Program-made: the position numbers and the translations under genes
From: Candidatus Moraniibacteriota bacterium
Lineage (GTDB): Bacteria; Patescibacteriota; Minisyncoccia; Moranbacterales; UBA1568
Direction: 5' to 3'
Assembly: GCA_023261695.1 (NCBI GenBank)
Contig: JAHFON010000008.1
Coordinates: 1-39,132 of the forward strand
DNA: 39,132 nucleotides
The notes under the pieces: model-generated
What the model was told of the DNA's origin: nothing
What the model saw: the letters and a program-made list of their open reading frames with translations, nothing else
Database searches by the model: none
Shown: piece by piece, positions 1-39,132 of the stretch
How positions within the stretch are numbered: position 1 is the stretch's first letter
Layout: every line of letters starts with the position of its first letter

Positions 1-622
1 GTAAATCAGCGGCTGTTTTCGCGCCGATACCCGCCACGCCGGGAATGTTATCCGAGGCGTCACCGGCCAAACCTTTGTAATCCGGAATGCTTGACGGCCG
101 AAAGCCGTATTTCTCCTCTACCGCTTTTTCATCATAGAGCACCGTGTCTTTGATGCCTTTGCGAAGCGTGAAAACTTTGACGCGCGGCGTGACTAATTGC
201 AAAGCGTCGTTATCACCCGTTACGATAATCACTTCCACATTTTGTTTTTCTGCCTGTCTGGCTAATGTCCCGATAATGTCATCTGCCTCAAAGCCGGCTT
301 GCTCATATATCGGAATATTGAAAGTTTGCGTCAGCGCCTTGACGCGGGGAATCTGCGCGTACAGATCGTCTGGCGCCTTCACGCGCGTCGCCTTATAATC
401 CGTGAATTGCTTGTGTCGAAAGGTCGGTCCCTCCAAATCAAAAGACGCCGCGATATATTCCGGATGAAATTTCTCCAGCACCGACAAAAGCGTCAGCGTA
501 TATCCGTACACAGCGTTCACCAGCTCTCCTTTTTTAGTAGTAAGCGGCGGCAGAGCGTGATACGCCCGATGAATAAGCGCGTTTCCGTCAATGAGAACCA
601 GTTTTTTTCTTTTAGATTCCAT
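1..622 (-). CDS. polA: DNA polymerase I 5'-3' exonuclease domain (partial)
   Basis: The N-terminal 207 residues of a FEN/5'-3' exonuclease domain, running off the left edge. Visible motifs are the N-terminal metal-site segment LIDGNALIHRAYHA (about residues 10-23), the acidic FEADDIIGTLA segment, TGDNDALQLV, and the start of the helix-hairpin-helix region, GDASDNIPGVAGIGAKTA. These are the signatures of the nuclease that removes RNA primers and flaps. The start is the ATG at 620-622, just inside a short divergent intergenic region shared with the toxin gene. Because the gene is cut, full-length DNA polymerase I cannot be told from a stand-alone exonuclease; polA is the commoner form and is inferred. 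Confidence 0.88.
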   Translation of the reverse strand, partial: MESKRKKLVLIDGNALIHRAYHALPPLTTKKGELVNAVYGYTLTLLSVLEKFHPEYIAASFDLEGPTFRHKQFTDYKATRVKAPDDLYAQIPRVKALTQTFNIPIYEQAGFEADDIIGTLARQAEKQNVEVIIVTGDNDALQLVTPRVKVFTLRKGIKDTVLYDEKAVEEKYGFRPSSIPDYKGLAGDASDNIPGVAGIGAKTAADL

Positions 623-652
623 AAATAAATTATATCATGCCTGTTTCAAGGC

Positions 653-690
653 TTGACAGGAAAGCAGGAAGATATACAATGTATATATAC
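653..690 (+). promoter_or_regulatory. Promoter and probable autoregulatory operator of the toxin-antitoxin pair
   Basis: TTGACA (653-658), a 16-base spacer and TACAAT (675-680) form a near-consensus sigma70-type promoter. The -10 box sits inside the inverted repeat TATAC-AAT-GTATA (673-685), and the 10-base palindrome GTATATATAC (681-690) follows directly. Toxin-antitoxin operons of this type are normally repressed by the antitoxin's ribbon-helix-helix domain at such sites. The toxin ATG at 693 leaves almost no leader. The promoter is read from sequence; the operator role is inferred. Confidence 0.6.
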
Positions 691-692
691 GT

Positions 693-953
693 ATGAGGTA
701 CATTAATTGGAACCCCGAAAAAAATAAAAAACTGATTAGGGAGCGCGGGGTATCTTTTGAGATCTGCCTCGTTAAAATAGAGCAGGAAGACATTTTAGAC
801 ATTCTTGAAAATCATAACTACCCTCGTCAAAAAATATTTGTTTTGGAAATTGAAGGATACGCGTACCTCGTGCCATTTGTGGAAACCAAAGAAGAAATAT
901 TCCTAAAGACTATCATCCCAAGCCGAAAATTTACCAAACGATATTTAAAATAA
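693..953 (+). CDS. BrnT-like toxin of a type II toxin-antitoxin system
   Basis: An 86-residue basic protein with the layout of the BrnT family, small ribonuclease toxins with a RelE-like fold. It opens with the typical NWNPEKNKKLIRERGVSFE segment, has a central PRQKIFVLEIEGYAYLVPFV strand pair, and ends in KTIIPSRKFTKRYL. The last motif, with its Arg and Lys residues, is typical of the family. It lies 6 bases upstream of a CopG/BrnA-like gene, the usual toxin-first order for brnTA. The product probably cleaves RNA when the antitoxin is lost. Its proximity to the restriction-modification genes suits a defence island, though the pair has its own promoter. Confidence 0.8.
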   Translation: MRYINWNPEKNKKLIRERGVSFEICLVKIEQEDILDILENHNYPRQKIFVLEIEGYAYLVPFVETKEEIFLKTIIPSRKFTKRYLK

Positions 954-959
954 CCAATT

Positions 960-1220
960 ATGACAAAACACTTGATCACCGAAAAAGAAGAACGGTCAAT
1001 TCTTTCCGCGGCGGAGCGAGGAAGGTTTAAGTCAGTTAAAAATCTCAAAAAACACGCCGGGTTCTATTCGGCGGTAGCCAAAAGAACGCTTGAAAAAAAG
1101 AAGGTGATCACGATACGTTTATCGGAACTTGACCTCTTAAAACTTAAGGCCCGCGCCGTGGCAGAAGGTGTTCCTTATCAAACGCTTATTTCCGCGTCGG
1201 TGCACAAGTTCGTACAGTAG
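960..1220 (+). CDS. CopG/BrnA-like antitoxin
   Basis: An 86-residue protein whose C-terminal half (about 48-86) matches the ribbon-helix-helix pattern of CopG/BrnA antitoxins: a TIRLSELDLLKLKARAVAEG strand-helix followed by VPYQTLISASVHKFV. The PYQTLI segment is highly characteristic of antitoxins paired with BrnT-like toxins. The N-terminal half is charged and probably wraps the toxin. Translation is likely coupled to the toxin, with 6 bases between stop and start. It is expected to neutralise the toxin and to repress the shared promoter upstream. The gene ends 48 bases before the convergent tsaE stop. Confidence 0.82.
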   Translation: MTKHLITEKEERSILSAAERGRFKSVKNLKKHAGFYSAVAKRTLEKKKVITIRLSELDLLKLKARAVAEGVPYQTLISASVHKFVQ

Positions 1221-1268
1221 CCACCCACCAATAACAACACTTGAGACCACCCTAGCGCCAAAAAACTT

Positions 1269-1712
1269 CTATAAAAACCCGCGCCTTATAATGATTTCCC
1301 TCTCATTTTCTTCTTTAGAAATGAAATTTATACAAATGGCTTCACGCGAGATCAGATTTTTCACGCGCTCCGGCCACTCCAGAAGTACAACGCCTCGTTG
1401 GTCCGCGCACCATTCCGTGAAACCGATAGCTGTCAAATCTGGAGCTGACACACGATACGCGTCAACGTGGTAGACGCGTTCTATACCGTTAACCGGCGCG
1501 GGTAAATCGTACTGTTTCATAATCACAAATGTCGGACTAGTATAAGGACGAGTGGCGCCCAGACTTTCTAAAAAACCTTGCACGAAAGTCGTTTTGCCAG
1601 CTCCCAAATCTCCGGACAAACACACCAGCGCGCCCTGGCGAATTTCTCGCGCCAATTTTTTCCCGAGGTTTCTCGTCTCTTCGGCAGAGTGAGTCAGAAA
1701 AGTTTTCGGCAT
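1269..1712 (-). CDS. tsaE: tRNA threonylcarbamoyladenosine biosynthesis ATPase TsaE
   Basis: A 147-residue P-loop protein of the TsaE family, which works with TsaB and TsaD to make the t6A37 modification on ANN-decoding tRNAs. The Walker A motif GDLGAGKTT lies at residues 34-42. It is followed by YTSPTFVIMKQY, the family's conserved SPT(F/Y) segment, and HVDAYRVSAPDLTAIGF. The ATG at 1710-1712 gives the usual MPKTF-like start; an in-frame ATG seven codons upstream would lengthen the overlap with the neighbouring gene and is less likely. The start overlaps the 3' end of the upstream gene by 19 bases, suggesting coupled translation. tsaB and tsaD are not in the window. Confidence 0.93.
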   Translation of the reverse strand: MPKTFLTHSAEETRNLGKKLAREIRQGALVCLSGDLGAGKTTFVQGFLESLGATRPYTSPTFVIMKQYDLPAPVNGIERVYHVDAYRVSAPDLTAIGFTEWCADQRGVVLLEWPERVKNLISREAICINFISKEENEREIIIRRGFL

Positions 1713-2059
1713 AAATAAATTTCGATAGCCCATCCATACTCTTGCGATAAATTAGCTAAATAAGTGGATGCTTGTGATGATGACATTTTATGTGGCAATA
1801 TGCATTGAAATTGGCAATTGCCAACCCAGGTAAAACCAAGCTTATTAAATAAGCTGTATTCCAATATATTTTCCGCTTCTGAATACTCTGTATATCCGGA
1901 AGCTTGGCTATTTCCCGACCAGTCACTAATTCCAATTGTGCAATAATAAGCTTCATTTGTTTCAGCTCCAACTGTTAGCTCGGCAGTAAAAGAAAGCGCC
2001 ACCGCATCATTCCGGGAAAAATCATCGCCATATTCATTTTTTGTGATTATAAGATTCAT
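1694..2059 (-). CDS. Small acidic protein of unknown function
   Basis: A 121-residue protein I do not recognise. It is acidic, has no signal peptide or membrane segment, and predicts as mixed alpha/beta with aromatic residues near the centre (YYCTIGISDWSG, FTWVGNCQFQC). Size, charge and strand-rich N-terminus recall contact-dependent immunity proteins such as the Imm8 group, but no diagnostic motif is present, so this is only a guess. It has its own strong, nearly leaderless promoter (2067-2095) and overlaps tsaE by 19 bases, so tsaE is probably expressed from it. It starts at the island boundary and may be part of the accessory cargo. Confidence 0.6.
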   Translation of the reverse strand: MNLIITKNEYGDDFSRNDAVALSFTAELTVGAETNEAYYCTIGISDWSGNSQASGYTEYSEAENILEYSLFNKLGFTWVGNCQFQCILPHKMSSSQASTYLANLSQEYGWAIEIYLCRKLF

Positions 2060-2066
2060 ACCTCAT

Positions 2067-2095
2067 AGTATAAAAGATTAAAGGTCATTTGTCAA
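2067..2095 (-). promoter_or_regulatory. Promoter for the small acidic gene and tsaE
   Basis: Read on the minus strand, TTGACA (2095-2090), exactly 17 bases, then TATACT (2072-2067): a near-perfect sigma70-type promoter. The start codon at 2059 would lie only about one to three bases after the expected transcription start, so the mRNA is close to leaderless. Confidence 0.7.
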
Positions 2096-2124
2096 TGTTG
2101 GCTTACTTGAAACATTTTCCTGAC

Positions 2125-2133
2125 TTATCCACA
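2125..2133 (+). promoter_or_regulatory. Perfect DnaA-box sequence upstream of the LexA-like operon
   Basis: TTATCCACA matches the strict DnaA box. It lies between two divergent promoters, about 11 bases upstream of the -35 box of the eight-gene operon and about 25 kb from the likely origin. An isolated box can regulate transcription, but a single 9-mer can also occur by chance. Confidence 0.4.
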
Positions 2134-2143
2134 GGTGCAGTTA

Positions 2144-2172
2144 TTGACTTAAGACTATTTGTTCGGTATTAT
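2144..2172 (+). promoter_or_regulatory. Promoter of the LexA-like / Ntn hydrolase / restriction-modification operon
   Basis: TTGACT (2144-2149), a 17-base spacer and TATTAT (2167-2172). The ATG at 2181 is only 8 bases after the -10 box, so the transcript is close to leaderless. No comparably good promoter was noticed between the following genes, which are separated by 1 to 27 bases, so this is the likely promoter for the run up to 7374. Confidence 0.62.
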
Positions 2173-2180
2173 TTAGACAT

Positions 2181-2555
2181 ATGAAACAGATTACAAATCG
2201 ACAAAGGGAAGTTTTAAATGAGATTTATAATTTAACTCAACGGGGATTGCCACCGACTTTTGCCGAACTTAGAAAAAAATTAGGCATTTCTTCAAATCAA
2301 ACTATTAAAGATTTTATCATTGCTCTTTCTGTTAAGGGATATGTCAAACAAGAGAGTCGCAAAGCGAGAGCAATTATGATTAGTGAAAAGGGGTTTGAGG
2401 AAATTAATGATTCTAATAAAGAAACTAAATTTATTCCTGATTTCAATCCTATTGCAAGTCAGTCTTTAGGTAAATCATTTCAAGATTTAAACAATAGTTC
2501 AAGTTTTTCGGAGAATACACATGAATATAATAATCCGTTAAAATTTAATTACTAA
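2181..2555 (+). CDS. LexA-type winged-helix DNA-binding protein lacking the S24 peptidase
   Basis: A 124-residue protein. Residues 3-68 match the LexA N-terminal domain: TNRQREVLNEIYNLTQRGLP, then PPTFAELRKKLGISSNQTIKD (recognition helix region), then LSVKGYVKQESRKARAIMI (wing). In true LexA the autocleavage peptidase with its Ser-Lys dyad follows. Here the rest is about 50 polar, Asn/Ser-rich residues with no peptidase motif, and the protein stops. It should bind DNA but not self-cleave. It is the first gene of a packed operon and is probably its regulator, analogous to restriction-modification controller proteins. Its operator was not identified. The next gene starts 13 bases after its stop. 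Confidence 0.8.
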   Translation: MKQITNRQREVLNEIYNLTQRGLPPTFAELRKKLGISSNQTIKDFIIALSVKGYVKQESRKARAIMISEKGFEEINDSNKETKFIPDFNPIASQSLGKSFQDLNNSSSFSENTHEYNNPLKFNY

Positions 2556-2568
2556 TTTCTCAAAAATT

Positions 2569-3495
2569 ATGTCATTAGCAATAAACACAACGACCCCGGA
2601 GGGTATTGTTTTGGCAGCTGACAGTCGACAATCATATCGAAACAGGAAAGGCGTTTCGCGAATCGGTTCGGACGCCGCAACAAAACTATTTTTAATAAAC
2701 AATAGAATCGGAGTTGCGGTAACTGGCCTGGCATTTTTGCAAGAAAATGGCATTCCGAAAAACATCAGCAAGTTTATTGAACAATTCAAAAGAGAGGTGG
2801 ATGTGGAAAATTTATCAGTTAAAGATGTGGCGAAAAAATTACATTACATTTTTGACAAAAGATTGAATTGGCAAGAACAATTGGAAAAATTGCCGGAACA
2901 GATTAAAACTAATTTCAAAAATCAAGGTCTGGAAATTACGGAAATAAACAAAGAACAGTATGACTTAAAATTTAAATTTAAAGATCAATCGGGAAATGTT
3001 AAAGATGGCGTGGCGGGAATTGATGGGCTGGTTTTATTCGTTGCCGGATATAACGCAGATGGTTCTCATGAAGTTTATAATGTATATGTGCCTGGTGAAA
3101 TTATAAAAAGACGCGATAGCAATCAGAAAGGTATAGAATATGGCGCCAATTGGATTGGACAGACTGATGTGGTGTCAAGAATTGTAAAAGGTTGGGATCC
3201 AAGAATTTTAAATGCTCCTTTTGTGAGTGAAGCTACAAAACAAAAAGGACAGCCAGAAGTTGAAAAACAGCTTAATGGATTGGAATACGCAATTAATTGG
3301 GGCGCTATGACCTTGCAAGACGCAGTTGATTTTACTGTTCTTGCTATTCAAACAACCTCGGCGATGCAAAGATTTTCCGATGGCATCCAAGCTGATCCTG
3401 GCGATATGCCAGGCGTGGGCGGACCAGTGGATGTTTTGGTTATTATGCCAGATGGTCCGAAATGGATTCAGAAAAAGGAGTTAATAGTTGAATAA
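2569..3495 (+). CDS. Stand-alone proteasome-fold Ntn hydrolase with predicted Ser2 nucleophile
   Basis: A 308-residue protein with the proteasome beta/Anbu pattern. GIVLAADSR (12-20) aligns with the strand and turn carrying Asp17 of proteasome beta subunits, making Asp18 the equivalent. TKLF (38-41) matches the KLF segment with catalytic Lys33, giving Lys39. VAVTGLAF matches the Gly47 strand. GLVLFVAGYNADGSHEVYNV matches the second sheet, and MTLQDAVDFTVLAI followed by GVGGPVDVLVI (282-292) matches the C-terminal half. By register, mature residue 1 is Ser2, which would be exposed by methionine removal; no propeptide is present. Canonical proteasomes use Thr. There is an insertion of about 60 residues (roughly 95-150), and no ATPase partner is nearby. 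Fold assignment is confident; activity and substrate are unknown. It follows a LexA-type regulator and precedes an unknown and a membrane protein. Confidence 0.8.
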   Translation: MSLAINTTTPEGIVLAADSRQSYRNRKGVSRIGSDAATKLFLINNRIGVAVTGLAFLQENGIPKNISKFIEQFKREVDVENLSVKDVAKKLHYIFDKRLNWQEQLEKLPEQIKTNFKNQGLEITEINKEQYDLKFKFKDQSGNVKDGVAGIDGLVLFVAGYNADGSHEVYNVYVPGEIIKRRDSNQKGIEYGANWIGQTDVVSRIVKGWDPRILNAPFVSEATKQKGQPEVEKQLNGLEYAINWGAMTLQDAVDFTVLAIQTTSAMQRFSDGIQADPGDMPGVGGPVDVLVIMPDGPKWIQKKELIVE

Positions 3496-3514
3496 AAAAG
3501 TATAAAAAAATATT

Positions 3515-4216
3515 ATGGAAACAAAAATTAGAAAAATTCAAACAGCAATTTTCACAAAGAATTTTAATATTTCGAATGATCTTGATCGCGCTGCTTTGTT
3601 AACTGAAATTAATAATCATGCCGATGCTATTTTTGATGGTGTGCCTACGCAGCTTCCGATTCCTAATGATGTGCCGCCAGAAATTCCGAGATTTATATTA
3701 AACAGTGCTGACGGAAGATTCAATTGTCATATTGCGCTTTCCAGAGTAGATATTTTTTATAATGTTCCAGTAGATTATGCCGGAACTTGTGAAGAATTAT
3801 TCGAAACGCAGCGAACAAATATTCAGAATATCTTTACTTTTTTAGTCGGTAAAGACATCGTCGTGAATCGTATTGGATTTATTACAATTGCTGAAGAAAT
3901 ATTGGAATCAGCAGATGGCAGCGGCCTTGCTTATTTGAAAGGAAGCTTCATCCAAAGTGATAAATTCAGCAAGCCTAAGGAATTAATATTTAATTACAAT
4001 CGCTCAGGCAGATCGGAAAATTTCGACATGAATAATCTGATTACCGTTAGCGCGAATGAAAAAGTGAACACAAAGATACTATTACAGACAGATATAAATA
4101 CCACTGCTGAAATAATAAACGCTGACACAAATTTTAATGTAGAGAATTTCAATGAAATTATTAATTACGTTGTTAGAGAAACAAAAGGATTTTTGGATGG
4201 TTTTCCAAATATATAA
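3515..4216 (+). CDS. Unknown protein of the Ntn hydrolase cassette
   Basis: A 233-residue soluble protein without signal peptide or membrane helices. The N-terminus (METKIRKIQTAIFTKNFNIS) and a segment PPEIPRFILNSADGRFNCHI are followed by a strand-rich stretch with VVNRIGFITIAEEIL and a C-terminal helix (VENFNEIINYVVRETKGFL). The order 'proline-rich strand, short dG turn, central RIGF strand, C-terminal helix' recalls the sporadically distributed TIGR04255 family, but the match is by layout only and I would not rely on it. It starts 19 bases after the Ntn hydrolase stop and ends 2 bases before the next start, so it is almost certainly co-expressed. It could be a sensor, substrate or inhibitor of the hydrolase. 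Confidence 0.7.
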   Translation: METKIRKIQTAIFTKNFNISNDLDRAALLTEINNHADAIFDGVPTQLPIPNDVPPEIPRFILNSADGRFNCHIALSRVDIFYNVPVDYAGTCEELFETQRTNIQNIFTFLVGKDIVVNRIGFITIAEEILESADGSGLAYLKGSFIQSDKFSKPKELIFNYNRSGRSENFDMNNLITVSANEKVNTKILLQTDINTTAEIINADTNFNVENFNEIINYVVRETKGFLDGFPNI

Positions 4217-4218
4217 TT

Positions 4219-4746
4219 ATGGCTAAGAAAAAAGGACAAAACAATTTAAACCAATCTTTCAGTAACACAGATGCGCCTATTGAATCCTCAGCTGCTACAC
4301 CTCCAGCTCAGCCACTCAACACAGCGGATCAAGCTTTTCAATTAGCAACTTCTAATAAAAAGGAGCTTGATCAGATAAGAGAGGATGCCGATCATCCACA
4401 ATGGGCTAAAGATTTAATAAAATCCCAAGCCTCTTTGAATAGAGTTATTAAAATCAGCTTATGGCTTTGTTTGCTAATTCTTTTGATTTTAATTTTTGCT
4501 TTTGTTTTATTATCAGTGTTTCAAATCAACAATCTCTTTAGTATTTTGGAAGATATAAGAAATAGTGAAAATATGGAAATCAATGCTGATTTATTGGCTC
4601 AATTTAATCAGTTATTTTTTTATTGTAGAAATATTGCAAATTTTCTCGGTTCTATTATAGGTGCATTTGGAATTGTTGGTCTCTTTATGGTTATCATAAT
4701 AAAAGTTTCTGAAAAATTTACGGCTAGCTTTAAAACTAAGAAGTAA
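4219..4746 (+). CDS. Two-helix membrane protein of the Ntn hydrolase cassette
   Basis: A 175-residue protein. The first 55 residues are polar and low in complexity (Asn, Gln, Pro, Ala), followed by a charged helix. A hydrophobic helix lies at about 74-99 (SLWLCLLILLILIFAFVLL), a loop of about 35 residues follows, and a second helix lies at about 140-163 (SIIGAFGIVGLFMVIIIKV). It ends in a basic tail. Two-helix membrane proteins beside regulators or proteases often act as membrane effectors in defence modules, but no family was recognised and this role is inference. It begins 2 bases after the preceding stop. Confidence 0.72.
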   Translation: MAKKKGQNNLNQSFSNTDAPIESSAATPPAQPLNTADQAFQLATSNKKELDQIREDADHPQWAKDLIKSQASLNRVIKISLWLCLLILLILIFAFVLLSVFQINNLFSILEDIRNSENMEINADLLAQFNQLFFYCRNIANFLGSIIGAFGIVGLFMVIIIKVSEKFTASFKTKK

Positions 4747-4773
4747 GCTTGTGAAAATTAAAATCATACAAAT

Positions 4774-5745
4774 ATGACACAAAAAACATTAGAAAATTTT
4801 GCTTTGAAGCTTAATGTGCATCCTATCCATTTAAGGGTGTTTATGTCGAATAATAAAAATATTTCGAGTGAAAATTTGGAATCTGCTTATGCGAACTTTT
4901 CAGATGAAAGCCCAAAGCCATTTGTGAAATGGGTTGGCGGGAAACGACAATTACTGAAACAATTTAGGGACATGAATTTATACCCGCCATTTGGTTTTAA
5001 TCCGGAGACGGCGACTTATTTTGAGCCATTTGTTGGCGGGGGCGCAATGTTTTTTGATTTGCTTCCACAGAGAGCTGCTTTGTCAGATATGAATAATGAA
5101 TTAGTGATTACTTATAACGTTATAAAAACAGATGTTGATTTATTAGTAAAGAAATTAAAAGAGCATCAAAAAAAGAACACTAAAGAATATTTCTTGAAAG
5201 TAAGAGCGCAGGATATAACAAGGCTTTCTGATGTGAATATCGCTGCCCGATTTATTTATTTGAATCGAACTGGATTTAATGGGTTGTATAGAGTGAATAA
5301 TAGTGGTCAATTTAATGTGCCGTTTGGAGACAATAAAAATCCGCTTATTTGTGATGAGAAGAATTTGAAAAAAATACACAGCGCTTTAAAAAATACGAAA
5401 ATTTTGCATCAGGATTATAAAAAAGTTTTAGAAAAAGCTAAGAAGGGAGATTTTGTATATTTCGATCCTCCCTATTATCCGGTCAATAAAACATCAGGCT
5501 TTACGAGTTATACCAAGGAGGGATTTTTAGAAAAGGAGCAGGAGGAATTGCGAAACACATTTGTTGAGCTTAACAAACGCGGATGTTTTGTAATGCTTTC
5601 AAATTCAGATACTAAATTTATAAATGAACTATATTCAGGATTGAGTAGTAAAATAAAAATACATAAAGTGGATGCGTCGCGCGCAATTAATTCTAATGGT
5701 TCCGGCAGGGGAAAAATAAAAGAGGTTGTTATAATAAATTATTAA
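4774..5745 (+). CDS. Dam/DpnM-type DNA adenine-N6 methyltransferase (D12 class)
   Basis: A 323-residue D12-class (alpha-type) adenine methyltransferase that uses S-adenosylmethionine. Motif X/I KWVGGK is at 52-57, EPFVGGG at 84-90, and motif IV DPPY at 231-234, followed by LSNSD (275-279). IYLNRTGFNGLYRVNNSGQFNVPFG (two short stretches of it are diagnostic) is the Dam-family target-recognition neighbourhood. Dam proteins usually begin near the KWxGGK motif; here about 48 extra residues precede it, rich in helix formers. A downstream ATG at residue 24 would shorten this. Sequence specificity is not readable; many relatives methylate GATC. It sits directly before a nuclease and a second methyltransferase. 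Confidence 0.9.
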   Translation: MTQKTLENFALKLNVHPIHLRVFMSNNKNISSENLESAYANFSDESPKPFVKWVGGKRQLLKQFRDMNLYPPFGFNPETATYFEPFVGGGAMFFDLLPQRAALSDMNNELVITYNVIKTDVDLLVKKLKEHQKKNTKEYFLKVRAQDITRLSDVNIAARFIYLNRTGFNGLYRVNNSGQFNVPFGDNKNPLICDEKNLKKIHSALKNTKILHQDYKKVLEKAKKGDFVYFDPPYYPVNKTSGFTSYTKEGFLEKEQEELRNTFVELNKRGCFVMLSNSDTKFINELYSGLSSKIKIHKVDASRAINSNGSGRGKIKEVVIINY

Positions 5746-5766
5746 TTTTTTTAACGAAATAACTTT

Positions 5767-6312
5767 ATGAAAAAAGATGGGATCGGCGGTGCAAATACGC
5801 AAACAGGCATAAATTTTGAGGGAAAAGTGGATTTACTTGAATTTTTAGATAAAAAAATTGAGGGCTATTCTGTTAAAAAAGCCAAGATTGGGCATGAAAT
5901 ATTTTATAATGGAAAAATGGTGGCGCAATCTTTCAGAAAACACGAATTGTATAAATTTCTATTAATCAGAGGAGTTGATTATAGAAAATATTTATCAAAA
6001 AAATTGCTTCCTGACGATGCGATTTATGTTATTAAAGAAAATACGCTTTTTATTATTGAAGTTAAATACCAGCAAGTCGCAGGCTCTGTTGATGAAAAAT
6101 TACAAACATGCGATTTCAAGCTTAAACAGTATAAAAAACTATTTTCAGAATTGAATTACGAAGTTGAGTATATTTATGTTTTAAGCGATTGGTTTAAGGA
6201 TGAAAGATATAAAGATACGTTGGAATATGTTATTGAAGTTGGTTGCAAATATTATTTTGAATATCTGCCTCTTCATAAGATTGGACTTCCAGTTCCCAAA
6301 GAGAGTAAATAA
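5767..6312 (+). CDS. Type II restriction endonuclease, PD-(D/E)XK fold
   Basis: A 181-residue protein between two DNA methyltransferases. The nuclease core is clear: Pro82-Asp83-Asp84, then a hydrophobic strand pair and Glu98-Val99-Lys100 (LFIIEVKYQ), i.e. PD-x(n)-ExK. The N-terminus GIGGANTQTGINFE (5-18) carries a Gly-rich start and a Glu that in several small restriction enzymes contributes to the active site. The C-terminal half (VEYIYVLSDWF, then YFEYLPLHKIG) completes a small alpha/beta fold. Recognition sequence cannot be deduced. It is short for the class but appears intact. It is followed, one base later, by the start of the second methyltransferase. Confidence 0.83.
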   Translation: MKKDGIGGANTQTGINFEGKVDLLEFLDKKIEGYSVKKAKIGHEIFYNGKMVAQSFRKHELYKFLLIRGVDYRKYLSKKLLPDDAIYVIKENTLFIIEVKYQQVAGSVDEKLQTCDFKLKQYKKLFSELNYEVEYIYVLSDWFKDERYKDTLEYVIEVGCKYYFEYLPLHKIGLPVPKESK

Positions 6313-6313
6313 A

Positions 6314-7060
6314 ATGAAAACAGCAATAAAACTTCATCCAGACGAATTTGAATTAGAATGTACTACGGTGTGGTCGTTTCCTCGTCGTGGGAATTGGGCG
6401 ACGCATAAACCGGATTGGCGTGGCAATTGGGCGCCTGAAATTGTTCGAAATTTAATTTTGCGTTATTCAAAAGAAAAAGATCATCTGCTTGATTGTATGA
6501 TTGGTGGTGGCACAACTGCGATTGAAGCCAAAATTTTAAATCGTCACATCACCTGCATTGATGTTAATGAAGAAGCGTTAAAACAAACAAAGAAAGCTTT
6601 GGAATTTAAAGTTGGAAATGGCGCCAAACAAAGAGTGATCAAATGTGACGCGCGCAACATGGCTTTTATTAAAAACGAAGAAATAGATTTTATTTTAACT
6701 CATCCGCCTTATGTGGATATTATAAAATATAGCGAAGGCAAAATTAAAGAAGACTTGTCCGGCATTCATAGCATTGATGACTTTTGTAATGAAATGGAAA
6801 GGGTTGCAAGTGAATTGTATCGAGTTTTGAAAAAAGGAAAATATTGTGCAATCTTAATGGGCGATACTAGAAGAAATAAAATGTATCAACCATTAGCATT
6901 CAAAGTTATGGAAAGATTTCTAAGACAAGGGTTTGTGTTAAAAGAAGATATTATTAAAAGACAGCATAATTGCAAAGCAACTGGATTTTGGGTAAACAAA
7001 TCAAAAGAAAGCAATTTTCTTTTGATAATGCACGAGCATCTTTTTGTTTTTCAAAAATAA
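6314..7060 (+). CDS. DNA methyltransferase, N4-cytosine/N6-adenine type
   Basis: A 248-residue methyltransferase. The start at 6314 follows the nuclease stop by one base; an in-frame upstream start would overlap that gene by over 100 bases and is rejected. The SAM-binding motif DCMIGGGTT is at 60-68 and the catalytic motif IV THPPY at 129-133. An N-terminal segment TTVWSFPRRGNWATHKPDW and RGNWAPEIVRNLILRYS are typical of the N4/N6 methylase family (Pfam N6_N4_Mtase). Motif I precedes motif IV and there is no large target domain. Together with the D12 enzyme it probably protects both strands or both states of the site cut by the nuclease. Confidence 0.87.
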   Translation: MKTAIKLHPDEFELECTTVWSFPRRGNWATHKPDWRGNWAPEIVRNLILRYSKEKDHLLDCMIGGGTTAIEAKILNRHITCIDVNEEALKQTKKALEFKVGNGAKQRVIKCDARNMAFIKNEEIDFILTHPPYVDIIKYSEGKIKEDLSGIHSIDDFCNEMERVASELYRVLKKGKYCAILMGDTRRNKMYQPLAFKVMERFLRQGFVLKEDIIKRQHNCKATGFWVNKSKESNFLLIMHEHLFVFQK

Positions 7061-7086
7061 TTTATTTGAAAAGCAAATTTAAATTC

Positions 7087-7374
7087 ATGGAAACAAAACA
7101 AGAAATTTTAGAAAGGCGGAGAGAAATTGATGGCGAGATTTTGGAAATGCTGATGGAGACAAAAAGCAATTTTGAGTTGCAAGATGTCAAAGACGCAATT
7201 TACAATGAAGAGAAGCAGGATGATTTCATGGATATGGTGGCGGTGTTTGATCGCGGCGGGGACGCTTCGGAATTGAGCAATGTTTTGGAACTTGTTACTG
7301 ACACCTGGAATTATTTTCCGCATAAAGCCTTGGGTGGTATTTCTCCGGCGGAACAAACCTTGGCACGTCAGTAA
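7087..7374 (+). CDS. Small conserved-looking protein of unknown function
   Basis: A 95-residue acidic protein starting at the ATG at 7087, 26 bases after the methyltransferase stop. The N-terminal half is a charged helical region (EILERRREIDGEILEMLME). The C-terminal half ends in WNYFPHKALGGISPAEQ. This 'WN..PH..LGG.SP.E' ending is seen in several families that carry a short C-terminal helix-turn motif, including plasmid pRiA4b ORF-3-like proteins, but no full domain is recognised. It appears to be the last intact gene of the operon that begins at 2181. Start choice is based on the ATG that restores normal operon spacing. Confidence 0.68.
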   Translation: METKQEILERRREIDGEILEMLMETKSNFELQDVKDAIYNEEKQDDFMDMVAVFDRGGDASELSNVLELVTDTWNYFPHKALGGISPAEQTLARQ

Positions 7375-7386
7375 AAAAACAAGCTT

Positions 7387-7854
7387 ATGACAACATTTAT
7401 TGAGATGTTCAATACTATTTTAACGCAGACAAAGTCGCCAGCCGAAAGGTGGTCCAGGAAGTACGGAAATTTCTATATAGATCGCATAGCGGCAAGAATG
7501 ATTATGAGGATATTAAAAGCATCATAAATAACGCACCAAACAAGTACTCTGGGATTTCTGAGAATTGACGGCAAGAAAATTTTGTCATAGCGGTATCGGT
7601 TATTTATTATTTGCACGACAAAGAAAGTTGGTCTGAATTTTCTTTTCCCGTGGTTGCTTCGTTTGCTTTGGCATAAAAATGGCAATGTTCGGCACTCCGC
7701 GGTGCGCATGATTGAACATGAGCTCGGTCCATTGACCTATCATCTCCACTGCTCAGGAGAAAAGTCTTCATTTCGAGATATTTCTCCTGAGCAAGCTGAT
7801 TTTATTGTTTCCAGATTATTTGCAGCCTTGCATAATTTGATGAATGATTCATGA
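7387..7854 (+). pseudogene. Broken helical-repeat (HEAT-like) gene
   Basis: No single frame spans this stretch, but joined frames give a coherent protein. The ATG at 7387 reads only six residues before the meaningful frame switches near 7402. That frame then reads ADKVASRKVVQEVRKFLY and NDYEDIKSIINNAPNKYSGI up to an in-frame TGA at 7566-7568. It continues as RQENFVIAVSVIYYLHDKES until about 7648, where a second frame shift leads into LFPWLLRLLWHKNGNVRH, HELGPLTYHL and ISPEQADFIVSRLFAALHNL, ending at 7854. The helix-pair spacing with NGNVRHSAVRMI is HEAT-repeat-like. TGA at 7566 is one base from TGG (Trp). Two frameshifts plus one nonsense codon indicate a decayed gene, or sequencing errors if the assembly is poor here. 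Confidence 0.6.
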
Positions 7855-7975
7855 AAATCCATGTATAAAAAATATGATTCGGGTTTCACTAGAGCTCCAT
7901 TTGACTGATCCAGTCAAATGGAGCTCTAACTTTATTCTTTTCCTACTTAATTTTGACAATCGGATACATGGATTT
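7855..7975. repeat. Nested inverted repeats at the island edge
   Basis: An outer 12-base inverted repeat (AAATCCATGTAT at 7855-7866, ATACATGGATTT at 7964-7975) encloses a perfect inner hairpin. The inner arms are 18 bases, 7890-7907 and 7911-7928, with a 3-base loop; each arm contains GAGCTC. The segment is not followed by a clean U-tract (only ACTTTATTCTTTT), so it could be a bidirectional terminator for the operon and broken gene, or the remnant of a small mobile element. Nothing else is seen between 7855 and 8089. Confidence 0.6.
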
Positions 7976-8089
7976 GACACCCGATTTTTTCTCTGCTACG
8001 TTGGACTATCCGTCTTTTGAAAGGTTTAGGCTTTGATTGTCGGGTTTTCACTTACGTTTTTTACTTTTTGATTTTTGACTTTCCGCTGT

Positions 8090-9232
8090 ATGTCCCTCAC
8101 TCCCGTCCAGCAATTCCAGGAACTCTTGAAAAAAACTGCCGCACCGCTGATCCTCATTCCCGCATATCCGAGCCGCGACGCGCTTGCCAGCTCTTTCGCT
8201 TTAGCTATTTTCCTCAAAAACGCTGGCAAACCCGTCACACTAGCCGGGGAACATCTCAATACAGACAAAGAGGTTCTGGATTTTCTCACGCAACCAGAAA
8301 ACATTCTCGCTTCCATTTCCGGCGCGCGGGATTTCGTACTCACTTTCAACACGGAGCGCAATAGAATCCTCAACGTGCGCACGGAAAAAACGGATGAAGA
8401 ATTGCGCATTTATCTCACGCCGGAAAACGGTTCCATTGATCCGCGTGATTTCTCTTTCATCCCCGCGCAATTCAAATTTGATTTGGTCATCGTCATCGGC
8501 TCTCCCGACAAGGAATCTCTGGGCAAAATATACGAAGCCAATCCTGATATTTTTTATGAAGTGCCTTTGGTGAATATTGATAACCACTCCGAGAACGAAT
8601 TGTTCGGGCAGGTGAATCTCGTGGATATCACGGCCTCGTCCAACGCGGAAATTCTCTCGGATGTCATAGAAAAGGCCGCCCCCAATCTCTCCACGGAAAG
8701 TGTGAATGAGGCCCTGCTTACGGGCATCATCGCCGCCACCGAAAGTTTCCAAAATCGCAATACGACACCCAAAGCGCTCAAACTCGCTTCGCGTCTGATG
8801 GACGGAGGCGTCGATCAGCAAAAGATTATCCGCGCTCTTTACAAAACGGGGCCGCTCCATCTTCTGAAACTCTGGGGACGAGTGATGGCGCAAATGAAAT
8901 GGAATGAAAATTTGAAGCTCGTCTGGGCAAGCGTTAGCATTGAAGATCTGGTGCAAGCGCGCGCGCGGGTGGAAGATCTGCCGCAGGTGCTGGAAAAGAT
9001 CAAAGCTAATTATTCTTCAGCTCACCTTTTTTTACTTTTGTATTCTGAAGTCAAAGGTGTGGTGCGCGGACTAGCCAAAGCCGTTTCTCCTGAAACTTTA
9101 GCCGGCTTCGCCAAGCACTTTCCGGACGGCGAAGCTCACGGAGACACATTTTCTTTCACAATTAACGCGAGCGATACAGATGAAGCGGAACGCATCGTCA
9201 TCGGCCAGTTAAATGCCAACCCCCAAGCTTAG
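8090..9232 (+). CDS. Degenerate DHH-family (NrnA/RecJ-like) protein
   Basis: A 380-residue protein with the layout of NrnA-type DHH phosphoesterases, enzymes that degrade nanoRNA or cyclic dinucleotides using Mn2+. The expected order is seen: an N-terminal strand followed by PSRDALASSFALAIFLKNAG (normally DxDA(I/L)GS), then LVIVIGSPD, then VNIDNHSEN (normally DHH), then ALLTGIIAATESF and a C-terminal substrate domain. The first Asp of the DxD motif is replaced (PSRDA) and DHH reads DNH, so metal ligands appear to be missing and catalysis is doubtful. The ATG at 8090 begins MSLTPVQQF; an ATG five codons upstream is possible. It ends 137 bases before the pilus ATPase gene, which has its own promoter. 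Confidence 0.75.
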   Translation: MSLTPVQQFQELLKKTAAPLILIPAYPSRDALASSFALAIFLKNAGKPVTLAGEHLNTDKEVLDFLTQPENILASISGARDFVLTFNTERNRILNVRTEKTDEELRIYLTPENGSIDPRDFSFIPAQFKFDLVIVIGSPDKESLGKIYEANPDIFYEVPLVNIDNHSENELFGQVNLVDITASSNAEILSDVIEKAAPNLSTESVNEALLTGIIAATESFQNRNTTPKALKLASRLMDGGVDQQKIIRALYKTGPLHLLKLWGRVMAQMKWNENLKLVWASVSIEDLVQARARVEDLPQVLEKIKANYSSAHLFLLLYSEVKGVVRGLAKAVSPETLAGFAKHFPDGEAHGDTFSFTINASDTDEAERIVIGQLNANPQA

Positions 9233-9302
9233 CCTGCGCCAAAAATCTTTTTTGTTTCAACTAATTTTTTCTGTTATCGCCCCACGAGGCACACACTAAC
9301 TT

Positions 9303-9332
9303 TTGTGGAAAGAGTCGTCTTTGAGGTATAAT
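9303..9332 (+). promoter_or_regulatory. Promoter of the tandem PilB gene
   Basis: TTGTGG (9303-9308), an 18-base spacer and a perfect TATAAT (9327-9332). An in-frame ATG at 9331 overlaps the -10 box and so could not be in the transcript; this argues for the next ATG at 9370 as the real start, leaving a leader of about 30 bases. Confidence 0.62.
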
Positions 9333-9369
9333 GGGATTGAAAAAAGTTTCACAAACCAAAAACAAATTT

Positions 9370-12300
9370 ATGGTTAAGGTGGTCCGCCAAAATCTAACTC
9401 AGGATAACCAAAAAGACGAGCAATCGCAGGCCGTACTGAAAAAGATGCGCGATGTTTCCATTGAGGAGCAGGCCGCGGCGCTCGCCAATCAGCATAGCTT
9501 TTTGTACATTGATCTGAACGTTTTTCCCGTGGATACCGAGGACGTTTTGATAATTCCTGAAACTGAAGCCAAAAAAAACGATCTGGCCCTTTTCAATAAA
9601 AAAGGCGTCTTTGCGCGCTTCGCCATCCTTGACCCAGCCAACCAAAAAACGCTCAAGTACATCCAAAATTTGGCGGATAAGCACGGCTGGCAGATAAAAA
9701 TTTACGTAGTGTCAGCGCCGTCTCTGAAGCGCGCGTGGGAACACTACGCCAAGCGCACCTTCATTGATAACTTGGATCTCGTGCGCGTGTCTCTCAAAGA
9801 CAGCGACTTGCAAAAATTTGAAAAAGATTTTGGAGAACTCATCTCACTCAAAGAAAATCCTTCTCTCAATACTTCGCGGGCAATGGAAATCATTCTCTCC
9901 GGCGCGAGAAAACTCCACGCCAGCGATATTCATCTGGAGCCGACGGAAAAAAGCATCCGCCTGCGCTATCGCATTGACGGCGTACTGCAAGAAATAGGCG
10001 AGCTACCTCTGGAGCTGTACCATTTGCTTAATTCGCGCATCAAAATGATCAGTCAGATGCGTCTTAATCTCCGCAAGATAGCCCAAGACGGGCACTTCTT
10101 CATTGATATTGAAGGCAAGCGCATTGACATACGTGTCAGCAGTATTCCGGGAAAATACGGTGAAAATATCAATATGCGACTGCTGGCGAGCGAGGACGCT
10201 ATCGTGGATGTCGCGACTCTGGGACTGCGCGGCATGGCTTACGAAGAGGTGATGAAGCAGGTGACTAAACCCAACGGCTTCATTTTGAACACAGGTCCCA
10301 CCGGTTCCGGTAAAACCACCACGCTGTACGCGCTTCTCAATCACATCAATAAACCGGAAACCAAAATTATTACGGTTGAAGATCCCATAGAATATACCAT
10401 ACCCGGCATCGTTCAAACCGAAGTATCCAAAAACAAGGACTACACATTCGCCACCGCTCTGCGTTCCATAGTCCGCCAAGATCCGGACGTGATTCTGGTA
10501 GGTGAAATCCGTGATGATGAAACCGCCGACATCACCATTAACGCGGCGCTAACGGGGCATCTGGTTTTATCCACGCTTCACGCCAACAACGCCGCCGCTT
10601 CCGTGCCGCGCCTGATGGAACTTGGCATTAAGCCGGCTCTCATCAGCGCTTCGTTAAACGCTCTCATAGGCCAACGTTTAGTGCGCAAACTCTGTGAGCA
10701 CTGCAAAGAAAAATACAAGCCGGCGAACAAAACTATTGATTCTATTCTGAAACTCGTCACCATTATTTCTCCCAAAGCCGCTATCCTTCTGCCCAAAGAA
10801 ACCGAATATCTCTTCAAAGCCGTCGGGTGTCAGAATTGTTATTTTACCGGATATCACGGCCGCGTGGGAATCTTTGAAGTGCTCACTCTGACCAAAGAAA
10901 TTATGGAGATCATAAATAATCTCGGCACCGAACAAGACATTCTCCGCGCCGCTTTGGAGAATGGTATGGTTACGATGACGCAAGACGGGATACTGAAAGC
11001 GCTAGACGGCATTACCACGCTGGATGAAATCTGGCGCGTGGCTGATCAAACAGACGCTCTGCGCGATATTTACGCCGAACTTATGCCCAGCGAGCTGTCT
11101 CATTCCACCTATATTTCTTCGGCATTGTTGGAAGAAACAAAAAAAGAAATAGCTTCTCTGGAACGTTTCTCTCTCTACGTAGACAAGGTTGACTCACGAT
11201 TGCGCTTGTCCGCGCTCTTTGCCGGAGCACTCCTTCTGCGCGCCAGCGATATACACATTGAACCGACTTCGGATGTCTTTGAAGTGCGTTTCCGCGTGGA
11301 CGGCATTCTTCAAACGGCCGCTCGCTTCCCCATCAATAACTATCTCGCGCTCCTTGCGGAAGTCAAGTTGGCCGCCGGTCTCAAATCAGAGGAACGGCTC
11401 GGTGTTACCGACGGACGTTTTTCTCTCACACTGGAAAACCGACTCAAAGAAAAAACTGATACGGTAGACGTCCGTCTTTCTATAATTTTGAGCGGCTTCG
11501 GCGAAACCATTGTGATGCGATTTTTGAATCAATCCGTGATAAAACTTGATCTTAACGAACTTCACATTCGTGAACAAAATCTCAAAAATATCCTCACGGC
11601 TATCGGCAAACCTTACGGCATTATCTTAAACACCGGTCCCACCGGCTCCGGCAAAACCACCACTTTGTACAGCATTCTAACCAAACTTAACACTCCCGCG
11701 GTAAAAATTATCACAGTGGAAGACCCGATAGAGTACCAGTTGGCAGGGATTATCCAAACTCAAGTCAAAGAAAACGAGAATTACACTTTCGCAACCGCCT
11801 TGCGCTCTCTTCTGCGTCAGAACCCCGATATCTTGATGATCGGAGAAATCCGTGACGAAGAAACGGCGCAGATAGCCATCCAAGCGGCCAATACCGGACA
11901 CTTGGTACTCTCCACGCTCCACACCAATTCAGCCGCCGGCGTTGTTTCCCGCCTCACGGCTATGGGTGTCGGCAATGACGATCTGGCCAACGCCGCCAAC
12001 CTTTTTATATCCCAGCGTCTGGTGCGCAAAATCTGTGAACACTGCAAAACTTCCTCGCCGGCCACGTCAGATGAGAAAGAAATTATTGAAAAAGCGCTTG
12101 GCTCTTTACCACAAAAAAATAAGCTCCCAAAAAAACTGCAGATTTCCCACAACAAAGGTTGTCAGTCCTGCAATGGCACCGGCTTCGCCGGACAGATCGC
12201 CCTATCTGAAACACTTCTAGTCAACAAAAAAATTTCTGAATTGATCGCGCGCGGCGCACTCGTGAGCGACATTCAAGAAAGTGCCGTCGCCAACGGTATG

Positions 12301-12384
12301 CTCACGCTCGTCCAAGACGGTATCCTGGCGGTTTTGGAAGGACTGACCACATTGGAGGAAGTAGAGCGCGTGACAGACTTGTAA
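9370..12384 (+). CDS. pilB: Tandem PilB/GspE-type pilus assembly ATPase (two ATPase modules in one chain)
   Basis: A 1004-residue protein made of two secretion/pilus-extension ATPases joined end to end. Residues about 20-160 are a GspE/MshE N-terminal domain. Module 1 has the N2 segment ASDIHLEPTEKSIRLRYRIDG, Walker A GPTGSGKTTTLY (from about 309), Walker B DPDVILVGEIRD and a zinc-binding CEHC/CQNC pair. Module 2 repeats this without a second N-terminal domain: ASDIHIEPTSD, Walker A from about 756, Walker B NPDILMIGEIRD, CEHC/CQSC. All catalytic motifs look intact in both. PilB normally has about 560 residues and works as a hexamer, so this chain could form a trimer of pseudo-dimers. It powers type IV pilus or competence-pilus assembly at the inner membrane. 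No pilC, pilM or pilin gene is adjacent. Confidence 0.93.
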   Translation: MVKVVRQNLTQDNQKDEQSQAVLKKMRDVSIEEQAAALANQHSFLYIDLNVFPVDTEDVLIIPETEAKKNDLALFNKKGVFARFAILDPANQKTLKYIQNLADKHGWQIKIYVVSAPSLKRAWEHYAKRTFIDNLDLVRVSLKDSDLQKFEKDFGELISLKENPSLNTSRAMEIILSGARKLHASDIHLEPTEKSIRLRYRIDGVLQEIGELPLELYHLLNSRIKMISQMRLNLRKIAQDGHFFIDIEGKRIDIRVSSIPGKYGENINMRLLASEDAIVDVATLGLRGMAYEEVMKQVTKPNGFILNTGPTGSGKTTTLYALLNHINKPETKIITVEDPIEYTIPGIVQTEVSKNKDYTFATALRSIVRQDPDVILVGEIRDDETADITINAALTGHLVLSTLHANNAAASVPRLMELGIKPALISASLNALIGQRLVRKLCEHCKEKYKPANKTIDSILKLVTIISPKAAILLPKETEYLFKAVGCQNCYFTGYHGRVGIFEVLTLTKEIMEIINNLGTEQDILRAALENGMVTMTQDGILKALDGITTLDEIWRVADQTDALRDIYAELMPSELSHSTYISSALLEETKKEIASLERFSLYVDKVDSRLRLSALFAGALLLRASDIHIEPTSDVFEVRFRVDGILQTAARFPINNYLALLAEVKLAAGLKSEERLGVTDGRFSLTLENRLKEKTDTVDVRLSIILSGFGETIVMRFLNQSVIKLDLNELHIREQNLKNILTAIGKPYGIILNTGPTGSGKTTTLYSILTKLNTPAVKIITVEDPIEYQLAGIIQTQVKENENYTFATALRSLLRQNPDILMIGEIRDEETAQIAIQAANTGHLVLSTLHTNSAAGVVSRLTAMGVGNDDLANAANLFISQRLVRKICEHCKTSSPATSDEKEIIEKALGSLPQKNKLPKKLQISHNKGCQSCNGTGFAGQIALSETLLVNKKISELIARGALVSDIQESAVANGMLTLVQDGILAVLEGLTTLEEVERVTDL

Positions 12385-12391
12385 AAAAGTT

Positions 12392-12427
12392 AAAAGCCAA
12401 GAGCGCTGTTCCGCTCTTGGCTTTTTT
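12392..12427 (+). terminator. Rho-independent terminator after the tandem PilB gene
   Basis: A perfect 14-base stem, AAAAGCCAAGAGCG (12392-12405) and CGCTCTTGGCTTTT (12412-12425), with a 6-base loop and a run of six T. It starts 7 bases after the stop codon. It may also work for the convergent membrane-protein gene that ends at 12469. Confidence 0.92.
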
Positions 12428-12468
12428 CCTTTCTACATCGTCCTCCCTCCTTATTTCCCCACAGTCTA

Positions 12469-12945
12469 CTACGTGGCTGTGTCTGTGGTGCCAGATATGA
12501 GAACAACGGACTTTAGCTCTCCGTTCGTGTAGGTTATTTCCACCCTTGCGCGGAACTTTCTATCGCCCAGGACGGGCACCTGCCTCTTGTCCACCCCGCT
12601 GGCTATCCTCTTCATCACTCTTTTCTCTCCAAAAATAACAGAGAATTTCACCAATATGACACCGATAACAACCAGCCATATGAAACCGATAACAAATACC
12701 TTGTAACCGAAACTGCTAACAAATATCCGCCACTCTGAAGAATTAATCAGAAACACTGATGACTCCCGATCCACTGCAGCGAGGACGGAGAAAATCACCA
12801 CCAAACAGGCACAGACAACCAAAAAGATGTAATAACCCCAGGGCACACCATCTGGCTCAACCGCTTGACAGAATCGCTTAAAAGTACCAATACAAACCAG
12901 AGTAAATACTCCCGCCACAACAATCCACAATAACGTTGAGTTCAT
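12469..12945 (-). CDS. Three-helix membrane protein of unknown function
   Basis: A 158-residue protein with hydrophobic segments at about 4-21 (LLWIVVAGVFTLVCIG), 38-57 (YYIFLVVCACLVVIFSVLAA) and 83-103 (VFVIGFIWLVVIGVILVKF), followed by a basic soluble tail of about 50 residues. The tail has alternating charged and hydrophobic residues (KFRARVEITYTNGELKSVVLI), suggesting a small beta domain on the cytoplasmic side. No family was recognised. A purine-rich AAGGGGGG lies about 5 bases upstream of the ATG, the clearest Shine-Dalgarno-like site noticed in the window. It stands alone between a terminator and a structured intergenic region. Confidence 0.72.
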   Translation of the reverse strand: MNSTLLWIVVAGVFTLVCIGTFKRFCQAVEPDGVPWGYYIFLVVCACLVVIFSVLAAVDRESSVFLINSSEWRIFVSSFGYKVFVIGFIWLVVIGVILVKFSVIFGEKRVMKRIASGVDKRQVPVLGDRKFRARVEITYTNGELKSVVLISGTTDTAT

Positions 12946-13017
12946 TTGTCCCCCCTTTTTTGTTCGTTAATTGTTATTGTTAACCAAATTATTAAAGACC
13001 TTCTTAATACTACTACC

Positions 13018-13172
13018 GCTTCAACTGTAGACAATCCCCGAACATAGGAGTCTGGGGAAAGGAAAAGTGTCGAGGTATAGCGCAGTCGAAACCACCCTAC
13101 CCAAATCTAAACAAACGGTTCCGCGATTGAGGACAAAAGATAGTGGCCCCCAATTATGTCTACAGGTGAAGC
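13018..13172. other. Candidate structured RNA in a 398-base gene-free stretch
   Basis: The gene-free stretch 12946-13343 contains a long-range pairing that encloses about 120 bases. GCTTCA (13018-13023) and CTGTAGACA (13025-13033) pair with TGTCTACAG (13157-13165) and TGAAGC (13167-13172), giving 15 base pairs with one A/G mismatch. Inside, TCCCC (13035-13039) can pair with GGGGA (13054-13058). A terminal stem closing an irregular interior is the layout of several bacterial RNAs such as 6S RNA, but no diagnostic motif of 6S, tmRNA, SRP RNA or RNase P RNA was found. Strand is undetermined. A 64-codon reading frame crosses the region and looks non-coding. The rest of the stretch shows only a weak promoter-like sequence near 13277-13301 before ruvB. 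Confidence 0.4.
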
Positions 13173-13343
13173 AGTCCTCGTCCGCCACACGTCCCGCTTT
13201 AAGCGAGATGCGAGCCGACCAGGTTGCTAAAAACTTATTGTCAAACGACCACCCAGATTAGCATAGCTTTATTTATTTGTCAAGAAGTGGTAGTATATAT
13301 TTGATTGCTGGACTTTTCACCTTATTTAAGCCTGTTTAATGCC

Positions 13344-14354
13344 ATGATCTCCACCGCTCCGAATACATTAGACGAGCAGATTACAGATACTCCTCTGCGC
13401 CCGCAGAGTTTTTCAGAATACGTCGGACAAGAAAAAATCAAACGCAACTTGGATATTTTCATCCAAGCGGCTAAAAAACGCAAGGAAACTATTGATCATG
13501 TGTTGCTCTACGGTTCCGCCGGCCTGGGCAAAACAACTATGGCTCACATCATCGCCAAAGAAATGGGTGTGAATATCAAGGTTACCTCCGGTCCGGCCAT
13601 TGAAAAAGTGGGTGATCTCGGATCCATTCTCACTAATCTGAATGACGGCGACGTGCTCTTCATTGATGAAATCCATCGCTTGAACAAAATGATTGAGGAA
13701 GTTCTCTATCCAGCGATGGAAGATTACAAGCTGGATATTATCATCGGCAAAGGGCCGGCGGCGCGCACCATTCAGCTTGATCTGCCGCGCTTCACGCTCA
13801 TCGGCGCGACCACCCGGCTCGGCTCGCTTTCCAGCCCTTTGCGCAATCGTTTCGGCTCCACGCATCACTTGGAATTTTACACTCCGGAAGAAATAGAGCG
13901 GATTGTAAAACGTTCGGCGCACATTTTGAACATCGGATTAGATCAAGCGGGAGCGAAAAAAATCGCCGACTCCAGCCGCCGGACGCCGCGTGTCGCCAAC
14001 CGCATCTTGAAACGCGTCCGCGATTACGCCCAAATTAAAAATATATCCACTATCACAAACGCTATCGCTGAAGAGGCACTGAAGATGTATGAGATAGATA
14101 GTTTAGGACTTGAACCGACTGACCGCCACATCATCAGCACGCTCATTCATAAATTCAAAGGCGGTCCGGCCGGTATTCAAGCCTTAGCCGCCGTCACCGG
14201 AGAAGAAGTCCAAACCATTGAAGACGTTTACGAACCCTACCTCATCCAAATCGGTTTTCTGGCGCGCACGCCCCGCGGCCGCGTCGTCACCCCGCACGGT
14301 TACAATCATTTGGATATTGCTCTGCCCCGCGATTATCCAGATACTTTGATATAA
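13344..14354 (+). CDS. ruvB: Holliday junction branch-migration helicase RuvB
   Basis: A 336-residue AAA+ ATPase that drives branch migration with RuvA. Walker A GSAGLGKT is at 57-64, Walker [10 protein letters not shown] has Asp108-Glu109, and [18 protein letters not shown] holds sensor 1 and the arginine finger. The C-terminal winged helix ends in [19 protein letters not shown], the usual DNA-binding tail. The ATG at 13344 gives the normal length; a TTG 13 codons upstream is rejected. It heads an apparent operon with two small membrane-protein genes and ruvC. ruvA is not in the window. Confidence 0.96.
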
Positions 14355-14366
14355 AAATAAAAATCT

Positions 14367-14585
14367 ATGCGTTCACTTTTTGGTTTGCTCTACACAGTGC
14401 TCTTATTCAGCTACATCGCGACAGCGCTCTTTATTGTTTTCCACATCGTCCGTTATTCTTTTAAGCGCAGCTCTATGTTGTTTGGCATCACGCTTTTTCT
14501 GGTAGTTTTGTGCGTACTGGTTTTCATCAATGCTCTGATCTTCTTTTCCCTGCCTATGGATAAAATTTTTTCCAACTCTTTTTAA
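14367..14585 (+). CDS. Small two-helix membrane protein
   Basis: A 72-residue protein of unknown function with hydrophobic helices at about 5-29 (FGLLYTVLLFSYIATALFIV) and 38-63 (LFGITLFLVVLCVLVFINAL), joined by a short basic loop (RYSFKRSS). It starts 12 bases after ruvB and ends 11 bases before the PH-domain gene, so it is probably co-transcribed. No family was recognised. Codon use and strict operon spacing argue that it is real despite its size. Confidence 0.68.
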   Translation: MRSLFGLLYTVLLFSYIATALFIVFHIVRYSFKRSSMLFGITLFLVVLCVLVFINALIFFSLPMDKIFSNSF

Positions 14586-14596
14586 TCACACTCCTT

Positions 14597-15157
14597 ATGC
14601 CATACGCCATCAGCGAATGCCGCTTCCCGGATCAACATAAAAACGAAGAGGTTTTACATATCATCCATCGTCACTGGTTCAATATTCTCTCTCATTTTTT
14701 TATCATTTTGATTTTTTCTTTCTTGCTAATCGCCAGTCTGCTGGCTTTTCCTATCTTGTTTCCGGAAATGCTCAACGCCACAAACGCGCGTCTCTTTCTC
14801 TTTGTGGAAAACACGTTCTTCATTTTCGTTTGGCTCTTTGGTTTTCTTATTTGGATTGACTATTATTTTGATGTCTGGATCATTACCAACGAACGCATTG
14901 TCAACATAGAACAAAAGGGTTTGTTCGTGCGACATATCAGCGAACTTAATTTTCTCAACGTCCAGGATGTGACGGCGACCGTGGAAGGCTTATTGCCTAC
15001 CGTGTTGAATTACGGCGATGTTTCGGTACAAACCGCCGGTGCGGAAAACCGCTTTCTTTTTAGACAAGTGTCCGATCCCTACCAGATCAAAGATCTGGTG
15101 ATGAAGCTTGCCCAAAATGCCAATCAGGATCCGCGCAAATCCTCCAATTTACTATGA
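14597..15157 (+). CDS. PH-domain (bPH2-like) membrane protein
   Basis: A 186-residue protein. Two hydrophobic segments at about 33-57 and 68-91 form a membrane hairpin. They are followed by a bacterial PH-like domain (about 95-170): YFDVWIITNERIVNIEQKGLF, ELNFLNVQDVTATVEGLLP and LNYGDVSVQTAG are the conserved strands of the bPH_2 (YdbS-like) family. Such proteins sit in the cytoplasmic membrane; their roles are poorly known. The stop codon TGA overlaps the ruvC ATG (ATGA), so translation of ruvC is probably coupled to it. Confidence 0.85.
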   Translation: MPYAISECRFPDQHKNEEVLHIIHRHWFNILSHFFIILIFSFLLIASLLAFPILFPEMLNATNARLFLFVENTFFIFVWLFGFLIWIDYYFDVWIITNERIVNIEQKGLFVRHISELNFLNVQDVTATVEGLLPTVLNYGDVSVQTAGAENRFLFRQVSDPYQIKDLVMKLAQNANQDPRKSSNLL

Positions 15158-15645
15158 TAATTCTGGGTATTGATCCGGGGATTGCCACCGTCGGTTGGGG
15201 CGTGATTGACGTACAAGACAATCAAACCACTGCCGTGGCTTTCGGGCATATCAGCACGTCTCCCCAGTCTCCGCCATCCAGACGACTCGCGGAAATATCT
15301 CGCGACCTTTCTGAAATTATCAGTAAGTACCGGCCCAAGGAGGCGGCCGTAGAAGAACTTTTCTTTTTGAATAATCAGAAAACCGCACTGATGGTCGCCC
15401 AGTCGCGCGGTTGTATACTTTTGACATTGGAAAACTCGCGTGTTAAGGTACACGGCTACACTCCGCTGGAAGTGAAGCAGGCCTTGACAAATTATGGGCG
15501 AGCAGACAAGTCTCAAGTACAATTGATGGTGAAATCTCTGCTGAAACTTTCTGCTGTGCCTAGGCCGGATGACGTAGCTGATGCCCTGGCGATCGCGATC
15601 TGCCATGCTCACCGCAGGAAAATGGAAGCTATCAGAAACTCCTAA
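15154..15645 (+). CDS. ruvC: Holliday junction resolvase RuvC
   Basis: A 163-residue resolvase with the RNase H-like fold. The catalytic acids are in place: Asp7 (ILGIDPG), Glu67 (AAVEELFF), and Asp140 and Asp143 (PRPDDVADALAIA). The length is normal for the family. It cleaves four-way junctions symmetrically after RuvAB migration. Its start overlaps the upstream stop by 4 bases. Grouping with ruvB in one operon, interrupted by two membrane-protein genes, is notable; the usual partner ruvA is not here. Confidence 0.95.
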   Translation: MIILGIDPGIATVGWGVIDVQDNQTTAVAFGHISTSPQSPPSRRLAEISRDLSEIISKYRPKEAAVEELFFLNNQKTALMVAQSRGCILLTLENSRVKVHGYTPLEVKQALTNYGRADKSQVQLMVKSLLKLSAVPRPDDVADALAIAICHAHRRKMEAIRNS

Positions 15646-15683
15646 GCTATTTTTCATTTTGATTTTTTATTTTTGATATACGT

Positions 15684-16340
15684 ATGCCATATCATCCTCT
15701 CATAACTTTCATCGTCGCGCAGGGAGTCCCGCTTCAAACGGTTACGCTACTTTTAATGTTGCCTATTATAGCCACCTTGGTAGCTTTCTTCCGCCAAGTT
15801 ATCGGCATCAAAGCCTTTGGCATTTATACGCCCTCCCTCATCACATTCGCTCTGATTGCCTTTGATCCCAACGGCATCAAATACGGCATCGCTATTTTTG
15901 TCAGCGTTATTTTGGTCGGAATGATCTCTCGTCTGGCGCTGAAACACTCGCGCCTGCTTTATCTCCCGCGCGTCGCCATCACACTCTCCATCGTTTCGCT
16001 CTCCATACTGGGCATTCTGGTTTTGGGCGGCCACCAACAGCGTACCGGCCTTGCTTCCATTTCCATTTTCCCGCTTCTCATTATGATTACCCTGACCGAG
16101 AAATTCGTGGCCACACAAATTGAAAAAGGCAGTCGCGTGGCTTTCATTCTGGCCATTGAAACATTGATTATTTCCGTCATCGGATATTATCTCGTCAGTT
16201 GGAACGCGCTGGAAACCCTCTTGCTCAATTTCCCATGGATCGTTCTTGTAACCTTTCTCATCAACTTCTCTTTGGGAAAGTGGACCGGATTGCGCGTCAC
16301 GGAATACTTCCGCTTCCGCAAAATACTTCGCCATCTATAA
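15684..16340 (+). CDS. 7TM protein of the transglutaminase-7TM (UUP1-like) family, membrane part only
   Basis: A 218-residue integral membrane protein with about six or seven helices. The segment RQVIGIKAFGIYTPSLITFA (36-55) and the later LLYLPRVAITLSIVSLSI are signatures of the 7TM domain found in 'inactive transglutaminase fused to 7TM' proteins. In that family the 7TM part normally follows an extracellular transglutaminase-like domain of about 250 residues; here the protein begins directly with the membrane part. The next gene is the alpha-L-glutamate-ligase-like partner known from the same module, which strongly supports the assignment. Function is unknown; a role in peptide handling at the membrane is inferred. 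Confidence 0.85.
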   Translation: MPYHPLITFIVAQGVPLQTVTLLLMLPIIATLVAFFRQVIGIKAFGIYTPSLITFALIAFDPNGIKYGIAIFVSVILVGMISRLALKHSRLLYLPRVAITLSIVSLSILGILVLGGHQQRTGLASISIFPLLIMITLTEKFVATQIEKGSRVAFILAIETLIISVIGYYLVSWNALETLLLNFPWIVLVTFLINFSLGKWTGLRVTEYFRFRKILRHL

Positions 16341-16407
16341 TATAAATACCGAATCCCAAATACCTTAGTTTTGATCCGCATAATTTTGAGTTTTGAATTT
16401 ATTGCGT

Positions 16408-17802
16408 ATGTTTAATTTTTTCAAAAAAAGCGGTAGCCTGCTCGGTATGAACGCAAGAAATTTGCAGTACATTCGCCCGTCTAACCGCAAACGCGGGCGC
16501 GAAATCTCCGATAACAAACTTCTTTGCAAACGTATTTTAAAAAAAAATAACCTCGGCGTGCCAGCGCTCATCACTAGAGTCAGAAACTACGAAGAATTTG
16601 AGACTTTCGATTGGGCATCTCTACCAAACAGTTTCGCGCTCAAACCCAATCGCGGTTTCGGCGGCGACGGCATTTTGGTGGTTTACGGCCGCAAAAAAAA
16701 TGGGGATTTCACTTGGATAAAAGCCGACGGGTCGTCTATAACTCTGGAAGATATAAAAAATCATATCCGCAATATTCTGGACGGCTCGTTTTCCCTCGCT
16801 AACACTCCCGATATCGCTTTTTTTGAAGAACGCTTGAAACTCCTGAAGCTTTTCAAGCCTTATACTTACAAGGGGATTCCTGATATACGCGTCATCGTAT
16901 ACAATCACGTCCCCGTGATGGCGATGCTCCGCCTCCCGACGCGCGCGTCGGACGGCAAGGCCAATCTTCAGCAAGGAGCCATCGGGGTCGGCATTGATCT
17001 GGCCACCGGCACTACGACCACGGCTATCATTGGAAAAGGCCACTTCATAGAGTATGTGCCCGGAACCCGTCTGATACTTTCCGGCATCAAAATTCCCTAT
17101 TGGAAAGAGATCCTCCGTATGTCCATTACCGCGCAACAAGTCTCTAAATTGGGATTTCTCGGCGCCGATATTGCTATTGACCGCGAGCGTGGACCGGTTA
17201 TTTTGGAGCTTAACAGCCGGCCGGGACTCTCTATTCAGTTAGCCAATTCCAGCGGCCTCAAAAGAAGGCTGGAGCGCGTTTCAGGATTAAATATCAAAAC
17301 CGTGGAACGCGGGATGCGTGTCGGAATGAATTTGTTTGGCGGAGAAATTGAAGAAGAAATCGAGGAAATTTCCGGCCAACGCGTCATTGGCTCCGTGGAA
17401 AAAGTGAAACTCATCGGAAAAGATGGTAAAGAAATTGAAGTGGAAGCGAAAATAGATACCGGCGCCGACTCGACCTCGATCGATACCGAGATCGCCAAAC
17501 AACTCGGATTTTCAGAAACACTTCGCATTTTCAATGAAAAAATCTCTGGTAAAAATATCCTCGATGATCTCTCCAAGGAGGAACGAGAAAGTCTTTTCTC
17601 CAATATTCCGGATCTCGCCGATACCGCTAAAATAAAATCCTCTCATGGCGTATCTTATCGTCCAATGATCGAATTGAAATTTATTATGGACACGCTTACT
17701 ATACCGGCAAAAGCATCCATCATCGATCGATCCTCTCTCGAATATCCCGTCATCATCGGCCGGAAAAATCTTCGTAAATTTCTCGTGGACGTAACCAAAT
17801 AG
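16408..17802 (+). CDS. Alpha-L-glutamate-ligase-like ATP-grasp protein fused to a RimB-type retropepsin-like protease
   Basis: A 464-residue two-domain protein. Residues 1-300 are the RimK-related ATP-grasp family: LGMNARNLQYIRPSNRKRG, a central FALKPNRGFGGDGILVV (nucleotide binding), then PVMAMLRLPTRASDGKANL and GAIGVGIDLATG, and the metal-binding end VILELNSRPGLSIQ. Residues about 325-464 are the RimB/'ATP-dependent zinc protease' domain (Zn_protease family), now understood as retropepsin-like: KIDTGADSTSID with the catalytic DTGADS at 350-355, and SLEYPVIIGRKNL near the end. In other bacteria these are two separate adjacent genes. The ligase would add amino acids to a peptide or protein and the protease would remove or trim them. 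The ATG at 16408 is chosen over an upstream TTG. Confidence 0.9.
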   Translation: MFNFFKKSGSLLGMNARNLQYIRPSNRKRGREISDNKLLCKRILKKNNLGVPALITRVRNYEEFETFDWASLPNSFALKPNRGFGGDGILVVYGRKKNGDFTWIKADGSSITLEDIKNHIRNILDGSFSLANTPDIAFFEERLKLLKLFKPYTYKGIPDIRVIVYNHVPVMAMLRLPTRASDGKANLQQGAIGVGIDLATGTTTTAIIGKGHFIEYVPGTRLILSGIKIPYWKEILRMSITAQQVSKLGFLGADIAIDRERGPVILELNSRPGLSIQLANSSGLKRRLERVSGLNIKTVERGMRVGMNLFGGEIEEEIEEISGQRVIGSVEKVKLIGKDGKEIEVEAKIDTGADSTSIDTEIAKQLGFSETLRIFNEKISGKNILDDLSKEERESLFSNIPDLADTAKIKSSHGVSYRPMIELKFIMDTLTIPAKASIIDRSSLEYPVIIGRKNLRKFLVDVTK

Positions 17803-17813
17803 ACCGCTTTCGT

Positions 17814-18719
17814 ATGCTGCTCATCCTCTCCAGTAAAAAAACCGTCGGCAACAAAACCAAAGAGTTCTTCCGCCTGCTCGGAAATCGCCTACAAGAAAAG
17901 TCTGTCTCTTTTTCCATTTCCAGTTTTCAGGATATCGAGGTTTTTTTGTCAAAAGAGGCGTCGTCCGTCACTGTCTCAGGAGAATCGATCAAGCGATGGA
18001 CCACCATCTTTCCTCGCAAAGTCGATCGCCACGGAGGACTCGCGTTCATACTCGCCAATGAGATGAAAAAAAATGGCGGCGTTTTCGTAGACCTCTTCCG
18101 AGCTCGTACCAACGATCTCACCAAGCTTGTCCAGATGTACCTCTTCCATTCGCAAGGCCTGTCTATTCCAAAAACATATTACTCACCCACGTACGTTCCT
18201 GATCATTTGAAAAATGCGCTCAATTTCCTGCCGCTTCCTATCGTCATAAAACAATGCAATACCTCGAAAGGCTCCGGTGTGGCGCTCGCGCAAAACAAAA
18301 AAGAGTTGCGAGAAAAAATCGATGCCTTCTTGCAGATGGATCCATCCAAAGAAATACTGCTCCAAGAGTTCATTCCCAACACTTTTGAATACCGAATTTT
18401 CGTCACGGGAAATCGGGTCGCAACGGCGGAGAAAAAAACCCGGACAGAAAAAGAATCCTTCCGCAATAACGTTCATCTCGGAGCGCACGAGGAGTTCCTT
18501 GCTGTAGAGGACGTTTCTGAAAACATCCGCCAAGCAGCGCTCCATGCCGCCAAGATTACCGACATCCAGATAGGCGGTGTAGATATCGTGGAAGACGCGA
18601 CCGGAACGCCTATTATTTTCGAAGTGAATAGCTGTCCGGCTTTCACGCTCGACGAAACGATCTCGCCGGAAATTAAATCACTCGCGGAATACTTGGCATC
18701 ATGCGAAAAAAATTCGTAG
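17814..18719 (+). CDS. RimK-like ATP-grasp ligase (second of three)
   Basis: A 301-residue ATP-grasp protein. After an N-terminal domain of about 110 residues, LPLPIVIKQCNTSKGSGVALA (about 141-161) is the nucleotide-binding strand and Gly-rich loop. ILLQEFIPNTFEYRIFVTGN gives the hinge and second strand, and VDIVEDATGTPIIFEVNSCPAF gives the Glu and Asn that bind Mg2+. This is the ligase fold that joins an acyl-phosphate to an amine, as in RimK, LysX and glutathione synthetase. Substrate is unknown. It starts 11 bases after the fused ligase-protease gene and overlaps the next ligase by 19 bases. Confidence 0.85.
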   Translation: MLLILSSKKTVGNKTKEFFRLLGNRLQEKSVSFSISSFQDIEVFLSKEASSVTVSGESIKRWTTIFPRKVDRHGGLAFILANEMKKNGGVFVDLFRARTNDLTKLVQMYLFHSQGLSIPKTYYSPTYVPDHLKNALNFLPLPIVIKQCNTSKGSGVALAQNKKELREKIDAFLQMDPSKEILLQEFIPNTFEYRIFVTGNRVATAEKKTRTEKESFRNNVHLGAHEEFLAVEDVSENIRQAALHAAKITDIQIGGVDIVEDATGTPIIFEVNSCPAFTLDETISPEIKSLAEYLASCEKNS

Positions 18720-19645
18720 TCTACTTTCACAAACTCAATCTGGCCGCAGATCCCTTTTCATCTTACGGCGACAAGCGGTCTGTTTATCATGATCTTTTTC
18801 GCAAAGGCATCGCCCGAGGCCACGAGATGTATCTCGCAAGCGGCAAAGAAAATTCATTGGGGAACTTCTCCTTCGCGAATACCTTTCGCTACAACGGAAC
18901 ATCTTTCGAGCCTCAGGCAGAGATCATTCAAGCTGATGCTGTTTATGATCGGAGTGGCGGGACAAGCTTTCCAACAGAAGCTTTGAGCCGGAAGACCCTG
19001 AATAATCGCGTGTTCAAACTTCTCTGCAATAACAAAAATGCGACGAAAAAATTGCTCCATGATTTCATGCCAAAAAACTATGTCGTCATGAGTTCTGAAG
19101 AATTGCAGGATCGGCTTCTTGAATTCGATACTACTGCCCTTGCAGTCTTGAAGCCGTCCAAAGGCATGTGTGGCAAGGGGGTCATCATCGATACGCCCGC
19201 CAACCTCGCTTCCGCCGCCATTGAAACGGGTGTTGAATATGCATTACAAGAATTTGTCGATACCTCGAGAGGCATTCCTGGCATCACAGACACGCATCAT
19301 GATCTTCGGATCATAATCGTCAATGGAGAAGTGCTTCTCGTGCATGTCCGAACGCCAAAAGCAGGATCACTCCTCGCTAACGTCGCCCAAGGCGGATCAA
19401 TCCGAGAGGTATTATTAGAAAACATTCCTGCTTTCATAATGGAAGCCGTGCAAAAAATACAGAAGATTGTCGATACGACCTTTGATTTTCCGCTCTACTC
19501 AATCGATTTCGGCATTCAAAATGGCGATACTGCATTCGTCTTCGAACTCAACGACCAAATCGGCTTTCCAAGTGACACTATGACCGCAAGCTCTGCTTTC
19601 GTGGAAGGGATTCTCGACTCACTCGAGCTCCGCGCCACCCTATAG
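18701..19645 (+). CDS. ATP-grasp ligase (third of three)
   Basis: A 314-residue protein with the same fold but little direct similarity to the preceding one. AVLKPSKGMCGKGVIIDT (about 146-163) is the nucleotide-binding strand and loop, YALQEFVDTSRGIPGITDTHHDLRIIIVNG the hinge region, and LYSIDFGIQNGDTAFVFELNDQIGFP the metal-binding end, with Glu and Asn in VFELND. A glutathione-synthetase/RimK-like role is likely, with unknown substrate. Its ATG lies 19 bases inside the preceding gene, showing translational coupling. It is the last gene before a strong promoter for the penicillin-binding protein. Confidence 0.83.
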   Translation: MRKKFVVYFHKLNLAADPFSSYGDKRSVYHDLFRKGIARGHEMYLASGKENSLGNFSFANTFRYNGTSFEPQAEIIQADAVYDRSGGTSFPTEALSRKTLNNRVFKLLCNNKNATKKLLHDFMPKNYVVMSSEELQDRLLEFDTTALAVLKPSKGMCGKGVIIDTPANLASAAIETGVEYALQEFVDTSRGIPGITDTHHDLRIIIVNGEVLLVHVRTPKAGSLLANVAQGGSIREVLLENIPAFIMEAVQKIQKIVDTTFDFPLYSIDFGIQNGDTAFVFELNDQIGFPSDTMTASSAFVEGILDSLELRATL

Positions 19646-19681
19646 AAGACGACTCATCACTTATTTTATCGTGAAAAATCC

Positions 19682-19710
19682 TTGAAAAAACCTCGGTTTT
19701 GTTGTAAAAT
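19682..19710 (+). promoter_or_regulatory. Promoter of the penicillin-binding protein gene
   Basis: TTGAAA (19682-19687), exactly 17 bases, then TAAAAT (19705-19710). The expected transcription start near 19717 leaves a leader of about 36 bases. An AT-only inverted repeat (AAAGAAAT / ATTTCTTT, about 19729-19746 region) lies in the leader. The ligase operon upstream ends 36 bases before the -35 box. Confidence 0.65.
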
Positions 19711-19752
19711 CGGCTTAAAAGAAATACTAAATTTCTTTTACAAAGCCATTGT

Positions 19753-22317
19753 ATGACAATTATCCATTTCTTGAAGCCGAAAAAAACTGAAAAAGAGACT
19801 CTACCCTCAGAGAAGACCAAAAAAACAACCTCCCGCTGGCATTCTTTTTTCCGTTTTTGTTTCAAATCAGCCCTCTTTCTCTTTATAATTGGGATTTTTT
19901 CTGCTATTGCGGTGCTCGCCTATGTCGCCAAAGACCTCCCTAGTCCCGGGAAGGTCAATACCCGCGTCATCCCCGAATCCACCAAAATCTATGATCGTAC
20001 CGGCGCGCATCTTCTCTATGAAGTGCACGGAGAGGAAAAACGCACTGTCATACCATTTTCTGATATCCCCGATGTCGTCAAATACACCACGATTAGTTTA
20101 GAGGACCAAGATTTTTACAGTCATTACGGCATCAAACTGACTTCCATTGTCCGCTCTCTTTTGAAAGATGTTGTGACACTGGACAAATCCCAGGGAGGCT
20201 CTACTATCACCCAGCAGTTCGTAAAAAATTCTTTGCTCACCAATGAGAAAACATTTGTCAGAAAATTCAAGGAAATAATTCTGTCACTGGAAGTGGAAAC
20301 GAAATTTTCTAAAGACGAAATTCTAACAATGTATCTCAATGAAATCCCCTACGGATCCAATGCTTACGGTATTGAAGCGGCCGCTGAAACTTTTTTTGGA
20401 AAACCGGCACGGGAATTGACTTTGGATGAAGCCGCCCTGATCGCGGCTCTGCCTCAAGCCACGACTTATTATTCGCCCTACGGATCACACACCGATGCCC
20501 TCATCGGACGCCAAAATTTTGCCTTACGAACGATGTATAGACTGGGCTATATCACAGAAGAACAAATGAATGAAGCTATCAGCACCAACACTTTAGCTAA
20601 ACTTCAGCCGCAAAAAGACATTATCGCCGCGCCACACTTCGTAATGTATATCAAAGATTATCTCCAACAAAAATACGGCGACCGCGCGGTGGAAGAAGGC
20701 GGACTGAAAGTCATCACGACATTGGACTGGGACAAACAACAAATGGCCGAGCAGGCCGTGCGCGAAGGGGCGGCAAAAAACAAGGCTTGGAAAGCCTCTA
20801 ACGCCGCGCTGGTGGCCATGGATCCCAAAACTGGCCAGATACTGGCGATGGTCGGCTCCAAAGATTATTTTGACGATTCCATTGACGGGCAAGTGAATAT
20901 AGCCATTCGCGATCTCCAACCGGGTTCGTCTTTCAAGCCGTATGTCTATCTCGCCGCTTTTACCAAAGGCTACCTGCCAGAAACCATTCTCTACGACACG
21001 AAAACACAATTTGAAACTACCGAAGGTAAAAGTTACGAACCCAATAATTACAACGGGAAGTTTAGCGGTCCTCTGCCGATGATGAAAACTCTCGGCGGTT
21101 CACTCAACGTTCCGGCCGTAAAAACTCTCTACCTAGTCGGCGTCAAAGATGCCGTACAGATGGCGAAAAATCTTGGGGTTACCGGACTCGATGATTTAAG
21201 CAGGCTGGGACTCTCATTGGTTTTGGGCGGGGCAGAAATAAAACTCCTGGATCACGTAAATGCTTACGGCACACTGGCCACCGGAGGCATCAGACATCAG
21301 AAAACCGGTATTTTGCGCATAGAAGACCACGGTGGCGCTGTTTTAGAAAAATTCCAAGCAGACCAAGGAGAGCGTGTAGTGGAAGAAAAATACGTTGCCA
21401 TGTTAGATTCCATTCTCTCTAATAACGAGAATCGCGCCTGGATATTCGGAGAAAACTCGCCGCTACGTTTTGATAACCGCTCCGTGGTCGCGAAAACTGG
21501 CACAACTAATGATTTTCGTGACGGCTGGACTTTGGGCTATACTCCTTCACTAGTGGCCGGTGTGTGGGCGGGAAATAACGATCACAGCGCCATGACCACT
21601 GGAGCAGACGGCGTAAATGTCGCCGCCCCCATTTGGCGCGCCTTTATGGATAAAGCGCTGGCAAATTATGCCGTGGAAGAATTCCCTAAATATAACCCCG
21701 ACGATGAAATTGGAGATGGGGAAGGTAAAACTAACAAACCGATGCTGGCTGGAAAATTAGAGCAAAAGGAAAATCTCAAAGTCTGTAGCATCCCGGGAGA
21801 AAAAAATACTTATTGTTTGGCTAATAAATATTGCCGCGACAAAGACGTGGATAAAAAAGATTTTGTAAACGATCACGACATCCTTTATTATGTCAATCCG
21901 GATGATCCGCGCGGGCCGATACCCGACAAGCCAGACCGCGATCCGCAATACAAAAATTGGGAAAAGGGGGTGCAAGATTGGTATGAAAAGCAAAAAGGCG
22001 TTATCGTGGCCGAACCGCCAAAAAATGAGTGTTCGGCGGATGATTTCAAAAAGTATCTGCCCAACATCAGCCTCTCCGCCCCGACAAGCGCCCCCATTTC
22101 TTCGCCAGTCACCTTCAGCGCCAGCGTGGACGCTCCTTATGACGTAGACAGCGTCACCTACTTGGTCAATGGTTCAGTTGTAGGGTCGTCCTCATCCAAG
22201 CCTTACTCCGTGTCATACACCACTCCTGCTAGCCCCACCACACTTACTATAGAAGCGGAAGTAAAAGATAAAAACGGAAACAAAGCAAAAGACGAAAGAA
22301 TAATGAATGTGAACTAA
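19753..22317 (+). CDS. Class A penicillin-binding protein (glycosyltransferase/transpeptidase, PBP1A type)
   Basis: An 854-residue bifunctional peptidoglycan synthase. A cytoplasmic basic tail and one membrane helix (about 37-58) anchor it. The GT51 domain follows, with SLEDQDFYSHYGIK (catalytic Glu) and GGSTITQQFVKN. The transpeptidase domain has Ser392-x-x-Lys395 (PGSSFKP), Ser450-x-Asn452 (GSLN) and KTGTT at 581-585, all intact. The C-terminal part (about 650-854) has a Cys-containing linker and an Ig-like strand repeat (ISSPVTFSASVDAPYDVDSV, then VTYLVNGSVVG), probably a wall- or fibre-facing module. It polymerises and cross-links the cell wall outside the membrane. A promoter lies just upstream, and a convergent fibre gene follows. 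Confidence 0.95.
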   Translation: MTIIHFLKPKKTEKETLPSEKTKKTTSRWHSFFRFCFKSALFLFIIGIFSAIAVLAYVAKDLPSPGKVNTRVIPESTKIYDRTGAHLLYEVHGEEKRTVIPFSDIPDVVKYTTISLEDQDFYSHYGIKLTSIVRSLLKDVVTLDKSQGGSTITQQFVKNSLLTNEKTFVRKFKEIILSLEVETKFSKDEILTMYLNEIPYGSNAYGIEAAAETFFGKPARELTLDEAALIAALPQATTYYSPYGSHTDALIGRQNFALRTMYRLGYITEEQMNEAISTNTLAKLQPQKDIIAAPHFVMYIKDYLQQKYGDRAVEEGGLKVITTLDWDKQQMAEQAVREGAAKNKAWKASNAALVAMDPKTGQILAMVGSKDYFDDSIDGQVNIAIRDLQPGSSFKPYVYLAAFTKGYLPETILYDTKTQFETTEGKSYEPNNYNGKFSGPLPMMKTLGGSLNVPAVKTLYLVGVKDAVQMAKNLGVTGLDDLSRLGLSLVLGGAEIKLLDHVNAYGTLATGGIRHQKTGILRIEDHGGAVLEKFQADQGERVVEEKYVAMLDSILSNNENRAWIFGENSPLRFDNRSVVAKTGTTNDFRDGWTLGYTPSLVAGVWAGNNDHSAMTTGADGVNVAAPIWRAFMDKALANYAVEEFPKYNPDDEIGDGEGKTNKPMLAGKLEQKENLKVCSIPGEKNTYCLANKYCRDKDVDKKDFVNDHDILYYVNPDDPRGPIPDKPDRDPQYKNWEKGVQDWYEKQKGVIVAEPPKNECSADDFKKYLPNISLSAPTSAPISSPVTFSASVDAPYDVDSVTYLVNGSVVGSSSSKPYSVSYTTPASPTTLTIEAEVKDKNGNKAKDERIMNVN

Positions 22318-22506
22318 TGAAAATTTCAAGCTAAAATTCAAGTTGTTTGAGTTTTTTTATTGATCTTCGCACGAGGCATTAAGCACCGCAAAGTTTCGTA
22401 AGCCCGCTGTCATAATGTCATAACTAAAAGCCTCCAACTAGTTAAAAATTAGTGAGATGGCGATAAGAGATATTTTTTTCACAATTTAGTGGGTATTACA
22501 ACGCTA

Positions 22507-24099
22507 TTATTTAAAACATGCAAATTTGCAATATCCAAGATCGGTCCCATTAAAAGCAGTGACTGATGTTGTCCCCTGATTATTCACCCCACATCTACTC
22601 CCTCCTCCAGTGTCATCAGTGTATTGAACAAGCATTATTTTTTCCCCAGCATTACATTTACATGTATTGCTTCCGCTCACTTGACATGTTCCCACATAAG
22701 AATCGCTCATCGCTCCGCCCTGACTTGCCCATTTGCCTGTTGAACGAATGTAAACATCAGGAACATCAATATAACTTCCTGCGCCAGTTGCGCCGTTGGG
22801 GCCCGCAAAATACAAACCCTTTTTTTCTCCTTCTCCACCAATAACAATAGTATCCCCAGATGCATTGTCCCAGTTCAGATAAAGATTTTCATTGTTACTG
22901 GTACGAATATCTCTCCCTAGAAGTTGTAACGTGCTTCCTGAATACGCGGTTTTCACTAATATTTGACCATTGAGTATTTCTATATTTCCTGGGTTGCCAA
23001 TTGATAGTTTTTGTCCCGGATTCGTCGTCCCAATCCCGACATTGCCACTATTAGTGATCGTTACTCTTTCTGAAAAGCCCGACCCATCCGATGATGCCGT
23101 GGTTAAAAATCGTATTGGCCCACTGTTGTAAGATGCTATATTGATTCCCACGGAACCAGCCCCCGCAAAAAAAGAACCGGTCCTGCCTGTTGTCATGCTG
23201 TCAGCAATCAAAAGTCCCACATCAGTTCCAGCTCCTTGTCCCATAAAAATACTCTTGCCGCTTGAGAGACCGCTAACGACAAATTTTGCTGCCGGATCCG
23301 TCGTCCCGATACCCACATTCCCCGTCGTTCCAGAAATAAACATCCTTTCTTGAAAGCTTGTCCAGTTTGTAGGATCGGCTGACCGAATATAAAAATTAGC
23401 AAGACCGCCTGAATTGGGGAAGTACAATGTACCGCCACCAGCCCCCCCCATAATCGCAACAGAGTTTACCCGTATGGGGCCGTTAACGTCCAGTTTCGCA
23501 AGGGCATTTGGGCTCACTGTTGCGATCCCGACATTCGTACCATTGTCAAAAATCTGAGAATCACCCAAGGTTGTTCCGCTAGAAGCCCATTTGATAACCT
23601 TATTTGGAGTACCGCTTCCTACACCGCCTCCGCCTCCTCCAGAAAAAGTAAAGGTATTTCCGGATTGGGTAACTCCCGCGCCGTTAAAAGTTAATACCGG
23701 ACCGGTGGCAGAACCACCGGGGCCGCTAACAGAAGTAATCCCGCTTACGCCGCCTCCAGTTGCCCATGAAGCAACACCTGAGGCATTAGAAGTCAGCACC
23801 TTTCCAGCCCCCTGCGTACCATCAGCAATCCTAATCTGACCCACTACGTCCAAAGGATAACCCGGACTTAATGTCCCGATGCCGACTCTGCCATTAGGAA
23901 CCCAAAGATTGCCAAGTGATAGTGTCCCCGATTTTAATTGGCCAAATGAACTGACATTCAAGGGGGCAGAAACAGTGTTTCCAGGAGGAGCTACGGTAGG
24001 TTCTGTCCAAGCGTAGAGAATCCCCGTTACCAATGAAACGCCTACGACCACCACGGGCAAAACCTGAAATATTTTGATTTTTATGTTTTGTCGCAACAT
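22507..24099 (-). CDS. Secreted repeat-rich fibre-like surface protein
   Basis: A 530-residue protein with an N-terminal signal/anchor helix (about 10-30) followed by YAWTEPTVAPPGNTVSAPLN, a start often seen on exported fibre proteins of this lineage. The pattern '(N/R)VGI(G/A)T..P' recurs near residues 71, 189, 261 and 353, each followed by a short KLDV-like strand; such repeats occur in trimeric phage-tail-fibre and S74-type proteins. A Gly run lies at 154-159. The C-terminal 70 residues contain several Cys (TCQVSGSNTCKC) and end in YCKFACFK, so the tip is probably disulphide-stabilised. No intramolecular chaperone Ser-Asp-Lys motif was identified. It probably forms a cell-surface adhesin for host or surface contact; that role is inferred. 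The 189 bases downstream hold no clear feature. Confidence 0.78.
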   Translation of the reverse strand: MLRQNIKIKIFQVLPVVVVGVSLVTGILYAWTEPTVAPPGNTVSAPLNVSSFGQLKSGTLSLGNLWVPNGRVGIGTLSPGYPLDVVGQIRIADGTQGAGKVLTSNASGVASWATGGGVSGITSVSGPGGSATGPVLTFNGAGVTQSGNTFTFSGGGGGGVGSGTPNKVIKWASSGTTLGDSQIFDNGTNVGIATVSPNALAKLDVNGPIRVNSVAIMGGAGGGTLYFPNSGGLANFYIRSADPTNWTSFQERMFISGTTGNVGIGTTDPAAKFVVSGLSSGKSIFMGQGAGTDVGLLIADSMTTGRTGSFFAGAGSVGINIASYNSGPIRFLTTASSDGSGFSERVTITNSGNVGIGTTNPGQKLSIGNPGNIEILNGQILVKTAYSGSTLQLLGRDIRTSNNENLYLNWDNASGDTIVIGGEGEKKGLYFAGPNGATGAGSYIDVPDVYIRSTGKWASQGGAMSDSYVGTCQVSGSNTCKCNAGEKIMLVQYTDDTGGGSRCGVNNQGTTSVTAFNGTDLGYCKFACFK

Positions 24100-24267
24100 A
24101 TTTTCTTAAATTTAGTTGGTTAGTTAGAAAAATCACTCAAGAACAACATCCGCTAGGACTTCTATTAATAAGTCTGGCTAAATTTTGATGAGTTTAGGAT
24201 ATTTCTAATTTAGCATAAAAGAGCGAAGGTGGGAATAGATTGTCAACCCCTACTTCTTTTATAAAAT

Positions 24268-24284
24268 ATTAAGGACACCTTAAT
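24268..24284 (-). terminator. Possible weak terminator after dnaA-dnaN-DciA-like genes
   Basis: A perfect 7-base inverted repeat ATTAAGG / CCTTAAT with a 3-base loop that includes the stop codon of the DciA-like gene, followed on the minus strand by TATTTTATAAAA. It is AT-rich and short, so termination would be inefficient. The remaining bases up to the fibre gene start hold no clear feature. Confidence 0.35.
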
Positions 24285-24573
24285 TGCTGCTTATTTTTAT
24301 TTCCTTAACCACTTCTGCTCCAATAATTTGGTTGATCTGCTTGCAAAGATGAGTACGTTCCAGTAATACCTCACTCGCCCATAACGAACTCTTGGGCCTA
24401 AAAAATAATTTTTTGTCCTTATAGAAAGTGGGGGTAATATTCTCACCGCCGCGCTTGCCATATTCCTCTAAAATAACTTGCTTGGCGATGTAAAAAATCG
24501 TCTGTTCATCAATTTCCCGCTGTGCGGATGGCTGTTGACGTTTTTGGGAAAGAATTTTTTTGAGAGAGCGCAT
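24280..24573 (-). CDS. DciA-like (DUF721) replicative helicase loader candidate
   Basis: A 97-residue basic protein with the size and pattern of DUF721/DciA proteins. It has an N-terminal helix (RSLKKILSQK), a central FYIAKQVILEEYGKRGGENI helix-turn, and strands with YKDKKLFFRPKSSLWASEVLL and a C-terminal helix that ends in VVKEIKI. DciA is the common bacterial loader of DnaB helicase and is often encoded near dnaA, dnaN or recF. Here it follows dnaN by 22 bases on the same strand, which is strong contextual support. Direct sequence recognition is moderate. Confidence 0.72.
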   Translation of the reverse strand: MRSLKKILSQKRQQPSAQREIDEQTIFYIAKQVILEEYGKRGGENITPTFYKDKKLFFRPKSSLWASEVLLERTHLCKQINQIIGAEVVKEIKISSN

Positions 24574-24595
24574 TTGGAATTAGTATTTGAAAATA

Positions 24596-25747
24596 TTACT
24601 TGCGTATCGGCATTATGATATAAAGATAATTACTTGTGAGTGATGGATTCCCTTTATTTTGCGTGCGCAGAGCCACTGGGGTAGCACCATCGTTGGCTAA
24701 AAAAATTATTCTTTCTCCCGCCAAAGCGTTTATCCCTTCTAAAATATATTGCGGATTAAATACAATTGTGAGCGGTGTTTCGCCTTTTACAATATCTATC
24801 GGCAAAATAGAGTGGTTCTCCCCCGCCTCATAAGACTCTGATGATACCACGCATTGTTTTTTTTGCGGATCAAAAGTTAAAGTTATTTCTCCTGAAGTAC
24901 GCGAAGCAAAAGCGCTGGCAATTTTTACCGCCCGCTGAAAAATCTCTTTTTCCAACTCCGCCTGAAAAGAAAAGTCTTTGGGTATAATCTGCTTGTAATC
25001 GGGGTATTTTCCGTTAATAGTATGCGAGGTGATTTGGACTTCATTTATTTTGAAAAATATCTGATTTTCTTGTATAGCTAATTTAACTTCTTCACTTTGA
25101 GGAGAGATGACCCGCATAATTTCATATAAAGCTCCCGAGGGGATAATCAGAGACGGATTTAGAGCGAAAAAATCTTTATACCCGCTTCCGAGTTGCATAA
25201 GAGAAATAATCTCTTCCGCTAAACGAAAACTGTCCGTAGCCGCCAAATGTATTTGATCTTCAAAAAAATATATATGTGCTCCTGTAAGCTCCAAACGGGC
25301 ATTATTTAAACTCGCGCAAAACAAAACCCGCGAAAGAGCGTTTTTTAACTCCTGTGCCGGTAAAGAAAATAAGTATTCTTCTGAATATTGAGGGATAATA
25401 GGGAAATCTTTCCCATCCACTCCTTTAATTTTTGTTGTATAAGCGGCGCTTTGTACTTTTAATTCTTGATTATTACTTTCTAACTCCAACACTTCTCCCG
25501 TAGGAATATTGTAAATAAAATTACTAAAAAATTTTGCGGGAATAGCTATTATACCCTCCTTGTCTATTTTCGCCCCAATATATACAACCACTCCTATTTC
25601 TAAATTTGTTGCAGAAATTTTTAATCTTCCCTTTTGAGTCTCTAAAAGAAAATTACTTAAAATAGGTAATGTGGTTTGCTTCCCCACCACCCTTTCTAAA
25701 TAAGAAAGTGCTTGACTTAAATTTTCTTGCGTACAAGAGAGTTTCAT
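24596..25747 (-). CDS. dnaN: DNA polymerase III beta sliding clamp
   Basis: A 383-residue clamp with three repeated domains. It starts MKLSCTQENLSQALSYLERV, typical of the family. Recognisable segments are TTLPILSNFLLE, GKDFPIIPQY at the end of domain 1, LTGAHIYFFEDQIHLAATDSFRLAEE in domain 2, and HTINGKYPDYKQIIPKDF leading to domain 3. It ends SNYLYIIMPIRK, matching the conserved PMR(L/K) terminus that lines the partner-binding pocket. Dimers encircle DNA and tether polymerase III. It lies downstream of dnaA on the same strand, with a 240-base AT-rich gap between them that carries DnaA-box-like sequences. Confidence 0.96.
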   Translation of the reverse strand: MKLSCTQENLSQALSYLERVVGKQTTLPILSNFLLETQKGRLKISATNLEIGVVVYIGAKIDKEGIIAIPAKFFSNFIYNIPTGEVLELESNNQELKVQSAAYTTKIKGVDGKDFPIIPQYSEEYLFSLPAQELKNALSRVLFCASLNNARLELTGAHIYFFEDQIHLAATDSFRLAEEIISLMQLGSGYKDFFALNPSLIIPSGALYEIMRVISPQSEEVKLAIQENQIFFKINEVQITSHTINGKYPDYKQIIPKDFSFQAELEKEIFQRAVKIASAFASRTSGEITLTFDPQKKQCVVSSESYEAGENHSILPIDIVKGETPLTIVFNPQYILEGINALAGERIIFLANDGATPVALRTQNKGNPSLTSNYLYIIMPIRK

Positions 25748-25987
25748 AAATGATTTAATAATATAATTAAAATATAAATTATTATTATTGATTAGGAATG
25801 TGGATATCTGGATAATTTATAATTTCGTTTTTAATAAAGGGTTTAGATGAGGTAAAATATAAATAAGCTTGTGGAAAATATAAGTAAGAAATGTTAAATT
25901 ATTTGAGTTTTATTTTTCATCCACTATAAAGCATATTTTATACAATAATTATCCACTTAATATTTTATATCTATACAAAGTTATACA
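25748..25987. other. AT-rich dnaA-dnaN spacer with DnaA-box-like sites (candidate oriC part)
   Basis: A very AT-rich 240-base stretch. DnaA-box-like 9-mers are TGTGGATAT (25799-25807, minus-strand ATATCCACA), TGTGGAAAA (25870-25878, minus-strand TTTTCCACA) and TTATCCACT (25949-25957). Long A/T tracts between them could serve as an unwinding element. Bacterial origins often lie on one or both sides of dnaA, so this and the region at 27396-27551 are the two candidates. Confidence 0.55.
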
Positions 25988-27397
25988 TCAAAGAGGGTAA
26001 TAAAGGCGTTCTTTTAGTGTGGTAAGCTCCTCTTTAACCCGACTACTAGTTTCTTTTTGCTGATTAATTTTTTCAAAGGCGTGAAGTGTGGTGGTGTGAT
26101 CTCTGCCTCCGAAAGTTTTACCAATAGTAGAAAACGGCATCCCCAACTCTTCCCTTAATAAAAACATCATCACTTGGCGCGGGTGGCAAACCTCTTTCTT
26201 CCGGCCCTTTTTTATTAAATCTTCTTTAGTGACGGCGTAAAAGTTCGATATAACACCAAAAACATCGTCTATTTTTAAGGTTTTTTGATTATTTTCGATA
26301 AGTTGAGAGAGGATTTTTTTAGCGTTTTCTAAAGAGGGTGGAATTTTATGAAATTCAACAAAGGCTATGACGCGGTTTAATGCCCCTTCTAACTCACGGA
26401 TATTTTTAGTCACATTTTCAGCGATAAAAGAAATAGCCGACGCGTCCATCACCACCCCCTTTTCTAAAATTTTGGCTTTAAGAATAGCAATTCTAGTTTC
26501 TAAATCCGGGCGGCTGATATCAGTGATCATCCCACCTTCAAAACGGGAGCGCAAACGTTCTTCTAATGTGGGGATGGCTTTAGGCGGTCGGTCGCTGGAA
26601 ATAACTATTTGTTTATTAATTTGGTAGAGGGCGTTAAAAATATGAAAAAATTCATTTTGGGTTTTTTCGCGCCCGGAAAGAAATTGAATGTCGTCAATAA
26701 TTAAAATATCCATTTGTTGGTAGTATTCTTTGAATACGTCAACCTTCTGATTTTTAATAGAATCCACTAATTCAGTGGTGAAGCGTTCAGAATTAATATA
26801 TTTAATCTTTTTTTCCGGGGAATTTTTGATAACCTCATTCCCGATGGATTGGAGCAAGTGAGTCTTACCCAAGCCTACGCCGCCGTAAATAAAGAGCGGA
26901 TTATACACCATACCCAAATTCTGCGAAACAGCATAACAGGCGGCGTGGGCCAACTCGTTGTTTTCGGCCACGATGAAGTTTTCAAATGTGTAGCGATTAT
27001 TCAGATTAGTTTCGTGGAATGTGGGAGTAGCGCCTGTTGAGTTGGTAAAAAAAGGCTTTTCTATAAGGCTTTTTCGCACAAATCGGACGCTCTCGGGAGG
27101 TTTAATCGCATCAATGTTTTTCACTAAATCTAACGAACTACCAGCTGGTTTTTCAGGGGCGATAACACAACGAATAGTCTGAATATTTTCATCAAAACTT
27201 TTAAAAGCGCGCAAGATGTATAAATTATATTTGTTTTCCAACCATTCTTTCGCGAAGCCGTTAGGGACCCCGATAGTCACTTGACCATTTTGATTGCTTA
27301 AAATACTGGTATTTTTAAACCAGGTGATGAAATTAGCCTTAGAAATAGAAAGCTCTATTTGGCCCAAAACAGCCATCCACAATTCATTATTTGTCAT
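25988..27397 (-). CDS. dnaA: Chromosomal replication initiator DnaA
   Basis: A 469-residue initiator with all four domains. Domain I starts NNELWMAVLGQIELSISKANF. Domain III has Walker A GGVGLGKT (172-179), Walker B ILIIDDIQFLSG and the sensor region with ISSDRPPKAIPTLEERLRSRF. Domain IV has the DNA-binding signature GGRDHTTTLHAF. It binds TTATCCACA-type boxes and melts the origin. The ATG at 27395-27397 is chosen; a GTG two codons upstream is also possible. An ATATCCACA sequence overlaps the start, so autoregulation is plausible. dnaN and a DciA-like gene follow on the same strand. Confidence 0.97.
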   Translation of the reverse strand: MTNNELWMAVLGQIELSISKANFITWFKNTSILSNQNGQVTIGVPNGFAKEWLENKYNLYILRAFKSFDENIQTIRCVIAPEKPAGSSLDLVKNIDAIKPPESVRFVRKSLIEKPFFTNSTGATPTFHETNLNNRYTFENFIVAENNELAHAACYAVSQNLGMVYNPLFIYGGVGLGKTHLLQSIGNEVIKNSPEKKIKYINSERFTTELVDSIKNQKVDVFKEYYQQMDILIIDDIQFLSGREKTQNEFFHIFNALYQINKQIVISSDRPPKAIPTLEERLRSRFEGGMITDISRPDLETRIAILKAKILEKGVVMDASAISFIAENVTKNIRELEGALNRVIAFVEFHKIPPSLENAKKILSQLIENNQKTLKIDDVFGVISNFYAVTKEDLIKKGRKKEVCHPRQVMMFLLREELGMPFSTIGKTFGGRDHTTTLHAFEKINQQKETSSRVKEELTTLKERLYYPL

Positions 27398-27551
27398 ATC
27401 CACAAGTAGTTTTGAAATTATATCACGCGAAAGTAATCGGGGCTAGACGATAAAAATCACCAGATAGTGGATAAACTGTGCATAACTCCGATAATTAGTT
27501 TTACTGAACTGAATAATGCCTAATTATGAGCTTTATGATAAGGTTGGCGGA
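27396..27551. other. Candidate oriC between dnaA and rpmH
   Basis: The divergent spacer holds three DnaA-box-like 9-mers: ATATCCACA (27396-27404), AGTGGATAA (27466-27474, minus-strand TTATCCACT) and TGTGCATAA (27477-27485, minus-strand TTATGCACA). The last two are separated by two bases. Gene order dnaN-dnaA-(here)-rpmH-rnpA-yidC is the classic bacterial origin arrangement. Confidence 0.55.
27417..27425 (-). promoter_or_regulatory. Extended -10 promoter of dnaA
   Basis: On the minus strand TGA precedes a perfect TATAAT (27422-27417), forming an extended -10 element; the -35 region is poor. The start codon lies about 20 bases downstream, and DnaA-box-like sequences flank the promoter. Confidence 0.5.
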
Positions 27552-27579
27552 TTGACTTACTTTTATTTTTTGGTACACT
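27552..27579 (+). promoter_or_regulatory. Promoter of rpmH-rnpA-yidC-khpB
   Basis: TTGACT (27552-27557), a 16-base spacer and TACACT (27574-27579), about 35 bases before the rpmH start. The following genes are separated by 3 bases or overlap, so this promoter probably serves all four. Confidence 0.62.
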
Positions 27580-27613
27580 ATAAAAATGCTTAAATAGTTT
27601 AAATAATCACTTT

Positions 27614-27751
27614 ATGTCAAAAAAGACGTATCAGCCCAAAACTCGCAAGCGCGCTCGCCGACATGGTTTTTTGAAGCGTATGAATACCCCGGGCGGGAGG
27701 GGCGTTGTGGCTAGCCGCCGCAGAGATGGGCGCAAAAAGCTAACTGCGTAA
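27614..27751 (+). CDS. rpmH: Ribosomal protein bL34
   Basis: A 45-residue, very basic protein. [20 protein letters not shown], then [22 protein letters not shown], is the full-length bL34 pattern, with the conserved HGFLKRM and GRxVVxxRRxxGRKKL segments. It is part of the large ribosomal subunit. It lies directly after the origin region and is followed 3 bases later by rnpA, the near-universal bacterial arrangement. Confidence 0.97.
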
Positions 27752-27754
27752 GAT

Positions 27755-28102
27755 ATGCTGAAGAAAAACCTGCGATTACGTGGAAAGAAGGACTTTAATC
27801 GGGTTTTTCGCTATAGTAAGCCTATTTTTTTTGATGAAATAGGTTGTCGGTATTTAATCAACCAAACTTCTTTACATTTAGGCTTTACTTTCAATAAAAA
27901 ATACTTACCTTTAGCCGCCCAAAGAAATCGGTTACGCAGAGTGCTTTCCGAAGCTTTTTTTCAACTTAAAGATGAGTGGCCAAAAAATATGGATATTATC
28001 TTTTTTACCACAAAAAAGCCTAAAAAAATCAATACTCAAGAAAGTTTGCCTATGATTAAGCATTTTTTGAGACGGATTAAAGAAAACATAAAAACCTTAT
28101 GA
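27755..28102 (+). CDS. rnpA: Ribonuclease P protein component
   Basis: A 115-residue basic protein, of normal size. LRLRGKKDFNRVFRYSKPIF opens the fold, and AAQRNRLRRVLSEAFF (about 49-64) is the RNR signature that binds the RNase P RNA. It helps the RNA enzyme process the 5' ends of tRNA precursors. The stop codon TGA overlaps the yidC ATG (ATGA), indicating coupled translation and confirming that UGA is a stop in this genome. Confidence 0.94.
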   Translation: MLKKNLRLRGKKDFNRVFRYSKPIFFDEIGCRYLINQTSLHLGFTFNKKYLPLAAQRNRLRRVLSEAFFQLKDEWPKNMDIIFFTTKKPKKINTQESLPMIKHFLRRIKENIKTL

Positions 28103-28833
28103 TGCAAATTTTGTACATTCTTGTTTACCAGCCTCTCTACAACGCCCTGATATTTTTTTATAATATTATCCCGGGGCATGATTTTGGCGTGGCGATTATT
28201 CTCACAACATTAATTTTAAAATCTTTATTATTCCCACTTTCTAAGAAGCAAATCACTTCGCAAAAGAAAATGCAGGAATTACAGCCTAAAATAAAGGAAA
28301 TTCAACAAAAACACCAAAACGACAAAGAAAAACAAACTAAAGCGCTGATGACATTTTACAAAGAAAATAAAGCTAACCCCCTATCCGGCTGTTTGCCGCT
28401 CATTATGCAGCTGGTTTTTCTGATAGCTATTTATCGGGTAATTATCAGTATTTCTCAAGCTGGTTTTATTGTGAATACCGGAGATCTCTATGTTTTTATA
28501 ACTAATCCCGGCCCTATAAATCATCTCTTTCTAAATTTTGTGGATATAACTAAACCTAGCTACGTTTTAGCCTTCTTTTCAGCTATCGCGCAGTATTATC
28601 AAACAAAAATGCTGTTTCAAAACCAAAATACTAACAAATCCTCAGAACCCGCCTCTGCAGAACCGGATTTTGCCGCTATAATGAATAAGCAAATGATCTA
28701 TCTTGGGCCGGGACTGACATTTTTTATCGGAGCCAGATTCCCGGCCGCCCTCGCTTTATATTGGCTTGTTTCAACGCTTTTTATGCTTTTTCAACAAATA
28801 TCTATTTTTCAGCCGAAATTAAAAGAGAAATAA
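28099..28833 (+). CDS. yidC: Membrane protein insertase YidC/OxaI
   Basis: A 244-residue protein of the short OxaI/SpoIIIJ-like type, without the large periplasmic domain of E. coli YidC. Visible are VAIILTTLILKSLLFPLSKKQ with its conserved basic end, a charged cytoplasmic helical hairpin (KMQELQPKIKEIQQKHQNDK), then NPLSGCLPLIMQLVFLIAIY, and further membrane segments up to about 235. It inserts proteins into the cytoplasmic membrane with or without Sec. The start overlaps rnpA by 4 bases and the khpB gene begins 3 bases after its stop. Confidence 0.95.
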   Translation: MMQILYILVYQPLYNALIFFYNIIPGHDFGVAIILTTLILKSLLFPLSKKQITSQKKMQELQPKIKEIQQKHQNDKEKQTKALMTFYKENKANPLSGCLPLIMQLVFLIAIYRVIISISQAGFIVNTGDLYVFITNPGPINHLFLNFVDITKPSYVLAFFSAIAQYYQTKMLFQNQNTNKSSEPASAEPDFAAIMNKQMIYLGPGLTFFIGARFPAALALYWLVSTLFMLFQQISIFQPKLKEK

Positions 28834-28836
28834 TAT

Positions 28837-29319
28837 ATGGAAGAGACACGCCAAGAAACAGTTAAAGAAATTGTCACGCATCTTTTAGAGCGAATGGGAT
28901 TCCAGGCTTCAATTGAGGTGTCGGTTGAAGATGGTGTCTCGCCTATTTTTTTATGTATGGCGCGTATTGAGACTGACCAAAATTTTTTAATCGGACAATA
29001 TGGAGCGAACTTGGCGGCTATCCAGCATTTGGTTCGTATGTTGTTATATAAAAAAACACAAGAGAGGTTAAATGTTATTGTAGATGTGAATAATTATCTC
29101 TCCAATAAAAGGGCGTCTTTAGAGGAGGAAGCCCAAAAGGCCGCGCAAGAAGCTTTGCGAGATCGGATTTCTGTGATGTTGCGGCCGATGTTTCCTTATG
29201 AGCGCAAGATTATACATACATTTCTGGCGAAAAATCAAGACGTTGTGACTGAAAGTGTGGGAAAAAACAGTGAAAGAAAAATTATCATTCGTCCCAAACC
29301 AATTGTGGACGCATCATAA
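28837..29319 (+). CDS. khpB: RNA-binding protein KhpB/Jag (KH and R3H domains)
   Basis: A 160-residue protein. A KH-like domain (about 30-95) carries NFLIGQYGANLAAIQHLVRM, where the usual GxxG loop reads IGQYG. An R3H domain (about 100-155) carries RPMFPYERKIIHTFLA with the conserved basic residues and ERKIIIRPK. The Jag-N domain found in Firmicutes is absent. Family members bind many RNAs and affect cell shape and division. Its place after yidC is standard. Confidence 0.92.
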   Translation: MEETRQETVKEIVTHLLERMGFQASIEVSVEDGVSPIFLCMARIETDQNFLIGQYGANLAAIQHLVRMLLYKKTQERLNVIVDVNNYLSNKRASLEEEAQKAAQEALRDRISVMLRPMFPYERKIIHTFLAKNQDVVTESVGKNSERKIIIRPKPIVDAS

Positions 29320-29341
29320 TAATTTGTTTACGGTTTAAGCA

Positions 29342-30799
29342 ATGACCATTGCGCGCAAAATCGCTTACAATGTGGTTTTAAACTCTTTTTTGAAGGTGAT
29401 TTCAACAGTGGCGCTGTCTTTATTTTCTATCCGTTTGATTACCGGATATTTAGGACAGGAGGGCTTTGGCCAATATTCCACAGTGTTGGCTTTTTTCGCA
29501 TTCTTTTCAGCTTTGGCTGATTTGGGATTGGGTTCCGTGACCGCGCGCGAAATCTCTCGTGAAGGCGCTGATGAAAAAAATATTTTAGATAAAGTTTTTT
29601 CTTTGCGGCTAAGCTCTTCTTTGGCGGTCTTTTTGCTCTCGCCACTTTTACTTATATTTTTTAATTACTCGCACGATTTAAAAATAAGTATTGTTATCAT
29701 AGCCGGAGCCGTGGTTTTTTCCACCGCATCACTTTTATTAAATGGTGTTTTTCAGAAACGTCTGGCGATGGATAGAGTGGCTTGGGTGGAATTTGCCGGC
29801 AAACTTTTCCAGGTGGGATTAATTGTGTTGATTGTGAGAAATAATTTGGGCTTTCTGGCGATTACAACGGCGCTTTCAATGTCGCTGGCTTTTAACGCGA
29901 TTGGCGTTTTTTCTTTATCTCGGCGTTATGTAAAATTTTATCCCCATTTTGATTTTGCGTATTGGAGAAGTTTTCTTCACGAATCACTACCTATGGGCGC
30001 CACAGCCATCATCACCTTTATGTATTTCAAATTGGACACCATTATCCTTTCCGTATTACAGCCTAGCGCGCATGTGGGTATTTACAATGTCGCGTATAAA
30101 ATAATAGAGAACCTCATTTTTTTTCCGGCGATGTTGGCCGGGCTGATCCTGCCTATCCTTTCCCGTTTTATTTTTACCAATCATAAACAGTTTAAGGATA
30201 TTGCCGACAAAACATTTATAGTTTTTCTGCTGATCATCGCACCCATTGTGATCGGGACGTTTTTTTTAGCCCCGGATATTATTTATATCATCAGTGGCGG
30301 CGGTTTTCCGGAGTCAGTTTTAGTTTTGCGGATTCTTATTTTTGCGCTGGGGTTTATTTTCTTTGGACACTTTTTCACCACGCTGTTGGTTGTGGGAAAC
30401 GCTCAGAAAAAACTTATGAAAGCGCTTTTAATCGCGGCTGTGTTTAATATCGCGCTGAATATGTTTCTTATCACGCGATATTCTTACATCGGTGCCGCTC
30501 TCTCGTCTGTTGTCACGGAAACATTTGTGGCGATAATGACGGCATTTTTAGTTAAGAAATATATTCGTTACACTCCATCATTTAAGCCTATAGGTAAAAT
30601 TGCTCTTTCGGGCGCTATGATGGGAGGGGCATTGTTAATTTTGAAACCGTATAATTTTTTAATTGCCGGTACGGTGGGCGTTGCCACTTATCTGCTTTTT
30701 TTGTGGTTGACTCGAGCTGTGACGACTGATGAAATCCTGGGCCTTGTTTCACGGCGCGGTGCGATAGTCTCGGTAGAGATTGAGACGCCGCTCTCGTAG
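29342..30799 (+). CDS. Polysaccharide flippase (Wzx/MOP superfamily)
   Basis: A 485-residue integral membrane protein with about 12 to 14 helices. The N-terminus ARKIAYNVVLNSFLKVISTVA and SIRLITGYLGQEGFGQYSTV match the Wzx/RfbX start, and the LADLGLGSVTAREISRE segment is typical. It is expected to flip lipid-linked glycans across the cytoplasmic membrane. Two GT2 enzymes and two ligase/polymerase-type proteins follow, making a complete Wzx/Wzy-type surface glycan locus. It starts 22 bases after khpB, so it may share that operon's transcript. Confidence 0.9.
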   Translation: MTIARKIAYNVVLNSFLKVISTVALSLFSIRLITGYLGQEGFGQYSTVLAFFAFFSALADLGLGSVTAREISREGADEKNILDKVFSLRLSSSLAVFLLSPLLLIFFNYSHDLKISIVIIAGAVVFSTASLLLNGVFQKRLAMDRVAWVEFAGKLFQVGLIVLIVRNNLGFLAITTALSMSLAFNAIGVFSLSRRYVKFYPHFDFAYWRSFLHESLPMGATAIITFMYFKLDTIILSVLQPSAHVGIYNVAYKIIENLIFFPAMLAGLILPILSRFIFTNHKQFKDIADKTFIVFLLIIAPIVIGTFFLAPDIIYIISGGGFPESVLVLRILIFALGFIFFGHFFTTLLVVGNAQKKLMKALLIAAVFNIALNMFLITRYSYIGAALSSVVTETFVAIMTAFLVKKYIRYTPSFKPIGKIALSGAMMGGALLILKPYNFLIAGTVGVATYLLFLWLTRAVTTDEILGLVSRRGAIVSVEIETPLS

Positions 30800-30826
30800 C
30801 CATTTTCAATTTTTTTTGTTTTGTTT

Positions 30827-31699
30827 ATGTCTGACCTTCCGCGCGTTGGCATTATTGTTTTGAATTATAACGGCGGAACAGGTCTTCTCGCTTGCCTCCA
30901 GTCATTGGATGATTTGGATTATCGCGCCAAAGACATTCTTGTAGTTGACAATCATTCCACGGATGATTCATTGGTTGCGGCGGAAAAAAAATTTCCGCAT
31001 TTTACTTTCATACACAACTCAAAAAACGAAGGTTTTGCCAAAGGAATGAATAGCGGAATGCGTCTGGCTGTTTCGAAGGGCGCAGAGTGGTGCTGGTTGT
31101 TCAACTGCGATGCTCTAGCTTACCCGCAAACACTGACAACATTAATTTCAGTCGCGCAAGAAAACCCTCAAGCGGGGCTTTTAAGCCCGATGATTTATGA
31201 GGCGGGCAATAATCGTGTATGGTTTGCCAAGGGGGAAATAGATTTTTGGCGTATGCGCACACGGCATATTCAGCCGACTCAACAAGAACTGATCGCCAAA
31301 AATTATCCAAGCGAATTTTTGACCGGTTGTGCTCTTTTGATAAAAAAGAAACTTATCCAAACCATTGGATTTTTAGACGAGACCTTTTTTTTGTATTATG
31401 AAGACGCTGATTACTCCCTGCGGGCTTCTCTGGCGGGATTTGCTTGTTTGGTGGTGGCGGAGTCTAGAGTAGCGCATAGCGAAACAAGCCGGTTTCATCC
31501 GCGAAAAACATATTTTCTCGTATACTCAGGTTTACTTTTTTTTGCCAAGTGGGCGGACTTTTATACGCGGTTTTATTTAGCGGTGTATGTTACAATGCGA
31601 AGAGTGAAAAATTTTTGGGATAGGTTGCGCGGGGGTGGCGCGGCGGCCCAAGAAGCCTATCTGGCATACAGAGATTATTTTGAAAACCGAAAGAAGTAA
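30827..31699 (+). CDS. Glycosyltransferase family 2 (rhamnosyltransferase-like)
   Basis: A 290-residue GT-A fold enzyme. It begins PRVGIIVLNYNGGTGLLACL, with the nucleotide-sugar site ILVVDNHSTDDSL. It has FNCDALAYP, where the DxD-like motif reads as NCD, and FLYYEDADYSLRASLAGF, the conserved 'ED' segment that holds the catalytic base. It has no transmembrane helix and probably works at the inner face of the membrane, adding a sugar to a lipid-linked glycan. The ATG at 30827 is used; a TTG two codons upstream is less likely. Confidence 0.9.
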   Translation: MSDLPRVGIIVLNYNGGTGLLACLQSLDDLDYRAKDILVVDNHSTDDSLVAAEKKFPHFTFIHNSKNEGFAKGMNSGMRLAVSKGAEWCWLFNCDALAYPQTLTTLISVAQENPQAGLLSPMIYEAGNNRVWFAKGEIDFWRMRTRHIQPTQQELIAKNYPSEFLTGCALLIKKKLIQTIGFLDETFFLYYEDADYSLRASLAGFACLVVAESRVAHSETSRFHPRKTYFLVYSGLLFFAKWADFYTRFYLAVYVTMRRVKNFWDRLRGGGAAAQEAYLAYRDYFENRKK

Positions 31700-31763
31700 C
31701 CGCGGTCAAAGTAAATAATCAACTGAATTTACAGCGGCAACATTATACCTAATATCAATCCCA

Positions 31764-32561
31764 ATGCGCGCCAGTCCGCACGTCTCTCTCATTTTTGTGA
31801 ATTACAGGAGCGCGGATTATCTGGCGAACGCTCTAAAAAGTCTGTTGGCTTGCGAGCCAGAAACTGATTTTTGGGAGGTGATTGTGGTGAATAACGATGT
31901 TTCGGAAAATCAAACCTTACTTAAGCTTCAACAGACGTTTCCTTTTTTGTTGGTGGAGAGCGGTGCAAATGCTGGCTTCGCTCGGGGAAATAATTTAGGA
32001 GCTAAACGCGCGCGCGGGGAAATATTGGGATTTATCAATCCGGATGTCATTTGGACGAACGCGCGCTTAAATGAAATAGCCTATGCTTTTGATACGGATC
32101 GGACACTGGGTGTTTTGGGGATGACGCTTTTAGACGAAGATAAAAAGTTAGAAGCTTGGAGTGCCGGCCAAGAACCCAGCCTAATTAATCTTTTTTACAA
32201 CAATCTTTTTCCTTCGCGACGGATTTTAAAGAAAGCAGAAAAAGTTTCATCGCCGGATTGGGTGAGCGGCGGAGCGTTGTTTGTCCGCGCGGAAATTTTT
32301 TCCGCAAGCGGCGGTTTTGATGAGAGATTTTTCCTGTATTTTGAAGATGTAGATTTATGCGCGTCCGTGCGTCGTTTGGGCTTTTCCGTGAAGCGCTATG
32401 CGGCTTTATCACTGATTCACTTGAGCGGTAAAAGTCAAAACTCAACCCATGACCAAAAAAAACATTTTTTTGAATCCCAAAGGAAATATTTTAACAAGCA
32501 TCGGCCAAAATGGGAACGTTGGGCGCTAAATTATTTACAGATTTTATTGAATAAGACGTAA
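31764..32561 (+). CDS. Glycosyltransferase family 2
   Basis: A 265-residue GT2 enzyme related to the preceding one. VSLIFVNYRSADYLANALKS opens the fold, VIVVNNDVSENQTL is the nucleotide site, GFARGNNLGAKRARGEILGF and NPDVIW give the DxD-equivalent region, and FFLYFEDVDLCASVRRLGF the catalytic acid segment. It ends in a basic tail. A different donor or linkage from its neighbour is expected, since both are kept. It starts 64 bases after the previous stop and the next gene starts 2 bases after its own stop. Confidence 0.9.
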   Translation: MRASPHVSLIFVNYRSADYLANALKSLLACEPETDFWEVIVVNNDVSENQTLLKLQQTFPFLLVESGANAGFARGNNLGAKRARGEILGFINPDVIWTNARLNEIAYAFDTDRTLGVLGMTLLDEDKKLEAWSAGQEPSLINLFYNNLFPSRRILKKAEKVSSPDWVSGGALFVRAEIFSASGGFDERFFLYFEDVDLCASVRRLGFSVKRYAALSLIHLSGKSQNSTHDQKKHFFESQRKYFNKHRPKWERWALNYLQILLNKT

Positions 32562-32563
32562 CT

Positions 32564-33853
32564 ATGCTGGAGACATTACTCACGCTTTTCGTTTTTTTTC
32601 TGCCGTTTCAGTTTGCCCTGCGTCCCGACGTGGAGATAGATTTGGCTGCCGCTCGCGTGTTGGCTATCGGGATTTTTCTCTTGTGGGTTATTACGGGCTT
32701 GATTACAAAACGCTTCACTTTACCACGGCCGCTGACACTTTTCTTTTTCGCCACTTTTATTTTTTGGGTGGCGTTGTCTTTGTTTTGGGCGGAAAATATG
32801 ACTTGGGCTTGGCGAAAATTATTTTTTTTACTTTCTTTTCTGCCTCTGTTTTTGGTTTTTACGGATGTCTTACGCGACTCGCGTTTACGGATGAAAATAT
32901 TTTCAGCTTGGGTGAGTGGCGCTTTTTTGGCGGCGCTTCTGGCGCTTCTGCAATTTTTCGCGCAATGGTGGTTGGGAGTTGAAAAAGTTTTTGCATTCTG
33001 GACACAAAAAATCTTGCCGATTTTTTTAGGACCGGTGTTTAGCCAAATGGTGGCCGATTATCCCAGTCTGCTTGTCAATATTTCAGGCCGTACGGTGATG
33101 CGCGCGTCCGGACTTTTCCCCGACCCGCACATCGCCGCTCTTTTTTTTGGGATGTCACTGCCACTTGCATTTTTTCTGGTTTGGCAAAACACCGGTGCGC
33201 GGCAAAAATACTGGGGCGTATGCGCAGCCATTATTTTTATGGCGGATATTTTTACTTTTTCCCGCGGTGGTTATCTGGGGCTGGTTTTTGGAGCCGGTGT
33301 TTTTTTATGGCCGCTTTTTTTGAGCGATGCGAGGTGGAAAAAACAGATAATCAAAATTGGCCTAGTTGGAATTGTTGTGATAATTATTTTAGCAAGCCCG
33401 GCGGGGACGCGCCTTTTTTCCAGCTTTTCATCCAATGATGCATCCAAAATTGAGCGCCTGCGTTTATGGCAAGAGGCGGTCGGGCTGATTACTTTACGGC
33501 CGATCGGCGGGGCGGGTTTGGGAAATTATCCGCTTGTCGTGAAACCCAGCGCCGATTATCGCGAACCTTTTTACGCACATAACCTTTTTTTGGACATTAC
33601 CCTAGAAACAGGTTTGGCCGGACTTTTCTTTTTCGTAGCATTTCTTTTTTCGGGTATTTTATCCGTTTGGAGAAATTGGAGACGGAGCAGAGATTTTTTG
33701 GCTCTAGCCATCCTGTCCTCGCTTATTGTTTTTTCTACGCACTCTTTTTTTGAAACCCCGCTTTTTTCCGTGCACATTCTCCCGATGTTTCTTTTATTGA
33801 TGGCGGCTAGTGTATCATTAAAAGATAGAAGTGAAATCAACAGCACGCTTTAG
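32564..33853 (+). CDS. O-antigen ligase/polymerase family membrane protein (first)
   Basis: A 429-residue protein with about 10 to 12 helices. The Wzy_C-type signature is in its second half: RLRLWQEAVGLITLRPIGGAG and GNYPL, then a periplasmic loop ending AHNLFLDITLETGLAGLFFF, where the conserved His precedes a helix. Arg residues in the loop bind the glycan phosphate in known members. It either polymerises repeat units (Wzy) or transfers the glycan to an acceptor (WaaL type); sequence alone does not decide. It abuts the second GT2 gene. Confidence 0.87.
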   Translation: MLETLLTLFVFFLPFQFALRPDVEIDLAAARVLAIGIFLLWVITGLITKRFTLPRPLTLFFFATFIFWVALSLFWAENMTWAWRKLFFLLSFLPLFLVFTDVLRDSRLRMKIFSAWVSGAFLAALLALLQFFAQWWLGVEKVFAFWTQKILPIFLGPVFSQMVADYPSLLVNISGRTVMRASGLFPDPHIAALFFGMSLPLAFFLVWQNTGARQKYWGVCAAIIFMADIFTFSRGGYLGLVFGAGVFLWPLFLSDARWKKQIIKIGLVGIVVIIILASPAGTRLFSSFSSNDASKIERLRLWQEAVGLITLRPIGGAGLGNYPLVVKPSADYREPFYAHNLFLDITLETGLAGLFFFVAFLFSGILSVWRNWRRSRDFLALAILSSLIVFSTHSFFETPLFSVHILPMFLLLMAASVSLKDRSEINSTL

Positions 33854-33862
33854 TTATTGTTT

Positions 33863-35119
33863 ATGTCATCAGCCAAAACTTTAGTTAAATTTTCTATAAT
33901 CGCCAGTATGGCGTTTTTGCCTCTGGCGCATTTGAAACTGCTGATTTTAGGTATCCCCGTTTATAGTGTGGAACTGCCAATAATAGTGGCTTTGCTTTTC
34001 TATTTGTATGGCTGGAAACGAGGTGAATTTGCTCTGGGATGCACGATCAATCTTAATCGCACGTTTGCTGCGAGTATCACTTTTTTCTTTTTAGGCGCGC
34101 TTTTTTCGTTTATGGCCAATCCTGTTTCTTGGACGGGTTTGGGTATGATCAAAACTTGGTTTGTTTTACCTATTCTGGCTGTATGGTTGTGGCTTAAGAG
34201 CGCGCCCGATGATACTGATTTCAAACGCTTACTTTTCATTTGGTTGGCTGCAAATGTTTTCACCGCTTTAGTCAGTTTGGTTTTTTTTGAACAAGGTATA
34301 TTGACTTATGACGGCCGTTTGGCGGCGTGGTACGCATCTCCGAATTATCTGGCATTTTTTTTAGCGCCCGGCGTTTTGGTGGCCAGTTATTTTATCTCGA
34401 GCTTATCGTTTTTACGACAAGGGCTTTTAATTGTTTTCTGGTTGGCGCTGGCTATACTGATCGGCGCTATTTTTTTCACTGGTTCATACGCGACGTGGGG
34501 AAGCGTATTTATAGCGCTGGCCATTTATTTTTATCTGGGTTACGCGCGGTCGGTTGCCAGGCGTCAAAAAATTATATTTGCCTTGACACTTATCGTCCTC
34601 TTTGTCACACTGATTTTTTTTGCATCCGGGAGCGAGAAGTGGCAGTCCTTAATGACGTTATCTGAACGTTCGTCTTTAGCTTCGCGCATAATGATTTGGC
34701 GATCAGCGGTCAGGATTATTTCCGATCAGCCGCTTTGGGGCATCGGTATGGGACGTTTTCAAGAAATCTATCTGGCTTATCAAAAATATTTTCCGCCATA
34801 TTTGGAGTGGGCGGTGCCCCAACCGCACAATTTGTATCTAGCTGTTTGGTTGCAGTCCGGTTTGCTGGGATTGGCGGGATTTGTCGTTTTGATAAGTGTC
34901 TGGTTGAGAAAAATGTTAAGACTTTGGCATTTGAGCGTCCAAGATGCGTATACTAGAAAAACTAGCGCGTTTTTAGTCGCGCTGATGGTTCTTTTTTTGT
35001 TGTTGGGAGTTGCGGATACGCCTTTTTTTAAGACAGATTCGGCGTTTATTTTCTGGCTGACTACGGCTTTGGGTATAGGTTTTTTGAATCACCACGAGAT
35101 TGAAAAGAAAACGTTTTAG
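33863..35119 (+). CDS. O-antigen ligase/polymerase family membrane protein (second)
   Basis: A 418-residue relative of the preceding protein, with about 11 helices. SLASRIMIWRSAVRIISDQP, LWGIGMGRFQEIYLAY and QPHNLYLAVWLQSGLLGLAG form the Wzy_C signature. Having two such proteins in tandem suggests one polymerase and one ligase. The ATG at 33863 is used rather than a TTG two codons upstream. The stop codon overlaps the convergent beta-propeller gene by 4 bases. Confidence 0.87.
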   Translation: MSSAKTLVKFSIIASMAFLPLAHLKLLILGIPVYSVELPIIVALLFYLYGWKRGEFALGCTINLNRTFAASITFFFLGALFSFMANPVSWTGLGMIKTWFVLPILAVWLWLKSAPDDTDFKRLLFIWLAANVFTALVSLVFFEQGILTYDGRLAAWYASPNYLAFFLAPGVLVASYFISSLSFLRQGLLIVFWLALAILIGAIFFTGSYATWGSVFIALAIYFYLGYARSVARRQKIIFALTLIVLFVTLIFFASGSEKWQSLMTLSERSSLASRIMIWRSAVRIISDQPLWGIGMGRFQEIYLAYQKYFPPYLEWAVPQPHNLYLAVWLQSGLLGLAGFVVLISVWLRKMLRLWHLSVQDAYTRKTSAFLVALMVLFLLLGVADTPFFKTDSAFIFWLTTALGIGFLNHHEIEKKTF

Positions 35120-36252
35120 AGATCAATGCGATAGAGTTTGTGTGTTGTTCTTTCAGTGAAAAAAAGCGCGTCTTCATCGGGAGAAAGAAAGAGATCGGCA
35201 CTGTCAAAACTTTGCGTTATGTCCTTGATGTCCACCAGCCGCGATTGTTTGCCGGTGGAAGTATCTATTTTCCAGAACGTGTCTTTGGTGGAGAGCGGCT
35301 TGTTGAAATAATCATCAGGCAACATCGCGTCTTTGGGCAAAGCGCCCGGAAGCGCGTAATATACAGTTTTATTGTCTTTGGACCAGACTGCCTTGGAAAC
35401 CAGTGTCGGGATGGACAAACTCTGAAATTCTCCGCCGTTGTTATTCATCGCGTACAGCAGAATACCTGACCCGCCTTTTTCTTCACTGGCGCTCGCCAGT
35501 ACTTTTTCTCCATCGGGCGACCAAAGATAATCCGCTCCGAATTTTTCAGAAAAAAGCAAGCGGCGATTATTTCCATCGATCCCGACACTTTCAAAAAAAG
35601 TTTTTTCCAGCGCGCTAGGCTTGCTCCAAAAAGAAACAGAGGCGCTGTGAGGAATAGCGGAAATAAAAGTGTCGCGTTTGAGAGCGGTCAGGTTTTTCCA
35701 ATCAGTGCCGTCTGGATTGGAAATGTTTAACGTGCGCTCGCCACTGCGCGGATCTGTATATTGGTAAAAAATCTTGTCTCCAAGATTGTCCCATACGAGA
35801 CGGGACATTTCTGCTTTAAGAGGGATAAGAGTTTTGTTTTCAAGATTAGCGAAATACCACAAGGGCTGGTCGCTTAATTGTTTGAGAAGTATCAGTGCCT
35901 TATCTCTTTTAGGTGACCACACGATGCGCAGTGGTGTGCCGGGCAGATTGCTTAGAAGCACGGACTTATTCTTGCCTTCCAGAGAAGCTTTTTTCAAAGC
36001 CTGATTGTCCAGAGAGTAATAATAAATCTCGCCGTTTTCGGAAATGGCGGCCCCCAAAATATTTTCGTTGATGGGGTTGGTAATGCTGGCGGACGAGACG
36101 CTGTCCGTCAAGTCTGTTTTGTTGGTAAAGGTTTCTGTTTTGGAACCGACCGACGGATCGTGGACATTATTTTTAAAAGCGAAGTTATAGGCCACCCAAA
36201 AAATCAGTGTGAGAAACAACAAACTGGCAGAAAAATAAAAAACTTTTTTCAT
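35116..36252 (-). CDS. Membrane-anchored TolB-like (PD40) beta-propeller protein
   Basis: A 378-residue protein with an N-terminal membrane helix (about 4-26, FYFSASLLFLTLIFWVAYNF) and a long extracytoplasmic part. At least five WD40-like blades are seen, each with an 'xWSPDxxKxx' core: RIVWSPKRDKALILL, RLVWDNLGDKIFYQY, YLWSPDGEKVLASA, AVWSKDNKTVYYAL and LFLSPDEDALFFT. Such propellers bind proteins or glycans outside the membrane. No enzymatic motif is present. Function is unknown. A glycan-related role is suggested only by the neighbouring surface polysaccharide genes, which are convergent. Confidence 0.83.
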   Translation of the reverse strand: MKKVFYFSASLLFLTLIFWVAYNFAFKNNVHDPSVGSKTETFTNKTDLTDSVSSASITNPINENILGAAISENGEIYYYSLDNQALKKASLEGKNKSVLLSNLPGTPLRIVWSPKRDKALILLKQLSDQPLWYFANLENKTLIPLKAEMSRLVWDNLGDKIFYQYTDPRSGERTLNISNPDGTDWKNLTALKRDTFISAIPHSASVSFWSKPSALEKTFFESVGIDGNNRRLLFSEKFGADYLWSPDGEKVLASASEEKGGSGILLYAMNNNGGEFQSLSIPTLVSKAVWSKDNKTVYYALPGALPKDAMLPDDYFNKPLSTKDTFWKIDTSTGKQSRLVDIKDITQSFDSADLFLSPDEDALFFTERTTHKLYRIDL

Positions 36253-36366
36253 AAATTGATATGGAATGGCTCAGAATCACTAGAGATTACAGCAATTTGT
36301 CGGAGCGCTAATGTGGATATGATTATTCCCGTTAAAGATTTTTCTGGAAAATTGGAATCTTTGATA

Positions 36367-37254
36367 TTATGAAACATGAAATGATGATAGATTCGTTTGT
36401 GTTGGATATGATTTACAATTAATGCCCGCGGCTGTGTATGGAGCACAGTCATTCGCGTTTTCATAAAGCACATTTAATCCAGCTTCCTTAAAGGCATCAA
36501 AATATTTTTTAATCGTTGCGACATCTGTCGGCCCACCACTATTGTTCAAGTCAGCACATGTTCCATCCTGATGACATGCGCTTTGATGCGCAACAGTCGG
36601 GGGCCACGATTCCGTTATTCTCCAACTAGGAACAGTAGTGTCGCCAGGAACATGAATTGCAAGAATCTTTCCCAAAAGCGATAGATTAAGAAAACACGTA
36701 GATAGACCACATCCTTTGTATGTTACAGCAGTTAAAGGCACACAATTACCGGCACAAGCTTTACATGGAATTCCAACTGGACAACAGGCGGCTGTTGGTA
36801 CAGGTGGAGACGGGCAGCTTGTTGGCGGGATCACTGGTACCGGCTTTGGCTCTGTACTTGTCAACGAAAGACTGCTTAAGTTTATGTTGACCAGATCGGG
36901 ATTAATGACGTTGAGCAAGAGCCACGCGGTGAGCGCTATGGCGAGTCCGATTATCGCGTCAAAAATCACCTTCTTGGCCGTGGACAGAGCCGCTGTATTG
37001 CCGGCGCTGGTTAAATACATAAACCCGCCGATGGAGAGCATTAGCACGGCGGACAAAACTATAATCACCAGCGCCGTATTGTAAATAGCTGTAACATATT
37101 TTGGCAGATCGCTACCAACGTCTGGCGCTCCGGGAATTTTTTCCAATAACTGGTATTGAAATCCCGCGGCTTTCACTTCAAAAACAGAAAAGAATGCGCC
37201 GCTTAAGAAAACCAAACTAAAAAGCGCGATAGCCAAGTTTTTGTTTTTACGCAT
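36367..37254 (-). CDS. VirB2/TrbC-like pilin domain fused to an M15-peptidase-like domain
   Basis: A 295-residue exported protein. A signal peptide covers residues 1-29, with cleavage near VKA-A. Two hydrophobic helices at about 56-82 and 98-118 with IGGFMYLTSAGN between them follow the TrbC/VirB2 pilin pattern, common in this lineage. A Pro/Cys-rich linker (about 136-182, eight or more Cys) leads to a C-terminal domain. There WRITESWPPTVAHQS and CHQDGTCADL (His228, Gly231, Asp235) fit the HxxGxAxD zinc site of M15/VanY-type peptidases, and the chain ends SSFHVS with His293, a possible third ligand. If so it is a membrane-anchored wall hydrolase. Pilin-like topology is confident; enzymatic activity is inferred. 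Confidence 0.78.
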   Translation of the reverse strand: MRKNKNLAIALFSLVFLSGAFFSVFEVKAAGFQYQLLEKIPGAPDVGSDLPKYVTAIYNTALVIIVLSAVLMLSIGGFMYLTSAGNTAALSTAKKVIFDAIIGLAIALTAWLLLNVINPDLVNINLSSLSLTSTEPKPVPVIPPTSCPSPPVPTAACCPVGIPCKACAGNCVPLTAVTYKGCGLSTCFLNLSLLGKILAIHVPGDTTVPSWRITESWPPTVAHQSACHQDGTCADLNNSGGPTDVATIKKYFDAFKEAGLNVLYENANDCAPYTAAGINCKSYPTQTNLSSFHVS

Positions 37255-37276
37255 AGAGAAAAATCAATATGCTGGT

Positions 37277-37285
37277 ATTATAGCA
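37277..37285 (-). promoter_or_regulatory. Extended -10 promoter of the pilin-peptidase gene
   Basis: On the minus strand TGC precedes a perfect TATAAT (37282-37277). The -35 region is weak. The start codon lies about 22 bases downstream. Confidence 0.5.
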
Positions 37286-37315
37286 TAAATAAAAAAAGCG
37301 ATGAGATTTTTTTCG

Positions 37316-37324
37316 TGTTACAAT
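37316..37324 (+). promoter_or_regulatory. Extended -10 promoter of the Xer recombinase gene
   Basis: TGT precedes TACAAT (37319-37324), 30 bases upstream of the ATG at 37355. An in-frame ATG at 37301 lies upstream of this element and is therefore unlikely to be used. Confidence 0.45.
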
Positions 37325-37354
37325 TCTAGAGTTGGTCAATGTCGCATAACGTTT

Positions 37355-38311
37355 ATGGATAAAACTCAAGAAAAATTAGCGACGCCTCTAAAAAGATATA
37401 CGCAACTTTTTTTGGAGCATCTGGAAATAGAGATGAATCGCTCTCTGAAAACCATTGAGAGCTACAAGCGGGTACTGAATGCCTTTTTGATTTGGGGCAA
37501 GCTTACGGCTCCGCAAGATATCACCGCCGAAAAAGTGCGTGAGTATCGTCTGTATCTGAATCGCAAGGCCAATGGCCGGGGCGGTACGTTGAAAAAAAAT
37601 ACTCAAGCTTATCAGGCGATTGTGATTAGAACATTTCTCAAATATCTCGCCAAACAAAATGTGCCCGCGCTGGCCGCGGAAAAAATTGAAGTGGGTAAAA
37701 CTTTGGATCGGCAGGTGGATTTTTTAGAATTGGAAGAAGTAGAACGTCTGATCGCGGCTGTTTCTGGCACGGATATCAGATCATTGCGCGACAGGGCGAT
37801 TTTGGAGCTTTTGTTTTCTTCCGGCTTGCGCGTTTCGGAATTGGTCGGCCTCAATCGGGAGCATCTCAATCTCAATAAAGGAGAATTCAGTATTCGCGGC
37901 AAGGGCGGTAAATTGCGTGTGGTGTTTCTCTCTCCCGCCGCCAAAAACGCGCTCAAAATGTATTTAGACAAGCGTGCCGATGTGGATCCCGCGCTCTTTG
38001 TCGCGTACGCCAAAAAAGGTCTAGTCAACAGAAAGAATTCACGGAGAGAAAGTCAGCGCCTCACTCCAAGAAGCGTTCAGCGTTTGGTGAAGCGTTACGC
38101 CAAGAAAGCCGGCATCGTTAAAGACGTTCACCCGCACACTTTGCGCCACAGTTTTGCGACGGATCTGCTCGTAAACGGCGCGGATATTCGCAGTGTCCAG
38201 TCAATGTTAGGCCATGCTTCCATCACCACCACCCAAATTTACACGCATATCACCAACGAACGTTTGAAGGAAGTCTATCAGACATTCCACGCGAAAAAAA
38301 AGAAGAAATAG
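37355..38311 (+). CDS. xerC: Tyrosine recombinase XerC/XerD
   Basis: A 318-residue site-specific recombinase. Residues about 12-100 are the SAM-like core-binding domain. The catalytic residues are complete: Arg159 (SSGLRVSEL), Lys186 (GKGGKLR), His261 and Arg264 (HTLRH), His287 (LGHAS) and Tyr296 (TQIYTH). It resolves chromosome dimers at dif sites. It could alternatively be a mobile-element integrase, but length, the XerC/D-like pattern and the housekeeping neighbours favour the chromosomal role; XerC and XerD cannot be told apart here. The stop codon is directly followed by the stop of the convergent helicase gene. Confidence 0.9.
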   Translation: MDKTQEKLATPLKRYTQLFLEHLEIEMNRSLKTIESYKRVLNAFLIWGKLTAPQDITAEKVREYRLYLNRKANGRGGTLKKNTQAYQAIVIRTFLKYLAKQNVPALAAEKIEVGKTLDRQVDFLELEEVERLIAAVSGTDIRSLRDRAILELLFSSGLRVSELVGLNREHLNLNKGEFSIRGKGGKLRVVFLSPAAKNALKMYLDKRADVDPALFVAYAKKGLVNRKNSRRESQRLTPRSVQRLVKRYAKKAGIVKDVHPHTLRHSFATDLLVNGADIRSVQSMLGHASITTTQIYTHITNERLKEVYQTFHAKKKKK

Positions 38312-39132
38312 CTACGCCTTTTTTAACGGCGCGACGCCCAGCATCATTTTTTTCACGCCGGAACGTTTGAAGGCGATAGTGGCCAAGGTACCGGAGATGG
38401 AAATAATTAAACCAGAGCCGAACTGCGGGTGCTCTACCATATCGCCAGGGCGAAAATTGATCTCCACGTCCGTTTTTTTATGAACATTTTGTGTCGCAGA
38501 ATATTTCGGGATTCCGATAATCGGTATGTCGCTTCGTTGAGAAGTATTATGAAAACGGGAATTTTTGGATGAACGGCGCCCCAGCATACCGGACGGAACG
38601 CGTTTTATCTCTTCAGTCAAGTGTTCCGGAATTTCTCGCAAAAACCGCGAAGGCGGGTTGACTTGAGTGGCGCCAAAAAGCGTCCGTTGCTCCGTATAAA
38701 GCAGGTAGACTTTTTCTTTGGCGCGCGTCAAGCCGACGTACATCAGCCGGCGTTCCTCTTCCAGCTCTTGCGGTGCAACAGCGCTGCGCGCATGCGGGAA
38801 TAGTCCTTCTTCGAGTCCTAGAATAAAAACGACGGGAAACTCCAGGCCTTTAGCGCTGTGGACAGTCATTAAATGCACGGCATCGTGGTTTTCATCAATC
38901 TCGTCCGTGTCTGAGGAAAGCGCCACTTCTTCCAAAAAGCGATGCAGAGCCTCATTTAGCGGCAAATCGCTATATTTTCGCGCTACTGATAATAACTCCC
39001 GCACGTTTTCCTGACGCGCTTTACCTGCGTCCGTGCCGTCGGACAAACTTTCAAAGTAACCGCTTTTTTTGGCGATAACATCCAGTAGTTCCGGCAAACG
39101 CAAATCAGCGCGCGCAGTCATTGTCTCTCGCC
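38312..39132 (-). CDS. UvrD/PcrA-type DNA helicase, C-terminal part (partial)
   Basis: The last 273 or so residues of a superfamily 1A helicase, truncated at the right edge. Motif V is VHLMTVHSAKGLEFPVVFI followed by GLEEGLFPH, and motif VI is EERRLMYVGLTRAKEKVYLLY with the conserved Arg. The C-terminal tail has FRPGDMVEHPQFGSGLIISI, a Tudor-like domain that in PcrA/UvrD binds RNA polymerase. It unwinds DNA 3'-5' in repair and replication-restart. PcrA is the likelier orthologue but the N-terminal half is not visible. Confidence 0.93.
   Translation of the reverse strand, partial: RETMTARADLRLPELLDVIAKKSGYFESLSDGTDAGKARQENVRELLSVARKYSDLPLNEALHRFLEEVALSSDTDEIDENHDAVHLMTVHSAKGLEFPVVFILGLEEGLFPHARSAVAPQELEEERRLMYVGLTRAKEKVYLLYTEQRTLFGATQVNPPSRFLREIPEHLTEEIKRVPSGMLGRRSSKNSRFHNTSQRSDIPIIGIPKYSATQNVHKKTDVEINFRPGDMVEHPQFGSGLIISISGTLATIAFKRSGVKKMMLGVAPLKKA

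Follow-up and report, generated by a model that had tools for sequence, protein, structure and literature searches.

A proteasome-fold hydrolase with a predicted serine nucleophile accompanies a LexA-type winged-helix gene and diverse restriction-modification systems

What does a stand-alone relative of the proteasome do among restriction-modification (R-M) genes, and with which partner? The question is raised by a gene in the window, a 39,132-nt stretch from a Candidatus Moraniibacteriota bacterium that forms one contig of an 860-kb genome. The gene starts with ATG 13 nt downstream of the open reading frame for a small winged-helix protein (Table 1), and the nearest homologues of its product come from Moranbacteria-type Patescibacteria. 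A sequence-only reading had proposed that this product is a proteasome-fold hydrolase with a serine nucleophile, encoded in a defence-type operon.

The proteasome family in Pfam, PF00227, matched residues 9-55 of the hydrolase with an E value of 1.7e-5 (25.0 bits against a gathering cut-off of 22.4), and 16 of its 19 homologues matched the family individually. NCBIfam returned nothing beyond a sub-threshold match to the archaeal beta subunit, and a sequence search of the PDB found proteasome chains at E 0.16 or worse. A structure was therefore needed. We built an AlphaFold2 model from the 19 homologues, with a mean pLDDT of 80.4 and a pTM of 0.77; residues 21-33 and 271-282 were unsure. Using Foldseek against the PDB, the best matches were proteasome subunits (E about 1e-6, probability 1.00). 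VIA-align superposed 188 residues on the beta subunit of M. jannaschii with a Z of 18.4 and an rmsd of 3.0, and the Anbu chains reached Z 17.2-17.6. In most of these alignments, model residue 2 stood at the start, on mature residue 1. The proposed fold thus held both in Pfam and in the superposition that had been suggested as its check. A fold search of BFVD with the model gave no significant match. PADLOC had no credible model for the hydrolase, and we discounted its hits to PDC-S19 (0.0011), Chlamy_scaf and TBP-TOTE, which were weak, partial and confined to the helical or insert part.

Columns that were invariant in the 19 homologues were M1, S2, A16, D18, S19, R20, Q21, S34, D35, K39, F41, G53 and G160. 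Four of them, Ser2, Asp18, Lys39 and Gly53, are the equivalents of Thr1, Asp17, Lys33 and Gly47, with Gly53 assigned to the oxyanion glycine by sequence position. This bears out the earlier placement of Ser2 at the catalytic threonine position as the predicted nucleophile, together with Asp18 and with Lys39 in the role of Lys33. Every complete homologue had an in-frame stop 1 to 28 codons upstream of M1, which implies that the hydrolase has no propeptide, as had been read from the window. In several homologues, M1 was also preceded at suitable spacing by a Shine-Dalgarno-like sequence (e.g., AGGAGG in L013 and GGAGG in L016). A penultimate serine leads to removal of Met1 by methionine aminopeptidase. 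The dN/dS of the hydrolase against four relatives was 0.03-0.07 with synonymous sites near saturation, a value that points to purifying selection.

Residue 2 was serine in all homologues of the hydrolase clade in which the start was present. More distant homologues had threonine at this position in six cases (L064, L068 and L115-L118) and serine in L119 and L130. The homologue tree required two Ser/Thr changes, although its long branches leave deep placements unsure. Position 2 had been set beforehand as the place where homologues could refute the reading, and solely Ser or Thr was found there. What did not survive was the implied novelty of the serine. A serine nucleophile has been reported for BPH outside Betaproteobacteria, for CodW and for one Anbu (PMC5777263), and the catalytic residue of proteasome homologues has been given as Thr1/Ser1 (PMC8665760).

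The sequence-only reading had also noted an insertion of about 60 residues. The extra sequence is present, but as two inserts rather than one. Compared to the short-form homologues L034 and L035, the hydrolase has 50 additional residues (104-153) after model helix 84-99, the H1/H2 or pore-loop site, and 21 more (217-237) between model helices 200-207 and 249-274, the H3/H4 site. The 22 new proteasome homologues of Fuchs, Alva and Lupas (2021) lack propeptides and recognised AAA+ partners; among them, PMI-3 and PMI-4 carry both a long insert that follows H1/H2 and a further one between H3/H4 (PMC8665760). The authors suggested that such inserts would block ring stacking or form a cap, and they reported no genomic context pointing to a specific function (PMC8665760). 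Since the hydrolase has inserts at both sites, membership in PMI-3 or PMI-4 is the likely assignment, judged by the published insert positions. It shares with these families the fold, the Thr1/Ser1-Asp17-Lys33-Gly47 set, the lack of a propeptide and of an AAA+ partner, both inserts and a scattered occurrence in bacteria. It departs from them in context, which was not suggestive in the published survey and here consists of a LexA-type partner and a linkage to R-M genes. Taken together, we are confident that the protein combines a proteasome fold, a Ser/Asp/Lys/Gly catalytic set and PMI-like inserts. The earlier reading was right in its main points and less novel than thought, as this kind of hydrolase is already described but poorly studied.

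Other members of the superfamily fit less well. Some BPH and CodW proteins share the N-terminal serine nucleophile, and BPH likewise lacks a propeptide and is not known to have an ATPase (PMC5777263). However, BPH assembles compact subunits into a double ring, whereas the hydrolase has two inserts, and CodW (HslV) needs the ATPase CodX. The island around the hydrolase contains no ATPase gene, in line with the first reading. Neither the compact, insert-free subunit of HslV and BPH nor the HslU ATPase of HslV was thus found here. We also considered whether the protein is a divergent Anbu. Anbu shares the fold, a candidate catalytic triad and the lack of a known ATPase, and its chains scored within about 1 Z unit of the best match. 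However, this near tie with the archaeal beta subunit means that the fold does not single out Anbu, nearly all Anbu proteins use threonine, and the inserts of the hydrolase are of the PMI-3/PMI-4 type and not those of Anbu. The neighbours differ as well. Consistent with the earlier reading, Pfam found none of the usual Anbu neighbours (transglutaminase, ATP-grasp and alpha-E) near the hydrolase in the window, and none was recognised at the homologue loci inspected. We regard a divergent Anbu as very improbable.

A further alternative is that the hydrolase does not act as a protease. It could instead resemble connectase, as a specific ligase or amidotransferase of proteins, or serve as a scaffold that has no catalytic activity. 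Connectase is indeed a stand-alone member of the family that acts as a ligase (PMC8665760), and YbAnbu and BPH were inert in assays. The invariance of all four catalytic residues argues against a silent scaffold, however, and the connectase-type insertion lies at S3/S4 rather than at the sites used in the hydrolase. A role outside proteolysis seems improbable to us.

The hydrolase gene lies in an island with a GC content of about 0.30-0.38 in its core compared to 0.44-0.51 downstream. The two genes that bound the island, tsaE and a DHH-like gene, adjoin in eight relatives of the same genus or family, whereas they are 6.3 kb apart in the window. No island proteins were found at the tsaE/DHH-like loci of those eight relatives, and no tRNA or direct repeats clearly marking the island ends were found. 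In gene order, a 121-aa open reading frame on the minus strand comes first, and the remaining genes follow as in Table 1. From the winged-helix gene on, they are separated by 13, 19, 2, 27 and 21 nt and then overlap. The methyltransferases and the candidate nuclease downstream of the hydrolase agree with the defence-type operon that had been proposed. The 233-aa protein is otherwise rare beyond L001 and was for that reason not treated as part of the core. Membrane-protein neighbours recur at hydrolase loci, but as membrane proteins are common, we did not use this recurrence as evidence.

Table 1. Features of the window around the hydrolase gene, with their coordinates and the evidence for each
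Feature	Coordinates	Strand	Evidence or remark
Low-GC island between tsaE (1269-1733) and DHH-like gene (8075-9232)	1734..8070		ends approximate
Two-gene module, winged-helix gene and hydrolase	2157..3552	+	single blastn block with L001, 77% identity, 1414 columns
LexA-type winged-helix protein, 124 aa, no S24 peptidase domain	2181..2555	+	PF01726 2.4e-14
Proteasome-fold Ser hydrolase, 308 aa	2569..3495	+	PF00227, AlphaFold2 model, PDB fold matches, invariant catalytic residues
Uncharacterised protein, 233 aa	3515..4216	+	no Pfam match; clusters with L001:8948-9583, same place
Protein with two predicted transmembrane segments, 175 aa	4219..4746	+	hydropathy; no Pfam match above cut-off
Dam-type DNA adenine methyltransferase	4774..5745	+	PF02086 6.7e-62; TIGR00571 dam 1.5e-86; PADLOC MTase_II 5e-98
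Possible PD-(D/E)XK nuclease, candidate restriction enzyme	5767..6312	+	PF20472 2.7e-5, short, barely above cut-off
N6/N4 DNA methyltransferase	6311..7060	+	PF01555 1.6e-23; PADLOC MTase_II 4.5e-90

Three minor features were seen in or near the island. At its downstream end, positions 7890-7928 form a perfect inverted repeat with 18-nt arms and a 3-nt loop, possibly a terminator. A short gene of unknown function at 7081-7382 has 83% DNA identity to L001:10228-10529 and lies on the downstream side of both islands. Between polA and tsaE, positions 693-1220 hold genes for a BrnT-like toxin and a BrnA/CopG-like antitoxin. These are absent from relatives, and in L110 other DNA of about 4.9 kb takes their place, which gives the region the look of an insertion hotspot.

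The closest partner of the hydrolase is the winged-helix gene, whose PF01726 match is the only one in the window's genome. LexA-type winged-helix genes that lack the S24 domain lay directly upstream of the hydrolase gene, on the same strand, at eight loci (the window, L001, L007, L028, L029, L030, L032 and L036), with gaps of -16 to 85 nt. A LexA_DNA_bind match stood beside the hydrolase in 9 of 16 genomes against 0.05 expected at random placement, with related genomes counted as independent. One of these nine, L034, differs: its hydrolase gene is faced by a divergently transcribed gene for a fusion of LexA-S24 and a DNA methyltransferase. The window and L001 carry the pair in different places in related genomes and with different R-M neighbours. 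Thus, the winged-helix gene and the hydrolase gene form a mobile two-gene module.

The winged-helix partners vary at their C termini. We observed a predicted transmembrane segment in L028:9692-10357 (-) and L029:9711-10388 (-) and a long C-terminal domain without assignment in L030:5250-6173 (+). At L032, genes for a reverse transcriptase with an HTH_3 domain and a DUF2779 protein (11903-13123 and 10393-11928, both on the minus strand) lie upstream of the winged-helix gene of the hydrolase.

R-M systems of types I, II and III were found near hydrolase homologues. The neighbours were an EcoRI-type methyltransferase and a GmrSD-HNH protein at L001, a methyltransferase and an HNH nuclease at L003, a TdeIII restriction enzyme at L028, a type III-like Res and methyltransferase at L029, and type I HsdM and HsdR at L030; by clustering, L036 also carries a gene homologous to those of the L030 type I system. 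Of the 16 genomes, 7 had a PF01555 methyltransferase within about 6 kb of the hydrolase, where chance would give 0.65 (P about 1e-7). This is a rough figure given that the genomes are non-independent, that the distances were taken manually and that some contigs are too short to show much of the surroundings. The module was upstream of the R-M genes at some loci but not at all of them. Beside the hydrolase at L007:1118-3019 (-) and L034:9174-10736 (+), we found an N6/N4 DNA methyltransferase in fusion with a complete LexA that has both the winged helix and the S24 peptidase. These fusions tie LexA-type control to these R-M loci; each joins a self-cleaving repressor to a modification enzyme and merits its own study. 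Among openly licensed papers, we found none that connects a proteasome homologue with R-M or with defence islands. What is new here is the repeated association of the hydrolase with a gene for a DNA-binding partner and with R-M systems of many kinds, and this combination offers the first testable function for one proteasome homologue of the surveyed set.

The same linkage could be explained by a dedicated restriction-alleviation protease, which would degrade or clip the restriction enzyme when the host chromosome has unmodified sites and so protect the new host of a mobile island, as ClpXP does with the HsdR of EcoKI (PMC4231737). The occurrence beside types I, II and III in a mobile island would fit such a role. 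However, no unfoldase is encoded with the hydrolase, and the nearby restriction enzymes are mutually unrelated, so that one specific protease would need a feature common to them all. Homologues also occur outside R-M loci. We think restriction alleviation unlikely.

In a separate observation at L064:6544-10229 (-), a proteasome homologue of the Thr type (PF00227 6.9e-20) neighbours an N6/N4 methyltransferase fused to an Mrr-type nuclease domain. The L064 genome also carries a Ser-type homologue, and other sub-families may share the R-M link.

The hydrolase family is rare. It was present in 12 of 380 genomes of a phylum sample, 6 of 384 of a class sample and 11 of 50 of the phylum sample of G381 (Atribacterota). 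The Atribacterota homologues occupy conserved settings that are housekeeping-like and not of the R-M kind, following a small membrane protein or a membrane-anchored TPR protein. They lack the winged-helix partner, as do L002, L004, L005, L027 and L031, which implies that the enzyme can work without it. At L129:1649-4614 (-), a short-form Ser-type homologue adjoins a gene for an NYN-domain protein, a weak AbiEi match and an AbiEii match.

These settings bear on another alternative, in which the hydrolase serves as a defence effector. It would be a protease or amidase that turns on proteins of the host or the phage once infection is sensed; the winged-helix protein would regulate it, and the R-M genes would be neighbours that act independently in a defence island. 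The defence-island setting, the AbiEii and weak AbiEi matches beside L129 and the GmrSD-type and reverse-transcriptase genes near L032 are consistent with an effector. Against this stand the conserved housekeeping-like setting of the Atribacterota orthologues and the lack of a credible PADLOC match, and we consider an effector role rather unlikely.

We tentatively prefer to see the hydrolase as the peptidase half of a pair that controls R-M, with cleavage as our guess. The chemistry follows from the conserved residues and the pairing from gene order. Methionine aminopeptidase would remove Met1 and expose Ser2. Ser2 would then attack an amide bond with the assistance of Lys39 and Asp18 and with Gly53 in the oxyanion hole. 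The two inserts may prevent or reshape ring packing, so that the hydrolase would be a monomer or a small oligomer. It would act, without an AAA+ unfoldase, on a specific substrate chosen by a partner, which in R-M islands is probably the winged-helix protein. That protein would repress or time the R-M operon until a signal, e.g., DNA damage or entry into an unmethylated host, leads the hydrolase to cleave it or another partner.

The control pair is supported by the adjacency at eight loci, the movement of the pair as one block, the R-M neighbours of three types and the LexA-S24-methyltransferase fusions. It is opposed by the partnerless homologues, by a module that is not always upstream of the R-M genes and by the winged-helix tails, in which we saw by eye no conserved cleavage motif. 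In addition, none of the PMI proteins has a known activity, and in vitro assays detected no peptidase activity for BPH or Anbu. There is precedent for a peptidase that cuts a neighbouring repressor in PprI-DdrO (PMC10904395) and in CapH-CapP, and the proposed pair would operate as these two do. Like the module, DdrO-PprI and CapH-CapP consist of a small DNA-binding protein and a peptidase encoded by neighbouring genes, and CapH-CapP lies in defence operons. Their enzymes are metallopeptidases with established repressor cleavage, whereas the enzyme here has a proteasome fold and would cleave its partner with a serine. R-M controllers such as C proteins and RptR (PMC12255303) are also small DNA-binding proteins encoded with an R-M system, but no peptidase partner is described there.

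More broadly, the LexA-type winged-helix protein and the proteasome-fold serine hydrolase could perhaps constitute an undescribed mobile control or quality-control unit for several R-M types. In effect, the module might be a LexA whose cleaving enzyme sits on a separate gene, with a proteasome relative recruited to antiphage immunity, although we put this forward with some doubt. If the hydrolase does cut its winged-helix partner, the proteasome fold would have been recruited for regulated single-substrate proteolysis in immunity, with a serine and without a ring or an unfoldase.

Searches of phage and plasmid records with the hydrolase protein found nothing, and a search of IMG/VR found one short-form homologue, L038. 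On this viral contig, the homologue is close to matches to a head maturation protease and a virion structural protein (L038:2-712 and 1491-3431). The PHROG family phrog_5990, of unknown function, matched the window protein at 8.9e-5, L038 at 4.7e-6 and L064 weakly, and it may represent a proteasome-like hydrolase of phages.
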